Shown here in pieces: positions 1 through 64,000 of a stretch of 64,000 bases of DNA. Each line of letters starts with the position of its first letter. Position 1 is the stretch's first letter. The stretch is from Hoeflea sp. IMCC20628 (GTDB lineage: Bacteria > Pseudomonadota > Alphaproteobacteria > Rhizobiales > Rhizobiaceae), in NCBI RefSeq assembly GCF_001011155.1, contig NZ_CP011481.1:59421-123420 (forward strand). Direction: 5' to 3'. The notes below the pieces were generated by a model. That model searched no databases, was not told where the DNA came from, and was given only the letters and a program-made list of their open reading frames with translations. The position numbers and the translations under genes are program-made.

Positions 1-2
1 GG

Positions 3-374
3 GCAACGCTATATGTGGCCGACGCAGATATCGGCAAAATCCATGAGATTGCTGTGTCCGATGGTGCCATTCTCCGCTCATTCGAGATTGGAGGAGAGTT
101 GCACGGGCTCGACTTGTCGGACGACGGGAGCACGCTCTTCGTCAGCGGAAAGGGCGAAGACAAGCTTGTCGCGATCGATCTGCAATCCGGTGCGATGCGA
201 ACCGTTTCACTGTCGCCCGCTCCGTATCATCTGACAACGATCGGCGGCACTGGCAAGATTTACGTATCGAGCCGCGACGAACCCAAGATTTGGATCATCA
301 ACCAGATAGATCTCGCGGTCATCGGCAAAATCACCGTTTCCGGCGAGGGCCACCAGATGGTCGTGCTTCCGTAA
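3..374 (+). CDS. YncE/YVTN-type beta-propeller protein, 5'-truncated by window edge
   Basis: The frame is already open at the first base, so the N-terminus lies outside the window and only the last ~123 residues are visible. They contain repeated blades of the type 'LYVADADIGKIHEI', 'LFVSGKGEDKLVAIDL' and 'IYVSSRDEPKIWIIN', the pattern of YVTN/YncE-like seven-bladed propellers that are usually periplasmic. Internal GTG and ATG codons are not real starts because the reading continues upstream. It lies before a cytochrome c and copper genes in the same direction, so it may belong to the copper/redox cluster. The substrate cannot be told from this fragment. Confidence 0.7.
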   Translation, partial: ATLYVADADIGKIHEIAVSDGAILRSFEIGGELHGLDLSDDGSTLFVSGKGEDKLVAIDLQSGAMRTVSLSPAPYHLTTIGGTGKIYVSSRDEPKIWIINQIDLAVIGKITVSGEGHQMVVLP

Positions 375-523
375 TTTCGGAGAGGACCGTCCAAAGGACT
401 ATCGTTATAGGCAAGAATCGAAAGCAGACGATCGAAGGATCGCGCCGAACCGGCAAGCGCAAAGAAAATGCCTTGTTCGAAATTATAGATCGAAGCATCG
501 TCCTAAAAATAAGGAAAAGACAA

Positions 524-955
524 ATGCAACTCAAGAATAACCTGACAAAATATTTCGTCATCGGATTTTTCGGACTCGGATTAGTTGCTCTTGTCTCAAA
601 GAACTTGAAGGCAGATTCCGAGACGCCGTATGCAATGGCTGGCTTGACTCAAGTGTCTGGTGAAGCACAAGCCGGTCAGGCCTTGTTTGGTGCCAACTGC
701 GCATCTTGTCATGGCGACACTGGCGGAGGCACCGGAAAAGGGCCTCCACTGATCCATGACATTTACAATCCCGGGCATCATCCCGATGAGGCGTTCTTCA
801 GCGCGGTTGCCAACGGTGTTCCCCAACACCATTGGCCATACGGAAACATGCCAAGACTTAGCCAAGTGACACCGGATGAGGTCGCGAAAATAATCAGCTA
901 CGTCCGCGAAATGCAACTCGCCAACGGCATCACCTACAAACCGCACAAAATGTAA
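524..955 (+). CDS. small class I cytochrome c, membrane-anchored or secreted
   Basis: 143 aa. An N-terminal hydrophobic segment (about residues 9-26) serves as signal or anchor. The haem-binding motif CASCH is at residues 59-63, followed by [13 protein letters not shown], typical of cytochrome c Pfam family Cytochrome_CBB3. A candidate axial Met is in 'YGNMPRL'. The ATG at 524 has a purine-rich ribosome site (aaggaaaag) just upstream; longer readings begin inside unrelated sequence. It ends 14 bases before the P-type ATPase and probably shares its transcript. A periplasmic electron-transfer role linked to copper handling is inferred from position; no partner is identifiable. Confidence 0.85.
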
Positions 956-969
956 CCGGAAGGGAATTG

Positions 970-3360
970 ATGATGAAAGATGAACAAGTCGACGATCAGG
1001 TTCCTGCCAGTTTTTCCGGCACGGTTTACACCTGCTCGATGCACCTCGAAGTCAGGCGCACAGAACCCGGGGACTGTCCAAAATGCCATATGCGTCTGAT
1101 ACATGAGGGCGCAAACAACAGTTACGACGATGGCCATGAAGGACACGAACACGGGAGTAGCCACAGCCACGGCGGGCGCGAAGCTGTGAAGAATAGGAAC
1201 GATGATCGCCAGTATGACAAGGTGCCACCTGATTACTCTGGCCCGGTCTACACTTGTCCGATGCATTCACAAGTTCGTCAGACCAAATCGGGATCATGTC
1301 CGATCTGCGGGATGGGACTCGAGCTTGAGTCGTCAGCGATGGAAGGTGACGGACCAAATCCGGAGTTGGTGGACTTCACCCGCCGCTTTTGGGTCGCGGT
1401 CGTTCTGAGTATCCCGCTCCTTGTCTTGACGATGGGACCATATGTCGGTCTTGCCGGCGTGCGAGAAATCCTGGGAGAACGCGCGACACTCTGGATCGAA
1501 TTGACCCTTGGCACGCCTGTCGTTCTCTGGTCTGGCTGGCCATTTCTTGTTCGCGGATGGACATCATTCCGAACTTTGAAGCTCAACATGTTCAGCCTGA
1601 TCAGCATGGGCGTGATGGCAGCCTGGCTGTTCAGTATTGTCGCCGTTCTGGTGCCCGGTATTTTTCCGGATGGCTTCCGTAACAGTGAGGGACATGTCGG
1701 AGTCTATTTCGAAGCCGCCGCTGTGATTGTCACCCTGGTCCTTCTTGGCCAGTTGATGGAACTTCGAGCTCGCGAAGGTACAGGCCGAGCGATCCGCGCT
1801 TTGCTGGACATGGCGGCGAAGACGGCCCACGTGATCCGGGAAAACGGGCGCGAGGAAGAAATCCCGCTCGAAGAAGTACAAGTCGGCGATCAACTGCGCG
1901 TCCGCCCGGGTGACAAGGTCCCTGTTGATGGCATCGTCCTTGATGGCCGCTCCTCGATTGACGAGAGCATGATTTCGGGAGAACCCGTCCCGATTGAAAA
2001 GGTTGCAGACGATCCGGTGACTGGAGCAACAATCAATGGCACTGGAAGTCTGATAATAGAGGCCACACGGGTTGGCGCTGACACGATGCTTTCCCAGATC
2101 GTAGAGATGGTGGCAAACGCCCAACGCTCACGCGCACCTATCCAAAAATACGCCGACAAGGTTTCGGGCTACTTTGTTCCTGTCGTTATTAGCGTTGCGG
2201 TGCTGGCCTTCGCCGCCTGGGCGCTTTTGGGACCTAGCCCTGCGTTCTCTTATGCACTCATCGCCGCCGTCGCAGTGCTCATCATAGCCTGCCCCTGTGC
2301 GCTCGGTCTCGCGACCCCGATGTCAATCATGACCGCGACAGGCCGTGGGGCTCAGGCTGGAGTTTTGATCAAGAATGCGGAGGCACTGGAGCGATTCGAG
2401 AAAGTCGATATCCTGATCGTGGACAAGACCGGAACTTTGACTGAAGGCAAGCCGCGTCTGGTCGCTGTATTGCCTGAAGGTGGCCATGACGAAGCCGAGG
2501 TCTTGCAGCTAGCCGCCTCTTTGGAACGGGGATCGGAACATCCGCTCGCTGAGGCGATAGTAAGAGGCGCAGAGGAACGGCACATCGAAATGACCGCCGC
2601 CACCGAATTCGAAGCCGTCACAGGGATGGGTGTGAAAGGCGTTGTTAATGGCCGCCAGATCGCGTTGGGAAATTTGAGATTGATGACCGAGATGGGGCTG
2701 GCGGCTCCGTCACTTATGGATAAGGCAAACGCTCGTCGCGACCAAGGCGAGACAGTGATGTTCGTTGTGCTCGATGGCACCATTGTCGGTCTGGTCTGCG
2801 TCGCCGATCCCGTAAAGGAAACCACGCCAGCAGCACTCAAAGCTCTGCACAAGCTCGGATTTCACATCATCATGGCCACAGGCGACAACGAACGGACAGC
2901 CAAGGCCGTAGCGGGACGACTGGGTATCGACGAAATTCGAGCCGATGTGCTGCCTGAGGACAAAGCACGGATCATTCGCGAACTTCAGGATATGGGCCGA
3001 AAGGTTGCCATGGCCGGCGACGGCGTAAATGACGCGCCAGCACTTGCGCAAGCCGATGTGGGCATTGCCATGGGAACTGGAGCGGACGTCGCCATCGAGA
3101 GTGCAGGCTTCACACTGGTTAGCGGCAACTTGGACGGAATTGTGCGTGCTCGGCGGCTCAGTCAGGCTACTATGCGTAATATCCGCCAGAACCTGTTTTT
3201 TGCCCTGGTCTACAATACCCTCGGTGTGCCGGTTGCGGCGGGATTGCTCTATCCGTGGTTTGGCATCTTGATTAGCCCGATGTTTGCCGCCTTTGCCATG
3301 AGTGCCTCTTCGATCTCGGTCGTAATGAATTCACTTCGTCTGCGAAGCCTCAGATTCTGA
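970..3360 (+). CDS. copA: copper-translocating P1B-type ATPase with two N-terminal heavy-metal-binding (HMBD) motifs
   Basis: 796 aa inner-membrane cation pump. The N-terminus lacks classic CxxC HMA domains. It carries two HMBD-type motifs, 'YTCSMHLEV...CPKCHM' near residue 20 and 'YTCPMHSQV...CPICGM' near residue 98, separated by a His-rich stretch ([11 protein letters not shown]). The transport motif CPC ([12 protein letters not shown], about residue 440), the phosphorylation motif DKTGTLTEG (about 484) and the hinge motif [10 protein letters not shown] (about 682) are all intact. ATG 970 is chosen over TTG 967 because AGGGAA lies seven bases before it. Function: ATP-driven export of Cu(I) (or Ag(I)) from the cytosol. 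The CPC motif indicates monovalent metal, but the exact metal is inferred. Confidence 0.9.
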
Positions 3361-3373
3361 AATCTGCCACCCC

Positions 3374-3406
3374 TTGACCTTCCCATCGTGGGAAGCCCCA
3401 TATCAG
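3374..3406 (+). promoter_or_regulatory. CueR/HmrR-type operator-promoter of the copper chaperone gene
   Basis: A TTGACC -35 at 3374-3379 overlaps a perfect dyad CTTCCC-atcgt-GGGAAG. A weak -10 (CATATC/ATATCA, 3399-3405) follows at 19-20 bp. The stretched spacer with a dyad inside it is the hallmark of MerR-family activated promoters. The same box recurs at 3932 and 9355, and the cognate CueR-like regulator is encoded at 6527. Confidence 0.75.
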
Positions 3407-3431
3407 ACGAGCAGCTTTGAAAGGAAACAAA

Positions 3432-3638
3432 ATGACCTATGAGTTCGACGTCGAAAATATGACCTGTGGCCATTGCCGCGGCACGGTTGAAAAAGCGATT
3501 AAAGCAGCCGATCCCGCCGCGGTCGCAACGATCGACCTGGCCTCGAAGAAGGCGACAGTCCAAACCAGCCTTGACCCGGCCGTTATCAGGGACGCGATTA
3601 GGAATGCCGGATATCCAGTATCCTACGTGAAACTCTAA
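3432..3638 (+). CDS. copZ: CopZ-like heavy-metal-associated (HMA) copper chaperone
   Basis: 68 aa, a single HMA domain of ferredoxin-like fold. 'MTYEFDVENMTCGHCRGTVEKAI' carries the Cu(I)-binding CGHC within the MTCxHC motif (residues about 11-16). Start ATG 3432 has an AAAGGAAAC ribosome site; the upstream TTG is ignored. The family delivers Cu(I) to P1B ATPases or to CueR. It has its own CueR-type promoter (3374) and a strong terminator (3648), so it is a monocistronic copper-induced gene between the two ATPase genes. Confidence 0.85.
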   Translation: MTYEFDVENMTCGHCRGTVEKAIKAADPAAVATIDLASKKATVQTSLDPAVIRDAIRNAGYPVSYVKL

Positions 3639-3647
3639 TTGCCAATA

Positions 3648-3684
3648 CGGTCGCCCTCCGCAAATGTGAGGGGCGACCGTTTTT
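3648..3684 (+). terminator. rho-independent terminator after copZ-like gene
   Basis: The inverted repeat CGGTCGCCCTC / GAGGGGCGACCG with a short loop is followed by TTTTT, ten bases after the stop codon of the chaperone gene. Confidence 0.85.
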
Positions 3685-3931
3685 CAGTGAACTATGCAAC
3701 TGCGCGGACGTCCGTTTAGGTTCCACCATAGGTCTGCTCAAATCAGGTGCGCCTCAGCCGTCCAACATATCAAGACCAAATTCGATAGCTTGGCAATTTA
3801 CGGGCCGCTTCTCTGCCGTAGTGGAGCAAGCCGTCGCTAGTTAGGCCTGATCGCCGCCCTATGGCTGCGCCAAATCATGGGGAACCTCACCGCTGCGAAA
3901 CGCAGAGTCAATAAAAAACGCAAAAATGCCC

Positions 3932-3962
3932 TTGACCTTCCCATCACGGGAAGGATTACAGA
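3932..3962 (+). promoter_or_regulatory. CueR/HmrR-type operator-promoter of the second copper ATPase
   Basis: TTGACC at 3932-3937 is followed by the perfect 7-5-7 dyad CCTTCCC-atcac-GGGAAGG. A -10-like TACAGA lies at 3957-3962, spacer 19 bp. The -10 overlaps the ATG at 3962, so that ATG cannot be the translation start; this helps fix the start of the next gene at 3992. Confidence 0.75.
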
Positions 3963-3991
3963 TGTCAACGGTTAGTAAAGGAGCCGCTCAA

Positions 3992-6472
3992 ATGAATGCG
4001 ATATCGAAAGTCAGGATACCCGTAGCGTCCTCCGCTACCACCGATTTCGGAATCGAAGGCATGACCTGCGCGTCTTGCGTCAATCGCGTTGAGAAGGCCA
4101 TAGAAGCCGTTCCAGGCGTGACTTCTGCAACGGTAAACCTGGCGACCGAACGTGCCACCGTCACGTTCAATGAAGCGGTGCCGATGGAGACTGTGGTTCA
4201 GGCAATTGAGATGGCAGGCTACGAGCCCAGGATCGAGACACTTCAATTCGGCATTGAAGGCATGACTTGCGCTTCCTGCGTCAGTCGCGTGGAGAAAGCG
4301 ATCAACGCCGTCCCGGGCGTCAGGGATGCGTCAGTCAACCTTGCAACAGAAAAGGCAACGGTTCGCGCAGTTGTGGGGACACCCACATCAGCATTGGAGG
4401 ACGCCGTTCGCAACGCCGGCTATGATGTCCGGAGGATTGCTGCTGAGGTCACCAATGACAGTCACGGGGACCGGCGCGACCGAGAGATCAACCGTCTGAG
4501 AATGTCGCTGGTCATTTCCGCAGTGCTTACATTTCCGCTCTTTGTTCTTGAAATGGGATCGCATCTCAGCGCGTCCATCCATGATTGGATAATGACCAAT
4601 GTCGGCATGGACAACAATCTTGTCATCCAGTTCGTTCTGGCCACGCTCGTCCTGTTCGGGCCAGGCCTACGCTTTTTTACAAAGGGCGTTCCGAATCTTT
4701 TGAGATGGACCCCAGACATGAATTCGTTGGTAGTGCTCGGCACTTCATCCGCCTGGGGCTATTCGGTTGTCGCCACGTTCCTTCCGGGCATTCTGCCTTT
4801 AGGAACGGCGAACGTCTACTACGAGGCGGCAGCCGTCATTGTTACTCTTATTCTGCTCGGTCGCTATCTCGAAGCCCGTGCGAAGGGCAAGACTTCCCAG
4901 GCTATCAAGCATCTGATTGGTCTTCAGCCAAAGACCGCGCACGTGAAGCGTGATGGAAATTTCGTCGAAATTCAGATCAGCGATGTGATTTTGGGTGATA
5001 TCGTTCAAATACGTCCGGGCGCGAAAATTCCCGTGGACGGTCACGTGGTTGATGGCGAATCCTACGTTGACGAGTCCATGATTACGGGCGAGCCGGTTCC
5101 GATAATAAAGTCCGCCGGCGCGGATGTGGTCGGCGGCACGATCAACAAATCCGGAGCCTTCACTTTCGAAGCGACGAAAATTGGTTCAGACACACTGCTT
5201 GCCCAGATCATTAAGATGGTCGAGGCGGCACAGGGAGCCAAGCTTCCGATCCAAGCATTGGTCGATCGGGTAACGAGCTGGTTTGTCCCGGCCGTGATCG
5301 CTGCGGCAACTCTAACCTTCGCGGCATGGCTGCTCCTTGGCCCGTCGCCTGCCCTCACCTTCGCATTGATCAACTCCGTCGCAGTGCTGATTATCGCCTG
5401 CCCCTGCGCTATGGGTCTCGCCACGCCGACATCAATCATGGTCGGTACGGGTCGCGCCGCCGAATTGGGTATCCTGTTTCGGAAAGGCGAAGCGCTCCAG
5501 ACATTGCGCGATGCGGATGTGATCGCACTGGACAAGACGGGGACGCTCACCAAGGGCAAGCCGGAGCTGACAGACTTCGTCGTTAGCGAAGGATTTGACA
5601 GAGGCGAAATCCTCCGCCTCGTCGCAAGCCTCGAGTCACAATCCGAGCATCCCATCGCAGACGCCATCGTCGCAGCGGCAAAGCGAGAAGGGGTCTCTCT
5701 CGCCGACGTCTCGGAGTTCCAGGCTGCACCGGGCTATGGGGTGAGCGGCCAGATCAACGGTCGGATCGTGATCGTGGGCGCGGATCGATCTATGACGAAA
5801 GCCGGCGTGGACGTTTCGGCGTTCAGTAGGCAAGCGGCGATATTGGGCGACGAAGGTAAGTCACCGTTCTACGCGGCAATCGACGGGAAGCTTGCTGCAA
5901 TCATCGCAGTCTCTGACCCCGTCAAAGACACGACGCCGCAAGTCATAGCCGCACTCCACGCTCTCGGGCTCAAAGTGGCTATGGTTACAGGTGACAATGC
6001 CCGAACCGCCCATGCCATTGCACACCAAGTCGGTATTGATGAAGTGGTCGCTGAAGTACTCCCCAACGGGAAGGTCGATGCCGTCAAAAGGCTCAGAGAG
6101 GGTGGACGGAAAGTCGCCTTCGTGGGGGATGGCATCAATGATGCACCCGCTCTTTCAGAAGCAGACATCGGAATTGCGGTTGGCACTGGAACCGATATCG
6201 CGATCGAAAGTGCCGACGTCGTACTGATGTCAGGCGATCTTACGGGCGTGGTTACGGCGATTTCGATTAGCAAAGCCACCATCCGGAACATTCGGCAAAA
6301 CCTGTTCTGGGCCTTCGCCTATAATATAAGTCTCGTGCCAGTTGCGGCCGGCATTCTGTATCCGATCAACGGTACGCTATTGTCGCCCATTCTTGCCGCC
6401 GGGGCGATGGGCCTTTCGAGCGTTTTTGTGCTGACAAACGCTCTGCGACTGCGTCGGTTCAAGACAAGCTGA
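3992..6472 (+). CDS. copA: Cu(I)-exporting P1B-1 ATPase with two HMA domains
   Basis: 826 aa. Two N-terminal HMA domains each carry GMTCASC (about residues 22 and 89), followed by eight predicted membrane helices. CPC ([12 protein letters not shown], about 468), DKTGTLTKG (about 513) and [10 protein letters not shown] (about 711) are present. This is the classic CopA layout, unlike the HMBD-type pump at 970. ATG 3992 is preferred because AAAGGAG lies eight bases upstream and the promoter -10 covers the earlier ATG 3962. It exports cytosolic Cu(I) and is probably induced by the CueR-like protein encoded just downstream. Confidence 0.93.
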
Positions 6473-6526
6473 GAGTTGATCAAAGGGGGCGCGCGTTACG
6501 CCTTCAAAACGAAAGAGGAGACCATC

Positions 6527-6970
6527 ATGAAAATCGGCGAAATTTCCAAGGCGTCCGGTGTCTCGAGCAAAATGATCCGCTACTATGAACAGATTGGCCT
6601 GATTGCGCCCGCGCGCCGTGCAGAGTCCAGTTATCGCGTATATTCAGACAGCGACATCCATACGCTGCGTTTCATTCGTGGGGCTAGAGACCTCGGTTTT
6701 TCCGTGGACCAGATGAAGATCCTGCTGGCCCTCTGGAAGGACCGTTCCAGGGCAAGTTCAGATGTGAAAGCGCTCGCTCTCAGCCACATTGCCGAACTTG
6801 AGCGGAAGGCCGCAGCCATAAAGACCATGACCAAGACGCTAAAGCACCTGGCCAATAACTGCCATGGCGATGGCAGGCCAGAGTGTCCCATCATTGACGG
6901 CATCGCTGAACCCATGCGGGAAGATGGCCCAACAGCACTATCAAAATTTGGTCTCAGCCATCCGGTCTAG
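6527..6970 (+). CDS. hmrR: CueR/HmrR copper-responsive MerR-family activator
   Basis: 147 aa. The N-terminal MerR winged helix begins 'MKIGEISKASGVSSKMIRYY', followed by a coiled dimerisation helix. The C-terminal metal loop CHGDGRPEC places Cys at residues 112 and 120, exactly the Cu(I)/Ag(I)-binding pair of E. coli CueR. Start ATG 6527 has AGAGGAG upstream. It lies 54 bp downstream of copA in the same direction. The three stretched-spacer dyad promoters at 3374, 3932 and 9355 are its likely targets: by family knowledge it untwists the spacer when copper is bound. Confidence 0.9.
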   Translation: MKIGEISKASGVSSKMIRYYEQIGLIAPARRAESSYRVYSDSDIHTLRFIRGARDLGFSVDQMKILLALWKDRSRASSDVKALALSHIAELERKAAAIKTMTKTLKHLANNCHGDGRPECPIIDGIAEPMREDGPTALSKFGLSHPV

Positions 6971-6975
6971 CCGGG

Positions 6976-7536
6976 TCAATCTGTCTTCAGGCGGTATTTG
7001 GCGTGGCAGGATGTGCAGGTCTGGAGCAGCATGTGAAAGGCGTGTTCGGCGGGCATCGACAAAACCGCTTCTGCGGGGTCGGTTTTCTTCCCGAATGGTC
7101 CGAGACCAATGACGTCGCCCGCTTTCATGCGCATATCCTGGGTCAATGCATCTGGATGGCGTTCAGCGGCAGAGGAGAGCGAATTGGCATACACGCCAAG
7201 GTCATTTGCCAGGGAATTGAACTCTTTGCGCTCGGACATGATGGTCGAACTGGCCTGTGAGCCGATAATGACGGGATTGCCTTCGAAGTGAGCCATCAAG
7301 GCACTGCCGGACCTCTTATATATCGTCTCCGCAGCTGCCTTGAACAACTCAGAATCGTAGGAAGTGTTGCCCTTGAACATACCATCAATCAGCTTTGCTG
7401 CCTCGGCCATGGATTTCATGTCCGATTGTCGAGCGATCATTGTCTTTTCATTCGCAAGCACAACGTTCGTAGTGAGCGCAGCAATACCCACCAAAGTGAT
7501 TGCGGCCACCAAAACTGCGCATGCCTTGAAGTTCAT
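6976..7536 (-). CDS. cytochrome c' family protein
   Basis: 186 aa with an N-terminal signal peptide (about residues 1-28, ending TTNVVLA). The haem-binding CTSCH is near the C-terminus (about residues 174-178) followed by AKYR, the diagnostic arrangement of four-helix-bundle cytochromes c' (Pfam Cytochrom_C_2). The family binds NO or CO and is periplasmic; its role here is unknown. AGGGGAAC lies before the ATG. It faces the CueR gene tail-to-tail with only five bases between them. With the cytochrome c at 524 it makes two c-type cytochromes in the metal cluster. Confidence 0.85.
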   Translation of the reverse strand: MNFKACAVLVAAITLVGIAALTTNVVLANEKTMIARQSDMKSMAEAAKLIDGMFKGNTSYDSELFKAAAETIYKRSGSALMAHFEGNPVIIGSQASSTIMSERKEFNSLANDLGVYANSLSSAAERHPDALTQDMRMKAGDVIGLGPFGKKTDPAEAVLSMPAEHAFHMLLQTCTSCHAKYRLKTD

Positions 7537-7686
7537 CGAGTTCCCCTTTTCGGACGGGTGCTAAACGACAAGATACAATGCTTGCGGCGAAATTACGCTG
7601 CGCAATCAGGATGACGGTGGATTTGCATGAACTTCTCGCTTACGGCGCCGACATAAGTGGCTTGTGCAGCCAATCCCTGTTTTAAA

Positions 7687-7995
7687 TCACTTGACCGCCA
7701 CTTGCTGGAAGCAAGAAGAGATAAAAATCGAATGATCGCCGGTGCTGGTCCAAATCGCGTACCGTTTGCCGAACCCGTTTTCCTGAATCTCCCTCCGAAG
7801 GATTGAGGTCAGGGTAAACAAGTCTGGAGACATCGGAAAATTCTCAATTGGTGTTGGTTCGTTGGTAGCCACGTTTTGCCACGCCTCGGATAGCCGAGGA
7901 CGTGCCCCATCAACTTGCACCGGAATACAAGAACTGGTCGCACTTTGCGTACATGCCACGCGGCATAATCTTCCGGCCTCTGAATTTACACTCAT
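7687..7995 (-). CDS. doubtful small ORF in the metal cluster
   Basis: 102 codons in the otherwise empty stretch between the cytochrome c' gene and the glutaredoxin-MauE gene. No ribosome site is seen before the ATG, and no domain is recognised. The C-terminal half (ILRREIQENGFGKRYAI...) looks more protein-like than the N-terminal half. An overlapping plus-strand frame of similar length is equally unsupported. It may be a decayed gene; listed for completeness only. Confidence 0.22.
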   Translation of the reverse strand: MSVNSEAGRLCRVACTQSATSSCIPVQVDGARPRLSEAWQNVATNEPTPIENFPMSPDLFTLTSILRREIQENGFGKRYAIWTSTGDHSIFISSCFQQVAVK

Positions 7996-8079
7996 TGTGG
8001 GTCAACCAATGCTAGACCGCGGCGGCCATGGATTTGATCGCCGTCTGGATAAAAGCAGTTCAACCTCGGGCTTCATGAT

Positions 8080-8829
8080 TCACACCAGCCACATCCTGAC
8101 CGGCATCCAAATCCCCATTGCAACCATCATCAGGTTCTCTGTCAGCGAAACAAAGCCAAGCGGAACGCTACTGTCGCCACCGACACAAGCACATTTGAGT
8201 TCCCGTTTGTCGATGTAGACCGCTTTGAACACGGAGACAGCACCAATTCCGCCTATCACCAGTGCGAGCGGGGCTGAAAACCACGTCAGAGCGCCCGCAA
8301 GCATAAGGAGGCCTGCGGTAGCTTCGGCAAAGGGGTAGACGTATCCATATGGAACATAGCGTCTCGCAAGCAGATCGTAGTTCAGAAACATCGTGGAGAA
8401 ACTCTCCACATTCTGCAATTTCTGAACAGCGAGAAGGCACATTGCAATGGCAACAAACCGTTCAACTATGGTGATGGCCGGCACGGGCGTGGGAGAAATC
8501 CAGGTCACTGCCACTGCCAGCAGGAGCGACATCAGGAATATGGCGATGACCGGACGATAGCTGGTTTCACCGTCTTCAGGAACGTGCTGCCCAAAGAAGC
8601 GTCTTACGTCGTCATAGCCACCAATCCGCTTTTGATTGATGAAAGTCTGCGGCGTTGTTTCAACGCCATGTTCTTTCCGGAATGATTCCGTCTCGGCTTG
8701 CGTCTTGAGCCAGTGGTCTTCCACCTCATAGCCCTTTCGTGCCAGCAGCGACTTTGCCTTGAGGCCATAGGGACAGATGTGGTCGGGCATTACCATTCGA
8801 TAGAGTGACGCTTTCGGTAGAACCGCCAT
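8080..8829 (-). CDS. glutaredoxin-MauE/DoxX-like fusion membrane protein
   Basis: 249 aa. The N-terminal glutaredoxin domain has CPYG at residues 19-22 and the cis-Pro motif TPQTF near 59. About four membrane helices follow, resembling MauE/methylamine-utilisation-type redox membrane proteins. A C-terminal pair of cysteines (KCACVGG) follows a membrane helix. The likely role is thiol-disulphide exchange at or across the inner membrane. GGGGAGCG precedes the ATG. It lies 11 bp behind the DUF305 gene and is probably co-transcribed from the CueR-type promoter at 9345-9380. Role in metal resistance is inferred from context. Confidence 0.8.
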   Translation of the reverse strand: MAVLPKASLYRMVMPDHICPYGLKAKSLLARKGYEVEDHWLKTQAETESFRKEHGVETTPQTFINQKRIGGYDDVRRFFGQHVPEDGETSYRPVIAIFLMSLLLAVAVTWISPTPVPAITIVERFVAIAMCLLAVQKLQNVESFSTMFLNYDLLARRYVPYGYVYPFAEATAGLLMLAGALTWFSAPLALVIGGIGAVSVFKAVYIDKRELKCACVGGDSSVPLGFVSLTENLMMVAMGIWMPVRMWLV

Positions 8830-8840
8830 GATCGCTCCCC

Positions 8841-9317
8841 CTATTTGCCGTCAATTTCCGGCGTCGCCTTCGCACCGCCTTGAAGATCGATGATCAGAGC
8901 CTTCATTTCTCCAATTTCGCGTACCTGGGCCTCAATGATGTCGTCGGCCAGCTTCCGAACCCGGGGATCAACGATCTTCGCACGTTCCGACGTGAGGATT
9001 GCTATTGAGTGATGCGGAATCATTGCCTTCATGTAGGAGACGTCGCCAACTGTGGTCTGGCTTCGCAGCAGAAACAGCGATGTGGCAAAGATCAACACGC
9101 TGCCCAAGAAGATCGCGATGTTCAGCCTCTTGTTGGTGTACATGCCGAGCATGAATGCCAGCATGATGATCGCCATGCTGGCGCCCATATACAAAGCTGC
9201 AAAACTGCGCGTTTCGCTAAAAAAGATATGATCCCATGCGTATGTGTTCAGATACATCAAACCAAACATGACGATCGTCGACACCACGATCATCAGCAAG
9301 AAGCGAGTGTAGGACAT
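8841..9317 (-). CDS. DUF305-type membrane protein
   Basis: 158 aa. About four hydrophobic segments fill the first ~100 residues. A DUF305-like tail follows with the conserved 'MKAMIPHHSIAILTSERA' histidine motif and an alpha-helical end. DUF305 proteins often sit in copper clusters; the His and Met residues suggest metal binding, but the biochemical role is not established. It is the first gene of a two-gene minus-strand operon behind a CueR-like operator. Confidence 0.8.
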   Translation of the reverse strand: MSYTRFLLMIVVSTIVMFGLMYLNTYAWDHIFFSETRSFAALYMGASMAIIMLAFMLGMYTNKRLNIAIFLGSVLIFATSLFLLRSQTTVGDVSYMKAMIPHHSIAILTSERAKIVDPRVRKLADDIIEAQVREIGEMKALIIDLQGGAKATPEIDGK

Positions 9318-9344
9318 TCTTGACTCCCAAAATTTGCCACAAGT

Positions 9345-9380
9345 GTAGGTTAAACAACCTTACCACGTGGGAAGGTTCCA
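9345..9380 (-). promoter_or_regulatory. CueR/HmrR-type operator-promoter of the DUF305/glutaredoxin operon
   Basis: Read on the minus strand, GGAACCTTCCC-acgt-GGTAAGGTT is a dyad matching the boxes at 3374 and 3932, followed by GTTTAA as a -10-like element. It lies 28-60 bases upstream of the DUF305 start, the right place for a MerR-type activated promoter. Matches to the -35 consensus are weaker than in the other two boxes. Confidence 0.6.
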
Positions 9381-9957
9381 TGGATTCCAAATTTTTTATG
9401 TCAAGCTTTGAAAGCCATCCGAATAAGTTCGGAATTTGGCGGGGGCAGTGTAGACGTCTCTGTAGTCGTGGCCCTTATCTGGATCAGTCAACAGCTGGCG
9501 ACCGACTTGCACCTGGAACGTCGAGGGACTGCGGCGAACCCATGTGCCACCGAACCGGACCAAGTCCCGCTCATTGTTTTGAGCCGACGGTTTTCCAGCG
9601 TCAGTTCAGCCACCCCAGCTCATTCACCGCTTTACCCCCCGGGGTGCTTCTCACCGCGGCGGCTAATCACCGGTCGAAGCTAATGCTAGACACATCACGG
9701 TGTTGACGGGCAGAAATTGTGATGATGCCCGCAAGATGATTAGGACCTGGTGGATTGCTTTTGGAAGCAAATCCCGTATGCCTGATTTTGTCTGTATGCC
9801 CAGTTGCTCAGGACCTGCAGCAAGTACAGAAGACATCGCCAAAGCGATATCCGCCCATGAGGACCGGCAAAAGACAGAGGGTCGCGCGAAATCGAAACTT
9901 ATGCCCGAGCACTGAACTGCAGCCTTGCCAAACTCTCCGGTGCCGAGTGGGCTGTCC
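9381..9957. other. intergenic stretch without a convincing gene
   Basis: About 580 bases separate the metal cluster from the phospholipase gene. Several short frames of 60-130 codons overlap here in different phases, none with a ribosome site or a recognisable motif. I see no transfer RNA or repeat. It may be a junction between two acquired segments. Confidence 0.5.
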
Positions 9958-11505
9958 TCACAGCAAGCCCTGAATCGGCAATTGACCTACAGTCCATGAT
10001 AGCGCCCGTCTGTGCCATCCTGCCTCTGGCTCGACAGTCATATCTTGCGGCAGGCCGGGGCGCGCCACTTCCCAGCGGAGGGCCTGCCCTTCAAGCGTGA
10101 CACAGTAGGACTGATCTGGCGCGCAGAGGCTGTCGCACAGGGCTGTCAGTTCTGCCAACAATGCCGGTTCCTCGAACACAAGCCCAAGTTCAGTGTTGGT
10201 AAACGCCGAGCGCAGATCGAAGTTCAACGAACCGACAATCGCCTTCCGCCCGTCCATCAGGAATACCTTGGAATGCAGCGCGTTGCGTTTATGACCGGGC
10301 AATGCGGGTTTCGCATATTCGTGGATGTGGCCTCCTGCGGCAAGCAACGGATCTCGATAATGGCGATAGGCGCCATGCACCAGTATCAGATCGGTCGATG
10401 ACAGGGCGTTGGTGAGCAGCGACACCCGGACACCCCGCGCGATAAGCCCGGTCAACCCCGCGATGCCAGCCTCGCCCGGCACGAAATAGGGCGTCATCAG
10501 CCGCACTTCTGTTTTTGCCGCGGCCAGAATGCCCGCAACGGCCGTCGACATCCAGGGTGTGGAATGCTCGCCATAGGCCTTATTCGGTGGGTCGGCCAGA
10601 AGCTGCACTTTGGCGGTCCAGCGCAGGCGTTCCGTCAGGAAACTGTCGGCTGCCCGCCCCTGCATTGTCTGCGCCAGAAACCGGCGTGACGGGACGGACC
10701 TGACGTGCCGCGCCAGACGTTTGCAAAACCGAGGTTTGTTGACCTTGAAGGCTGGCCAGATGGCGGCAATCGGCAAGGACAGGCCAAGGTTCCAGAAACT
10801 GTCGAATACGGTTGAAACCTCGGCCACGTTACCGCCGACCAGCATGATGTCGGCATCAACATACATACGGTTGCCCTCGTCCGCACCAAAATAGGTATTG
10901 CCGATATTGCGACCGCCGATGATCGCCAGTCGCCCATCCGCGATCCACAACTTGCCGTGCATGCGCCGGTTGAACCGGGTCAGTCCCAATGCCATTTCCA
11001 GCATTCGGCGCAAGCCATGTCCGTGATGCAGCGTCGGGTTGAACAGGCGCACCTCGATCATCTTGTGCTGGCTTAGAGCCAGAAAAGCCGGATCGAATCC
11101 CTGCACGTTCACATCATCCAGCAACAGGCGGATACGCACGCCCCGGTCTGCGGCAGCGACCAGCGCGTCGATCAGCAGCCAGCCGGCCTGATCGGTGCTC
11201 CAGATGTAATACATCAGATCCAGACTGCGGCCCGCCTTGGCAGCCGACAGCGCACGCGCGGCAAAGGCATCGGCATTCTCAAGCAGCAGCAGCAGCCCGC
11301 TTTGCCCGGAATTCTGGGTCTCCAGCGGTTCCAGCAGCGTATCAAGCGGCGTGTGCGGTCCCGCGACGGGCAGCGCGGTTGACACAGGCCCCTGCACCTT
11401 TCGTAGAAAGCGGAGGTAAGAGCGATGCGTCAGCCACGAAGCAAAGGCGAGCAACACCGCGATGCCGATGATCCACACCACGAGAAAAACGCCATGGTGG
11501 ATCAT
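9958..11505 (-). CDS. cls: phospholipase D / cardiolipin synthase-like protein
   Basis: 515 aa. An N-terminal membrane helix (residues 5-25) precedes two PLD catalytic motifs, 'HGKLWIADGRLAIIGGRN' near residue 182 and 'HSKVFLMDGRKAIVGSLN' near 408. That is the two-HKD architecture of bacterial cardiolipin synthases and related phosphatidyltransferases. The start overlaps the stop of the upstream nuclease gene (ATGA), indicating translational coupling. Substrate assignment is by family: it could instead be a phospholipase. Confidence 0.85.
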   Translation of the reverse strand: MIHHGVFLVVWIIGIAVLLAFASWLTHRSYLRFLRKVQGPVSTALPVAGPHTPLDTLLEPLETQNSGQSGLLLLLENADAFAARALSAAKAGRSLDLMYYIWSTDQAGWLLIDALVAAADRGVRIRLLLDDVNVQGFDPAFLALSQHKMIEVRLFNPTLHHGHGLRRMLEMALGLTRFNRRMHGKLWIADGRLAIIGGRNIGNTYFGADEGNRMYVDADIMLVGGNVAEVSTVFDSFWNLGLSLPIAAIWPAFKVNKPRFCKRLARHVRSVPSRRFLAQTMQGRAADSFLTERLRWTAKVQLLADPPNKAYGEHSTPWMSTAVAGILAAAKTEVRLMTPYFVPGEAGIAGLTGLIARGVRVSLLTNALSSTDLILVHGAYRHYRDPLLAAGGHIHEYAKPALPGHKRNALHSKVFLMDGRKAIVGSLNFDLRSAFTNTELGLVFEEPALLAELTALCDSLCAPDQSYCVTLEGQALRWEVARPGLPQDMTVEPEAGWHRRALSWTVGQLPIQGLL

Positions 11506-12230
11506 GTCAGCATTGCCGGGAGAGTGCCGTCAAGCCGGAGTCGTGCTTTGATCGGCAGATGGTCCGAGGCGCGGCGTGACAGCGGGCTGTCATGTGCTGC
11601 CACATCCAGCAGTTCGCCATGAGGCGACAGCATCATCCGGTCCAGCGCCAGCAACGGATAGCGCGACGGAAAGCTGGGTCGGGCTTCGGCAATCTGGAAA
11701 TACTGGCCCAGCGTTTGCAGCGGTGCCCCGCTGCCCCGCCATTCGTTCAGATCACCAACCAGTAGGGTCGGCCGGCCGTCAAGCTGGCTGATCTTGTCGA
11801 TAAGCGCGCGCGCTTGTGCGGCCCGCGAGCCGGGCAATAGCCCCAGATGAGCATTTACGATGCGCAAAGGCTGCCCCGCGATCTTCAGATCGGTCACCAG
11901 CGCTCCACGCGGCTCGATTCCCGGCAAGACAAGCTGATGAACCTCTTCCACCATTGCATTGCGCACCATCAACAGGTTGCCATGCCAACCATGTGCCCCG
12001 CCCGCGTCGTCCAGCGGCACGGCAATTAGCCCTAGATCGCTGCGGATGTGGTCCAGATCGAGCAGTCCTGTGCGCGTGCCAAACCGGGTGTCCGCCTCCT
12101 GTAGCGCCAGAATATCGGCGCCGATTTCGGCGATCACTGCCACCGTCCGCGCCAGATCACGCCGCCGGTCAGTGCCGAAGCCCTTGTGGATATTGTAAGA
12201 CGCCACAGACAGGTCGTGCGGCGTTGTCAT
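11502..12230 (-). CDS. endonuclease/exonuclease/phosphatase (EEP) family protein
   Basis: 242 aa. Conserved EEP motifs in order: 'SVASYNIHKG' at the start, 'ADILALQEAD' (catalytic Glu), 'RIVNAHLGLL', 'LLVGDLNEW' (Asp/Asn) and C-terminal 'RASDHLPI' (Asp-His). ATG 12230 is chosen; an upstream TTG (12254) is in frame but less likely. The family covers DNases and lipid or inositol phosphatases. Coupling to a PLD/cardiolipin synthase gene is a common pairing in which EEP proteins are thought to act on membranes or phospholipids, but the reaction is not known here. Confidence 0.85.
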   Translation of the reverse strand: MTTPHDLSVASYNIHKGFGTDRRRDLARTVAVIAEIGADILALQEADTRFGTRTGLLDLDHIRSDLGLIAVPLDDAGGAHGWHGNLLMVRNAMVEEVHQLVLPGIEPRGALVTDLKIAGQPLRIVNAHLGLLPGSRAAQARALIDKISQLDGRPTLLVGDLNEWRGSGAPLQTLGQYFQIAEARPSFPSRYPLLALDRMMLSPHGELLDVAAHDSPLSRRASDHLPIKARLRLDGTLPAMLT

Positions 12231-12397
12231 CTGCGGGGCCCATCCTTGCGGCAATTTGGAGCGGAATGCATAGCGTGTTATGGGCAGGCCGAGCCTGCCA
12301 TTTCAAACCGTGTGGTGGCAACCTACCCTCCCGATTGATCCTTTCGCATCCGCAAAGCAATGCACACACGCGGCCCGACAGACCAGTACAAACACCG

Positions 12398-12499
12398 TCA
12401 TTTGCGCAGGAATTTGACAAATGCGGCGATGGCCAGAATGGCCAGCACCACCACGACCCACATCCAAATCCTGCCGTAACCGATGCTGTATTCAGTCAT
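12398..12499 (-). CDS. 33-residue single-helix membrane peptide
   Basis: Short frame MTEYSIGYGRIWMWV... with one strongly hydrophobic segment (WMWVVVVLAILAIAAF) and a basic end (VKFLRK). It lies about 170 bp upstream of the EEP/PLD pair on the same strand. The segment length, aromatic belt and positive-inside end are those of a genuine membrane peptide. The ribosome site is weak (AGGG about 12 bases upstream), so translation is not certain. Confidence 0.5.
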   Translation of the reverse strand: MTEYSIGYGRIWMWVVVVLAILAIAAFVKFLRK

Positions 12500-12732
12500 C
12501 ACTTTCAGCCCTTACAGGGCTATTCACTGATGATAAAGTCCTATGCCCGGCCCTTTGTCGTTGATGTAGATCAGCCAACGGTCGGACTTATCCAGAACAG
12601 GATAACGTCGCCCGCGAGTATCTAGCGTTAAGCAAGAGCCGCGTCGGAATTTCGGCGCATTGATCGAGGAGATATGAAATGGGATCAGGGGACAGATGAC
12701 CACTGATCTGCACCGACCATAAAGGACCGCCC

Positions 12733-14022
12733 ATGCCCGCCGTGCCGCCCATCGACCAGTCTTGCGACAGTGCCTTTACCTCCGATCTGCTCAACCAATC
12801 TTGTTTCTGCATTACGCTGGACCGGGACGAGTTGGGGCAGGCATTGGAAACGACCTCGGGCGAGCCGGGGTTTCAGGACCGGATCGCCGCCAACCAGCCA
12901 CATCTGTTTTCCAACGTGCCGGTGTTTCTGCCCGCCACGGCCCTGGCTGTGATGCAGGATATCATCGTGGCCATCGAACAAGTGGCACAGGTCCCGGCCT
13001 ACAAGGCGGCTGTTCTTGGCTGGGCACCTGAAATCGCGCACCCCGATCACGGGCCAAAGGGCGCGTTGATGGGTTATGACTTTCATTTGTCCGAGGACAG
13101 CCCGAAACTGATCGAAGTAAACACCAACGCTGGTGGCGGGTTTCTCAACGCACTGCTGGCGCAGGCGCAAACCTTATGTTGTGTCGGGCGGGTGCAGGTT
13201 GCAGCTGACAGTTTGGACACAAGGTTCGAGGCCGCGGTGATTGCAATGTTCCGCGCTGAATGGCAGCGTCAGCGCGGGACGGCACCGTTGCGCCGCATCG
13301 CCATCGTGGATGATGCGCCGCAGGATCAGTATCTTTATCCCGAGTTCGTGCTTGTCGAGCAACTGCTGGCGCGGCACGGTATAGATGCAGTGATCTGCGA
13401 TCCGAAGGCGCTGACCTTGGGTGACGCCGGGCTGTCGCTCGGCGACCTGCCGATCGATCTGGTTTACAACAGGCTGGTGGATTTTGCACTGTCCGAACCG
13501 CACCACGCAGCCCTGCGTGACGGCTATCGTGCGGGTGCCGTGGTGGTTACGCCCAACCCGCATAATCACGCCTTGCTGGCGCACAAACGCAATCTGACGG
13601 TGTTGTCGGACCCTGCGGCATTGGCAGGACTGGGTGTGAAACCGGCGCTGGCCGCTCGATTGCGCTTCATCCCGCAGACCCGGATGGTCACGCCGGAAAA
13701 TGCCGACGCGCTGTGGCAGAACCGGCGGCAGTTGTTCTTCAAACCGGTCTCAGGGCATGGCGGCAAGGCGGTTTATCGCGGCGACAAGCTGACGAAATCG
13801 GTCTGGGGCGACATCACAAGCGCCGAGTATGTGGCGCAGGCGCTGGCTACCCCTAGCCAGCGGATGATCATGCTTGATGACGTACCGACACCGCGCAAAG
13901 TCGATTTGCGGCTTTATACCTATGACGCAAAACCACTGTTGGTGGCGGCGCGGATTTATCAGGGCCAGACCACGAATTTCAGAACTCCCGGCGGTGGCTT
14001 TGCGCCAGTTCTGATTGTCTGA
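12733..14022 (+). CDS. conserved hypothetical protein resembling ATP-grasp enzymes
   Basis: 429 aa, ATG preceded by AAAGGACC. The segment 'MGYDFHLSEDSPKLIEVNTN' followed by AGGGFLNA resembles the metal-binding end of ATP-grasp ligases (Glu-x-Asn). A later segment, 'RRQLFFKPVSGHGGKAVYRG', resembles the nucleotide-binding lysine and Gly-rich loop. 'DLRLYTYDAKPLLVAARIYQ' closes the domain. The order of elements is unusual, suggesting a permuted or divergent ATP-grasp fold. Substrate unknown. It ends close to the IS6 insertion. The assignment rests on motif resemblance only. Confidence 0.6.
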   Translation: MPAVPPIDQSCDSAFTSDLLNQSCFCITLDRDELGQALETTSGEPGFQDRIAANQPHLFSNVPVFLPATALAVMQDIIVAIEQVAQVPAYKAAVLGWAPEIAHPDHGPKGALMGYDFHLSEDSPKLIEVNTNAGGGFLNALLAQAQTLCCVGRVQVAADSLDTRFEAAVIAMFRAEWQRQRGTAPLRRIAIVDDAPQDQYLYPEFVLVEQLLARHGIDAVICDPKALTLGDAGLSLGDLPIDLVYNRLVDFALSEPHHAALRDGYRAGAVVVTPNPHNHALLAHKRNLTVLSDPAALAGLGVKPALAARLRFIPQTRMVTPENADALWQNRRQLFFKPVSGHGGKAVYRGDKLTKSVWGDITSAEYVAQALATPSQRMIMLDDVPTPRKVDLRLYTYDAKPLLVAARIYQGQTTNFRTPGGGFAPVLIV

Positions 14023-14253
14023 CTGCTTTCTCGACAGGCAACGCTGACCTGTAATAAGTTGCCCGAGTGAACCCCTCACCGCGACATTCAACCTGAGACA
14101 ATCTTGAGTTGCTTTTTACCGGCGGCCGGCGCTTCGTGGCTTTTTTCAGGTGTTTTGGACATTCTCGTGCCAGTCTCTTGAAATTCCGAGTACTCCGAGC
14201 GGTATTGCCAAGTTGTTTGTCATTGGATGCAAGGCGGCGCGGCCCCTGCTTTT

Positions 14254-14639
14254 TCAAGCGGTCATTTCTGCAGTGTAGTCGGACCACAGGCAGAAGGCAT
14301 CTGCCCTGGCGTGTCGCCAGGAGCGGGCTGAGAGTTTGTATCGGCGGGGACGAAAGATGGTGTTTATCTGATCGTGGGCTGACAGGAAGCGCTGTGCTTG
14401 GCGGGGCGATTTGAACCGCCCCATGATCTTCTCTCGCTTCCTGGTCTGGCGGTGTGAGTTTTCAATTCTGTTATTCAGGCCCTTGTGGGCTCGATGATCA
14501 GCATCCGGGGCCAGATTTTGTATCGGTTTTATGTAGCTGCGCAGCTTGTCCGTCACGACGACACGCGGTTCACCGAATTGCTTGACCAGTCTGGAGAAAA
14601 AGCGCTTGGCAGCCTTGGTGTTGCGGCGAGCTTGAACTA
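14254..14639 (-). pseudogene. IS6-family transposase, C-terminal half
   Basis: Encodes the C-terminal part of the DDE transposase: VQARRNTKAAKRFF, the TDKLRSY segment with the second catalytic Asp, and 'HKGLNNRIENSHRQTRKRE' with the catalytic Glu. It is cut off from its N-terminus by the IS630 insertion at 14640. It is otherwise intact, so the interruption looks recent. Confidence 0.8.
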
Positions 14640-15785
14640 GTGGATAACGCCTGACAGAAGAGTCCGTTTTGGGATTCCCTTTCGGGCGGCAGCATGCGAT
14701 TCATTGTCATGCGCACAGGGATCACATTTGAAGTTTCGTCGCCTGACCGCCTCCGCCTTGAGCGTTTGGCCAGAGACCGCAATGCGCCTCAGAAGTATGT
14801 CTGGCGCGCGTCGATCATATTGCTGTCCGCCGACGGGGTCGGCACAGCTGCGATCATGCGACGGACAGGCAAGTCCAAGACCTGTGTCTGGCGCTGGCAA
14901 GAGCGTTTCATGAGCGAGGGCGTGGAGGGTCTGCTGCGCGACAAGACCCGGCCCTCGCGCATCGCTCCGCTCAAGCCTGAGGTGGCCGAACGCGTGGTGG
15001 CGCTGACCCTGACCGATGCCCCGGGCGAGACGACGCACTGGACGGCGGATATGATGGCTGCTGCGAACAAGATCAGCGCCAGTGCGGTGCGCCGCATCTG
15101 GAAGGCCCATGGTTTGCAACCGCACCGCTTCCGGCAGTTCAAGTTGTCTAATGATCCGAAGTTTGCGGATAAACTCCACGATGTTGTCGGGCTTTATGTC
15201 GAACCACCTGCGCACGCCATCGTGCTGTCATTCGACGAGAAAAGCCAGATTCAGGCGCTCGACCGGACCCAGCCAGGACTGCCGCTCAAGAAAGGGCGGC
15301 TCGGCACCATGACCCATGATTACAAGCGCAACGGTACGACAACCCTGTTCGCCGCGCTCAACGTCCTTGATGGCACAGTGATCGGGCGGAACATGCAAAA
15401 ACACCGACATCAGGAGTTCATCCGCTTCTTGAACACGATCAATGTCAGCGTGCCGGCCGACAAGGCGGTGCATGTGATCCTCGACAATTACGCCGCCCAC
15501 AAACACCCCAAGGTGCGTGCCTGGCTCGGCCGGCACCCGCGCTTCACATTCCACTTCACGCCAACGTCCTGTTCGTGGCTCAACGCGGTCGAGGGCTTCT
15601 TCGCAAAGCTGACAAAGCGCCGCCTGAAGCGCGGTGTCTTCCACTCAGTCGTCGACCTCCAGGCCGCCATCAACCGTTTCGTCGCAGAACATAATAAAAG
15701 GCCAAAGCCCTTCACCTGGAACGCCGATCCCAACAAAATTATTGCCGCCGTCAAACGTGGGCACCAAGCGTTAGATTCCATCCAC
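14640..15785 (+). mobile_element. IS630-family insertion sequence inserted in the IS6 transposase
   Basis: 1146 bp bounded by a duplicated TA dinucleotide (14638-14639 and 15786-15787), the target-site signature of the IS630/Tc1-mariner group. The ends share the inverted start GTGGAT followed by related AACGC motifs. It carries one transposase gene in the opposite orientation to the host IS. Confidence 0.85.
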
Positions 15786-15788
15786 TAG
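14694..15788 (+). CDS. IS630-family DDE transposase
   Basis: 364 aa. The N-terminal paired-type helix-turn-helix (VGTAAIMRRTGKSKTCVWRW) is followed by a DDE catalytic domain: 'VLSFDEKSQIQALDR', 'VHVILDNYAAHKHPKV' and 'TPTSCSWLNAVEGFFAKL'. Full length for the family and apparently intact. ATG 14694 or ATG 14709 could be the start. The TAG stop is made from the target TA duplication plus the first host base (15786-15788), so the element does not itself encode a stop codon. Confidence 0.9.
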   Translation: MRFIVMRTGITFEVSSPDRLRLERLARDRNAPQKYVWRASIILLSADGVGTAAIMRRTGKSKTCVWRWQERFMSEGVEGLLRDKTRPSRIAPLKPEVAERVVALTLTDAPGETTHWTADMMAAANKISASAVRRIWKAHGLQPHRFRQFKLSNDPKFADKLHDVVGLYVEPPAHAIVLSFDEKSQIQALDRTQPGLPLKKGRLGTMTHDYKRNGTTTLFAALNVLDGTVIGRNMQKHRHQEFIRFLNTINVSVPADKAVHVILDNYAAHKHPKVRAWLGRHPRFTFHFTPTSCSWLNAVEGFFAKLTKRRLKRGVFHSVVDLQAAINRFVAEHNKRPKPFTWNADPNKIIAAVKRGHQALDSIH

Positions 15789-16112
15789 AATGTCGAGTAC
15801 GTCACCATCGGCGTCAATGGCCCGCCAGAGCCAGAATTTCTTTCCACTGATCGTGATGACGGCCTCATCCATATGCCACTTATCGTTCGGCTTGGGGCGG
15901 TCTCTGCGAACGCAGTCGGCAAAATGTTGGCCAAAGCGGTTGATCCAGAGACGAACCGTTTCCCTGCTCACGATAACACTGCGTTCAGCAAGAAGGTCTT
16001 CCACATCGGCCGTGCTCAGAGCAAACCGATGATAGGCCCAGACCGCGTAGGCGACAACTTCACGCGGAAAACGAAACCCCTTCAGACGGGGGAAAGTGCT
16101 CGGCAATCTCAT
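15786..16112 (-). pseudogene. IS6-family transposase, N-terminal half
   Basis: N-terminal part of the IS6 transposase: 'GFRFPREVVAYAVWAYHRF', the ERSVIVSRETV HTH segment, and 'DKWHMDEAVITISGKKFWLWRAID' with the first catalytic Asp. It is interrupted in a CTA codon by the IS630 insertion. After conceptual removal of that element the protein would be about 236 aa, the usual IS6-family length. Confidence 0.8.
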
Positions 16113-16453
16113 GTCGTCTCGATAACCGAAACGCCGGGGTCAAACAACTTGGCAATACCGTGACAACGAATAGTGCCGGATCAGGCTATCCTCGTCGGCT
16201 GGTATGTCGAAAATCTTCTGTCGATCATGAACTTTGAGAAGCTTCCGTTTTGCCATCGCCCAACCCCACACGACCAATCTGCCCAGAGCGTTGTCGAGTC
16301 GGACGGACGAAGATACCAAAACTGGTGCCTAACGGTGCCAATCCACAGAGATCGGAGGCCGCACATCCGAGATCCGAGACAGTTCATGTTCCGTTCGACC
16401 TTAGCGTACGATTTCGCACTGCTCTTGTTCTGACCCCAATGTGGAGCCGCCAC

Positions 16454-16944
16454 ATGCTATTTGAGCTTGACCCTCACCAGAAACGCCAGTTCGATAAGTT
16501 CCGCATTTCCGCCATGGACATTGCCCATTCCCTTCAATGCGCGCTTCCTCTTCAAGAAGGGCTGGCACTCCCACGAGTGGGAGCGGCGCGGTAGCATTTA
16601 CCTGCAACAGTCCGCGTTCACTACCTCACTGGTCGTTTCCTACGCGCGCCCGTTCACGACGGCCCGCGGCCTCCCCGGCCTGCCAGCGCGCCTCATCAAG
16701 TGGAGCGACGAGGAAAAGACCTTGCACGACCAGATTCTGACATTGCGGAACGAGGTCTACGCTCATTCCGACGGGGCGTCCTATTCCTTTCAGCCATGGC
16801 AATCGGAGGGCTTGATCACTGTTATTGAAAAGTGGCCGCAGCGGCGCCTGTCCAAGGATGACACCTTGGCCTTTTGAGGCCATGGCCGCGCGAATCTTGG
16901 AGGCGCTGCGGGTGCGCATGCGGCGCATCTTCCCCGAGTATTGA
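16454..16944 (+). pseudogene. frameshifted hypothetical gene
   Basis: The reading starts at ATG 16454 (MLFELDPHQKRQFDKFRISAMDIAH), shifts frame near 16527, continues through 'RGSIYLQQSAFTTSLVVSYA' and 'LHDQILTLRNEVYAHSDG', and shifts again near 16872 to end ARILEALRVRMRRIFPEY. Each shift is repaired by one extra T. It could be a decaying gene or two sequencing errors in short T runs. No family recognised. It lies between the IS6 copy and the replicon backbone block. Confidence 0.5.
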
Positions 16945-16983
16945 CCCTTTAAGCGCACGTTCCTGCGTCAGCAGATGTTTTGG

Positions 16984-17682
16984 CTATTCCACCAACTCGT
17001 CATCGTCCGGTTCGACCGACAGCGTTTCCGCATATACCGCATGGCGGCTCAGCAACCCTGCATCCTCCAGCGCCTCCATGTCGGGCAGGTCGCGCAGCGT
17101 CTCCATGCCGAACGCGGACAGAAAATGTTTCGTCGTCACGTAAGTATAGGGCGCCCCCGGCGTCGGACTGCGCGGCCCAGAGGCGATGAAAGCGGCCCCC
17201 CGCAGCGATCCGATCAGATCGCGACTGACCTCCTTGCCAAAGATCTTCGACAGTTCGCTTCTTGTCACTGGCTGGAAATACGCAATCGCCATCAGCACCA
17301 TCGACTCGAGCTCGGACAGCACTGCGGCGGCCGATCGCGTTGGCGCGGAAGAAGCCCGGATCGCGGGCGCGTAAGCCGAACGGCTTCGGTGTTGCCAGCC
17401 GCCGGCGACCGAAACCAGTTCATACGGCCGGGAACGAAGTTCCTCGTGCAGATCATCAATGAGTAGGTCGACGCTGCAATCCTTGCCGACAACGCGCGCC
17501 AAAATCTCGCGGGTCACCGGCTCGGCAGAGGCAAAAATCACTGCCTCAACCCGCATCATCCATTCGCGCCAGCGCAGCTCCTGCGGCAAATCCTCCAGCT
17601 CCCGATCAAACAGCCGTTCGGCTGTAGCGTTCGCTTTTTTGCTGCGAATTGGTTTTGCAGCGATCGATCTGGCCACGCTCAC
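16984..17682 (-). CDS. scpB: ScpB-like chromosome segregation protein
   Basis: 232 aa. It has tandem winged-helix features typical of ScpB: '[20 protein letters not shown]' early, then '[20 protein letters not shown]', and '[20 protein letters not shown]' at the end. ScpB with ScpA and SMC forms a condensin. Here it is a plasmid-borne paralogue with no ScpA or SMC gene in view. It overlaps the DUF1403 gene by four bases (ATGA), so the two are translationally coupled. This pair is a recurrent part of rhizobial repABC plasmid backbones. Confidence 0.8.
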
Positions 17683-18635
17683 AATCCATAAATCCGGAAC
17701 GACGATCGGCCGGACAGCTCGCGCACCGCGTCAAAACTCTCCAGCCGTTCGAACAGTCGGGTACTGGCCCAGCGGGACAGATCACTGCCGGGCGCCGAGG
17801 CCGCAATCGCATCCTCGTCGAGCAATCTTTGGATCACAGGCTCAGCTCCCTTGGTGCGCAGCTTCGGCGCCACAGCAACAAGCTGATCGGCTCGGCGGGC
17901 GATCTCGTCGGCTGAACGCAGAGCGCTTTCCGTGGCGTCAACAAGAGCCAAGCAGATCGCAGTGGCGAATGCCACTTCGCCGGGACGGACTCGTCCCCTC
18001 CTCCCGATTGTGCGGAAGGCCGGGCCAAAACGTTCGGACATCAGCAGCGGCACAGGTTTTGGCCAGTTGAGCTTTTCGGCGATCAAAACATCAGCAAGTG
18101 CCCAGGCAAGCGGTTCGGCATCTAGACGAGCGGCACAGACCGCTGTCACCAGCTCCGCAGCAGCAAAGGGTGGCGATCTGCCAGACTGGAGCGCGTTGTC
18201 GGCCGCAATCGCAGCCGCGGCAGCAAGCGGCTCGTCCCGGGCGAGACCCAAAAGATCAGCCAGTTCGGCCACATGCTTTGAGGAAAGGCCGGGTTTTCGC
18301 GCGGAAAGCCTTTTGTAGGCCAAAAATACCCTTCCCGCCGGCCCGGGATCAGCGCTTGGCGCAGTCAGCAACACCGCGTCACGCGAAGCGTGTTCGCCCT
18401 CGTTGCGGCCGATCATCCTGGCGGCAATAGTGGCGCAGTTCAGAGCTTGCCGGGAGCGCCAGCATCCGGCCCATACGGGATTAAGCAGAACCAGATCGTC
18501 GAGCGTTTTCAAGCCGATGCCGGCTGCAAAAGCCGCGTCGGCTTCGTTGTGATCACGACCGCGCGCTACCGCCCAGCCTGGCAGGCGAAATGCAGAAGTC
18601 GGTATTGATGATGTGTCGGGCGGCAACGAATCCAT
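17679..18635 (-). CDS. DUF1403 family protein
   Basis: 318 aa, Ala/Arg-rich and mainly alpha-helical. It begins with a short Pro-rich leader followed by '[21 protein letters not shown]', typical of DUF1403 proteins found on rhizobial plasmids. Function unknown. It is coupled to the ScpB-like gene and divergent from the tyrosine recombinase across a 124-bp region holding a 29-bp dyad. A role in plasmid maintenance is inferred only from this context. Confidence 0.75.
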
Positions 18636-18712
18636 GCGGACGACGCTACACTGGGTGCGCGGTTTATGCTACCGAAAACGCTTCTAACCGCACGGCATGT
18701 CGTTGGGATTTA

Positions 18713-18741
18713 ACGACCGATAATCTTGCATTATCGGACGT
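18713..18741. promoter_or_regulatory. 29-bp dyad between DUF1403 and the recombinase gene
   Basis: Arms ACGACCGATAAT and ATTATCGGACGT are 12 bp with one mismatch and are separated by CTTGC. It lies 19 bp before the recombinase start. Arm and spacer sizes resemble core sites of tyrosine recombinases (dif-like sites have 11-bp arms and a 6-bp centre), but it could equally be an operator for the divergent genes. Confidence 0.55.
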
Positions 18742-18759
18742 TTTCTTCATTATAGAGAA

Positions 18760-20001
18760 ATGGCCAAAATCATCGACCAAAACCGCAATATTCATCCCGA
18801 TCAAAACTCCGCTCCGCAGGGCAGCTCAGTCTCCAGCGTCACTGTTCCCGCGCCGGGTGTTTTCGCACCGGGGGCTCCGGCCGATCAGGACGGCACCCTC
18901 CCCTCCCCTGTTGAGGGCCTCGATACAGGTTCTGGCTCGAACTCCGATCTGCCGGCCCATCACCCGCACCACGCCCACCTCGCACACATCGTGTGTCTTA
19001 CCGAGCGGGCCCGCGGCTATGTCGAGGCTGCCAGTTCCGCCAACACCCGCAAAGCCTATGCTTCCGACTGGAAGCATTTTTCCGCCTGGTGCCGCCGCTC
19101 AGGACTGGCCGCCCTACCCGCCAATCCACAAACTGTCGGGCTGTACATCACCGCCTGTGCAACAAACGGTGCCATCGTCGGTGACAATGCCCCTGCATCT
19201 GGCAGCTCCGGGCGAGATATAAAGCCCAACAGTGTGGCGACAATTGAGCGGCGCCTTTCCTCATTGTCCTGGAATTTTTTGCAGCGCGGTCAAACCCTAG
19301 ATCGCAAAGACCGGCATATCGCAACGGTGATGGCCGGCATCCGCAACACCCATGCCAGGCCGCCGGTTCAGAAGGAAGCGGTGATGGCGGAAGATATCAT
19401 CGCCATGCTGGAGACGATCGATAGGAGCAGCCTGCGCGGCCTGCGTGATCGCGCCATGTTGTTGATCGGCTATGCCGGCGGTTTGCGGCGATCCGAAATT
19501 GTCGGTCTCGACCTCAAGCCTGAACAAACTGAAGATGGCCGCGGATGGATCGAAATTTTTGACAAGGGCATGCTGGTCACGCTGCGCGGCAAGACCGGTT
19601 GGCGCGAAGTTGAAATCGGCCGCGGCTCATCTCATGCCACCTGCCCTGTTGTCGCTGTCCAGACCTGGATCAGGTTTGCAAAAATCGCCCATGGTCCGCT
19701 GTTCCGCCGGGTTACCGGCCGGGGCAAGGAGGCCGGTGCCGACCGGCTCAACGACAAGCAGATTGCCCGGCTGGTCAAGCGCACAGTAGAGGCTGCTGGA
19801 ATCCGCGGCGATCTGGGTGAAGTCGAACGGGTGTTGAAATTCTCTGGCCATTCGCTCCGCGCTGGTCTGGCCTCCTCTGCCGAGGTCGACGAGAGATATG
19901 TGCAAAAGCAGCTTGGACACGCGTCTGCGGAAATGACCCGGCGATATCAGCGGCGAAGGGACCGGTTCAGGGTGAACCTGAGCAAGGCGGCGGGGCTGTG
20001 A
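18760..20001 (+). CDS. tyrosine recombinase/integrase of the repABC backbone
   Basis: 413 aa. After a ~65-residue low-complexity leader comes a SAM-like core-binding domain ('SANTRKAYASDWKHFSAWCR'), then the catalytic domain. Catalytic residues: Arg in 'GYAGGLRRSEIVGL' (about 241), His-x-x-Arg in 'SGHSLRAGLAS' (about 364), His in 'QLGHAS' (about 386) and Tyr in MTRRYQRRR (about 396). Relatives next to repABC operons resolve plasmid multimers. The adjacent 29-bp dyad is a candidate site. It is divergent from scpB/DUF1403. Confidence 0.85.
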   Translation: MAKIIDQNRNIHPDQNSAPQGSSVSSVTVPAPGVFAPGAPADQDGTLPSPVEGLDTGSGSNSDLPAHHPHHAHLAHIVCLTERARGYVEAASSANTRKAYASDWKHFSAWCRRSGLAALPANPQTVGLYITACATNGAIVGDNAPASGSSGRDIKPNSVATIERRLSSLSWNFLQRGQTLDRKDRHIATVMAGIRNTHARPPVQKEAVMAEDIIAMLETIDRSSLRGLRDRAMLLIGYAGGLRRSEIVGLDLKPEQTEDGRGWIEIFDKGMLVTLRGKTGWREVEIGRGSSHATCPVVAVQTWIRFAKIAHGPLFRRVTGRGKEAGADRLNDKQIARLVKRTVEAAGIRGDLGEVERVLKFSGHSLRAGLASSAEVDERYVQKQLGHASAEMTRRYQRRRDRFRVNLSKAAGL

Positions 20002-20169
20002 TTAAGGCCCCTGCCCTTCGATGGCGCTATTGAGTTGGGGATCAGTTCACCCCCTGGGCAGTCAGACTGATACCAGCCGAGATCTCGCGTAAACAGCGGT
20101 AGTTGCCGAAGAGTCTCGTGCGCAGCGATGAAGAACGTCGGTTAAATCCCCGAACGAGAGCACGGGCGC

Positions 20170-20410
20170 GCCGATGCCGAGTTCTTGAGCGAAAGCTTCA
20201 ATTGGTGTCCGGAAACCGAGGCGTTTTCTCGGAGTTGAATTCAGCATCCATACCATGTCGGTTTCGCGGTATTCGGAAATCCTTGTGGACCGGGCAGATC
20301 TTGCCTTATGCATTCATCGGCATTCTCGGCTCAGTGGCGTTGCCAGGGGCCGCGAAAATCGCAGAAAAAGGCTGGCATTCCGATCCTATCCTGCACGCTT
20401 CCTGTCTGGC
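20170..20410 (-). pseudogene. IS30-family transposase relic
   Basis: On the minus strand, degraded but recognisable pieces appear: PAFFCDFRGPWQRH then a stop then AENADECIRQDLPG, and 'MLNSTPRKRLGFRTPIEAF'. These match the IS30 signatures FCDPxSPWQRGxNENTNGLLRQYxP and LNxRPRKxLGFxTPxE. Stops and frame changes show it is dead. No inverted repeats located. Confidence 0.65.
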
Positions 20411-20668
20411 GAATTCACCGCTGTTGTCATCGCGGATTGTTTGTAGGACCCCCTCGAGAGACTATTGCCGTAGCAAAGCCATCTTTTGAAAGATGGCCTG
20501 GGCCGGTAGAGCGCTCGAACTCCGTCACCGGCATGAGCATTTCCATCAAGCCGCGCAGGCGGCATCGTTTTTCAAGCGAAGAGTGATTGTATCTCGTTCC
20601 CATAGCGGTCCCGGACACGCCGGGCGTCACGCTTGGTTTGTGTTTCCAGTTGGTCGCGTGAGGAGCTT

Positions 20669-20684
20669 GTTCCCCGCGGGGAAC
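20669..20684. promoter_or_regulatory. parS-like site 1 (RepB binding palindrome)
   Basis: GTTCCCCGCGGGGAAC, a perfect 16-bp palindrome fitting the repABC parS consensus GTTNNCNGCNGNNAAC. It lies about 460 bp upstream of repA. Confidence 0.8.
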
Positions 20685-20907
20685 AGGGCTGGTTCATCTC
20701 CGGTTTACGCTAACTGATCCGCAGCCGGGAATTTGGCGGACCAGAAGCTTCCAGGTTTGGATGGCCGCTAGCAGAATCCGACGGATTGTGAAGCTCACCC
20801 GTTTTCAGTCCGGACGGGTTTTGGACAATGGCAAGGTTTCAAAGGTTCGCGGCTCTGCAGGTTCATGCGCGGTTACGAAGGTTCAAAGCCACTTGTTGTT
20901 CCGACAG

Positions 20908-20923
20908 GTTCCCCGCGGGGAAC
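20908..20923. promoter_or_regulatory. parS-like site 2
   Basis: A second perfect copy of the 16-bp palindrome GTTCCCCGCGGGGAAC, identical to site 1 and 239 bp downstream of it. Multiple sites would help nucleate RepB spreading. Confidence 0.8.
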
Positions 20924-20952
20924 AGGCGCCTTCTTAGCATGGATTTCCAAAA

Positions 20953-20968
20953 ATTCCCCACGGGGAAC
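20953..20968. promoter_or_regulatory. parS-like site 3, degenerate
   Basis: ATTCCCCACGGGGAAC, differing from the other two sites at positions 1 and 8. It lies 45 bp after site 2. It may be a weaker RepB site. Confidence 0.55.
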
Positions 20969-21146
20969 TTACGCTTGCCCGGGCTGGATCCAAACATTTT
21001 GCCCGTTTGCTGCCACGTCCGAATCGGGCTATCTGTAATTACGTTGAAAGTCGATAATTTCGATATTTTGCGTAGTCACCACGAGCTTAACCTTTTGTTA
21101 ACCATCCCGGGCAATATAGTCGCTGATAACCTCTCGGAGTAGCCAA

Positions 21147-22325
21147 TTGACTCGGCATCTAAACAGTCTGGACTTCATGCAGACGTGTTCCAACAAACTG
21201 GACCACGCGCTGCGCAATTTGTCTCTGGCACAATATCCGCCAGACGCGATTCGCACCATGCGAACATTTGCGTCGTCAGAAGTCGCGAGCCTTCTGGATG
21301 TGACGGAAGCTTATATCCGCCAGCTCTCCTTGAAGGGCAGGGGCCCTGATCCGGAAGTCAGCAACAATGGCCGGCGGCTTTATACGGTCGAACAAATTCT
21401 CGAACTCAGATTGTTGCTGGCTGAAAAAGGCCGCAAGAAGTGGATCAATCCACGCCGGATCGAGGGTGAAGCCTGCCAGGTGATCGCGGTTACCAATTTC
21501 AAAGGCGGGTCGTCAAAGACCTCGACCACCATTCATCTGGCGCACTATCTGGCGCTGCGTGGCTACCGGGTGCTGGCAATCGATCTCGATCCGCAGGCCT
21601 CGCTGACAGCCCTGCATGGCGCCTTGTCGGATTTTGATCCCCGCGAGGGCGATACCTTCTATTCCGCCATTCGCTTTGATGATCCGGTGCCGACTCAATC
21701 GCTGATCCACAAGACCCATATTGAAGGCCTGGACGTGATCTGCGCCGGCCTCGAACTCACGGAGTTTGAAACCGCGGTGGCGCTGGAAATGCGCAAATCC
21801 GGCGGCACGGAATTTCTGCTGCGAGCGGCCCAGGCGATTGAGCAAGTTGAACAGAGCTATGATGTCATCTTGATGGATTCGGCTCCGTCGCTGAATTTTT
21901 TGACCTTGTCTTCGCTGACAGCTGCGACGGGCGTTCTGATCCCGGTCCCGGCGCATATGCTGGATGTTGATTCCACGGCAAAATTCCTCGAGCTTGCCGG
22001 GTCTTACATGCAGATCCTGAGCAATATGGGGACAACGGCCGAGTGGGATTTTGCCAAGTTCCTGATCACCAAATTCGAGGCCAATGACCATCCGCAAGCC
22101 AATATGATGGCCTTGATGCGGCAGGTTTTTGGCACCGATCTGCTTCTCAATACGGTGATTAAATCCACAGCTGTCGCTGATGCATTAACATGGAAGCAGA
22201 GTCTGTACGAAGTGCAACGCTCACGGTTTTCGGCTCCCAAGACCTATGACCGGGCCATGGAGTCGATCAATGGCGTGAATGCCGAGATCGAGCAATTGCT
22301 GACACATGCATGGGGGCGGGAATGA
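21147..22325 (+). CDS. repA: plasmid partitioning ATPase RepA (ParA family)
   Basis: 392 aa. An N-terminal DNA-binding region ('ASSEVASLLDVTEAYIRQLS') is followed by a deviant Walker A 'NFKGGSSKTSTTIHLA' near residue 118, then AIDLDPQASLT, 'YDVILMDSAPSLNFLTL' and further ParA motifs. TTG 21147 is used as start because CGGAG lies seven bases upstream; ATG 21177 gives a slightly shorter protein. RepA with RepB segregates the plasmid and represses the operon. It overlaps repB by four bases. Confidence 0.9.
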   Translation: MTRHLNSLDFMQTCSNKLDHALRNLSLAQYPPDAIRTMRTFASSEVASLLDVTEAYIRQLSLKGRGPDPEVSNNGRRLYTVEQILELRLLLAEKGRKKWINPRRIEGEACQVIAVTNFKGGSSKTSTTIHLAHYLALRGYRVLAIDLDPQASLTALHGALSDFDPREGDTFYSAIRFDDPVPTQSLIHKTHIEGLDVICAGLELTEFETAVALEMRKSGGTEFLLRAAQAIEQVEQSYDVILMDSAPSLNFLTLSSLTAATGVLIPVPAHMLDVDSTAKFLELAGSYMQILSNMGTTAEWDFAKFLITKFEANDHPQANMMALMRQVFGTDLLLNTVIKSTAVADALTWKQSLYEVQRSRFSAPKTYDRAMESINGVNAEIEQLLTHAWGRE

Positions 22326-23341
22326 GCCGCAAAGATTCAAAAGGCATGTTTGCCAATGTGCTGGGAAATTTGGACAACAGCCCGCTTGAGACCAGGCCGG
22401 TCGAGAAAACCTCGTCCTCGCCGCATCTTCAGAAAGTAGCCGCGGGTGTCCGGCAGATCCAGGAGCGCGGCGAATTGGCCGAGCGCCTGCTCAAGGACGG
22501 CGGCTATGTTGCCGATCTCGATCCGGGCCAGATTCTGCCTTCAGGCATCACCGACCGGTTTCCCGGCGCTTATGACGAGGCAGCGATATCGGATTTGGCC
22601 GAGTCCATGCGCGAGCGCGGGCAGATTGTTCCCGGTCTCGTGCGTCCGGTCAAAGGCGACGCAACGCGCTACCAGATCGTCTATGGACGCCGCCGGTTGG
22701 CTGCCGCGAAAAAGCTGGGATTGAAGTTTAAGGCTATCATTCGTGCCCTTGATGATGAGGAAGCCATTGTATTTCAGGGGGAAGAGAATTCTGCCCGCAA
22801 TGACCTGACCTTCATCGAGAAGTGCAATTTCGCCTTCGCCCAGGAAAAGGCAGGCTTTGACCGGGCCACCATCAGCGCATCGCTGTCGACCGGCAAATCG
22901 CATATTTCCGAGATGATCCGCATTGCATCCACCCTGCCGCAAAACTTGTTGCAGGCCATTGGCCCGGCCTCGGAGATAGGCCGCCGGCGCTGGCTTGAGC
23001 TGGTGGAAAAGTGGATAGCCTTTCCCCGCGCCCATGAGCTGGTTGAAGAACTGCTCAAGAACGCCGACGCCAGCCTGCCGAGCGAGGAGCGTTTTGCCTT
23101 GGCGCTGTCAGTTATGTTTGAAAAGCCATCCGGACTACAGCCGAAGGCCAGCGCGCGCGAAACAATCATGTCCAAGGGCATGAAGCTGGCCGAGATCAGC
23201 TACGGCAATTCCGGCGCGCGGATGAGCTTTGCCAAATCTGTTCCACCGGACTTTGTCGCTTATTTGGCCGGGCAAATGGAAACCATTCACGACGCCTATC
23301 TCAAGGAGATCAAGGCAAAACCAAAAGTTCAACGGAGTTAG
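22322..23341 (+). CDS. repB: plasmid partitioning protein RepB (ParB family)
   Basis: 339 aa. The ParB/Sulfiredoxin-like N-terminal domain has 'ESMRERGQIVPGLVRP' and 'YQIVYGRRRLAAAKKLGL', and contains the E-N-x-x-R motif (GEENSARNDLTFIEKCNFA). A helix-turn-helix follows (ATISASLSTGKSHISEMIRI). ATG 22322 overlaps the repA stop (ATGA) and is preferred to ATG 22310. RepB should bind the parS palindromes at 20669, 20908 and 20953. Confidence 0.92.
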   Translation: MSRKDSKGMFANVLGNLDNSPLETRPVEKTSSSPHLQKVAAGVRQIQERGELAERLLKDGGYVADLDPGQILPSGITDRFPGAYDEAAISDLAESMRERGQIVPGLVRPVKGDATRYQIVYGRRRLAAAKKLGLKFKAIIRALDDEEAIVFQGEENSARNDLTFIEKCNFAFAQEKAGFDRATISASLSTGKSHISEMIRIASTLPQNLLQAIGPASEIGRRRWLELVEKWIAFPRAHELVEELLKNADASLPSEERFALALSVMFEKPSGLQPKASARETIMSKGMKLAEISYGNSGARMSFAKSVPPDFVAYLAGQMETIHDAYLKEIKAKPKVQRS

Positions 23342-23354
23342 TGTAACGCAATAG

Positions 23355-23403
23355 AAAAAGGCCCCCAAACGTTGCCGTCGTGGAAGCCCTTCTCGTGTCT
23401 CGC
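23355..23403 (-). ncRNA. counter-transcribed RNA (incA-type ctRNA) in the repB-repC interval
   Basis: On the minus strand, TTGACT (23433-23438) and GATTCT (23410-23415) are separated by exactly 17 bp, a good sigma-70 promoter. About 50 bases downstream is a hairpin (GGCTTCC with GGGGGCC, G-U pairs allowed) followed by TTTTT at 23359-23355. Position, length and antisense orientation match the ctRNAs that inhibit repC expression in repABC plasmids. Confidence 0.75.
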
Positions 23404-23499
23404 AGCTTGAGAATCGCATTTCCCCGAATCACAGTCAAGCGTTTGACGTCATATTTTTGGCGGCTGGATTTCTGTTGCCTTTTTGAAAGGTGAAAGACG

Positions 23500-24840
23500 A
23501 TGCAACTGGACCATATAGCGACGCCCTTCGGGCGGCGGGCAATGACCTATGCCATGTTGGCAGACCAGATCGCCGCCGATGAGGTTGAGCCCGGCGCGCG
23601 GATCGACAAGTGGAAGATCTATCACGCGCTGTGCGAAGCCCGGCCGCGCCTGGGCGTGACCGACCGGGCCTTGGCGGTGTTGAGCGCGCTGATCAGCTTT
23701 TATCCCAAGCCAGATCTTGCGGCGGCCGATTCCATGATCGTGTTTCCCTCCAATGCACAATTGTCGCGACGCGCCAATGGAATGGCCGAGCCGACCATTC
23801 GGCGTCACGTCGCGGTGCTGATTTCAGCCGGGCTGCTGGTGCGCAAGGACAGCGCCAATGGCAAACGCTTTGCACGCCGCAGCCGGGCAGGGGAGATTGA
23901 CGAGGCCTTCGGCTTTTCGCTCAAACCATTGTTGGCGCGCGCTGACGAAATCAAGCGACTGGCTGCCGAAGTCGAAGCGGAACGCTTGCATCTGCGCCGC
24001 CTCAAGGAACGCCTGACGATCTGCCGGCGTGATGTGATCAAGCTGATTGAAACAGCGCTTGAAGAGGGTGCTGCGGGCGACTGGCTGGCGGTTCAGGAGC
24101 AGTACAGGTCGATTCTTGCGAGCCACCCGCGCAGCCCGTCTGCGGAAGTTGTCTCGGCGACGCTTCATGAGATGGAGTTTTTGCGCGAAAACGTACTCAA
24201 TCAGTTGGAAACACAGATTAAAGCTCAAAAACCGAGCGGCAATCCCGTCCAAACTGAGCGCCATATACAGAATTCAAACACCGACTCTATTCCTGAATCT
24301 GAACTGCTCTTAGAAACAGAACAGGGCAAAATTCCGGATGCCTCGGTTAAATCAGATGTGGTGCCGGATTGCATTGAGATGAAATCCGGCAGGCCAAATG
24401 AAGGGCAGGGGATGAGCCGGGTTGAGGCGGCGGATACGGTTAGGATGGTTCCCCGCGCCCAAAAATCTGGCGAGCGTATGTTGGATGGCGGCTTCAAGCC
24501 GTTTCCGCTCGGGATGGTTCTTTCGGCGTGCCGGGATATCGCCGATTATGGGCCTGTCGGGGCAATTTCTAGCTGGCGCGACCTGATGGGGGCCGCAGTG
24601 GTGGTGCGTTCGATGCTGGGCGTCTCGCCCTCGGCCTACGAGGAGGCCTGCGCGATTCTCGGGCCTGAAAATGCGGCCACTGTGATGGCCTGTATTCTGG
24701 AACGGGGTGGCCATATCAACTCCGCCGGCGGGTATCTGCGGGATCTGACCCGACGCGCTGAACGCGGCGAATTCTCGCTCGGACCAATGCTGATGGCGCA
24801 AATCCGCGCTAATGGACCCGGTGAGAGACAGGTTGGATAG
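23500..24840 (+). CDS. repC: replication initiator RepC
   Basis: 446 aa. The start 'MQLDHIATPFGRRAMTYAML', the WKIYHALCEARPRLGVTDRAL segment and 'GMAEPTIRRHVAVLISAGLL' (winged helix) are typical of RepC. The C-terminal domain (about residues 330-446) follows a variable linker. Start ATG has GAAAGGTG upstream. RepC starts replication from an origin inside its own gene. The ctRNA just upstream probably controls its translation. Confidence 0.9.
   Translation: MQLDHIATPFGRRAMTYAMLADQIAADEVEPGARIDKWKIYHALCEARPRLGVTDRALAVLSALISFYPKPDLAAADSMIVFPSNAQLSRRANGMAEPTIRRHVAVLISAGLLVRKDSANGKRFARRSRAGEIDEAFGFSLKPLLARADEIKRLAAEVEAERLHLRRLKERLTICRRDVIKLIETALEEGAAGDWLAVQEQYRSILASHPRSPSAEVVSATLHEMEFLRENVLNQLETQIKAQKPSGNPVQTERHIQNSNTDSIPESELLLETEQGKIPDASVKSDVVPDCIEMKSGRPNEGQGMSRVEAADTVRMVPRAQKSGERMLDGGFKPFPLGMVLSACRDIADYGPVGAISSWRDLMGAAVVVRSMLGVSPSAYEEACAILGPENAATVMACILERGGHINSAGGYLRDLTRRAERGEFSLGPMLMAQIRANGPGERQVG
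24205..24345. other. candidate oriV inside repC
   Basis: The sequence between the two RepC domains is clearly richer in A+T than the flanking repC sequence (aatcagttggaaacacag... to ...cagggcaaaattccgg). In studied repABC plasmids the origin is an AT-rich stretch in the middle of repC. The assignment here follows that rule and composition only. Confidence 0.45.
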
Positions 24841-24842
24841 GA

Positions 24843-25860
24843 GCGTTGGTGCGTGGATCAGCAAATGTGCGTAATTTCGTCTTTGATGGGGAGGCCTATT
24901 TGGTTGCTCCCGCCGATGCCTCGCAACAAACGGATTTAGGGCGTCCGCAGGCGAGCATTCGGTTAGGAATGGCGACGCCGATCGCAGCCTCTGTCTGTTG
25001 AGCAAGGAATGAGCGAGCACGCAAACGCGGCCCGATGGAGCCCTTGTATCGACCCATCGCGGATTCAGCCAAAGCTCGCTTGCCATAGCCGGTTTATGCC
25101 TGCCATTTCAGCCGCCTATCTATCTGCATGGAGGTTATGTGGTCGTCTCTCTGGCAGCATGCTTGGGGGGTAGGCCGTTCAACCGCGTTCAAGTGCGGTG
25201 GAATGACGACCCTTGCGCCTGCGCTGTGATGGAAAACAGCGTCGTCGGTGGGGGAGTACCATCATAGGCTCCATCGGCAGTGAACTGGTCGATCTCATCG
25301 TCGATCTGAGCCAGCCACGGCGAGACTTTGCCCCATGCTTTTCTTCCAGCCATTGGCCGGTGCCATAAACCTTCAGCCCGGTGCTGCCGACCAGCACGTG
25401 AAGCGGTGCATCGGGCGCAGTCCGTCGCTCGACAGTTGGCATCCAGGTTCTTGCCCGCCGACTGAGTGTAGTGTGATCGGGCACAGGTACATCCAGTCCC
25501 ATCAGCGCAAGCACCGAACTCAAAAGCCCTTCGCTTTGGCGCAGTCGCAGGCCGAATACCATACCCAGCATCAACGTCGTCTCAATGGCTAGATCGGTGT
25601 AAAGCGGCTGGCCCCCACGCGTCTTGCGACGCGGGGTAGTCCAAACTCGCCAGAGCTTCAGGCGTTATCCAAAGGGTCAAACTGCCACGGCGGCGAAGGC
25701 CTGCTTCGTACTCTCCCCAGTTCGTCACCTTGAATCGCATCTTCCTGATATGATGGCGGCGGCTGGTGTTATGTTTATACGGCATGCTGGACCGATCAAG
25801 TTGGTTTCGATCGCAACCGAATAAGCAGAAATTGTTGAGTTCTTATTCATGCACCAAAGC
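24843..25860 (-). mobile_element. decayed IS5-family element
   Basis: The ends carry imperfect inverted repeats (GCGTTGGTGCGTGGATCA on the left, related to GGCTTTGGTGCATGAATAA read from the right). Inside is a minus-strand IS5-type transposase with at least one frameshift and a deletion. The same left-end sequence recurs at about 63163 and a piece of it near 50690. Confidence 0.65.
24896..25785 (-). pseudogene. IS5-family transposase, frameshifted and internally deleted
   Basis: The N-terminus 'MPYKHNTSRRHHIRKMRFKV' and 'GLRRRGSLTLWITPEALAS' is followed by a one-base insertion (agtttgg). It continues in another frame as 'WTTPRRKTRGGQPLYTDLAI' and 'LSSVLALMGLDVPVPDHTTL'. After 'EEKHGAKSRRGW' about 40 codons are missing and the frame changes to 'DDEIDQFTADGAYDG', ending 'MGRYKGSIGPRLRARSFLAQ'. 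These are the IS5/IS1031-type signatures. It cannot make an active protein. Confidence 0.75.
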
Positions 25861-26108
25861 CGCTAAATTCCGCAAATTTGCCGATCCCCGCGCCAACGCT
25901 GGTCCTGACTGCTTTGAGTCCCACTCTCGAACGATCGAACAGCCTGCGCCCAGATAATTCCTCCTGTAAACCGTGTTTGGACATGGCTATGATCTCTAGT
26001 GATGACATATTGCAGCGCTAGTTCTATGAAAATGGCCCAGCAAGTAGGGCGGCATGTCTATTGAAAATTAGGATTGCATCATTCGATGAAATCCTGCATC
26101 GTTTAGAC

Positions 26109-26951
26109 ATGAGTAAGATTGTTGTCTCAAGAAAGGTCGAAGATAATGTGCGGAACGAGCTGCCGGACGTCTCGACCGAGGACATTCTCAGGGGCATGCT
26201 TGCTGCGTCAAATGATGCCTGCTGGTGCATGGAATTCAGCCCGCCCGTAGATTTGATGGCGGACGATCATCAGGTTGTGCATCAGATTTTTGCGAACCGA
26301 CCAGTCTGGCGCCACTGCAACGCGGCGATGGAGCGGCTTTACCGGCTGCCCGCCGGGCAGGACATGAACACCCGGCCGGTGCATGAAATTTTTCCCGACA
26401 ATGCCAGCAACCGGAATTTCCTGCTGAATCTGATCGCCAACGGGTTCGAAGTTGACGGTTCCCCCGCACTTGATCAGCGCTATGACGGGCTGCAGATTTA
26501 CGTCGAGAACGATGTGCGTGCGCATATCGGTGATGGCAAGCTTTACCGGATGTTTGGGACAGTTAGAAATGTTGCTAAGCACCGCCGGCGGGAACAGGCG
26601 CTAAACGACGAGTTGGCGGCGATGGAGGGGGCGATTGCAGCGTTGGCAAGTCCCTTCGTCACCGTTGATGCCTCTGGTGCAATTCAAACACTGAACCCGG
26701 CAGCCGTCGCGCAGTTCGGGCCGGCTGCGGAGGGGCAATCCTTTGACGCCATGATACGCAAGGCGTGCCCAGAGCCGGTTCTTCCGGAACTGGCAAAGGT
26801 GATCGCGAAGGTTCGGTCCCTGGGGGTTTCCATGAGTGTTCGCTTCGCCAAGGCGATGCCCGATACTGTATGGCAGATCGCACCGCGTGAGACTGCGCAG
26901 GGCACCGGCTTTGTTTTGCTGATGTTGTCAAACGATGTCATGGAGATCTAG
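26109..26951 (+). CDS. PAS-domain protein upstream of an AAA+ regulator
   Basis: About 280 aa. Two PAS-like regions are seen: residues ~30-140 ('ILRGMLAASNDACWCMEFSP' to the RMFGTVRNVAKHRR end) and ~160-275 ('ASPFVTVDASGAIQTLNPAA'). No kinase or output domain follows. ATG 26109 is chosen; an upstream TTG (26061) is possible. It ends two bases before the GTG start of the regulator, so it probably acts with that protein as a separate sensor. The ligand is unknown; the context suggests the transported substrate or its metabolic state. Confidence 0.65.
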   Translation: MSKIVVSRKVEDNVRNELPDVSTEDILRGMLAASNDACWCMEFSPPVDLMADDHQVVHQIFANRPVWRHCNAAMERLYRLPAGQDMNTRPVHEIFPDNASNRNFLLNLIANGFEVDGSPALDQRYDGLQIYVENDVRAHIGDGKLYRMFGTVRNVAKHRRREQALNDELAAMEGAIAALASPFVTVDASGAIQTLNPAAVAQFGPAAEGQSFDAMIRKACPEPVLPELAKVIAKVRSLGVSMSVRFAKAMPDTVWQIAPRETAQGTGFVLLMLSNDVMEI

Positions 26952-26952
26952 C

Positions 26953-28404
26953 GTGAGCAATTTCACCCTTGCAGATCATCCGTTTTTTTCGGCCAAGTCC
27001 CAGGCGGAGGCTGAACTCAGCCTCGAGATGCTCGACGACGGTGTCGTGCTGATCTCAGCGGATGGTGCCGTCTTGCACATGACCACCGAGGCCGCCCGTC
27101 AACTTGGCATTGCAGCCGAGGCGGCAAGGGGCAGATATTTTTCTGATCTGCCGGTGAAATGTCAGGGCTGGGATGACCTGGTGCACGCGGTGGTGACGGG
27201 CCAGGCAACAGACTGCATGCTGCGGCGTGTTGATGGACGTGAGATCCTCGCTGCCCCGCGTTCGGCACCTGAGTTGACAGGTTCGCCCGCCGCGCGGATC
27301 ATTGTCTTGCGTGATCTTGCCGGGCTGGATTATCGCCGCGAGCGGGCCACTCGGCAGGCCAAGGCGATGCGGACAGTATTCATTGCAGAGAACAGGACGC
27401 GACCCGATTTTATCGAACAGCGGCGGTTGGCGCCCGAACTGGACCGGGTGCTGTCACGCGGCGAGCGCGCGATGCTTCAAGGCGGCAGGATTCTGATTAC
27501 CGGAGAATCCGGCGTTGGCAAGACCGAGGTCGCGAAGTTTCTGCATTCGACAGTCGCCGACGCGGATGCACCCTTTGTGGTGGCCAATTGTGCCCTGTCG
27601 GGAGATGCGCAGTTCGCGCGCGCCATGTTCGGCGCTCCGGCGGCGGGAGGCCAGCAGCGGCTTGTCGGATTGATAGAGCAATCCGAAGGCGGCACTCTGT
27701 TTCTCGACGAGGTGGCGGAAATTCCGCTGACGGCACAGGCACTGCTGTTGCGCTTTCTCGAAGACGGCATTGTCAGCAATCCCGATGGCGGCGAGCAGCG
27801 CGTGGTGAATGTGCGGGTGATTGCCGCCACCAATCGCGATCTGCGGCAGATGGTGCGGGAGGGGCGCTTTCGTGCGGATCTTTATTACCGGTTGGCTGTG
27901 GTGCCGCTGCGGGTGCCGCCGTTGCGCGATATGCCTGCGTTGATTGACCATCTGACCGGACGCTTCCTACAGACCATCAACCAGCGCCGGCAGGCTGCGC
28001 TGTTTGTTCCGCGGCGGGTGCGGGAAATGTTGGGCGACTACAGTTTTCCGGGCAACATCCGCGAGTTGCTGAATATCGTTCAAAAATTGTCGATCTTCCT
28101 GGAAGAGGTCGACGATCTGGCCGAACTGATGGCTGATCTTCTGGCTCCCATCGACATTCCTGGCCTTGATGCAGCGTCGGCGACCGCGGGGCAGGGGGTG
28201 GAGCCATATGATCTGCGCTCGGAAGTGCGTCGTTATGAACGGACGCTTATTGACAAGGCAATCCGATTGCATGGCAGCAAGCGAAAGGCTGCCAATGCCC
28301 TGGGCGTGGATATCGGGACAATCGTTCGAAAAACTGCCGATCCAACGGCGGAAACCTCAACGGCAACGACCGCAAAAACCTACAGTGGAGAACCAAAGAC
28401 ATGA
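26953..28404 (+). CDS. PAS-AAA+ transcriptional regulator of the NtrC class lacking GAFTGA
   Basis: 483 aa. The N-terminal PAS-like domain ('LEMLDDGVVLISADGAVLHM') precedes an AAA+ domain: Walker A GESGVGKTEVAK, Walker B 'GGTLFLDEVAEIPL', 'VIAATNRDLRQMVREGRFR' and 'YSFPGNIRELLNIVQKL'. The C-terminus has a Fis-type helix-turn-helix (KRKAANALGVDIGTIVRK). Where the sigma-54-contacting GAFTGA loop is expected the sequence reads FGAPAAGGQQRLVGLIEQ, so it probably does not activate sigma-54 promoters. The GTG 26953 start has TGGAGAT upstream. It overlaps the next gene by four bases. Confidence 0.75.
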   Translation: MSNFTLADHPFFSAKSQAEAELSLEMLDDGVVLISADGAVLHMTTEAARQLGIAAEAARGRYFSDLPVKCQGWDDLVHAVVTGQATDCMLRRVDGREILAAPRSAPELTGSPAARIIVLRDLAGLDYRRERATRQAKAMRTVFIAENRTRPDFIEQRRLAPELDRVLSRGERAMLQGGRILITGESGVGKTEVAKFLHSTVADADAPFVVANCALSGDAQFARAMFGAPAAGGQQRLVGLIEQSEGGTLFLDEVAEIPLTAQALLLRFLEDGIVSNPDGGEQRVVNVRVIAATNRDLRQMVREGRFRADLYYRLAVVPLRVPPLRDMPALIDHLTGRFLQTINQRRQAALFVPRRVREMLGDYSFPGNIRELLNIVQKLSIFLEEVDDLAELMADLLAPIDIPGLDAASATAGQGVEPYDLRSEVRRYERTLIDKAIRLHGSKRKAANALGVDIGTIVRKTADPTAETSTATTAKTYSGEPKT

Positions 28405-29453
28405 CAAAGAAGAATATCTTTTTTAGCGTTAGCATTGCTGCGCTGTGTACCGTTTCGATGGCGTCTTCGGCGTTATCAGGTGAATTGAATATCCTGACAT
28501 GGGAAGGTTATGCCGACCCTTCTGTCATAGAGCCTTTTGAGGCCGCTACCGGGTGCAAAGTTTCGGCAACCTATGTAGGCTCAAACGATGATTTCGCGCC
28601 GAAACTGGCAGCCGGCGGTGGTGTGTTCGATATCGTTACGCCTTCTATCGACACCACCAAATCCCTGATCGATGCCGGGTTTGTCCAGCCGATCGATGTT
28701 TCGAAAATCGCGGCATGGGATGATCTCTATGAGAAATTCACCTCTGCCGAAGGTCTTCATAAAGACGGCAAGATCTACGGCGTCCCATACGCCTGGGGTG
28801 CAATTCCCTTCATGTATCTAAAGGACAAGTTCCCCACTCCGCCAACCTCGATTGCGGTGTTGTGGGATCCGGAACTGAAGGGCCGGGTTTCGTTGTGGGA
28901 TGACAAGAGTGCACTTTATGTCGCCGCGCGTTTGAACGGTGACATGAATATTTATGAACTCAGCGATGACCAGATTGCGGCGGCGCAGGCAAAGCTCAGC
29001 GAACAGCGGCCCAATATTCGCAAATACTGGGCGACTGCAGGTGAACTGGTTGATCTCTACAAGTCCGGTGAAGTCTGGATTTCCAACACCTGGGGCGGAT
29101 ATCAGTCATCGCTGCTGAAGGCCGAAGGGATTGATGTCGTCGAGTTCATTCCCGAAGAGGGCGCCGAAGGCTGGATGGACAGCAACATGATTGTGGCTGG
29201 CACGCCGAATGAGGAGTGCGCCTACCAGTTCCTGAACATGGCGAGCGCTGCCGAGGGTCAGGCTGGCGTGTTCAAGGTGAACGGCTATTCCTCGACCAAT
29301 CCGGTTGCGGCAAAAAGCTTCATGTCGCCTGAGGAATATAGCGCACTGCATCAGGATGATCCGCAATATATGGACAGCCTGCTGCTCTGGACCAATCTGG
29401 GTGCTCGCCTGCCCACATACACCAATGCGTGGAACGCGGTGAAAGCGCAGTAA
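28401..29453 (+). CDS. polyamine-type ABC transporter substrate-binding protein (PotD/PotF-like)
   Basis: 350 aa with a signal peptide (MTKKNIFFSVSIAALCTVSM, cleavage near ALSG). The mature start 'ELNILTWEGYADPSVIEPFE' is the SBP-8/PotD pattern. 'GVPYAWGAIPFMYLKD' and 'GEVWISNTWGGYQSSLL' line the binding cleft. It lies in the periplasm and delivers solute to the permeases at 30611 and 31477. Spermidine/putrescine is the family default, but related proteins bind GABA, opines or other amines, so the substrate remains open. The ATG overlaps the regulator stop (ATGA). Confidence 0.85.
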   Translation: MTKKNIFFSVSIAALCTVSMASSALSGELNILTWEGYADPSVIEPFEAATGCKVSATYVGSNDDFAPKLAAGGGVFDIVTPSIDTTKSLIDAGFVQPIDVSKIAAWDDLYEKFTSAEGLHKDGKIYGVPYAWGAIPFMYLKDKFPTPPTSIAVLWDPELKGRVSLWDDKSALYVAARLNGDMNIYELSDDQIAAAQAKLSEQRPNIRKYWATAGELVDLYKSGEVWISNTWGGYQSSLLKAEGIDVVEFIPEEGAEGWMDSNMIVAGTPNEECAYQFLNMASAAEGQAGVFKVNGYSSTNPVAAKSFMSPEEYSALHQDDPQYMDSLLLWTNLGARLPTYTNAWNAVKAQ

Positions 29454-29525
29454 GCAGCCGGTTCATCATAGCAAACGAGTTCGCGGTTCTTCCGCGGACT
29501 CTCCCCATATGACGGAGCGCTGCGT

Positions 29526-30614
29526 GTGACGAAGATCATTGAAATCAGAGGCCTGACCAAAACATTTGGCGATGTGCGGGGAGTGGATGACATCTCGCTG
29601 GATATCGAAGAGGGTGAGTTCGTCACTCTACTTGGGCCATCGGGGTGTGGAAAATCCACGCTGCTGCGGATGATCGGTGGTTTTGAAGAGCCGACGCACG
29701 GTCGGATTGAGCTGGACGGAGAAGACGTGACCCACGTGCCGCCAGCCAAGCGCGCGGTGAACATGGTGTTTCAGGACTATGCGCTTTTTCCGCATCTGAC
29801 TGTCGGCAAAAATGTCGGTTATGGCCTGCGGGTGAGCGGCGTGCCGAAGGCTGAAGTGAACAGCAAGGCGCGCGAGGCGTTGGCGCTGGTGGGCCTGGAA
29901 GATCGCTATGAGGCTTCGCCCTATATGCTGTCGGGTGGGCAACGGCAGCGGGTGGCCCTGGCACGGGCTATTGTGCGCAGGCCGCGTGTGCTGTTGCTGG
30001 ACGAGCCTTTGTCAGCCCTCGATGCCAATCTGCGCGAGCAGATGCAAGTTGAATTGAAGACCCTGCACACCAAGGTAGGGCTTACTTTCGTGTTGGTGAC
30101 CCATGACCAGACAGAAGCGCTGACCATGTCGGACCGGGTGGTGGTGATGCGTGCTGGAAAGATTGTGCAGATCGGCAGCCCGCAAGATCTCTATGAGAAC
30201 CCGCAAACCGGCTATGTCGCGGGCTTTGTCGGCAGCACCAACATGTTCCGCTCGCGCATAGAGGCGGGAGTTTCGGGGCCACTGATTTCCTGCTTCGGCC
30301 AAAGCCTGCAGGCGCCCGCTGCGGCGGCGGCATTGGGTGGAAAAGATACATTGTTTGGGTTTCGTCCCGAGAAGGCGACGCTGTTGCGCGGCGACACACA
30401 GGCTGAAAATACACTGCGTGGCCAGCTTGCCGATGTGCTCTATCACGGACAAAGCGCGCGACTGGTGATGGACCTTGGCAGCGGACAGGTGGTCGTCGAC
30501 ATGCCGATCACCGATGTGGTTGGCACTGCCGGCCTGCCTCAGGTGGGCAGCGCCATCGCCATGTCGATTGATCCACACAAGATCATGATCCTGAGAGACG
30601 AGGCCCAGGCATGA
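29526..30614 (+). CDS. ABC transporter ATP-binding protein (PotA-like)
   Basis: 362 aa. Walker A 'LLGPSGCGKSTLLRMIGG', Q-loop MVFQDYALFPHLTV, signature 'YMLSGGQRQRVALARAI', Walker B 'RVLLLDEPLSALDANLREQM' and H-loop LVTHDQTEAL are all present. The C-terminal TOBE/OB domain (residues ~240-350) is typical of the PotA/MalK type. The start is GTG 29526. It overlaps the first permease gene by four bases. It drives uptake from the cytoplasmic face. Confidence 0.92.
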   Translation: MTKIIEIRGLTKTFGDVRGVDDISLDIEEGEFVTLLGPSGCGKSTLLRMIGGFEEPTHGRIELDGEDVTHVPPAKRAVNMVFQDYALFPHLTVGKNVGYGLRVSGVPKAEVNSKAREALALVGLEDRYEASPYMLSGGQRQRVALARAIVRRPRVLLLDEPLSALDANLREQMQVELKTLHTKVGLTFVLVTHDQTEALTMSDRVVVMRAGKIVQIGSPQDLYENPQTGYVAGFVGSTNMFRSRIEAGVSGPLISCFGQSLQAPAAAAALGGKDTLFGFRPEKATLLRGDTQAENTLRGQLADVLYHGQSARLVMDLGSGQVVVDMPITDVVGTAGLPQVGSAIAMSIDPHKIMILRDEAQA

Positions 30615-31480
30615 GTGCGCCGGCTTCCGGTCGTCTCTGGCGCGCGGCGGTGCTGTCACCGCCGCTGATCTGGACCATAGTGTTCATGTTCATCCCGTAC
30701 TCGATCCTGTTCGTCTACAGTTTCTGGGAGCAGGTTTACCCGACCTTCCAGCCAGCATTTCAGTTCGGCAACTATCTGCAGATTGTCAGCGATCCGCAAT
30801 ATTTCAATGTGTTGGCTCGAACGTTGAAAATTGCGTTGTTCGTATCGCTTGGTGCAGCCCTGATTGCCTTTCCCTATGCCTACTTTCTGGTGTTCAAGGT
30901 CAAAAGCGCGTCCGTGCGGCAGGTGCTCTATATGGCGGTGGTGGCGCCGCTGTGGGTGTCGTATCTGCTGCGGGCTTACACCTGGAAAACCATTTTGGGC
31001 ACAACCGGCATCCTGAACTCGTTCCTGATGTCGATCGGCATCCTGTCAGAGCCGTCGTCAGTGTTTCTCTACAATCAGACGGCGATGATCGTGACGCTTA
31101 TCTATGTGTTTATCCCGTTCATGGTCATGCCGATCTATGCGGTTCTGGAGAAAATCCCGAAGTCGCTGACAGAAGCCTCGAACGATCTTGGGGTCGGTCG
31201 GGTCCGGACTTTTTTTCAGGTGACATTGCCTTTGTCGATCCCGGGCATTGTTGCCGGGTTCACCATGACGTTTTGTCTGACCTTTGGCGATTTCATCGCA
31301 CCGTTCCTTGTCGGCGGACCTGACGGGTTGATGGTGGCAAATGTCATCGCCTCCCAGTTTGGCGCGGCATTGAATTGGCCATTGGGGGCGGCGCTGGCGC
31401 TGGTGATGATGCTGATCGTGTTGACCATCATCACCATTTCGGATCGGTTCGAGCGGCTGGGGAAGGGGAAATTCGCATGA
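30611..31480 (+). CDS. ABC transporter permease (PotB/PotH-like)
   Basis: 289 aa inner-membrane permease with six predicted helices. The BPD_transp_1 EAA loop reads 'EKIPKSLTEASNDLGVGRVR', followed by TFFQVTLPLSIPGIVAG. Overlapping start and stop codons with both neighbours (ATGA) show tight coupling in the transporter operon. Confidence 0.9.
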   Translation: MSAPASGRLWRAAVLSPPLIWTIVFMFIPYSILFVYSFWEQVYPTFQPAFQFGNYLQIVSDPQYFNVLARTLKIALFVSLGAALIAFPYAYFLVFKVKSASVRQVLYMAVVAPLWVSYLLRAYTWKTILGTTGILNSFLMSIGILSEPSSVFLYNQTAMIVTLIYVFIPFMVMPIYAVLEKIPKSLTEASNDLGVGRVRTFFQVTLPLSIPGIVAGFTMTFCLTFGDFIAPFLVGGPDGLMVANVIASQFGAALNWPLGAALALVMMLIVLTIITISDRFERLGKGKFA

Positions 31481-32316
31481 CCGCGGATCCCGTCAAATCT
31501 TCGAGTCCCCGGGGGCGCACTTTGCTGGCCGCTATCGAGCGGGTGTCGTGGCTGTTGGGAATTGCCGCGGTTCTCGGGTTTCTCTACCTGCCGATTGCGG
31601 TGCTGATCGCCTACAGCTTCAACGACTCGCGGTCGCTGACCTGGCCGATGTCAGGATTGACGCTGGACTGGTATCACAAGCTCGCCCAGAACGATCAGCT
31701 GATCCAGGCCTTCTACAACAGTGTCTATGTTGCACTCAGCGCCACGACACTGACTTTGCTTATCGGCGTCCCCGCGGCGATCGCGCTCGACCGGTTCGAT
31801 TTTCCGGGCAAGGGGCTGTTCCGCAAGTTGATACTGTTGCCGATCGCGCTTCCCGGGATCATCACCGGCATCTCCATGCTGATCATGTTTCGATCGCTTG
31901 GTTTCAATCTTAGCCTGGAAGCGGTAATCGTCGGCCATGCGACGGCGCTTCTGGCAGTTGTGGTGACGCAGGTATTTGCGCGGCTACAGCGCTTGCCGGC
32001 GAGCCTGACGGAGGCATCAGCCGATCTGGGGGCGTCAGGCCTGCAGACATTCTTCCTGGTGACGCTGCCAAATATCCGGACTGCCGTGATCGGCGCCGGC
32101 ATGCTGGCCTTCACGCTGTCGTTCGACGAGATCCCGGTCACCTTCTTTCTGACAGGCAGGGACAACACCTTGCCGATGTATATCTGGTCGACGTTGCGCC
32201 GCGGGCTGACGCCGGAAATCAATGCCATCGGCACCTTGATCGTGGCGATGTCAATTCTGCTGATCTTCGCATCCGTGCTGCTGTTGCGCGACAAAACGAA
32301 ATCCAAAAACGTCTAA
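31477..32316 (+). CDS. ABC transporter permease (PotC/PotI-like)
   Basis: 279 aa, six helices. The EAA loop 'QRLPASLTEASADLGASGLQ' is followed by TFFLVTLPNIRTAVIGAG. ATG 31477 overlaps the stop of the previous permease (ATGA); a longer reading starting inside that gene is rejected. It forms the heterodimeric channel with the 30611 product. Confidence 0.9.
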   Translation: MTADPVKSSSPRGRTLLAAIERVSWLLGIAAVLGFLYLPIAVLIAYSFNDSRSLTWPMSGLTLDWYHKLAQNDQLIQAFYNSVYVALSATTLTLLIGVPAAIALDRFDFPGKGLFRKLILLPIALPGIITGISMLIMFRSLGFNLSLEAVIVGHATALLAVVVTQVFARLQRLPASLTEASADLGASGLQTFFLVTLPNIRTAVIGAGMLAFTLSFDEIPVTFFLTGRDNTLPMYIWSTLRRGLTPEINAIGTLIVAMSILLIFASVLLLRDKTKSKNV

Positions 32317-32331
32317 CACTGGAGGGTCCCC

Positions 32332-33822
32332 ATGAACGTTCATAGCATAACCAATCCTAACGTGACCAAAGGCGCCTTAATTGGCGGTGAATGGGTCGAT
32401 GGTTCGGCCGGTACGTTTGAAGTACGCAATCCGCATGACGGCTCGCTGCTCTACAATGTCGGCAAGTGCAACGCCGATGATGTGGCAAAGGCGGTCGCCA
32501 ATGCGCGGGCGGCACAGCCGGCATGGGCGGCCCTGTCGGTGATTGAGCGCGCCCAGATCATGCGGCGGATTCATCAGCTGTTCCTTGAGAATGCTGAGGC
32601 TATCGCGCAGGTGCTTTGCGCCGAGATCGGCAAGCCGATCACCGATGCACGTGAAGAAGTGTTTGAGTACTCGGCTCCATCATGGGGCAAGTCGGCGGAA
32701 GAGATCCTGCGCCATCGTGGGCTATCTTTTCCGTCAACCCAGGAACGCACCACCAACAAGCGTCTGGTGATGAACTATCGTCCGCTGGGTACGGTGGCGG
32801 TGATCACGCCTTACAACTTCCCGACCGATATTGCCTCAATCGCATTGGCGCATATTGTGGCGGCAGGCAATACAATCATCTGGAAGCCATCGGAATACGC
32901 AGCCAAGTGTTGCGCCATGGTGGCGGACCTCTTCAAGCAGGCAGGCCTTCCGGACGGGGTGATTAATCTGGTGCAGGGCACAGGTGAGGTTGGGGCGGCA
33001 TTGGTGGAATCGAAAGGCGTCGACGGGGTGTTCTTCACCGGCTCGACCAAGACCGGCCGCGGCATTGCCGAGAAATGTGCGCTGCGTCCGCATCTGCTCG
33101 AACTCGGCGGCGATGGCCCGTTCATCATTCTGGCCGATGCCAATATCGACAAGGCGGTTGAAGGAGCGATGAATGGCTGCTTCTATTACACCGGTCAAGT
33201 TTGCACCTCGGCCGAGCGCGTGCTGGTGCATGAAGATGTCTATGACGAATTCCTTGCAAAATTCCGTGCCAGGGCTGCAGCGCTGCGCATCGGCAATCCT
33301 GCGGACGAAGACACCGAGATGGGGCCACTGTGCAATCCGACCACTTTGGCCCGGGTCAAGCAGCATGTGCAGGATGCGGTGGCAAAGGGCGCCAAGATTG
33401 AACAGTTCGGCAAGGAAGACGGGCTCTATTATCCCGCAACCATCCTTACCGATGTCACCACCGACATGCTGATCGCACAGGAAGAAACGTTTGGGCCGGT
33501 GGCACCGATCATCAAGATCAAGAATGCCGAGCAGGCAATCGAGATTGCGCACCAGTCCGGCCTTGGATTGATCGCTTCGCTGTGGACACAGGATCTGGCC
33601 ACCGCCTGGCGGGTCGGCGAGGCCCTGCCGCATGGCACCGTTAACATTAACGAAACTTCGAATTATTGGGATCAGCTGGCGCCCTTCGGTGGCACCGGCC
33701 AGTCCGGGGTTGGCCGTGAGCTGTCGCAGTGGTTCCTTGAGACGTTCACTGAGCGCAAACTACTGGTCTTCGATTTGGGCGGTGAAAAGAGCTACAACCG
33801 GCGCGCAGAAGGCGGCTGGTGA
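32332..33822 (+). CDS. NAD(P)-dependent aldehyde dehydrogenase
   Basis: 496 aa. The ALDH superfamily motifs are all present: 'NYRPLGTVAVITPYNFPTD', WKPSEYAA, 'GVFFTGSTKTGRGIAEK', catalytic Glu in LELGGDGP (about residue 256), catalytic Cys in GQVCTSAERV (about 293) and QEETFGPVAPI. ATG follows a GGAGGG ribosome site 16 bp after the permease gene. Together with the amine-type importer it may oxidise an aldehyde made from the imported amine (for example a semialdehyde). No aminotransferase or amine oxidase gene is in view. The exact substrate is not determined. Confidence 0.88.
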   Translation: MNVHSITNPNVTKGALIGGEWVDGSAGTFEVRNPHDGSLLYNVGKCNADDVAKAVANARAAQPAWAALSVIERAQIMRRIHQLFLENAEAIAQVLCAEIGKPITDAREEVFEYSAPSWGKSAEEILRHRGLSFPSTQERTTNKRLVMNYRPLGTVAVITPYNFPTDIASIALAHIVAAGNTIIWKPSEYAAKCCAMVADLFKQAGLPDGVINLVQGTGEVGAALVESKGVDGVFFTGSTKTGRGIAEKCALRPHLLELGGDGPFIILADANIDKAVEGAMNGCFYYTGQVCTSAERVLVHEDVYDEFLAKFRARAAALRIGNPADEDTEMGPLCNPTTLARVKQHVQDAVAKGAKIEQFGKEDGLYYPATILTDVTTDMLIAQEETFGPVAPIIKIKNAEQAIEIAHQSGLGLIASLWTQDLATAWRVGEALPHGTVNINETSNYWDQLAPFGGTGQSGVGRELSQWFLETFTERKLLVFDLGGEKSYNRRAEGGW

Positions 33823-33826
33823 TTTT

Positions 33827-33855
33827 GGCGCGCCCGCTGCAATAGCGGGCGCGCC
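33827..33855 (+). terminator. strong stem-loop after the transporter/ALDH operon
   Basis: A perfect 12-bp stem, GGCGCGCCCGCT / AGCGGGCGCGCC, with the loop GCAAT lies four bases after the ALDH stop. No T run follows on either strand, so it is a stabilising or rho-assisted 3' hairpin rather than a classical intrinsic terminator. The remaining bases up to 34057 hold no gene I can see. Confidence 0.6.
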
Positions 33856-34057
33856 AACGCCGGACCGGGAGTGGGGTGCAATGTTGCCCTGTTTGTTGGC
33901 GTGCGGCCACCCTCAATCACGCATAGATGAACTCATCCCGTGGATTCCGCTAAATGACGCCTTTTGAGACGAGAATTATAATTGCGGCAACTGAGCCATT
34001 TCAAGTGTGTTGTCGTCGCCATCCGAGTGCATCGCAGTGCGGATCAGGTGTTCTACC

Positions 34058-34876
34058 GGCATTGTCACATTAAGTTTGCCAGGCCGAGAAAGGACAGCGG
34101 CTCTTGAATTTTTAGGCGATGCAGGCCGCAGTTTGCCATGCACCGAATGCTTCGAGGCGATGGTAGCGAATTGTTTGTGCGGCACGGCGGCGGGACGGAA
34201 CTGAAAAGCAATTGCGGGTAGCGGAGTGCATGGAGACGAACCGTTGCAATGCTCCTGGTGATCGGTGGCCCTGCATGGTTCGTTCCCGTTTTCGAAACGG
34301 CAGATGGCTATTCTCAGCCCGATTGTTGAGGTCCTTGTGAGACCAATGGTCGAGGCCAGGCGCCACGTCCGCCTTTGCAGCGCCGTAGGAGCGGAGCTTA
34401 TCGGTGATGATCCGCTTGGGAACAAAGCCATAGCGTTTCATCAACGCCACCAGCAGGCGCTTGGCTGCCCTTTTGTCGCGTCGCTTTTGCAAGATTTCTT
34501 CGAGAACGGTGCCATGCTGATCGACCGCGCGCCAGAGCCAGAACTTCTCTCCAGCGCATTTCACAACGACTTCTTCCAGATACCAAACATCGCCGGGGCG
34601 GGCCTGCCGTCGCCGCAAGTTGCGGGCGATCTGGGGTCCGAACTTGGCGATCCAGCGGCGGACCGTCTCATAGGAAACGCCGATACCACGCTCGAGCAGC
34701 ATTTCCTCAACTTCACGTAGGCTCAGATTGAACCGCAGGTAAAGCCAAACTGCGTGAGCAACGATCTATGGCGGAAAACGATGACGCTTGAAACTGATAT
34801 CTGGTGTCTGCATCGTCGAAATTTACGCCCAACCCAAAACGCAGGCAACTGCAATACAGGTTTATGTGACAACGCC
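34058..34876 (-). mobile_element. IS6-family element (copy B) with a nonsense-mutated transposase
   Basis: Ends GGCATTGTCACATTAA (34058) and, inverted, GGCGTTGTCACATAAA (34876) form 16-bp imperfect terminal repeats. The flanking octamers differ. The right end abuts a fragment of an IS6 element of the copy A type (34877-34970), so copy B appears to have landed in, or recombined with, that older element. Confidence 0.7.
34112..34813 (-). pseudogene. IS6-family transposase with in-frame stop
   Basis: Starting at ATG 34813 the protein reads MQTPDISFKRHRFPP and meets TAG at 34768-34766 where relatives have Glu (FPPEI). It then continues in the same frame as IVAHAVWLYLRFNLSLREVE through 'DKLRSYGAAKADVAPGLDHW' and HKDLNNRAENSHLPFRKRE. 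Apart from this nonsense codon the gene is complete. A shorter product could start at internal ATG 34702 but would lack the N-terminal HTH. Confidence 0.8.
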
Positions 34877-34970
34877 GATGCCTTCTGACTGTGGGCTGAT
34901 TACACGGCAGAAATGGCAGCTTGAAAAACGATCGCCTCGCCAACCCGCGACCCAACAACTTGGCAATGCC
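34877..34970 (+). pseudogene. 3' remnant of an IS6 (copy A type) element
   Basis: On the plus strand the remnant encodes DAF-stop-LWADYTAEMAA-stop, the C-terminus of the copy A transposase. It ends with the terminal repeat CCAACAACTTGGCAATGCC (34952-34970). It matches the ends of the copies at 14201 and 62699. The following 34971-35207 has no recognisable gene. Confidence 0.75.
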
Positions 34971-35207
34971 AGCTGATCAAACTGGCCAACACTCTCATCA
35001 AGCAGAATCGAAACCAGACATCAAGAACAGCTTGATAAAGACGGATACCTTAGGTGTGGGGCTTCAGCAGATTGTACGCAGTCAGTGACCGAGGCGACTG
35101 ATGGCTGGTTTGGAGTTTATGCCGCCCCAGAGGACGATGCCGACTGTACACATGGGCACGGCAGATTTCCGTCAGCTCCTCAGCAGTGCAAAAAGTCCAG
35201 AGCGCCC

Positions 35208-37844
35208 CTATTTCTCTTTCAACGCATACGCGATCAGGTAATCGCCACGATTGGGGCTGTGGCGCGCGCCGGCGGCCTGAACAACGATTATTTGCCGATT
35301 GTTCTCGTCGGTGTAGGTGATCGGAACTGATTGGCTGCCGACAGGCAGGCGGCTTTTCCAGACAATATCACCCGTCTCGGTGTCGATGGCGCGCAGATAA
35401 TAGTCCTGCGTGCCGGCAAAGAAGCTGAGCCCCGGTTTGGTGGTCAACAACCCGCCCAGCGTAGGCATGCCGGTGTTGATCGGCAAGTAGGTCCTCAGTC
35501 CGAAGGGGCCGGTGTCTTCGGTCGTTCCCATGGGGATCTGCCATTTGATCTTCTGCGTCGCCAGATCGATGGCCGTCACGGTGCCAAAGGGCGGCTCGAA
35601 GCACGGGGTCGCGAAGAATTCCAGGATATTGTAGCCAATGAAGACCTGATAGGGCGTGCCGGCCATCGGGCCACCCTCGCTACCGCCGCTCAAATCCTTG
35701 CCGCCGGTGGTGTCCGTCTCAATCAGATGGGTCCGGTTCGGCCAGATCATGTTGTTCAAAACCAGCAGGTTTCGCGATTGGTCGAAGGATGCGCTGCCCC
35801 AGTTGAAGCCGCCGCCATTGCCGGGAAATTCGTAATAGACATCGGTGGAAGGTGGTGTCATCAGCCCGTCCCAACGGGTCTTCATGGTCCGGATGCGGCA
35901 GTAAAGATGATCAAACGGCGTCATGCCCCAGGACTTGTTTTCACTGAGAACGGAATCGTCCGACCCGATCGACGGCATGCCGGTCGAGAACGGCTGCGTT
36001 GGCGAATAATACTCGCCTCGGGCGCTTCCCTGCGGAACAGGCTGTTCTGTCACTTTGGTCAGCGGCGTGCCGTCACGCCGGTCAAGCACGAAGATTTCAC
36101 CGCGTTTTGTCAGCTGCACCACTGCTGGAACTGTGGTTCCGTCGGCTTTGGGGAAATCCACCAGCGCCGGTTGCGATGCCAGGTCATAATCCCAAAGGTC
36201 ATGGTGTGTTGTCTGGAAGTGCCAGACTTCTTTGCCGGTATCCAGATTGAGCGCAACAACTGACGAGGAATACTTGTTATCGCTATCGCTACGCTCGCCA
36301 CCCCAATAATCCGGTGTCGCATTGCCGGTGGGCAGGTAGACCATGTTGAGCTCGAGATCATAGGACATCGGCGCCCAGACATTTGGCGTGCCGCGTGTGT
36401 AGCTCTCACCCCTTGGCGGGTATGTATCGATTTTCGGATTGCCTGAATCCCAAGCCCATTCCAGAGCGCCCGTGATGGCATTATAGGCGCGCACAACACC
36501 CGGGGCTTCGCCCACGGAGCGGTTGTCCATCACCCAGCCACCAATAATAATCTTGTTGCCTGCAAGGATAGCGCCCGTCGTTGGCATATATTCGCCGGCA
36601 AAATAGCTGCCCATACCCTCATGCAGGTCGACAACACCGTCCTCACCAAAGCTTGTGCACAATTTGCCGTCGCTGGTGCGAATGCTCATCAAACGACCAT
36701 CGACCGTGGCCACAACAATACGCGGGCCGCAATCTTCGCTCACATCGGCAGTTTCATTGGAGTCAGCAACCGCGGCATTGGTGGTGCTGGCATTCGCGTC
36801 AGCGGTTTCCTCTTCTCCGTTGTCGCGCTTGCCTGCCTCGATTGATTGCTCGGCAACAGTGTCGCCGGCATTTGCAGCCAGATTGGCATCAATCTCCTTA
36901 GTGTTTGAGCCATCAGTCGCCCCCTCGGTCAGGATCTTCACATCAGGCGCGAAGCTTGATCCGGTAGTCTTCCGGTTTGCGGTGCCGGAAATGCCCCCGA
37001 TTTTGGCGTTGCCCGCAGCACCCGTGACAACAGCCGAATCGACGTAAGCGATCGAGCGGCACCGCAACCACAACGGCGCAGACGCATGGGGATTGAAGAC
37101 CCATTTTTCTTTGCCCGTCGTCCCGTCGAATGCGGTGACCACATTATTATACGCACAGTGAAACAGCGTCCCATCAGCATAAAGCGGGGTGTTCTGGTCC
37201 TCGTTCGCCAGAGCGGCGTCTGGAATTTGCCCGTGATGAGCCGTCCAGACAACTTCGAGATCGCCGACATTATCCTTGGTGATCTGGTCAAGCGGCGAAT
37301 ATCTGACGCCTTCGCCGGTTCTGCCCCATTCGCGCCACTCGCCACCCATTTCCGCGGTGGTTTCGGTCTCTTTGCCGGGGGTTATGGAAATATCATTTCG
37401 AACGATGCCATGCGGTTCGAGCATCTGCGCAAAAAATACGGCAAAGACCGCAATCAGCGCCAGACCACCGGTCACCGACAGGCGTGATCGCAGCGGCGTG
37501 ACCGTCCGGCCACGGAACAGCGGCACCGACAGCAGAACGGCAATGGCAATCACCAGCGGCGCTGCGGTCCGGGGGACCCAGCCCCAGAAATTCAAGCCGG
37601 TGTCGTAATAGGTCCAGCAGACCGTGAAGATAAAGGTGGCGAGGTAGATGACGACGCCCAGAATCCTGCCCAAAAAGATCAGAACGCCACTGGCTACAAG
37701 CCCCAAACCGGCAATGACGTAATACCAGGAGCCCCCCAGAGACATCAGATAGGCGCCGCCCACCAGCAAATAGAGGCCAGCCAAAAGCGCAACGGCACCC
37801 AGAGCACGCAAGGCCCAGTGTGGTTTCATCTGCTCGGATGTCAT
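35208..37844 (-). CDS. gcd: membrane-bound PQQ-dependent dehydrogenase (glucose/quinate/shikimate family)
   Basis: 878 aa. Five hydrophobic N-terminal helices (residues ~10-135) anchor it in the inner membrane, and a periplasmic eight-bladed PQQ propeller follows. Typical segments are EWREWGRTGEGVRYSPLDQI, 'GTPNVWAPMSYDLELNMVYL' and 'HHDLWDYDLASQPALVDFP'. It passes electrons to ubiquinone. An acidic, low-complexity insert of about 110 residues (roughly 275-385, rich in Asn, Thr, Asp, Glu) sits between two cysteines in an early blade, making it longer than the usual ~800 aa. The sugar specificity is not certain. Confidence 0.88.
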   Translation of the reverse strand: MTSEQMKPHWALRALGAVALLAGLYLLVGGAYLMSLGGSWYYVIAGLGLVASGVLIFLGRILGVVIYLATFIFTVCWTYYDTGLNFWGWVPRTAAPLVIAIAVLLSVPLFRGRTVTPLRSRLSVTGGLALIAVFAVFFAQMLEPHGIVRNDISITPGKETETTAEMGGEWREWGRTGEGVRYSPLDQITKDNVGDLEVVWTAHHGQIPDAALANEDQNTPLYADGTLFHCAYNNVVTAFDGTTGKEKWVFNPHASAPLWLRCRSIAYVDSAVVTGAAGNAKIGGISGTANRKTTGSSFAPDVKILTEGATDGSNTKEIDANLAANAGDTVAEQSIEAGKRDNGEEETADANASTTNAAVADSNETADVSEDCGPRIVVATVDGRLMSIRTSDGKLCTSFGEDGVVDLHEGMGSYFAGEYMPTTGAILAGNKIIIGGWVMDNRSVGEAPGVVRAYNAITGALEWAWDSGNPKIDTYPPRGESYTRGTPNVWAPMSYDLELNMVYLPTGNATPDYWGGERSDSDNKYSSSVVALNLDTGKEVWHFQTTHHDLWDYDLASQPALVDFPKADGTTVPAVVQLTKRGEIFVLDRRDGTPLTKVTEQPVPQGSARGEYYSPTQPFSTGMPSIGSDDSVLSENKSWGMTPFDHLYCRIRTMKTRWDGLMTPPSTDVYYEFPGNGGGFNWGSASFDQSRNLLVLNNMIWPNRTHLIETDTTGGKDLSGGSEGGPMAGTPYQVFIGYNILEFFATPCFEPPFGTVTAIDLATQKIKWQIPMGTTEDTGPFGLRTYLPINTGMPTLGGLLTTKPGLSFFAGTQDYYLRAIDTETGDIVWKSRLPVGSQSVPITYTDENNRQIIVVQAAGARHSPNRGDYLIAYALKEK

Positions 37845-38374
37845 AGGAAATACCTTGATCTGGAATCATCATATGTTCGAATAATTTCAAGAACCTAACA
37901 TCCTGATCCCTTCAATAATACGGCTTTCTCATAAACGTTGGGGGTCGGGGCGGTATACTTTGCCTCCTCCGGACACGATCCGGAATGTACGTCGGTTGAG
38001 CGTGGGAGGATGGTTGAGCCAATTTGCTGGTCATAGCCAGGATCAGGGAGGGATCGATTTGTTGAGTAAACCGGCGTTGGGGGCTCGCTGGGTGTAACCG
38101 CCTTGCAAACCGGAAACCGGCCAGTTTGCAGCCGAGCCCAGAAGCAAAGTGGTTTGCTAACGATCTGGTATGACCTAGAGGCTATACCGGATTCCGCTGC
38201 TCATTGTGCGATCGGTACCACTCTGCCGATTTCACCTGAGAGCGGCTCATCGACATTTCCATTGTGATGAGCTCTTGCCCTGGAAAAATTCCTGCTCTTT
38301 TTGGCCCATAATCGGGGAGCGCCTCATGGGAAAGACAAGCCAGGGCCGAAGAAAATATGAGGCAAGGAGCCGAC
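37845..38374. other. intergenic region between PQQ dehydrogenase and MarC genes
   Basis: 530 bases between divergent genes, with no frame having both a ribosome site and a plausible protein. It must contain the promoters for both genes. I could not fix individual promoter elements with confidence. Confidence 0.45.
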
Positions 38375-39007
38375 ATGGACTACGCTGAACTGACGAAAGC
38401 CTTTGGGGCATTCTTTGCAATCATGAATCCTTTTGTAAACCTGCCGATGTTTCTGGCGCTCACGGCAGATTTTACGGTGACTCAACAGCGCGAGCTGGCT
38501 GCGAAAGTTGCACTTTTCTCTGCTGCCATGTGCGTGGTAATTCTTTTCGCAGGCCAACAGATCATTGATTTTTTCGGCATTAGTGTCGATCAGTTTCGCA
38601 TCGCCGGTGGTGTGGTGCTGGCACATATCGCCTGGACGATGTTGAACGGTAATAGCGTTTCCTCGCATCATGGTACTGAAAAAGAGCAGGACCACATGCA
38701 GGAACTGTCCGGACTTGCCTTCTATCCCATTACGTTTCCAATGATCGTCGGTCCGGGAACCATCGCAACGCTGATCATCTACACTGGACACGCCAAGGGA
38801 TTTGAAGACCTGATCGCCATCGGCGGGATTGTTGGAGGCATTCTGGCAATGCTGTTTGTCGTGTTCTTTTTTGCGGCCTTTTTCGGCAAAGCCCTCAGCG
38901 ACACGATGCGGGTGATCATGTCGCGTCTTATGGGCATGATCCTGTTGGCGATCGCTGTGGAGATGATCATGGTCGGGACGAAGGCTGTTCTTCCGGGGCT
39001 CGCCTGA
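38375..39007 (+). CDS. MarC/UPF0056 family integral membrane protein
   Basis: 210 aa with six predicted helices. 'FGAFFAIMNPFVNLPMFLAL' near the start and 'YPITFPMIVGPGTIATLIIY' in the middle are signature segments of the MarC family (NP-x-G-x-x-P/PGTI types). The family's transport role is not established. ATG 38375 follows AAGGAG at a good distance and is preferred over the upstream ATG 38357. Confidence 0.88.
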   Translation: MDYAELTKAFGAFFAIMNPFVNLPMFLALTADFTVTQQRELAAKVALFSAAMCVVILFAGQQIIDFFGISVDQFRIAGGVVLAHIAWTMLNGNSVSSHHGTEKEQDHMQELSGLAFYPITFPMIVGPGTIATLIIYTGHAKGFEDLIAIGGIVGGILAMLFVVFFFAAFFGKALSDTMRVIMSRLMGMILLAIAVEMIMVGTKAVLPGLA

Positions 39008-39036
39008 AAGCAGGCGTGCCCAGCCTTGAGCACGAC

Positions 39037-39342
39037 CTACATCCGCATGCCAAGATTGCCGATAATCCAGATCGTACCGCCCGCCATGATGACGAGAAGC
39101 AGGACGGAAAACAAAATCAACTGCAGGTCCTCGCGCTTCTGACGGCGCAGGTCGATATGCAGAAAGAACCGCAGTTGCACCACAAATTGTGCGAGGCCAC
39201 AGCCCCCCAGAACGATGAGGGTTGCGAGAGGGCTCAGGTCTCCCCGCAGGACCAAGGCAAACGGCACAAGCGTCAGCACAAGCGCCAGTCCGAAGCCGGT
39301 CAGATACCCGCGCACTTCCTGTTGATAGTTCGGTTCACTCAT
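39037..39342 (-). CDS. cyoD: cytochrome bo3-type ubiquinol oxidase subunit IV
   Basis: 101 aa, three membrane helices. 'QQEVRGYLTGFGLALVLTLV' and 'LAQFVVQLRFFLHID' are typical of CyoD. It starts at ATG 39342, overlapping the cyoC stop as TGATG. Last gene of the cyoABCD operon; no cyoE (haem O synthase) gene follows in the window. Confidence 0.9.
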   Translation of the reverse strand: MSEPNYQQEVRGYLTGFGLALVLTLVPFALVLRGDLSPLATLIVLGGCGLAQFVVQLRFFLHIDLRRQKREDLQLILFSVLLLVIMAGGTIWIIGNLGMRM

Positions 39343-39968
39343 CACGCCAGCGCTCCCAGATAGACGATTGTAAAAATCCCGATCCAGATCAGGTCAAGAA
39401 AGTGCCAGAACAGGCCGAGACGCAAAATCCGTGTCTTGACCAGCTGAACCAGCCCGAAGACGCGCATCTGGATCAGCATGATCATGATCCACAGGCATCC
39501 GATGGCGACATGGGCACCATGAAGCGGCACCAGCCCCCAGAACGCAGACAGAAATCCGCTGCGCGATGGAACAGCACCGATATCGATCATGTGCGCGAAA
39601 TCCCGCACTTCAAGCGACAAGAATCCGATACCAAGCAGGAGTGTGACGGAAAGCCAAACAGTAATCGCCGCCTTTCCTCGCTCAAATCGCATCGCCAGTG
39701 ACGCCATGCCAAATGTCAAGCTGCTGGTGAGCAAGACCATCGTTTGAATGAAAATACTGGTCAGGTCATAGGCTTCTTTTGGTCCCGGACCACCAGCCAT
39801 CCCCATCGGGTTGGCCATTGTAACGTAGGTCGCGAACATAAGGCCAAAGATGATGAGATCGCTCATCAGAAAGACCCAAAAGCCGAAGGCCAGTTTTTCT
39901 GCACGTTCGTGCGCTTCGCCGTGACGCGGCCCGAGGTTAAGACCAGGGTGAAGGACTGGCGTTTTCAT
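39342..39968 (-). CDS. cyoC: cytochrome bo3-type ubiquinol oxidase subunit III
   Basis: 208 aa, five helices. 'LAFGFWVFLMSDLIIFGLMF' and 'GLVPLHGAHVAIGCLWIMIM' are characteristic of the haem-copper oxidase subunit III (CyoC group). Its ATG overlaps the end of cyoB by four bases. Confidence 0.92.
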   Translation of the reverse strand: MKTPVLHPGLNLGPRHGEAHERAEKLAFGFWVFLMSDLIIFGLMFATYVTMANPMGMAGGPGPKEAYDLTSIFIQTMVLLTSSLTFGMASLAMRFERGKAAITVWLSVTLLLGIGFLSLEVRDFAHMIDIGAVPSRSGFLSAFWGLVPLHGAHVAIGCLWIMIMLIQMRVFGLVQLVKTRILRLGLFWHFLDLIWIGIFTIVYLGALA

Positions 39969-42073
39969 TGTCCGGCTCCCACGAATGTCGGTGGTTCAAG
40001 CCTGGCTAGCCCTCGATTTGCACTGCTTGTCTCCGCGTCGCGCGTGATCGGCGCTGCGGCGTGAACCTGCGCAAGCCAGGCCCGATGCTCGGCCGCTATT
40101 TTGTCCGCAGGGATGACATGGGTGGTCGACAAGACAAATGTGCGGGCGAGGAAAGCGACGACGATAACCCCCGTGGCAAGGATTGCCAGCCACCAGATGT
40201 AGAACACCAGCGCCAGCCCCAGAAGCGTCGATGCGACACAGACAATCATGCCAAGTGAAGTGTTGTTCGGCATCTCGATGTCTTCGTAGGCATCAGGCTC
40301 CTGATAGGCACGCCCCTTGGCTTTGGCATCGGCGAAATCGTCCCGGTCCTCGACTTGCGGCAGGACGGCAAAATTGTAATGCGGCGGCGGCGATGCGGTC
40401 GCCCATTCCAGAGTGCGGCCGTTCCACGGATCGCCCAACGGCACCGCCAGGCTTTGCTTTTCCCGGACGCTGACCCGGAGCTGGATCAGCAGCGATCCGA
40501 GGGCCGACACGATCAACACTGCCCCGAACAGTGCAACAAGCATCAGCGGCGTAAAGGCCGGGTCGGTGAAACTCGCCGAACGGCGCGGCATTCCCATAAA
40601 CCCCAGGGCATAGAGCGGGAAAAACGTGAAGGAGAAGCCGAAAATCCAGAACAAGGCAGTCGCCCGACCCCATCCTTCATGCAGGCGAAACCCGAAAGCT
40701 TTTGGGAACCAGTAATGATATCCCGACATCAGACCAAAAACGACGCCAGGAATGATGACGTTGTGGAAATGAGCCACGAGGAACAGGGTGTTGTGGACCT
40801 GAAAACTGATCGTCGGATTGGCAAGCATGACGCCCGTCAGTCCTCCAATCACGAACAGGTAGAAAAAACCGAGAGCATAGATCATCGGCACAGTCATCCG
40901 GATACGACCACGGAAAATGGTCGCCATCCAGTCATAGATCTTGACGCCGGTCGGCACCGCAATGAACATGGACGCAATGCCAAAGACGATGTTCACATTT
41001 GCGCTTTGCCCCATGGTGAAGAAGTGATGCAGCCAGACTGTGAAGCTCAACACGGCAATTGCCATCGTTGCATAGACCAGCGAATTGTAGCCGTAGAGCC
41101 GCTTGCCTGAAAACGTCGAGATGGTCTCGGAAAACACGCCATAGGCGGGGATCACCAGCAGGTAGACCTCCGGATGACCAAACAACCAGAACAGGTTGAC
41201 GTAGTTCATCATGTTTCCACCAAGGTCATTGGTGAAGAAGTGGAAATCAAGGTAGCGGTCTGCAGCCAGCATTAGCGCAGCCACGGTCAGCGGCGGCAAT
41301 GCATAAATCATGATGATCGCCGCACAAAGTATCGTCCAGGTAAACAGCGGCATCCGGAACATGCTCATTCCCGGCGCACGTTCCTTAAAAATCGTGACCG
41401 CGAAGTTGATCCCCGACAGCGTGGTCCCAATTCCGGCGAGAGCAACCGACCAGATCCAGTAATCCGGCCCCGGACCAGGATTGAAATCATAGCCTGTATA
41501 GGGGGGATATGCGGACCAGCCGCCGGTCGAAAACTGCCCGAGAAGAAGACTGATCATCACCAGAGCCGCGCCAGTCGCCGTCAGCCCCAGAGAGATCTGG
41601 TTCATAACCGGGAACGACATGTCACGCGCACCGATCTGCAGCGGCATGATGTAGTTGGCGAGACCGACGATCAGCGGCATAGCCACGAAAAAGATCATGA
41701 TCGTGCCGTGGGTGCTGAACAATTCGGAGAAGTGTTCCGGCGTAAGGAAACCGCCATTCAATCCGAACGCCTGCTGGGTTCGCATCACCGCACCTTCAAG
41801 CACCCCGCGCGCCAGCATCACCAGCGCCAGAACAATATACATAATGCCGATCCGCTTGTGATCGACGCTAGTCAGCCAGTCACGCCACAGCGCGCGCCAG
41901 GCACCAAGCCAGGTGATGAGCGCAATCACCGCAATAGCGCCGATGATGACAACCATCGCCGCGCCTGCGCCGACCATTTCGCTGACCGTTGGATTTTCAA
42001 GGGCCGGCAGAATAGGCAATGAAGAAACGCCAAGTCGGCCCAAAAGCCAGTGTACGGGCTGGTCGGGGGTCAT
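39965..42073 (-). CDS. cyoB: cytochrome bo3-type ubiquinol oxidase subunit I
   Basis: 702 aa, about 14 to 15 helices. Haem-copper oxidase motifs: 'FSTHGTIMIFFVAMPLIVGL' (low-spin haem His), 'WLFGHPEVYLLVIPAYGVFS' (CuB His and cross-linked Tyr), HHFFTMG and 'FLVAHFHNVIIPGVVFG'. The catalytic subunit reduces O2 and pumps protons using ubiquinol. It starts one base inside the cyoA stop region. Confidence 0.95.
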   Translation of the reverse strand: MTPDQPVHWLLGRLGVSSLPILPALENPTVSEMVGAGAAMVVIIGAIAVIALITWLGAWRALWRDWLTSVDHKRIGIMYIVLALVMLARGVLEGAVMRTQQAFGLNGGFLTPEHFSELFSTHGTIMIFFVAMPLIVGLANYIMPLQIGARDMSFPVMNQISLGLTATGAALVMISLLLGQFSTGGWSAYPPYTGYDFNPGPGPDYWIWSVALAGIGTTLSGINFAVTIFKERAPGMSMFRMPLFTWTILCAAIIMIYALPPLTVAALMLAADRYLDFHFFTNDLGGNMMNYVNLFWLFGHPEVYLLVIPAYGVFSETISTFSGKRLYGYNSLVYATMAIAVLSFTVWLHHFFTMGQSANVNIVFGIASMFIAVPTGVKIYDWMATIFRGRIRMTVPMIYALGFFYLFVIGGLTGVMLANPTISFQVHNTLFLVAHFHNVIIPGVVFGLMSGYHYWFPKAFGFRLHEGWGRATALFWIFGFSFTFFPLYALGFMGMPRRSASFTDPAFTPLMLVALFGAVLIVSALGSLLIQLRVSVREKQSLAVPLGDPWNGRTLEWATASPPPHYNFAVLPQVEDRDDFADAKAKGRAYQEPDAYEDIEMPNNTSLGMIVCVASTLLGLALVFYIWWLAILATGVIVVAFLARTFVLSTTHVIPADKIAAEHRAWLAQVHAAAPITRDAETSSANRGLARLEPPTFVGAGQ

Positions 42074-43050
42074 TAGTTTGCTCCTGCTGCCGCCGCCGGG
42101 TTATATCCCGGGGCGCCGGGCTGTAAGGTGGAAGGTACGGCAGTGCCTTGGGTATACCGGCCCAGCACCGTGGCAAAGAACGCCGGTTCGACCTCACTGA
42201 AATAGAGCACGCCCTCCGGCATCTTCGGCGAGCCAAGCGTGTCATGCGCTTGCGCGCCCGTCGACGCGGCGGCCAGACGGTCATAGATCGCCGCGTCCAG
42301 CTTGATGCCATTGGCCTTCACCTTTGCCACCCAGATAGCAAAGTCCCCGGAGGTCATCGCAAGCGCCTCGAATTTCTGCTTGGTGAAACCGGTGCCGTTG
42401 AACTGCGTGTTCTCACCCGCAAAGCGGCCGGTTTCATCCGCCATGATATGCAGCTTGGTTCGCATGCCGGGCATGGCATAAATCTGCCCCGCCAGCGCCG
42501 GGATCATCAGTGACTGCATCACCGTATCCGTGGTCAGGTCCATCGCCACCGACGCGCCGAAAGGGAAAGCCAGTTCGTTGACCGTGGCGATGCCAAGATC
42601 GGGGTAGATGAACAGCCATTTCCAGTCGAGCCCCACCACCTGCACATTTACCTGTGCTTCAGCAGATGCGATGGGTTTGTAAGGATCAAGCGCGTGTGTG
42701 CTTTTCCAAAGGTGGGTCGACAGCACGGCGACGATCACAAACGGCCCGCCCCACATGACCAGATCGAGCCAACCGGAAAACTCCCAGTCCGGCGTATAGC
42801 GCGCCTTCTTGTTGCGATATCGATAACGCCAGAACATCAATGGCACCAGAATGAAGACCGGCAGGATCGCAATCATTGTCCAGGCCACGACTTCGAGCAT
42901 GTGGGCGCGCTGTGCGGCGGCAATAGGCCCGCCCGGATCGAGGAAACTGTTGCGTTGATCACTGCATCCCGAGAGCAGAAAAAGCATCAGGCAACCAGAA
43001 ACCAGCCGGTGCCGTGCTGAAAAAACAAATTGGAGTATTATCGCTCTCAC
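42073..43050 (-). CDS. cyoA: cytochrome bo3-type ubiquinol oxidase subunit II
   Basis: 325 aa. Lipoprotein signal with lipobox LLSGC near residues 25-29, two membrane helices, then a cupredoxin-like domain ('VNVQVVGLDWKWLFIYPDLG') lacking CuA ligands, as in quinol oxidases. The start is GTG 43050. First gene of the operon. It could form a respiratory chain with the PQQ dehydrogenase encoded nearby, both using ubiquinone. Confidence 0.9.
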   Translation of the reverse strand: MRAIILQFVFSARHRLVSGCLMLFLLSGCSDQRNSFLDPGGPIAAAQRAHMLEVVAWTMIAILPVFILVPLMFWRYRYRNKKARYTPDWEFSGWLDLVMWGGPFVIVAVLSTHLWKSTHALDPYKPIASAEAQVNVQVVGLDWKWLFIYPDLGIATVNELAFPFGASVAMDLTTDTVMQSLMIPALAGQIYAMPGMRTKLHIMADETGRFAGENTQFNGTGFTKQKFEALAMTSGDFAIWVAKVKANGIKLDAAIYDRLAAASTGAQAHDTLGSPKMPEGVLYFSEVEPAFFATVLGRYTQGTAVPSTLQPGAPGYNPAAAAGAN

Positions 43051-43272
43051 CGCTTCGTAACCTTTTCGTTCTTCACGTAGGTTCCATTTTCAACGGAAAA
43101 CCTGCGGCCATAGACACGTCGACACTTGAGTTCCGCCAAAGCAAGGATCTTGGGTCCGGCAACCTCATGAAGGTCTGCATGCAGCCTTGCCAAATCGGGC
43201 GCAATTGCCCGGGCTTTGTCGATGTCCGCACCTTAGCCGATTGAAAATACAGCCATTACACGGGAATATATC

Positions 43273-43291
43273 TAGGTATGGGGGATACCTA
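43273..43291. promoter_or_regulatory. 7-5-7 dyad in the cyoA-43525 intergenic region
   Basis: TAGGTAT-GGGGG-ATACCTA is a perfect inverted repeat, a likely regulator-binding site. The surrounding 43051-43524 contains no convincing gene. It shares the string GGGGATACC with the dyad region at 47096 when that is read on the minus strand. Confidence 0.45.
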
Positions 43292-43524
43292 TCGGATTGG
43301 CAACGAATGAATTGGGGAGACTTGTTTGACGGTCTTCATCAGTCTGCAGAACTCTGTAGCTCAGTAATCCCGCTTCTACCGGCTAGGTCTCCCTCTCTCT
43401 CCTAAACAATCACTGCATTTGCTCCAGAGGCGTCGATATATATACAGTCAGACAATTGGGTGGCCAGCCCAGCCTTCCAAAAGGTGGGTTTTACCGAGCC
43501 GATAAACAAAGGACATATTTCAGA

Positions 43525-43956
43525 ATGAAAACCACTATAACCGCATTGTTTCTGTGTCTGGCTACAACGGCTGCCGCCAAAGCCGAGTTCGTCAACAGGG
43601 GCGATTTGTACGCAGCCTGTATCGGATATCAAAACACAAAGTGGAAAGACAGTGAGAAGGGCAACTTGAATTATCTCACCGAGACCAAGCTCAAGCAGCT
43701 AGACCCTTACAATTTTGATGCGACAAAACAGCGGTGCGACTGTACCGTCACGGCAGCTTTTCAAACTCTGTCTGACGAGACCATTGAAGCCTACATTCAA
43801 GCGCTGAATGAAAATGGCGACGGGATCATCCTGAAGAACGAAAAAGCAGCAGCAGAATTCAAAAAGGCGGATATGCTGGATAAAACAATTGCATGCGGCG
43901 AGAAGAGCATCGCCGCATCCGGGTTTGACAAGAAATTGATCGAACTTTCGAAGTGA
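43525..43956 (+). CDS. small secreted protein of unknown function
   Basis: 143 aa with a clear signal peptide (MKTTITALFLCLATTAAAKA, cleavage near AEF). The mature part is charged and contains four cysteines (AACIGY, RCDCTV, IACGEK) likely to form disulphides in the periplasm. The Cys spacing is loosely like Rap1a/Tai-type immunity proteins, but I cannot assign a family. ATG 43525 is chosen because the signal peptide starts there. A truncated IS lies downstream. Confidence 0.65.
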   Translation: MKTTITALFLCLATTAAAKAEFVNRGDLYAACIGYQNTKWKDSEKGNLNYLTETKLKQLDPYNFDATKQRCDCTVTAAFQTLSDETIEAYIQALNENGDGIILKNEKAAAEFKKADMLDKTIACGEKSIAASGFDKKLIELSK

Positions 43957-44221
43957 ACCCGCGCCTGCGCGATGCTCATGCTCTCTGGCCTGCGTTTATA
44001 AAGTCTGTGAAAACAAAGGATCGTAGTGGCCATGAGCTTCGTCCGAGCCGGACCTCACTCGCCACATGCCGCCCTTTCTGGTCAGGATAGAGCTACAAGA
44101 CGAACTGCTCAAACCTTAGGTACTGATACCTCTGGTGATATCTTTTGCAATGTCTGCTTGAGGAGCGGTGAGGCTGGTCCCTGTGGCCGAGTTGGGGGCG
44201 CATTCCCGCCCGGCTCGTTTG

Positions 44222-44791
44222 GGGCTGGGAATTCTCCGCCCGGTTATTCAATCCCTTGTGCGAACGGTGTTCGACGCCGGGCATGATGTCGCGTTTGGCC
44301 GCGCCGTAGGATCCGAATTTGTGGATGATCATCACACGGCGTGCTTGACCCTGTCCTTTCAGAAGCTTTCGCATCAGACGTTTGGCGGCCTTGGTGTTAC
44401 GGCGGGTCTGCACCGGAACATCGAGAACGAAGCCATCCTGATCGACGGCCTGCCACAGCCAGTGCTTCTTGCCGCCTATGTTGATGACGACTTCATCGAG
44501 ATACCATTTGTCGGCAAGCTTTCCGGCGGACCGCTGCCGGATTTCATTGGCAAAGTGCCAACCGAATTTCTCGGCCCAAAGGCAGACTGTCTGGTGCGAG
44601 ACAATGATCCCGCGCGCCGCCAGTAAGTCCTCGACCATCCGCAAGCTGAGCGGGAAACGAAGATAAAGCCAGACGGCATGAGCAATCACTTCAGCTGGGA
44701 ACTGGTGGCGGCGATAAAGGGGATCACGAACGGTTTGGGTCATGCCGCAAAATCGCAAAGGCCAATCGCCGCGGGTTAACGTTACGATGCC
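44222..44791 (-). pseudogene. IS6-family element (copy C), 3'-truncated transposase
   Basis: The transposase starts at ATG 44743 (MTQTVRDPLYRRHQFPAEVI) and runs through DKWYLDEVVINIGGKKHWL and 'RSHKGLNNRAENS'. It then diverges into unrelated sequence near 44222, losing the last ~60 residues. The 5' end of the element has the terminal repeat GGCATCGTAACGTTAAC, ending at 44791. It sits five bases beyond the stop codon of the autotransporter gene. The stretch 43957-44221 holds nothing recognisable. Confidence 0.75.
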
Positions 44792-44795
44792 ACAA

Positions 44796-46952
44796 TTAGA
44801 AAGTAGTGCGCACACTCGCCCCGATCCAGGTGTTTGGACTTTCCCCGGCACTTGTGACATTGCCTACGATCGAGAAAATTGTATCGCCGAATTTTGCTTC
44901 AGCACCGAGACCGGCTCGCATCCAGTCTTGCTCGTAGGGGGATGCGGCCACGTTGAATGCGCCCAAGCCTATGACCTGGCCGGTGACATTGCTGCCGGCG
45001 GATTGGAAGCGGTGAATGGCCTCCAAGGTGCCAATCACATTGACCGTTTCAGAAACTGGAACGCGGGCGTCAAAGCCAATGCGGGCTTGGGTTGTGTTGT
45101 CGCACAGCTTGTCAAAACTGGCCGGAAACGCGCCACCGGTTTCGGAATAGCCGTCCATACAGGCATGTGCGTGCGAAGCTTCAACATAGGGCGAAAGATA
45201 AGGAACCATGTTCTCCCATTGCAAGCGGCCGCGAATGCCGAATCCGGTAAGATCGGTCTTGCCTGTGGAACTTGAAATTAGGCCGCCATTGGCGATGTAG
45301 TTGCGCGTGATATCAGCGCTGCCGAGGAGTGCCGTGCCCGTCAACACGCCCCACAGCCCGCCGGCGTTGGTTGGATAAAGCTGACCGATGGTTTCAAGCT
45401 TGGCATAGGTGCTCAAGACATCGGTGCTTCCACCAAAGCCGGAATTCTGTCTATTGCCTGAAACACCAATGGCGCCGTTGATTTGAACCGCGCCCAAATT
45501 TCGCCCCACGCCGAGTTCGCCCACACCAACGGAACCGTCGCGCGTACCGTGATCGTCACGGCCCAGGTCTCCATTCAGCCAAACAATATTGCGTTGCGCC
45601 GGTGCGCGCCTGTCCAGCGGTCGGCTGCCCGCCCCGTTGAGCAAGAGGCCAAGCCCGTTTACCGTCGTCGCGTTCGTGGCTGCCGCATTGCCCAGTGTCG
45701 CGTTCAGGTCGGTCAAGGTGATGAGGCCCATGCCCGTATCACCGTCAACTGCGCCGACATCGACCGGATTATTGTCGATTGGGTCCTTGTCGACCGGATC
45801 TTTGTCGACCACATCTTTGTCACCGCTGGATACATCAGTGGTGTAGCTGCAGGTCGACGGTCCCGTGCCATTGCCACGGGCTATGTAGAGGTCAGAGCGA
45901 ACAAAGGGGCCGAACCCGGATGGGAAAGTCCCACCAACCACGACGCTGCCGTCGCAATTGGTTGCGCGCGCTGTGTAGGTGCTGCCGTCAAGAATGCTCA
46001 CACCGCTCGTGCGCAGCCATTGTTCGACGCTGACAAGGCCGCTGGTTTCATCCCAGCGAAAACCGGATGGATATCCTGGGTCAGCAATGTCGCCAACCAA
46101 AACTTTTCCGTTTCCGGAGACCCCATAGGCAATTGAGCCGCGGTCTGTCTGCCCAAGGGTCGAAACAACACCATCAACCCAGCGCACTGCGACCTGATGA
46201 CCGCCCATTTTGGAACTGCCGCCGATGACCCTACCGTCATAGGAGACATCCAGAGCATTGGAACTGCCGCCTTCCAGCGTCGGCAGCGCCACCATGCCTG
46301 TGTCGTTGGTCCACGAAAAGGCGCGCGGAATTGTGGGAGTTGTAAAGCCCGAGGAAATCCCGACGGCAACAGCACCATCACCGGAAGAGGCGTAAGCTGC
46401 TGACGAGACTTCGTCTGCGTCAAGTTGGCCAAGGCTCAGCATGCCGCCGGCGCTCGTCCAACGCATGGCGCGTAATCGCCCGCCGCCATCATAGGAACCA
46501 CCGACAATGACGTTCCCATCGGCCGAAATTCCAAGGCCGCTCGAATTGTTGGAGCCGAGTGACCCAAGGTCCTGAAAACCGCTTGCGGCTGTCCAGCGAT
46601 AGGCCCGGTTTCCCGTGGTGTCGGAATCAAAGATTGAATTGTTTGCAGTCCCCGTAACAACTGAACCGTCGCCGGAAATGCCCAGGGCATCGAGCTTGAA
46701 CAAGATACCGCGCTCTACGCCCCCGAGCGAAGTGAACCCGGTGCCTTGAGTCCAGACCATTGCGTGACTGGACGTGCCGCCGTCCAGCGGATCTGTATTG
46801 CCGATTACCACCGAGCCGTTATCGGAAACCCCTGTGCCTTTCAGCCTTTCGCCGGTGTTCAAATACTCTTGGGCGCTGGCGGGTATCGCCAACAAGCAAG
46901 CACTGCCTAGCGCCGTGGCACTCAGAAGGCATTTAAATTTAAGAAAGTTCAT
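44796..46952 (-). CDS. HAF-repeat autotransporter
   Basis: 718 aa. A signal peptide (ends AIPASAQ) precedes a passenger with repeated HAF-type units, such as 'GISGDGSVVTG', 'GISADGNVIVGGSYDGGG' and 'DVSYDGRVIGGSS', each followed by 'A.RW' strands (about residues 40-340). A linker of DKDP/DKDV repeats follows (about 375-400). The last ~270 residues are a beta-barrel autotransporter domain ending in Phe. ATG 46952 has AGGGGCA upstream. Surface or outer-membrane location; ligand unknown. It is divergent from the histidine kinase gene across a 236-bp region with a strong dyad. Confidence 0.8.
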   Translation of the reverse strand: MNFLKFKCLLSATALGSACLLAIPASAQEYLNTGERLKGTGVSDNGSVVIGNTDPLDGGTSSHAMVWTQGTGFTSLGGVERGILFKLDALGISGDGSVVTGTANNSIFDSDTTGNRAYRWTAASGFQDLGSLGSNNSSGLGISADGNVIVGGSYDGGGRLRAMRWTSAGGMLSLGQLDADEVSSAAYASSGDGAVAVGISSGFTTPTIPRAFSWTNDTGMVALPTLEGGSSNALDVSYDGRVIGGSSKMGGHQVAVRWVDGVVSTLGQTDRGSIAYGVSGNGKVLVGDIADPGYPSGFRWDETSGLVSVEQWLRTSGVSILDGSTYTARATNCDGSVVVGGTFPSGFGPFVRSDLYIARGNGTGPSTCSYTTDVSSGDKDVVDKDPVDKDPIDNNPVDVGAVDGDTGMGLITLTDLNATLGNAAATNATTVNGLGLLLNGAGSRPLDRRAPAQRNIVWLNGDLGRDDHGTRDGSVGVGELGVGRNLGAVQINGAIGVSGNRQNSGFGGSTDVLSTYAKLETIGQLYPTNAGGLWGVLTGTALLGSADITRNYIANGGLISSSTGKTDLTGFGIRGRLQWENMVPYLSPYVEASHAHACMDGYSETGGAFPASFDKLCDNTTQARIGFDARVPVSETVNVIGTLEAIHRFQSAGSNVTGQVIGLGAFNVAASPYEQDWMRAGLGAEAKFGDTIFSIVGNVTSAGESPNTWIGASVRTTF

Positions 46953-47095
46953 TGGTGCCCCTGACAAAGAAAATCCAGTGGAGACATCAGCCTGGAGGTC
47001 GGTCGCAATGTCATAAAATTGCTGAACTCCGGATTATCGGCCGGTCTTCACGATACTCACGAAGCTAAAATGACGTGAATCGGCGGTTACCGGTA

Positions 47096-47111
47096 TCCCC
47101 TGAACAGGGGA
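47096..47111. promoter_or_regulatory. 7-2-7 inverted repeat between autotransporter and kinase genes
   Basis: TCCCCTG-AA-CAGGGGA. The 7-2-7 geometry is that of NarL/FixJ-family response-regulator sites. The response regulator encoded at 49333 belongs to this family, so autoregulation or control of the autotransporter is plausible. Confidence 0.5.
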
Positions 47112-47188
47112 CGTCAAGGAACATTTAGCGGGAGACGTGATGTCGGCGATGCGCTAAATTTCAGTTTTAATCGTCTAGAGAACAGTCA

Positions 47189-49336
47189 TTGGAACATCGA
47201 AAAAGCTCGTTCTTAAATGTCTTAACCACTGGGCTGGCAGCAGCTTTTCTGGTTGCCGCGACGATTTACATCGCACTCAGCCAGCCCTGGATGGGATTGA
47301 CCCTTTCTGGCCAGAATGTCGAGCAGGGACTAAGGGTCGTTGCCGTTGATCCGGGCGGACCTGCCACCGGAATAAAGCCAGGTGATTATCTTCTTAGGGT
47401 TGCCGGTGGCGGGCAGGAATTGGTCTTACAGCCCTTTGACGCTGTTGAAGAGCCCGACGCCGCCAGAACTTATGCCGAATATAGAAATTTCTTCGTTCGC
47501 CAGGGACGCATTGCCAATATAATCCACTCTGGAACTGTCACTTTCACGTTGGGAGATGGTTCAAAGGCTAGCTTCACGCCATACACTGCGCGGCCGATTA
47601 TCAGTCTACCCATCGTCTTTTGGATGCAGCTTCTGGCCGGCTTTACCAGCGCACTGATCTCGGGATGGGCGCTCGGTTTCCGTCAAAACATTGTCGGGGT
47701 CAGAATATTGGTGTTAAGTAACGCCGCCTTGCTGATAGGCTGCTTTCCCACCGCCATTTACACGTCGCGCGAACTCGCGCTCGGCGGAAACTTGTTCCGC
47801 GCGCTCTCGGCACTCAACTCCACCGGTTCCTTAGGGTTTTGCGTGCTGCTGTTGGCGCTGTTTTTGGTGTACCCGCGCCGGTTGGTGCCTTTATTCGTGC
47901 TAGGTCTGCTTGCCGCTGTTTTTGTTCTCTGGAGCGTCATTGAATTTTTTCAGATCGGCTTGTCGGTACCAGGCGTTGCTCGCTATCTGCCCATCACGCT
48001 GACTGCTTCAGCGGCATTTTTAGCGGCAGCCATGCAATACCTGCGCGCAAGAGGCGATCCGCAAACCCGCACCGCGATAGGCTGGTTCGGATTCTCGCTG
48101 GCGCTTTGCATCGCCATTTTCAATCTGTTTTACACCATCCCTCCGTTGCTTGGCCGCGAGGCGGATGTGCCACCGGTCGCGGGTTTTGCGATAGCTCTCA
48201 TTCTATTTGGAGGAATGACGCTCAGCGTCGTCCGCTATCGCCTGTTAGATATTGAAATATGGACATTCCGGTTATTGCTTTACGGTGCGGGCGTTGTCGC
48301 GTTTGCTATTTTTCACATTCTCCTCATATCAGTAACGTCGCTTGATGAAGTTCCCGCTTTTGGCGTTTCCCTTGCCGCGGTAAGCGCGTTGTTTATCCTT
48401 ATACGTGCTGCGATCACTCGGCATTTTCTGCCTCAGCAAAATCTGCACCGTCAGATGTTTGAGGAAGTGGTAAACGTCGCCATGACTGTTCCAAACGGTG
48501 CTCGTAATCAGAAGTGGCAGGATCTCCTCATACGCGCTTTCGGTCCCTTGCATTTGGAAAGTACGGCTGAATTCGCAACCCCGCATTCCGATAGCAACGG
48601 TCGTTCTCTGAACATTCCCGGCGGCGGCTTGGTTTCGCCCCTCAGGCTCGTCCGCGCACAAGCCGGAATCCGATCTTTTTCTCGACGAGACGTGGATCTG
48701 GCGGGCGACCTTTATGGGATGCTACGACACTCCAGCGCCAGCCGTGACGCCTATGCTCAGGGCATAGCAGAGGAGCGTGCCCGTATCGGGCGGGATATGC
48801 ACGACAATATAGGAGCAAAACTGCTCAGCGCGCTGCACGGCACAAGACCGGAAAGCAAGGATGCTATGATTCGAGATGCTCTGTCGGATTTGCGAGATAT
48901 CATCAACAACGTCACCGGCTTGCCTCAAACCCTTGATGAAAGTCTGGCTGAATTGCGGCTTGAGACAGCCGAAAGGCTTTCCGCAGCCGGCCTTGCAATG
49001 CGGTGGACGTCTCATGGCGACGATGATGCGCCGGTCTCCCCCATTGCTACCCATGCATTGCGGTCGATTGTTCGAGAGGGGGTGAGCAACTCCATTCGCC
49101 ATGCAAACGCTAAAACAGTTACCGTTGAAATCGCGCATGCAAATGGCTGGCTGGCGTTGACCATTAGTGATGATGGTCAGTGCGCTGCAGCGGACCTTCA
49201 GCGCGGCACCGGCAGCGGGCTCGCCGGAATTCGCGCCAGGGTGGTCGCGCTCAAAGGTCAGATGGAGATCATCGAGAGCGGGCCTGGCTTCACGCTAAAG
49301 GCCCAATTCTCGAGTGTTCAAGGTTCGCGCACATGA
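47189..49336 (+). CDS. NarL-type (HisKA_3) sensor histidine kinase with N-terminal PDZ-like and multi-helix sensor
   Basis: 715 aa. Helix 1 (about 10-30) is followed by a PDZ-like periplasmic domain ('VVAVDPGGPATGIKPGDYLL'), then about eight membrane helices (140-400). The kinase module follows: H-box 'ARIGRDMHDNIGAKLLSALH' (His about 540) and a C-terminal HATPase with 'LRSIVREGVSNSIRHANA' and SDDGQ and GLAGI motifs. The start is TTG 47189; the next in-frame ATG would remove the first helix. It overlaps the response-regulator gene by four bases. Confidence 0.85.
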   Translation: MEHRKSSFLNVLTTGLAAAFLVAATIYIALSQPWMGLTLSGQNVEQGLRVVAVDPGGPATGIKPGDYLLRVAGGGQELVLQPFDAVEEPDAARTYAEYRNFFVRQGRIANIIHSGTVTFTLGDGSKASFTPYTARPIISLPIVFWMQLLAGFTSALISGWALGFRQNIVGVRILVLSNAALLIGCFPTAIYTSRELALGGNLFRALSALNSTGSLGFCVLLLALFLVYPRRLVPLFVLGLLAAVFVLWSVIEFFQIGLSVPGVARYLPITLTASAAFLAAAMQYLRARGDPQTRTAIGWFGFSLALCIAIFNLFYTIPPLLGREADVPPVAGFAIALILFGGMTLSVVRYRLLDIEIWTFRLLLYGAGVVAFAIFHILLISVTSLDEVPAFGVSLAAVSALFILIRAAITRHFLPQQNLHRQMFEEVVNVAMTVPNGARNQKWQDLLIRAFGPLHLESTAEFATPHSDSNGRSLNIPGGGLVSPLRLVRAQAGIRSFSRRDVDLAGDLYGMLRHSSASRDAYAQGIAEERARIGRDMHDNIGAKLLSALHGTRPESKDAMIRDALSDLRDIINNVTGLPQTLDESLAELRLETAERLSAAGLAMRWTSHGDDDAPVSPIATHALRSIVREGVSNSIRHANAKTVTVEIAHANGWLALTISDDGQCAAADLQRGTGSGLAGIRARVVALKGQMEIIESGPGFTLKAQFSSVQGSRT

Positions 49337-49974
49337 AACACGTCCTGATAGTCGAAGATGTTTCGGAAACGCGGAACTGGCTCGGTGACGTCGCGCGCGC
49401 GGCATTTCCTGAATGTACCACAACTATGACTGACAGCTTGCGGGCCGGGCGTGCGGCGGTAGACAGGTTCGTCTTCGATCTGGCTCTGATCGATCTTGGT
49501 CTGCCTGATGGCAACGGATTGGACCTGCTGTCCTATATACGGCGATCCGGCGCGCCGACTCTCGGTGTCGTTACTACGGTGATGGCGGACGATGCCAATA
49601 TTGTTGCAGCACTGTCACGCGGGGCAAGTGGTTATCTGCTCAAAGAGCAGCCTGCCGAGCGCATTGTGCAGCAGCTTACGCAGCTTGCTGAGGGTATTCC
49701 CGCGCTATCGCCGTCGATTGCGCGACGCATTATGGAGCACTTCCGTCGCACGGGACCAGTGTCGGAAGAATCTTCCACACTGTCGGCACGTGAACGCGAG
49801 GTATTGGCCTTTATCAGCCGTGGATTGCGCAACGTTGATGTCGCCGAAACCCTAGGCCTTTCAGAAAGCACGGTCGCCAGTCACCTGAAATCGATCTATC
49901 GAAAGCTTGGAATTTCGTCCCGCGCGGAAGCTTCCTGGCATGCGACGCGTATGGGATTGGCGCCGGGAGATTAG
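49333..49974 (+). CDS. NarL/FixJ-family response regulator
   Basis: 213 aa. A receiver domain with phospho-acceptor Asp in FDLALIDLGLPDG (about residue 53) and Lys in YLLKEQ is followed by a LuxR-type helix-turn-helix ('LSAREREVLAFISRGL', 'TLGLSESTVASHLKSIYRKL'). ATG overlaps the kinase stop (ATGA), so the pair is a co-translated two-component system. Likely targets include the dyad at 47096. Confidence 0.9.
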   Translation: MKHVLIVEDVSETRNWLGDVARAAFPECTTTMTDSLRAGRAAVDRFVFDLALIDLGLPDGNGLDLLSYIRRSGAPTLGVVTTVMADDANIVAALSRGASGYLLKEQPAERIVQQLTQLAEGIPALSPSIARRIMEHFRRTGPVSEESSTLSAREREVLAFISRGLRNVDVAETLGLSESTVASHLKSIYRKLGISSRAEASWHATRMGLAPGD

Positions 49975-50050
49975 TGGGCGCCGGGATATCGCGGCTTTCT
50001 GCTACCTGACCGGCTGAGGATAGCCCAACATTCTCGAGAAGCCGCAAACA

Positions 50051-50672
50051 GGCACTGTAAACTTAACGAATACCGGTCAAGATTTTCGCCCTCCGCTTTC
50101 GGTTATGCGGTTTGCAGGCGAGCGATCTCGTTCCACATTTGCATGGCTGCGGTTCTCAGGTCGCGGTGATGGTGGGACGGGATATCGTGGCGTGGAATGT
50201 GGAAGAGATTGGCGACCGGGTCATGGATGGAGACGAAACGCTGGAGATGTCGAGCTGACTTGAAGCCCTTCATGATGCGCTCTCGCCGTCGTGTCGGCTG
50301 ATGTGAATTCTCAGCCCGGTTGTTGAGGCCTTTGTGTGAACGATGCTCGACGCCGGGCATGATCTCTCGCTTGGCAGCGCCATAATATCGCAGTTTGTCG
50401 GTGATCATCACACGAGGAGCTTGCCCCTGTCCTTTCAGAAGCTTTCGCATCAGACGTTTGGCTGCCTTGGTATTACGGCGGCTCTGCACCAGCACATCAA
50501 GAACAAAGCCATCCTGATCGACGGCCCGCCACAGCCAGTGCTTCTTGCCGCCGATGGAGATGACGACTTCATCGAGATACCATTTGTCGCCAAGCTTTCC
50601 GGCTGACCGGCGCCGGATTTCGTTGGCAAAATGGCGACCAAATTTCTCGACCCAAAGGCGGACTGTCTGTTG
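50051..50672 (-). pseudogene. IS6-family element (copy D), 5'-truncated transposase
   Basis: The left terminal repeat GGCACTGTAAACTTAAC is at 50051. The transposase frame ends at 50103 and is intact from QTVRLWVEKFGRHFANEIRR to the C-terminus AAMQMWNEIARLQTA. Upstream of about 50672 the homology stops, so the N-terminal third and the right repeat are missing. It is the complementary half to copy C at 44.2-44.8 kb, but the sequences differ, so they are not pieces of one element. Confidence 0.75.
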
Positions 50673-50684
50673 AAATCTTATCTG

Positions 50685-50735
50685 CGCACCAACGCCTCTT
50701 TGATCGGCTGGCATATTTGGTTGCTCCCGCCAATG
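50685..50735 (-). mobile_element. small IS5-end relic
   Basis: The segment gcaccaacgcctctttgat...gcatatttggttgctcccgcc closely resembles the left end of the IS5 relic at 24843 (tttgatgg...gcctatttggttgctcccgcc). It is about 50 bp and carries no gene. Confidence 0.45.
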
Positions 50736-50916
50736 CTTGTGCCGGTTATTAGCGAACGTCGTCGGTGCCGACATTGGCGCCATGGTCACCACGGCGGTGG
50801 TGATGATGGTCATCATGCCGATGAAGTTGTCGGCCCGCGGATGGTCGCCCCGCCTTGACAAGAAGTGGGTGAATGCTAACTATCGCGTATATGAAATACG
50901 ATTAAGTCAGAATTTC

Positions 50917-50945
50917 TTGACATTTGAAATGTGAAATTATAACTT
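50917..50945 (+). promoter_or_regulatory. promoter with internal palindrome before the HipA-like gene
   Basis: A consensus -35 TTGACA (50917-50922) is followed after 17 bp by a weak -10 (TAACTT). The 13-bp palindrome ACATTTGAAATGT (50920-50932) overlaps the -35, a good place for an autoregulatory operator. Confidence 0.5.
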
Positions 50946-50962
50946 TCTCGTAGGTAAAATAC

Positions 50963-52813
50963 GTGAAAGTTACAGAATTGCTCTATCTCGTTGGCGAAAA
51001 TCTCGACAAAACCCGCGCTCATTATCAGGCCGAAACCGGCAAGATCGTGCAGCTCATGCGCGGCATTTATGTCGATGCCGACGCTGATGCCGATGCTGAT
51101 GTGCTTCGGCACGCCATCCGGATTGCCCGCTATCTCTATCCGCGCGCCTATCTCTCTTCCGCCAGCGCCGTCCTGCTCGCACCGACGCGCGATGGTAGGC
51201 TCTTTATCAGCGGGCCGCGCAACCAGCGCACCCGGATCAGGACCCTGGAAATAATCCAGAATAGCGCACCAGATTATCCAGCGACTGCCAGCGCCATAAT
51301 CGATGACGGCATGGGTGAATTCCGAACCAATGTCTCGTCCATTCGCCAGCGCTTTCTCGAAGCCTTTCGTCTGCGCAGCGAGCATGCCGCGTCGATCGAC
51401 GAGGCAATGCGCGCCGCCATCGCGCAGCGGCTGGTTGCCGAATATGGCGACCCGAAGGCCGCCGCTGACGCACTTTGGGCGCTGGCCCGTGAGAACCAGT
51501 GGTATCGCGAGGGCGAGCAGGCAGAGCGTTATCTGCTGCGCACCTCGGCGGAGGTCGAGGTTCGCAACGAAGCGGCGCTTGATTTCGTCGTCACCTGGCA
51601 CGGAAATCACATCGGGCATCTGTTGAACGACGGCTTTGAATGGCGCTGGGAACCGGATAAAGGGTTCGATCTCCCGCTGATCCAGCAGCGCATTCCCGGC
51701 AAGCTGCCGCCCTTTATTCTCTCACTGCTGCCTGAAGGCTGGCTGGAGCGCGTCCTCAAGGAAACCGATGAGCGCGCCGTTCTGCGCTCGGGCAAGCGCT
51801 ATATGTCGAATATCACCATCAGCACCAAGGCTGCCGCCCTCGACGCCTTGCCGGCCGATATCCTGGTCAGCCGCCTGAACGATTTCAAAGCCGGCGATAT
51901 CTTCACCGGCATCTATGCCGGGCCGAGCCGCGGGGATATCGAGCAGAGTTTCGAAGATAAGCTCGCACATCTTTATGCGAGCGCCGATACGCCGCGTCTC
52001 TCCGGAGTGCAGATCAAGGCTCCGATGTTCCTCTCAGAAGATGGAAAGCTCGTTCCCAGTACGGGGCTGCCCTTCACGCACATCCTCAAACCCGGCGGGA
52101 CTGGCGGCTTTCAGGCGCTACCGGTGATCGAACACCTCGCCATGGCGCTCGGCCGCCATGCCGGGTTCACCGTGCCACAAACGGCGCTGACCGTCATGCC
52201 GGACGGGATGCCGCCGGCATTGATCGTCGAGCGTTTTGACATACGGACTTCCGCCGATGACAAGCGGTGCCTTGCGCTCGAAGATTTGTGCTCGGTTCTC
52301 GATCTTACCCCCGACGCCAAATATAGCGGCACGATCGAGCGTATCGCGCGCGCCGTGCGACCGCTTGCGACCGAACCCGAAGCCGCGTTGCTGCTCGTCC
52401 TCAAACGAGCGCTGTTCGCCTGGTTGATTGCTGATGGCGATATGCACCTCAAGAACCTGGCGCTGCTCAAGATTGCGCAGCCGGGCACGCGCAAATTTTC
52501 GACTGTGCAGCTCGCGCCGCTGTATGACGCGGTCACCACGGTTGTCTTTCCGGGCCTAGAACACGATCGCATGGCCCTGAAGATCAATGGGAAGGATGAT
52601 CGTCTGCGCCGCTCGGACTTCCTCAAGATGGCGGCAACCGCGGGACTGAAAGCCGGCGCGGCCAACCGGGCGATCGACGAGATGCTTGCCGGACTTGGCG
52701 CAGGTGTCGAGGCGGTTAAAATTCCGAATGTCTCCGGCATCGACGAAGACATTGCAAGCAAGGCCGTGCAGATGCTCACGCTGTGCCACGAGCGGGTCGG
52801 TGGCTTTGAGTGA
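50963..52813 (+). CDS. HipA-like kinase fused to an N-terminal AbiEi-type winged-helix domain
   Basis: 616 aa, start GTG. Residues ~1-190 look like an AbiEi-type antitoxin/regulatory domain ('LMRGIYVD', YPRAYLSSASAVLL, 'DGRLFISGPR'). Residues ~200-616 are HipA-like: 'LPPFILSLLPEGWLERVL' (HipA N), 'SGVQIKAPMFL', 'THILKPGGTGGFQALPVIEH' and the catalytic 'LIADGDMHLKNLALLK' with LAPLYDAVTT (HipA C). HipA kinases phosphorylate targets such as aminoacyl-tRNA synthetases. Here antitoxin-like and toxin-like parts appear to be one chain, with no separate HipB gene upstream. A hexanucleotide repeat at 51074 encodes (DA)n. Confidence 0.75.
   Translation: MKVTELLYLVGENLDKTRAHYQAETGKIVQLMRGIYVDADADADADVLRHAIRIARYLYPRAYLSSASAVLLAPTRDGRLFISGPRNQRTRIRTLEIIQNSAPDYPATASAIIDDGMGEFRTNVSSIRQRFLEAFRLRSEHAASIDEAMRAAIAQRLVAEYGDPKAAADALWALARENQWYREGEQAERYLLRTSAEVEVRNEAALDFVVTWHGNHIGHLLNDGFEWRWEPDKGFDLPLIQQRIPGKLPPFILSLLPEGWLERVLKETDERAVLRSGKRYMSNITISTKAAALDALPADILVSRLNDFKAGDIFTGIYAGPSRGDIEQSFEDKLAHLYASADTPRLSGVQIKAPMFLSEDGKLVPSTGLPFTHILKPGGTGGFQALPVIEHLAMALGRHAGFTVPQTALTVMPDGMPPALIVERFDIRTSADDKRCLALEDLCSVLDLTPDAKYSGTIERIARAVRPLATEPEAALLLVLKRALFAWLIADGDMHLKNLALLKIAQPGTRKFSTVQLAPLYDAVTTVVFPGLEHDRMALKINGKDDRLRRSDFLKMAATAGLKAGAANRAIDEMLAGLGAGVEAVKIPNVSGIDEDIASKAVQMLTLCHERVGGFE
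51074..51103 (+). repeat. hexanucleotide repeat GATGCC/GATGCT in the HipA-like gene
   Basis: Five imperfect units (GATGCC GACGCT GATGCC GATGCT GATGTG) encode alternating Asp-Ala. Unit loss or gain would stay in frame and only lengthen the acidic linker after GIYV. Confidence 0.7.
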
Positions 52814-52912
52814 CTTAGAGAGGAAGCGTTCCCTTAACATCCAGGGCGGTATTTTACGGCATGAGCGCGAAGCCGCCGGCCGCTATTGCGACGCCCCGAT
52901 AAAAGCGTCCAC

Positions 52913-52989
52913 GCGGTTTGGCTCTATTTTCGCTTTCCGCTGAGCCTGCGCCATGTAGAAGATCTGCTGGCTGAGCGTGGCATCGAAGC
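52913..52989 (+). pseudogene. IS6 transposase N-terminal fragment
   Basis: The plus strand encodes 'VWLYFRFPLSLRHVEDLLAE' RGIE, the conserved N-terminal segment of IS6-family transposases, with nothing of the remainder. It lies in the short gap between the HipA-like gene and the WGR gene. Confidence 0.6.
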
Positions 52990-53032
52990 CAAACTTCTGC
53001 GCTGAATGAACAACGAAGTGCAACACTCTCAT

Positions 53033-53296
53033 TCAAATGGGTTTGCGCATTGGACTTCTCGATCGATAACCTCGCTTGTGTTTCTTGCGCATCAGATCCA
53101 GAAACAGATCTACCGCTTCTCCTTCGCTCTCAAATTGTTGCATCCTGCTCTGACCACGACTGCCGATGCGGCCCCATGTTCGGGTCAGACAGGCTTCACC
53201 AAACAACGTGCCCGAGATTTCCATGGCGTAATAGCGAGCCATGTTTTTGGAGGCGTCTGTGCGTTCGACATAGATGTGATAGGGCTGCGTGATCAT
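53033..53296 (-). CDS. WGR-domain protein
   Basis: 87 aa, nearly all one WGR domain: 'LTRTWGRIGSRGQSRMQQFE' followed by SEGEAVDLFLDLMRKKHKRGYR. WGR domains bind nucleic acid or assist DNA-repair and ribosylation enzymes, and stand-alone forms are common on alphaproteobacterial plasmids. It is convergent with the HipA-like gene. Partner unknown. Confidence 0.8.
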   Translation of the reverse strand: MITQPYHIYVERTDASKNMARYYAMEISGTLFGEACLTRTWGRIGSRGQSRMQQFESEGEAVDLFLDLMRKKHKRGYRSRSPMRKPI

Positions 53297-53547
53297 ACCG
53301 ACAATGTCGGGAATTCAGACTCCGGCGTCCAATGATATCGGTGAATCGGTATCCAGGGATTGATTCATATTCTTGATGGTTTTCGTGGAACAATACGTTT
53401 TGCAGTTTACGGATGAGACAGTACCTCGCTCAGTGATGCCCGGATGAATGTGCTTGAAAATATCTGCGGTGCCCTCACCCCTCACTGGGCAAGGATGTCG
53501 CGGCAGATCGGATCTGCCCTTTCGGGTTGATTATAGGTTGACCTTGA

Positions 53548-53579
53548 GTATCCCCCGCATGTGACCGGTCGGGGGATAC
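53548..53579. promoter_or_regulatory. 10-12-10 inverted repeat
   Basis: GTATCCCCCG and CGGGGGATAC are perfect inverted copies separated by 12 bases (catgtgaccggt). It lies in the 53297-53620 interval, which holds no gene, beyond the stop of the 53621 gene. It is either a large operator or a bidirectional hairpin. Confidence 0.5.
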
Positions 53580-53620
53580 AATCTCACATCCTTGGTCAGC
53601 GGCTTAAAGCCGGCCAGCGG

Positions 53621-54160
53621 TCAATCGACAGGTGCGGGTTGCACATGCAGCTGAGGTACAGCCAGCTGAAAGCTTGTCAGGTAGGAGCCGTAGGCTTCTA
53701 CAAATCGGCCGTGGGTGCGCCTATATTCGAATGCCGGCATCACAAAAATCGGACACTCAACCGATCTGCGGGAATCGGGTTCTGCCCTAGCCGCTACGAT
53801 GGTGACGGAATGATCGGTGTCGATCAATTTCCCCAGTGTTCGAAACACCGGCGCCATCTTCGGATCGTCCTTTTCAAGACCAGGATCAGGGACAACACCG
53901 AAACAGATTGTTCCAGCATGATCTGTCACAACGAGGACCGATCCAACCGCGAGCGCATGGGCACGACATGCATGAGTCATGCAAGTTGTTGCGTCCGCCT
54001 CGGAGATATGGTCCTTTCGATAACGCATCCGGAGTTCTCCCGTTGAGCTGACCGGCGTGATGTTGCCTGCTGCAAGATCAGCGATCATCTCCGGTATCGG
54101 GCTGCTCTGGATCGCTCGCTGCATGCGGGTGAAGCTGTCTTGTCCTTTAGGTTTTGGCAT
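53621..54160 (-). CDS. hypothetical protein
   Basis: 179 aa from ATG 54160, which has AAGGA eight bases upstream; longer readings run into the neighbouring gene. A Pro/Lys-rich start (MPKPKGQDSFTRMQ) precedes a central segment with 'DATTCMTHACRAHALAVGSV' and 'HAGTICFGVVPDPGL', ending in a beta-rich stretch. I recognise no family. It follows the 54274 gene on the same strand, possibly as an operon. Confidence 0.6.
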   Translation of the reverse strand: MPKPKGQDSFTRMQRAIQSSPIPEMIADLAAGNITPVSSTGELRMRYRKDHISEADATTCMTHACRAHALAVGSVLVVTDHAGTICFGVVPDPGLEKDDPKMAPVFRTLGKLIDTDHSVTIVAARAEPDSRRSVECPIFVMPAFEYRRTHGRFVEAYGSYLTSFQLAVPQLHVQPAPVD

Positions 54161-54273
54161 TGAAATGTCCTTTGAGTGCTTGGTTATTGGAAAAGTATTC
54201 GGCGCCACAGTGCTGAACTCGATTTTGCGATCGGTCCGGCCTTTCACTGATTTTGTTACGGCCGTTACGAGCA

Positions 54274-54891
54274 TCACGCCGAACGCCGTTCAAAGATCTT
54301 GTTGGCGTGTTCCACTACAAGAAATGGCAGCGCGGATGGGATCACCGGATACCACACGACACCAGTTGGAAGGCCGACGGATTCAGCCAGCCCGGGGCGC
54401 AGATGGCTGTAATCGGTATGATCGGCGGTGGCGGCTTTCATAGTTCCAAATGCGCACTCGCCATCCACGCCTGGATGGAGATCCAGGCCAAATCGGTAGC
54501 CGCCGATACCATAGAAGGCATAGTCGTATTTCGCAGATCTGGCGGAGCCATCGCTTGAAATCTTGTGGATCAGATACGGCTCGAAGGACTGGGTCTCATT
54601 TCCGTTGTCATGCCAGCGGCCGGCGATGATAATTTCTCGATGTGAGCCGAGATCCTCTGCCGTCACCTCGCGAATCTCGTCTTCATTATCGGCGACGAAT
54701 TCATTGATCGGATGATCGTTCGGCGCAGGTACATTGTCGATCGTAACGATAATGGCTGACTTTTTCACCATGATTGACGCGTCGTTGCCCGGTAGCAGGA
54801 GGCGTCCGCCATACGTCCAGCTTCCGATATTGCCCGCTATCGCGGCTGCGTTGAACGCCTCTATAAAGTGACGAGGTTCAGATATAAACAT
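54274..54891 (-). CDS. hypothetical protein
   Basis: 205 aa from ATG 54891 (MFISEPRHFIEAFNAAAIAG), with TAGGA about nine bases upstream. It is acidic, with a beta-rich second half ('YDYAFYGIGGYRFGLDLHPG', 'GVVWYPVIPSALPFLVVEH'). No family recognised. It is divergent from the 55065 gene across an unusually AT-rich 170-bp region, suggesting joint regulation. Confidence 0.6.
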   Translation of the reverse strand: MFISEPRHFIEAFNAAAIAGNIGSWTYGGRLLLPGNDASIMVKKSAIIVTIDNVPAPNDHPINEFVADNEDEIREVTAEDLGSHREIIIAGRWHDNGNETQSFEPYLIHKISSDGSARSAKYDYAFYGIGGYRFGLDLHPGVDGECAFGTMKAATADHTDYSHLRPGLAESVGLPTGVVWYPVIPSALPFLVVEHANKIFERRSA

Positions 54892-55005
54892 AGTAAAAAA
54901 TCCTATTACTGTATTTATACGATAATATCGAATTGCATATTGGTCAATACAAATAATTTGCAATAACAAGAATACTATATACTAGATGCTTAATAAATAT
55001 TGTTG

Positions 55006-55034
55006 TTGACACTACTTAACATAAATTCTATTAT
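55006..55034 (+). promoter_or_regulatory. near-consensus sigma-70 promoter
   Basis: TTGACA (55006-55011), 17-bp spacer, TATTAT (55029-55034), about 30 bases before the GTG at 55065. The whole interval 54892-55064 is very AT-rich, unlike the rest of the window. Confidence 0.75.
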
Positions 55035-55064
55035 GGATATATCAATACACAGGGATATTGAATC

Positions 55065-55892
55065 GTGAAATACTTTATACTAGACTTCAAGGGCGCGCCA
55101 AACGGGTATGTTTCGAATAGCGTAGAAGCCTTGCGGCGGGCGACCAAGGACGAGCCTACCGAAATCATTCAATTCGGACGTGATGACTATCTGGGACATC
55201 CGCAACCAATCCGCTTCTTTGAAGACATCGTCGATCAACTGCGTGATTCCGATATCATCATCGGATTTTCAGCGGACAACCTGCTTACATTTTTGAATAA
55301 TGTCGCCGGTTTCCGCGATGCATTGTTTGAAAAAATCGACAATCGCACACCGTTCTATCTGCAATTCCTGCAGGTGTGGGAAACCGTTAATCCCTTGGGG
55401 AGTGAGCGGTCGCGCTCACCGAATCCTTATGCCGATCTTCTCGATAAGCTTGCAGCCTATCCGACGAGCATCAAGGTTCGTGGACTGGAGTGGTTTGAAG
55501 GATGCTTTACTGAATACATCATGAATTTCGAACCCGCCAAGGTGGATCCCTGCATATCCTCCGTCTTTGAGGACGGAGAAAAGATCTGGATTGACGGCGC
55601 CAATTTGATGACATTCGGCGAGGGCAATAGGGCGTTGCTCAAATCCAGCGCGAGTCATCGTAATGTGAGCACTCTGGGTCCCGATGCCGGACTGATCGAC
55701 TACGAGAAGCACTCTCCCTGCGTCATCCGAAAGACCGATAACCATTTCGGTTATTTGGTGAGTGGGATATTTTTTGCGGTCAATTTTGACAGCGCAACGA
55801 ATCCAAGGTCTGTCGGAGAAGCAAATATGACCGCAATTTCAAAAATTGTGCGGGATCTGCAAACAAATGTGAGAGTCCCCGCTGATGCGTAG
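55065..55892 (+). CDS. hypothetical protein
   Basis: 275 aa from GTG 55065, with AGGGAT eight bases upstream. It begins 'MKYFILDFKGAPNGYVSNSV' and contains acidic and aromatic segments ('LGHPQPIRFFEDIVDQLRDS', 'RGLEWFEGCFTEYIMNFEPA'). I recognise no family. Together with 53621, 54274 and 55979 it forms a small cargo island of unknown function under the AT-rich promoter region. Confidence 0.65.
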   Translation: MKYFILDFKGAPNGYVSNSVEALRRATKDEPTEIIQFGRDDYLGHPQPIRFFEDIVDQLRDSDIIIGFSADNLLTFLNNVAGFRDALFEKIDNRTPFYLQFLQVWETVNPLGSERSRSPNPYADLLDKLAAYPTSIKVRGLEWFEGCFTEYIMNFEPAKVDPCISSVFEDGEKIWIDGANLMTFGEGNRALLKSSASHRNVSTLGPDAGLIDYEKHSPCVIRKTDNHFGYLVSGIFFAVNFDSATNPRSVGEANMTAISKIVRDLQTNVRVPADA

Positions 55893-55978
55893 CCGCGTGG
55901 AGGGATATTGGTCTGAAGAGAAGCTCATCCTGCTGCGCATTGGCCTTGGGCCTGTCGCTGACGCCGGAGGAGATCTTC

Positions 55979-56707
55979 ATGCTTGAGATAATCCCATCTA
56001 TGTCAGACGAAGAAATGGCGACTTCAGCGCCTGTTAAGACGGAGGAGGAAGCGGCGGCGGCGTGCAATACGATGCTCGAGGCTGTCCACCGCATGCCGGG
56101 TTGGACGAGCGAACCGGATCTCGCACGCCAGCTTGGCAATGGGCAACTCGGTCTTTTCGGCCGATTCCTGCTATCGGGTGAGGATGTGTCGCTGGTGATA
56201 TGGGGCACTGGTATCCAATGCTGGATCGATTGTGAGTTGGCGCCAGATGATCACCCGCTTCGCCCCTTTGTCGATCAGCATCGCGAGGTACTCCAGCGTC
56301 TCTATGAATCGCTGGCGACGGACCCAGTCGACACGCTTGTGCTGGTTGGACGTTGGGTCGACTTCTTCGGTGACGCGCCAGGCACTCTCGTCATCTATCT
56401 CCGCCGCATGGTCATCCCGGACTGGGTTGGTACAGCATTGTACACTGGCGAACTGGATGCTTGGGATCCGACTCTAGGCGGACCCGGATATCCTCTGATG
56501 CTCCCCGGTCACGATGTAGAACAGGATAAGGCCACGATATTGCGCGAGACCAGACGACTTGTGCTGGCGGAGAACCGGCGACTGGGCTATGCGGAAGAGC
56601 CGGTGGTGCAAGGCATTCTCTGGTGGTCGAGAGACTTGAGCAGCCAAGATGACTATAGCATCACGATCACCATCCCCGATGAGTGGGTGCTTGCGGAAGT
56701 CACCTGA
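55979..56707 (+). CDS. hypothetical protein
   Basis: 242 aa from ATG 55979 (GGAG eight bases upstream); ATG 55940 is an alternative. Acidic, with many Trp ('GILWWSRDLSSQDDYSITIT'). It shares with the 54274 product a general pattern of a 'GRWhDfFGDaP'-like segment followed by Pro/Trp-rich beta strands, so the two may be distant relatives. No family recognised. It is followed by a clean terminator at 56735. Confidence 0.6.
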   Translation: MLEIIPSMSDEEMATSAPVKTEEEAAAACNTMLEAVHRMPGWTSEPDLARQLGNGQLGLFGRFLLSGEDVSLVIWGTGIQCWIDCELAPDDHPLRPFVDQHREVLQRLYESLATDPVDTLVLVGRWVDFFGDAPGTLVIYLRRMVIPDWVGTALYTGELDAWDPTLGGPGYPLMLPGHDVEQDKATILRETRRLVLAENRRLGYAEEPVVQGILWWSRDLSSQDDYSITITIPDEWVLAEVT

Positions 56708-56734
56708 AGAGTTGCTCTGCTATTCGCTATCATG

Positions 56735-56758
56735 GCCCGCTTCGGCGGGCTTTGTTTT
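56735..56758 (+). terminator. UUCG-loop intrinsic terminator
   Basis: GCCCGC-TTCG-GCGGGC followed by TTTGTTTT, 27 bases after the stop of the 55979 gene. It separates that island from the protease/nuclease module. Confidence 0.85.
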
Positions 56759-56970
56759 GTTCAGATGCTTGATGAGCCCGCGTCGCATGTTAACCACGCC
56801 GGAGCTCTTGTTCCGGAAGTGTTCTTTTGACCTTGCCGGAGACGGAAACCCGGACTATGTCTCCTGTGTCGGCAGAAGTTCAATATCTGCAGTCACTTAA
56901 CGGCCCCCACCGGTGCTACTAACACCAATGGAGGCCTGACCCACAACCTTCTTAGAAAAGGAATAGGGCT

Positions 56971-57129
56971 ATGTTGACCCTTAACGATATCCACCGCTCG
57001 GTGGAAGCACCATCTCCTAGTTTTCCCGTTGAAAATGCCTCAGTGGCTGCGCCGCATTCCCGCCGTGTCGCTACCAGCGACCCGTCCAGGAAATCACGGC
57101 AGATCGGCCTCGTCTCGGCCTTGCGCTGA
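56971..57129 (+). CDS. 52-residue basic peptide leading the protease/nuclease module
   Basis: ATG 56971 follows AAAAGGAATAGGG, a good ribosome site. The product is 52 aa, Ser/Arg-rich and soluble (MLTLNDIHRSVEAPSP...). The HRSVEA segment resembles HRATEA near the start of the 58290 product, hinting at a shared motif. No family recognised. A perfect hairpin (57191) lies between it and the next gene. Confidence 0.45.
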   Translation: MLTLNDIHRSVEAPSPSFPVENASVAAPHSRRVATSDPSRKSRQIGLVSALR

Positions 57130-57190
57130 CTGCGCGACCCGGACGATGGCTCAGGCCAAAGGCAGTCTGACTGACTTTGCTGACCGTTCC

Positions 57191-57213
57191 GACGCGGAAA
57201 TAATTTCCGCGTC
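57191..57213 (+). promoter_or_regulatory. perfect hairpin in the leader of the 57279 gene
   Basis: GACGCGGAAA-TAA-TTTCCGCGTC, a 10-bp stem with a three-base loop and no T tail. It is 65 bases before the start codon and could be an RNA processing or attenuation element, or a protein-binding dyad. Confidence 0.55.
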
Positions 57214-57278
57214 AGCGCATCCGTGCGTCGCCTTTGTGCTGCCCCTCGCATTCTTCAATATTTTTCAGGAGACTTCCC

Positions 57279-58199
57279 ATGACTCTTCCCGCCACACTTG
57301 CTCAGCCCACCTCTTACCAGCACACCACCGACCTCAAGGCGCTCCAGCCGCAGCTTGAGGCCCTGGTCACCGAGATCACGGCCTCCGCCCTTTCCGTCGA
57401 GGCGATGCGGCAGTCTTTCAGCGCAAGTCTGGAAGAGGCCGCGTCGGTGCTTCGGTCGGTGCCTGTGCATGAAGGCCGCCTGCTTGAACGCGGCATTGAT
57501 TTGCTCGCAGCCTGCAATCCGGACCTCGTCGTTCTCACAGAGAATATCCGGCTGCCGCTGACGCCGACGGCGATGCAACTGGTCGAGCACAATGAGGTTC
57601 ATTTATATCGCGGCCTCACCCTTGATGCCGATACCGGCGGACGAAAATCGTACACACCTGACCACTTGATCATCAACCGTCTGACGGGGATCGCGCACAT
57701 GGTCGACGTCAAGCGCAGCCTTACATCCTACGAAGCATCCCGCATTGCCGATCTAAAAAACCGGATGCTGGCGTCGGCCCTCGTCGTGCCCGATCATGTC
57801 TACAAAGGGCATCACCGGCTCCTGGTCAAAGAAGTCCGCGTGGTCATCCTCAACGCTCATGGGGGACGCACTGATATCAAAGGCGGAATCTGGCCGCTGT
57901 CTCACCTGGACCATCTTCTGGAAGTGACCGGCGCCGGCGAAGTTTTGCTGTCACTGCGCAAGCTATTTCGGGAGAGGATCGATGCCAATTGGGTTGCCGC
58001 TCGCAGTCCGATCACTGCATCGGGTATCGATAGCTCAGCTTCCACGACCGCTCTCCAGGACGTTGCCGTCGATGCTGGTGATGAAGATGGCTCGGTAAAA
58101 CGGCTGACCGACGCCGGCGACGAGGACGCAGTCGCTCTTGAAGACCTGCCTCCCGTGATCGTTGGTTTTGCCCAGGTTCCGGCCGCCGGCCCGCATTAG
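57279..58199 (+). CDS. putative PD-(D/E)xK-superfamily nuclease-like protein
   Basis: 306 aa from ATG 57279 (CAGGAG upstream). The N-terminal ~100 residues are helical. Residues 127-145 read PDHLIINRLTGIAHMVDVK: Pro-Asp, a beta-hairpin of 15 residues, then Asp-Val-Lys. That is the textbook PD-(D/E)xK catalytic arrangement (D128, D143, K145). The C-terminal ~60 residues are acidic and low complexity. No recognised family beyond the motif. It is the first large gene of a same-strand set with the AAA+ ATPase and M41 peptidase. Confidence 0.6.
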   Translation: MTLPATLAQPTSYQHTTDLKALQPQLEALVTEITASALSVEAMRQSFSASLEEAASVLRSVPVHEGRLLERGIDLLAACNPDLVVLTENIRLPLTPTAMQLVEHNEVHLYRGLTLDADTGGRKSYTPDHLIINRLTGIAHMVDVKRSLTSYEASRIADLKNRMLASALVVPDHVYKGHHRLLVKEVRVVILNAHGGRTDIKGGIWPLSHLDHLLEVTGAGEVLLSLRKLFRERIDANWVAARSPITASGIDSSASTTALQDVAVDAGDEDGSVKRLTDAGDEDAVALEDLPPVIVGFAQVPAAGPH

Positions 58200-58253
58200 C
58201 GCTCTCGTTCGGCCAACGCGCCAACCCAATTCCATGATTGAAATTTAATTGCG

Positions 58254-58271
58254 CCGAGCCTTAGGGCTCGG
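58254..58271 (+). promoter_or_regulatory. hairpin in the leader of the 58290 gene
   Basis: CCGAGCC-TTAG-GGCTCGG, a 7-bp stem, tetraloop, no T tail. It lies immediately before the ribosome site (ACGGAGACC) of the next gene. It is the second such hairpin in this module. Confidence 0.5.
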
Positions 58272-58289
58272 TCAACGGAGACCCTTGCC

Positions 58290-58727
58290 ATGAAAACCGA
58301 TACCGCCCAGATCACCGCCTTCCCTGACGTCCACCGAGCGACAGAAGCAAAACCACGCCGACGGCAACCTCTCCGTCAACTTGCGGCCCAATCCGAACAG
58401 TTGCCAATGCTCGAGAAGGGAGGTTCCGCGAATGGCCACTCGAAAACCATTGTTGCAAGGCCGGGTCCGCGGCAGCTGAGCGAAGAGGAACATGCCGATC
58501 ACGTTGCCAAGGTGGTGCGCATTGCCATTCGCTCGGCAAAACGCCGCGGCGTCAGGCTTGAAAGCGTTCTTTCCATTCCGCGCAGATGGCTCCTTGATCT
58601 GTGTGACGAAGGCGACCCGACCTGCGTCATCGTGCGAGACTGGCTCCTGGGAAACCGCAAACATTTGCCGAAAGACCTTGAAGGCACGGCCACCGGCTGG
58701 ACAAGCGGCAAATGGGGAGATGCGTGA
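58290..58727 (+). CDS. hypothetical protein coupled to the AAA+ ATPase gene
   Basis: 145 aa. A basic, disordered-looking first half (KPRRRQPLRQLAAQ) precedes a compact helical C-terminal half ('AKVVRIAIRSAKRRGVRLES', 'RRWLLDLCDEGDPTCVIVRD'). The stop overlaps the ATPase start as TGATG, implying stoichiometric co-translation. No family recognised. It may be an adaptor or assembly partner of the ATPase, by position only. Confidence 0.6.
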   Translation: MKTDTAQITAFPDVHRATEAKPRRRQPLRQLAAQSEQLPMLEKGGSANGHSKTIVARPGPRQLSEEEHADHVAKVVRIAIRSAKRRGVRLESVLSIPRRWLLDLCDEGDPTCVIVRDWLLGNRKHLPKDLEGTATGWTSGKWGDA

Positions 58728-60769
58728 TGAACACGATCGCTGACCGTATCTCCCGACATCTTCTCAAGCGCATCCGCAGGCTGGCGGTGCTTGAACTCTA
58801 CCAGCGGGCGTCAGACGTGGGACTGCTCACCATCAATTTTCCCTTCGGTGAGAAGAAGCAGGGCATCGCTTGGCAAGTCTCTGGGTTCGCGGCGTCAGGG
58901 CTTGCCGGCGACACCGATCGTGCCCGCCGCCTCGTTGGTCGGGCGCTCAAACGAGCGCCGACGACACTGCATGATGGTTTCGTTGATCATGACGGCGGCG
59001 AGCCCATTAATCGGATGGCCATTGAGATGTCTGGCAGTGAACCAGTGTACCAGGTCAAACCGAAACACGTCAGCGCTGGCGCGAAGCCGGCACAGCGCAA
59101 GAAAGCGCGATCAGTTGCAATCTATCCGATGCTTTCCAGGCAGCTGAATTCCCCAAGCATGTTTGCGCTGCTGCGGGAATTCCTGCCGCCACCCAATCCA
59201 ATGCAGGTGGCCGTCGCGTTGCTGATCGCCCGTGCGGTGGGCGAGAGCGTCACTGACCTAGATCAGCTTCTCGATGTTCTGATGCGGCGAAACCCAGTGA
59301 TCCTGCTCAAAATCCCGGTCACGGGTTTTGAGAGGCAATTCGGCGCGATGCTGGAAGAAGCTTTGATCGCGCCGTTTTTTGCGGAGCTGACCGACATCCG
59401 GGGCGACCGCCCGCTCTCGGAGCGTTTCAGGGACACAAGGCCAGAGATGCGAAAGCGGAAAATTGTCACCGCCTCGGGCCGCAATGTCTCGGATTTGACG
59501 CGACGAAACCTGACGCGATACCTCAGTACTGCGATCCTTGGCGACGCGGCACCGCTTGTCATCGTCGATGAAACATCAGCTCCTGCCAGGCCCGAAATCA
59601 CCGCTGTCTCCGACATCGTGCTCCAGTGCGCGGGTATCGACCAGGCACTGATCACCGATCTGCTTCATGTGTGTCTTGGTATTCCCGCGAGTGAATCATG
59701 TTCCATCATGGAAACGATGTGCCTCGATCCCAATTGTCTCGGGGTGGATGACCTGGGGCTGGCCGTGCGGCCCGGGCGCACGGCAAAAACTGTGCTCGGC
59801 CTGCTGGCGAGCCTCGCCGAAGCTGCCGGCGCAGATGAAAACGAGGATGATGACAAGAAGGTCCGCAAGGGACGCTCGTCCAATCCCCTGTCTGCGTTTC
59901 GGGACAAGCCCAAGAACACTCCGATCGATATGATCTTGCCCGAGATTGAGCCTTCGACAGATGCTGCTGCCGACAAACCGAATTCCGTGATCTCGGGGAT
60001 GGCAGGTGAAGCTACAACAACCGCATCAGCGCATCATGTGCGTTCCCTGCGCGTCGAACATTTGTCCGGCTACGGCGAAGCACGACCGTGGGCGCTTGAC
60101 CTAAAAGACGACCTTGCGCTTTGGCGCGAAGGGGCCCTCGGCTGGCATGAAATGAGCACAAAGTTGATGCTGTCAGGGCCTCCCGGCACCGGCAAGACCA
60201 CCTTCGCCAGAGCGCTTTGCAACACAATCCAGGTTCCATTGATTGTGACCTCGGTAGCATCGTGGCTGGAACCCGGGTTTCTCGGTGATGTTCTTCAGCA
60301 AATGTCGCAAGTTTTTGAGACCGCGCGCGAACATGCGCCGTGCATCGTCTTCATTGATGAGCTCGATGCGATCGGTAGCCGGGGTGGCGGACGAGGCGGA
60401 GATGACCGTAATGAACACTACTGGACAACTTTGATCACGCGCCTGCTGGAACTGCTGGATGGCGCGCTGAAAACGGAAGGCATCATCGTTTTCGCCGCGA
60501 CAAACTTGCCCGACCGGATTGACCCGGCCCTGCTTCGCTCGGGCAGACTGGAGAAACATGTCATCATCCCACCACCCGATGCCCACGCTCTAGCAGGGAT
60601 TCTCGCCCACCATCTCGGTTCCGATCTCGCCTCGGTTTTGGCGTCTGCCCCTGAGCATGCCGAGCCGGGCCCGGAGAGAAAAGCGACGCACACGCTGTTG
60701 TCCGTGCCCGTTCATTCGAAGTCATCCGAGGCAGATGCTGCCGCCGGGAAAGGATCAGCCCATGTCTAA
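58727..60769 (+). CDS. soluble AAA+ ATPase resembling the FtsH ATPase core
   Basis: 680 aa from ATG 58727 (GGGGAG upstream). Residues 1-~430 have no recognisable domain and no membrane helix. An acidic linker (ADENEDDDKK) precedes the AAA module. Walker A is GPPGTGKT (about 484), Walker B 'CIVFIDELDAIGSRGGG' (about 540), then sensor-1 'IIVFAATNLPDRIDPALLRS' and arginine fingers in RSGR (about 603). The chain ends soon after, with no AAA lid; that helix bundle is at the start of the next protein. It overlaps the peptidase gene by eight bases. Substrate unknown. Confidence 0.85.
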   Translation: MNTIADRISRHLLKRIRRLAVLELYQRASDVGLLTINFPFGEKKQGIAWQVSGFAASGLAGDTDRARRLVGRALKRAPTTLHDGFVDHDGGEPINRMAIEMSGSEPVYQVKPKHVSAGAKPAQRKKARSVAIYPMLSRQLNSPSMFALLREFLPPPNPMQVAVALLIARAVGESVTDLDQLLDVLMRRNPVILLKIPVTGFERQFGAMLEEALIAPFFAELTDIRGDRPLSERFRDTRPEMRKRKIVTASGRNVSDLTRRNLTRYLSTAILGDAAPLVIVDETSAPARPEITAVSDIVLQCAGIDQALITDLLHVCLGIPASESCSIMETMCLDPNCLGVDDLGLAVRPGRTAKTVLGLLASLAEAAGADENEDDDKKVRKGRSSNPLSAFRDKPKNTPIDMILPEIEPSTDAAADKPNSVISGMAGEATTTASAHHVRSLRVEHLSGYGEARPWALDLKDDLALWREGALGWHEMSTKLMLSGPPGTGKTTFARALCNTIQVPLIVTSVASWLEPGFLGDVLQQMSQVFETAREHAPCIVFIDELDAIGSRGGGRGGDDRNEHYWTTLITRLLELLDGALKTEGIIVFAATNLPDRIDPALLRSGRLEKHVIIPPPDAHALAGILAHHLGSDLASVLASAPEHAEPGPERKATHTLLSVPVHSKSSEADAAAGKGSAHV

Positions 60770-61529
60770 CCTCCACTCATCTCTTTCACCCGCAACGGCG
60801 CTGCAATCCCTGGCGTTGCTCGCTATCGGCAGGACCGGTGCCGACATCGAGCGCCTTGTTCGTGAAGTGCGCCAACAGGCCCGCCGGGACAGGCGTGAAT
60901 TGACGTGGTCCGACATCGAACAGGCGCTTGGTGCGCAACGCATGCTGATGTCCGACAATCTCCGCTGGCGGGTCTCGGTCCACGAAACAGGTCATGCGAT
61001 GGCCTGGACGCTCCTCAAGATTGGCGATGTTGAGTCCGTGACTTTGGGCCTCGGTGACGTCGGCCAAGTGACGGTCAATCGATATCGTCACCTTCCCCAG
61101 ACAGAGATTTGGCTGACAAAAACGATGGCAGCAATACTGGCTGGGCGTGTCGCAGAGATGCTGGTGGTCAGCGAGGTGCTTGCGGGGTCAGGCGCTGGTC
61201 CGGACAGTGATCTCGCCAAGGCAACAGGGATCGCACTCGACGCCGAGACTAGTCTTGGTTTTGCCGATCATCAGCCGCTACTGTATCGCGCCAGCGCACG
61301 TGGCTTCGACGTTCTGACACTTGATCGTGAGCTGGCAGATCGGGTCAACGCTCGACTACTTGCGGCGGAAACCATGGCTCGCGGGTTGCTGGAAGTGCAT
61401 AGGGCGAAGCTGATGGCAATCGCCACGCGTCTTAACGAAAGCCAGGTCATGTCAGGGGATGAGGTGCGTCTGCTGATGGGCATTGATGGTGATGAAACAG
61501 GAGATGGAAATGGGGATGCCCGGGTCTGA
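60762..61529 (+). CDS. M41 (FtsH-type) zinc metallopeptidase with an N-terminal AAA lid
   Basis: 255 aa from ATG 60762 (AAAGGA upstream). Residues ~12-65 match an AAA lid ('GRTGADIERLVREVRQQARR', ELTWSDIEQAL). The peptidase domain has the zinc motif HETGH (about 74-78; FtsH has HEAGH), AILAGRVAEMLV, and the third zinc ligand Asp in GPDSDLAKAT (about 150; FtsH NDLEQAT). No ATPase core and no membrane helix. With the 58727 product it would rebuild a soluble FtsH-like protease from two chains. Confidence 0.85.
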   Translation: MSNLHSSLSPATALQSLALLAIGRTGADIERLVREVRQQARRDRRELTWSDIEQALGAQRMLMSDNLRWRVSVHETGHAMAWTLLKIGDVESVTLGLGDVGQVTVNRYRHLPQTEIWLTKTMAAILAGRVAEMLVVSEVLAGSGAGPDSDLAKATGIALDAETSLGFADHQPLLYRASARGFDVLTLDRELADRVNARLLAAETMARGLLEVHRAKLMAIATRLNESQVMSGDEVRLLMGIDGDETGDGNGDARV

Positions 61530-61729
61530 AACGACGATTCTTTTGGGCACCAATCCGATTCCGAGCTCCAAGTTTTCGATTCTGCATTCCGGATATTCGA
61601 GTCAGCATTCCCAAGAACCGATTCAAGGCTTCCTGAAGACGTTTCTGAACACCGAAATTTCGATTCGGGAGTGCCGACCATCGATTCTGAAGGCTCAATT
61701 GCCGATTCCTGTGCAAACGGCGATGATGC
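61515..61729. repeat. 21-bp-periodic array of CGANTC motifs (about nine units)
   Basis: GATTC/GAGTC pentamers start at 61536, 61557, 61578, 61599, 61620, 61662, 61683 and 61704, exactly 21 bp apart; the 61641 unit is degenerate (GTTTC). Half-units GATGC occur in phase at 61515 and 61725. Each is preceded by C, and position 13 of the unit is C in nearly all. The rest of each unit varies. GANTC is the CcrM methylation target of alphaproteobacteria. Read from 61530 in the peptidase frame, the array encodes heptads beginning Asp-Ser, directly after the peptidase TGA. Confidence 0.8.
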
Positions 61730-61951
61730 TTAGTTCCCATGTTATGGGCGCACCAACCCACTGCATCGATCAGGTCAGGGCTGTCGAGGGGACGGGGCGA
61801 AGTGGTTGGGGTAAATGCTCCGTACGCTGCCGCCGATGTCATTTGATTGAAAACGCCATGCCCACAAGGCGATCCGAATTGGCTTGATTGAAATTGCGTC
61901 GGATCAGGTTGCGGGCAAATCGATATGCATTAACTCAATTTACGCTGATGC

Positions 61952-61998
61952 GATTCCGAACTTCCGACATTGGATTCAAGACAATGAAAGCGCGATTC
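61952..61998. repeat. second block of 21-bp-spaced GATTC motifs
   Basis: GATTC at 61952, 61973 and 61994, again 21 bp apart. The block is not in phase with the first block. It lies in the gene-poor stretch 61734-62083 upstream of the 62084 gene. Confidence 0.7.
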
Positions 61999-62083
61999 TC
62001 CTTCATACGTCGTTTGCAGAAACGGGGCGGTCATGGGTGAGGTTGTAGATGGACGGGTGTAAGGCGACGCGTGAGGATGATTG

Positions 62084-62425
62084 ATGGCCAGGATGCCTGC
62101 GACGCAAAGAGCGGCCGAACAGAAGGTGCGCCAGAAGGAACATCGCGACAGGGCTCGGGACAAGCGGCGGCCATCCCGTGATGACATTACGCGTCTGCTG
62201 CTCTGGCAGATGATCACTGGCGTCAGCAAGAACCGTTCCGATCAACGTGAGGTTCTGGATCGGCTGCGCAATGAGCTTGTCGATGGCCTCGAAAAACAAG
62301 GCTTCGATGTCCGCGAGAGCGAGGATGCCTTTGAGGAACTGGTCACCAAATATGTCAAGGGCCCGAAGCCAATTCGTCCCAAGCGACATCTTCAAAAGAA
62401 TGCTGGTGGCTCGGGCGCTGGCTAG
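62084..62425 (+). CDS. small charged hypothetical protein
   Basis: 113 aa from ATG 62084 (GAGGA upstream). Very basic first third (AAEQKVRQKEHRDRARDKRR), then a helical part ('LLLWQMITGVSKNRSDQREV', DGLEKQGFDVRESEDAFEELV) and a basic tail. It is a candidate nucleic-acid binder. No family recognised. It lies downstream of the CGANTC array and may be the last gene of the module. The following 62426-62698 holds no gene. Confidence 0.55.
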   Translation: MARMPATQRAAEQKVRQKEHRDRARDKRRPSRDDITRLLLWQMITGVSKNRSDQREVLDRLRNELVDGLEKQGFDVRESEDAFEELVTKYVKGPKPIRPKRHLQKNAGGSGAG

Positions 62426-62698
62426 GCTGCCCTGCATCTCGTCTGGATGCCTTGAGTGGTCACCCGACTGCATCAGCTTGCTGGGCCTGCCCGCCGCGTT
62501 GGGAAATTGTCGTCCCATCGGCTGTTTTGGTGGCCTCAGGCTTCCTTCTGGCTTCCAGTCAAGAGGCTTATTGCAAACCCCGTACCTGCTCGTTTTTGTA
62601 TTCCCCCCGTTACTTCATTTAACTGAATCGATTTTCGTGAGCTGTGAATCGCAGATCCGCATCGGGCAATTCCATGATGTTTTGGCCTTTCAGAAATC

Positions 62699-63162
62699 GG
62701 CATTGCCAAGTTGTTTGGCTTTGGTCGCGGGTTGGCGAGGCGATCGTTTTTCAAGCTGCCATTTCTGTCGTGTAATCAGCCCACAGGCAGAAGGCATCTG
62801 CTCTTGCGTGGCGATATGAGAGAGCTGAGAGGTTGTACCGGCGGGGACGAAAGATGGTGTTTATCTGATCGTGTGCTGACAGGAAGCGCTGCGCTTGACG
62901 AGGTGATTTGAAACGCCCCATGATCTTCTCTCGCTTCCTCGTCTGACGGTGTGAGTTTTCAATTCTGTTGTTCAGGCCCTTGTGGGCCCGATGATCAGCA
63001 TCTGGCGTTAGGTCTTGTATCGGCTTGATATAGCTGCGCAGCTTGTCCGTCACGACGACACGTGGTTCACCGAATTGCTTGACCAGTCTGGAGAAAAACG
63101 CTTGGCAGCTTTGGTATTGCGGCGAGCTTGAACCAGAATGTCGAGCACGTCACCATCGGCGT
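62699..63162 (-). pseudogene. IS6-family element (copy E), 5'-truncated and frameshifted
   Basis: Begins with the terminal repeat GGCATTGCCAAGTTGTTTG (62699). The minus-strand transposase C-terminal part (DKLRSYIKPIQDLTPDADH, HKGLNNRIENSHRQTRKRE) is nearly identical to copy A at 14.2 kb. A one-base deletion (gagaaaaacgc) shifts the frame near 63095, and the homology ends at about 63162, where an IS5 end begins. Confidence 0.8.
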
Positions 63163-63316
63163 GGCATTGGTGCAGGGATCAAATTTCAACGTTTTGTATC
63201 TATGCGACCGGGATCGAAAATAGCTTGATTGATCCAGCATGCCGCACAAACATAACGCCGCCCACCGCCAACACATCGGTAAGATGAAGTTCAAAGTGAC
63301 GAACTGGGCAGAGTGA
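63163..63316 (+). mobile_element. IS5-family 5' fragment
   Basis: GGCATTGGTGCAGGGATCA at the left matches the end of the IS5 relic at 24843. The transposase start MPHKHNAAHRQHIGKMKFKV follows at 63239 and stops after about 25 codons (NWAE then TGA). Beyond 63316 the homology ends. It truncates the IS6 fragment. Confidence 0.7.
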
Positions 63317-63446
63317 AGTGGTCCTGCATTTTTGGGACAGTTTTGCGGCTCTGCTAAGATGCATCGGGATTGTAATCATGGCCACGTCCTCCCAGACATG
63401 CCGCCATAGATTCAGACTTTTGACGCTCTGGGAATCCTGACGTGAA

Positions 63447-63845
63447 TCAGCCTTCACGCCGCTTGGTATAACCCCCGATCTTGCCCGGCCTGATCGCACT
63501 CGGTGTGTGCATAATACAATGCCGGGCACCATAGGCAGCCGAAACCTGATTATCCGAAACTCGCCGAGCGGTGATCGGCTCAAGAGAAAGGGGCATATCT
63601 ATAGCAATGAGATCGACAGGAGCTCCAGCGATTTTCCCGGCTGCGGCAAGGAGAGCCGCCGCCTCCGCGACCGTGCAGAACGGACGGGAGGTGGAGATCA
63701 GACCCTCCTCGGCGTGGTCCAGAAGGTGACGATAGGACGACCCCGCAAAGATCAGGTGCCAATTGCCTACCGCGAATGAAGCCAACGCGACACCACTTGG
63801 CTGTGTTGCGGTCCAGGCTGCATCATTTCCCAAAATAATTGTCAT
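63447..63845 (-). pseudogene. DUF429 family protein, 3'-truncated
   Basis: 132 codons from ATG 63845, with GGAGGGG upstream. 'GNDAAWTATQPSGVALASF', LIAIDMPLS and 'SAAYGARHCIMHTPSAIRPG' are DUF429 motifs (RNase H-like predicted nuclease). The family is usually about 240-270 aa, so roughly half is missing. The sequence runs into unrelated DNA near the IS5/IS6 debris and stops. It follows the 63862 gene by 16 bp. Confidence 0.65.
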
Positions 63846-63861
63846 TGCCCCTCCCGACGAT

Positions 63862-64000
63862 TCAAACCGCCCGGAAGCGATCGACCGCCGTCAGATGCTT
63901 GACCGGTGGATCGGCATCCCAGCCATAAATCTCTGTCCGCAGGAAATGCAGCTCCTCGTCGAGCTTCTCTTCGGGCAACTCCACCCACCAGGATTTCGGG
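63862..64000 (-). CDS. C-terminal end of an unidentified protein (window edge)
   Basis: Only the last ~45 residues are visible: 'PKSWWVELPEEKLDEELHFL' and 'EIYGWDADPPVKHLTAVDRF' RAV before the TGA at 63862-63864. The start is beyond the window. I recognise no family. It is probably co-transcribed with the truncated DUF429 gene. Confidence 0.55.
   Translation of the reverse strand, partial: PKSWWVELPEEKLDEELHFLRTEIYGWDADPPVKHLTAVDRFRAV

Follow-up and report, generated by a model that had tools for sequence, protein, structure and literature searches.

A conserved Rhizobiaceae cassette with a predicted nuclease, a predicted two-chain FtsH-like protease and a 21-bp phased array: a candidate machine acting on DNA under probable LexA control

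Tn7-like transposons encode TnsA and TnsC and carry phased sites at their ends, IetAS pairs an AAA ATPase with a subtilisin-type protease, and systems of the CapH/CapP or ImmR/ImmA type are protease-gated, with DNA-damage-linked proteolysis of a DNA-binding protein. Here we describe a locus in the window, that is, the whole 64,000-nucleotide stretch of DNA analysed, that shares traits with each of them. As in Tn7-like transposons, a PD-(D/E)xK nuclease (here a predicted one) is accompanied by an AAA+ protein and by sites about two helical turns apart; as in IetAS, an AAA ATPase goes with a protease; and the likeness to CapH/CapP and ImmR/ImmA would lie in DNA-damage-linked proteolysis of a DNA-binding protein, which we infer for the cassette.

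Extent and distribution of the cassette

The first-pass annotation described a compact module between 56971 and 61529, and its five same-strand reading frames, the TGATG junction (58725-58729) and the 8-base overlap (60762-60769) are all present. Its bounds were too narrow, since the conserved unit runs from a promoter and leader near 56790 to a terminal block near 62600-62651 and includes, beyond the five genes, the promoter and leader upstream and the array, the gene that we call dn and the terminal block downstream (Table 1). The leader, the LexA-type box, dn and the phased cores upstream of dn had been missed. The terminator reported at 56735, upstream of the cassette, corresponds to a terminator-like hairpin at 56734-56751, in a scan whose count of such hairpins was no higher than chance (7 versus 6.5 in shuffles).

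Table 1. Coordinates of the cassette features in the window
Feature	Position	Strand	Remarks
Conserved promoter region	56790..56861	+	
TTAACCA, CtrA-type half site	56790-56796	+	
GTTC-N7-GTTC LexA-type box	56810-56824	+	
TTGCCG-N17-TATGTC promoter-like pair	56833-56861	+	
Structured leader RNA element, model R1	56899..57018	+	overlaps start of small ORF
Small ORF, 52 aa	56971..57129	+	start conserved in leaders
Predicted PD-(D/E)xK nuclease, 306 aa	57279..58199	+	E70, D128, D143, K145
145-aa protein	58290..58727	+	conserved, between nuclease and AAA genes
AAA chain, 680 aa	58727..60769	+	probably degenerate AAA-like domain followed by an AAA core (480-630) that looks active
Lid-M41 chain, 255 aa	60762..61529	+	AAA lid and M41 zinc peptidase (HETGH)
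Array block 1	61535..61708	+	nine positions in 21-bp register: exact CGATTC at seven, CGAGTC at one, CGTTTC at one
Array block 2	61951..61998	+	CGATTC, GGATTC, CGATTC at 21-bp steps
Gene dn, 114-aa basic protein	62081..62425	+	
Array block 3	62600..62651	-	ATTCCCCCCGTTAC followed by two inverted cores (GAATCG) at a distance of 21 bp; conserved unit ends here on the right

A comparison of neighbourhoods in many genomes showed that the order of the cassette proteins is kept across Rhizobiaceae, as the first reading of the locus had proposed to check. The nuclease-like gene is present in 33 of the 199 Rhizobiaceae genomes sampled, and the cassette is missing from both same-genus genomes searched (n=2); this patchy, accessory spread agrees with the initial interpretation. 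The attribute plasmid-borne, by contrast, is not supported: the window's genome has three copies, of which one lies on the present plasmid-like contig and two are chromosomal, on the 4.8-Mb contig. Within this genome, the AAA reading frame of one copy is broken, and another copy has an insertion following the leader. Phage origin was rejected, as none of the module proteins occurred in the 47 stretches of a viral-contig pattern scan; their phage matches are generic AAA proteins or jumbo-phage FtsH. No published description of such a cassette was found in the literature consulted, which included PMC11527210, PMC6180460 and PMC3323433.

A predicted nuclease and a predicted FtsH-like protease in two chains

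Structure modelling gives the product of the gene at 57279 a PD-(D/E)xK core fold, with PD-(D/E)xK enzymes heading the fold matches, and it is thus predicted to be a nuclease of this type, as had been proposed from its motif. Two of the outcomes named beforehand as speaking against the first interpretation, a missing conserved neighbourhood and a different fold, therefore did not arise. The motif itself needs a small correction, being PD-x14-D-x-K (P127, D128, D143, K145) and not PD-x15-DxK; E70, D128, D143 and K145 are invariant in an alignment of 40 relatives. A Pfam search of the protein with E values up to 1 gave no match; it may still be homologous to TnsA. HamA, Can2 and McrBC are among the fold matches listed; TnsA, DDE enzymes and all other known defence nucleases are not, which is no evidence of their absence.

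The AAA core and the HETGH zinc peptidase noted at first are present in the sequence, and profile matches bear out that the two chains at 58727 and 60762 belong together: FtsH model positions 198-345 fall on the AAA chain and 351-597 on the next, which comprises the lid (score 22.5, under its Pfam cut-off of 27.2) and M41. By these matches, the pair amounts to a single FtsH cut between its AAA core and its lid. The AAA chain carries GPPGTGKT (residue 484), FIDE (542) and RSGR (604), and the M41 chain carries HETGH (residue 74) and a GPDSD region, so that the motifs for ATP-driven zinc proteolysis are in place and this activity is predicted. No N-terminal membrane helices of the FtsH type were found in either chain by 19-residue hydropathy, the maxima being 1.40 for the AAA chain and a borderline 1.63, within the peptidase domain, for the M41 chain; the earlier description of the pair as soluble is therefore plausible. 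The genes are separate in the window and at other loci having both, apart from fused exceptions (L028, L029, L130 and L103-L105). A cut exactly between core and lid suggests an AAA+ subunit assembled from two genes, and raises the question of how such a ring is built.

Promoter, leader RNA and phased array

Of 30 leaders, 24 carry the LexA-type box at a fixed distance of 87-91 bp ahead of the RNA element and 6 lack it, compared with 113 occurrences in 15000 random stretches; the genome's own lexA is preceded by the same GTTC-N7-GTTC motif. The operon is thus likely switched on by DNA damage via LexA, judging from these motifs. TTAACCA occurs in 29 of 30 leaders, a number biased by the choice of 25 of them with a pattern beginning TTAACCA; in a position-based alignment it is found in 18 of 19, the nineteenth (L028) ending short of the site. 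No promoter was detected in this region of the cassette when strict E. coli-type criteria were applied.

Downstream of the box lies a leader of about 120 nt with covarying hairpins (30 loci). The alignment has 31 rows, two of them partial matches on the opposite strand, and pair changes on both sides number 15, compared with 3.8 in shuffles; of the five measures taken, that of further pair types lends the structure no support (5 versus 5.5 in shuffles). The leader has no Rfam match at gathering score, with three sub-threshold matches in 55000-64000, and a search with its sequence pattern gave three matches. Many leaders show a hairpin within the small ORF; its register differs between loci, and it was therefore left out of the structure count.

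The repeat array that had been placed at 61515 is real, and its nature can be given as a strict 21-bp phasing of CGATTC from 61535, upstream of dn and on the strand of dn. Three phased cores with at most three mismatches match 11 times in the window, where 0.18 are expected and 0 of 100 shuffles reach 11. All 19 near-matches in the 5.1-Mb genome fall at the three cassette copies, and the reversed pattern, used as a control, has no match in the genome. Across the family, the three-core pattern has 51 matches and a control pattern three, in 1 of 199 genomes; merging overlapping matches by hand (two of G038 were kept apart) left 33 array places, six with neither dn nor the nuclease within 15 kb. 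Orthologues differ at 6 of 384 core positions and 181 of 960 spacer positions when contiguous registers are counted, and phased cores lie upstream in 31 of 35 dn matches (two of which, at L097, overlap). In this recount, L021 and L107 belong to one species, and loci holding arrays supplied the random stretches.

Three other origins of the array were rejected. GANTC (CcrM) methylation had been suspected since each CGATTC contains GATTC; the word is directional, and T at position 3 destroys GANTC in 11% of 131 block-1 units, a core profile arising partly by construction since units were selected for their spacing and for a core with no more than one mismatch. Methylation may still modulate binding at the array. 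Coding heptads are out, as the L025 array, read by eye, has stops in its frames, and so is a CRISPR-like memory, the spacers being about 81% identical between orthologues.

Nuclease and dn occur together in 30 of the 41 genomes having either among the 199 sampled, with the nuclease alone in 3 and dn alone in 8. The operon lacks a nearby dn at L009 and L018, and the strict three-core pattern is missing in 22 dn genomes. We propose that dn likely binds the CGATTC array with its 21-bp phasing, which would be the control or self-recognition site of the cassette. Bare six-base cores in such an array, linked to a single small gene, make for an unusual cis element.

Possible roles and relation to known systems

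Given the predicted nuclease, split FtsH-type protease and damage switch and the 21-bp marks, the cassette is likely an undescribed machine acting on DNA under damage or attack. Our main reading, to which we give a probability of about 0.42, is a conserved accessory conflict cassette of Rhizobiaceae in which LexA would control a nuclease and a two-chain protease working on protein-bound DNA, with dn seated on the phased array. Counting against it are the six leaders without the box, the own-genome copies with a broken AAA frame or an insertion, the loci with the operon or dn alone, the 22 dn genomes short of the strict three-core pattern and the six array places with neither gene nearby. Defence, toxin control and plasmid stability, the roles first suggested, are candidate functions. 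Here we speculate that DNA damage, from invading DNA or stalled forks, would remove LexA, that the leader would tune translation, and that the AAA and lid-M41 chains would assemble into one ring, pulling proteins off DNA and destroying them, so that the nuclease could cut the cleared DNA. dn would keep the cassette quiet or mark its own DNA, the two-turn period placing it along one helix face. A bolder version, namely an SOS-triggered, proteolysis-gated nuclease whose two-gene FtsH ring opens DNA while a phased dn nucleoprotein array tags the machine's own, strikes us as highly doubtful; if true, self-marking by a phased protein coat instead of methylation, via a new leader RNA, would be a new principle.

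The cassette could also be read as a mobile DNA element undergoing SOS-triggered excision or copying, blocks 1-3 being end or recombination sites coated by dn, which the protease would strip before the nuclease cuts. Homology between copies ends near fixed edges in many pairs (among loci with a recognisable edge, left 21/24 and right 15/24), genomes hold several copies, block 3 has the opposite orientation to blocks 1 and 2, a LexA box is present, and in two plasmids M41 and dn are separated by further genes. However, there is no transposase or integrase gene within the window's unit, nor any DDE transposase match among the window's proteins tested, the arrays are on the right side only, and some right edges have common neighbours past them; we consider this explanation unlikely. 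We likewise consider it improbable that the cassette is an antiphage or anti-plasmid defence system with the array merely as the operator of dn: a nuclease plus AAA protease and the patchy spread would fit, as would type I methyltransferase-like (5/101) and HipA (3/101) neighbours, counted in 101 of 205 ORFs and without a baseline frequency, but known defence models match the generic AAA domain only, and an operator with as many as 13 phased cores would be out of the ordinary. An SOS-regulon machine for DNA repair or for clearing stalled replication, for which the LexA-type box and an unfoldase-protease adjoining a nuclease would speak, is very improbable with the nuclease gene in so few family genomes and its copies multiple and partly broken. 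Through the LexA-type box and leader RNA, the system could readily be induced so as to examine roles in the defence, mobility and maintenance of DNA. Should it prove a conflict system, it would add a nuclease-plus-FtsH type, on plasmids and chromosomes of Rhizobiaceae.

The cassette differs from each of the closest known systems. In contrast to Tn7-like transposons, it is without a DDE transposase, its AAA+ protein is of the FtsH type with a protease, and its arrays are one-sided. With IetAS, CapH/CapP and ImmR/ImmA, homology is confined to the AAA domain, which alone is matched by IetA models (1.4e-20), whereas the cassette has an M41 and not a subtilisin-type protease, a split AAA, a nuclease and a phased array. 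FtsH, the AAA+ M41 membrane protease, has the same AAA core-lid-M41 order, with HExxH and a third-ligand region common to both, but the cassette has two polypeptides cut at the core/lid boundary, no strong membrane helix, and an extra 440-residue N-terminal part. Lastly, the nuclease resembles PD-(D/E)xK nucleases such as restriction enzymes, R2 endonuclease and bunyaviral endonucleases in its modelled core fold and catalytic residues, yet it matched none of the sequence families, and its partner is a protease machine.

Gene content and limits of the unit

The first-pass annotation had described five tightly packed ORFs with a terminator-like hairpin upstream and repeats downstream, and all of these are present in the sequence as stated; its protein motifs were likewise verified, except that the spacing of the nuclease motif is PD-x14-DxK and not x15. 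The gene order, which it had put forward as testable, is indeed conserved, as nuclease, 145-aa protein, AAA protein and M41 (the second chain of a predicted FtsH-type protease split over two genes) recur in this arrangement among the 22 loci found through M41, in plasmid records and in genomes of the family. Among named records, the closest M41 relatives are from Hoeflea. The limits originally drawn were too narrow, the true unit being larger and including dn, a small gene that lies close to the module in 32 of 36 module loci.

For many pairs of loci, homology breaks off close to TTAACCA at the left edge and no more than about 60 bp from TTCCCC at the right edge, so the unit appears to behave as a cassette. 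Some pairs have common neighbours past the right edge, and one pair of loci (L011 and L014) is collinear across both edges. Five of 101 neighbour ORFs matched type I methyltransferase models and three matched HipA, with no background rate for comparison in either case.

A family of proteins of 205-255 aa without a Pfam match turns up repeatedly beside the module, on one side or the other (window 55940-56704; L011 10228-10842; L016 6482-7114), and a DUF3102-like protein of ~365 aa adjoins it upstream in 13 of 24 loci (e.g. L011 2144-3247 and L017 3005-4093). A single-chain AAA-M41 relative in Bosea (L104, NZ_CP042333.1, 7687-18079) has a metallophosphoesterase, DUF6634 and a TnsA-TnsB-TnsC-TniQ set as neighbours, and a gene for a 3'-5' exonuclease or a GIY-YIG nuclease is close to the relatives in Methylorubrum and Antarctobacter.

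The phased array, dn and the copies of the unit

Positions of the array blocks and dn in the window
Feature	Position	Content
Array block 1	61535-61708	nine register positions at exact 21-bp steps, seven exact CGATTC
Array block 2	61951-61998	three register positions at exact 21-bp steps, two exact CGATTC
Array block 3	right edge of unit	ATTCCCCCCGTTAC followed by a pair of inverted cores, one 21-bp step apart
dn	62081-62425	small gene

The bases between cores carry little information (131 units, selected by core and spacing), and orthologous arrays differ at 6/384 core positions versus 181/960 spacer positions in contiguous registers. Matches to three phased cores with up to two mismatches, sought across the whole genome, all fell at the three module copies (19/19), and the reversed control pattern gave none in the whole-genome scan. 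A period of two helical turns points to repeated protein binding along a single face of the helix.

The window's contig (123,420 bp) is part of a 5.1-Mb genome of three contigs, which holds three each of M41 genes of the module kind, leaders, array loci and dn genes; one set belongs to the window's contig, the other two to the 4.8-Mb one. Of the latter two, L006 has its AAA ORF split into two pieces and a dn with read-through of a TGA in one alignment and none in another, and in L007 about 1.5 kb of additional DNA, likely an insertion sequence, separates leader from nuclease. The window's copy looks like the intact one of the three.

Phased cores lie within 900 bp upstream of dn, on its strand, for 31 of 35 dn matches at module loci, compared with 161 of 3600 random stretches drawn from the same loci, and this arrangement is kept where dn is inverted relative to the operon (L029, L138, L141 and L143). 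Among 199 sampled Rhizobiaceae genomes, the nuclease gene was found in 33 and dn in 38; they co-occur in 30, with nuclease alone in 3, dn alone in 8 and neither in 158, and dn is within 15 kb of the nuclease gene in 35 of 47 cases. The exact three-core pattern has 51 matches in 19 of the 199 (control pattern: 3 matches, one genome), and is accompanied by dn in 16 (pattern alone 3, dn alone 22) and by the nuclease in 14 (pattern alone 5, nuclease alone 19). At 22 of 33 array places dn lies within 1 kb, on the array's strand in every case, and six places have neither dn nor nuclease within 15 kb; of these six, the one in G008 and two in G031 resemble chance or coding repeats. Since the array and dn go together, the protein to consider first as array binder is dn.

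In one genome (G078) dn matched five times, once with a stop, and neither a nuclease match nor the three-core pattern was seen. On plasmids L096 (LR723679.1, 11853-33008) and L097 (LR723676.1, 16803-24158), extra genes separate M41 from a second array-dn unit, ~21 kb and ~7 kb away, respectively; given this arrangement and five dn-proximal genes without a Pfam match common to both, the array-dn unit can follow another operon too. Downstream of the first module, L010 (11908-13620) and L013 (11787-13520) carry an incomplete further M41 accompanied by array blocks of its own, which is probably what decay has left of a second copy, and the L018 copy looks broken, since its M41 gene lies in two ORFs (8001-8728) and dn was not found at the locus.

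Promoter region and leader RNA element

A conserved stretch of ~260 bp lies upstream of the small ORF and reaches into it. A GTTC-N7-GTTC box, given as the alphaproteobacterial LexA motif in an excerpt of PMC3323433, is located 87-91 bp upstream of the RNA element in 24 of 30 loci, compared with 113 of 15000 random stretches, and one such box precedes the genome's own lexA. The conserved stretch contains TTAACCA in 18 of 19 cases by position-based alignment; excerpts of PMC6180460 and PMC11527210 give TTAACCAT as a variant of the CtrA site, and the window reads TTAACCAC at this CtrA-like site.

The outer stem of the 120-nt RNA element is invariant, its inner stem shows compensatory changes (GGTG/CACC, GATG/CATC and GACG/CGTC), and a third stem, CCTT/AAGG, is predicted to cover the ribosome site of the small ORF. 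Both-sided changes occupied 15 cells versus 3.8 in shuffles (0/500 as high), a signal lost on sliding the pairing partners; the count of further pair types was not above shuffles. The model found 30 full-length matches over 42 sources, 24 of them its own sequences. Between the nuclease and 145-aa genes, a minus-strand glutamine-II riboswitch match (58224-58280) was sub-threshold (27 bits, cut-off 33).

Proposed role of the unit and comparison with known systems

Given the LexA-type box, the patchy multi-copy spread and the decaying copies, an accessory conflict or mobile cassette fits better than housekeeping repair. A predicted nuclease encoded next to an unfoldase-protease points to protein-bound DNA as the target; the path would lead from LexA release to target choice, and we infer each of its steps. 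For the division of FtsH, the dn-linked phased array and the leader, no counterpart was found. The enzymes of the unit belong to known superfamilies, and we rate the whole as a probable SOS-controlled accessory nuclease/protease cassette.
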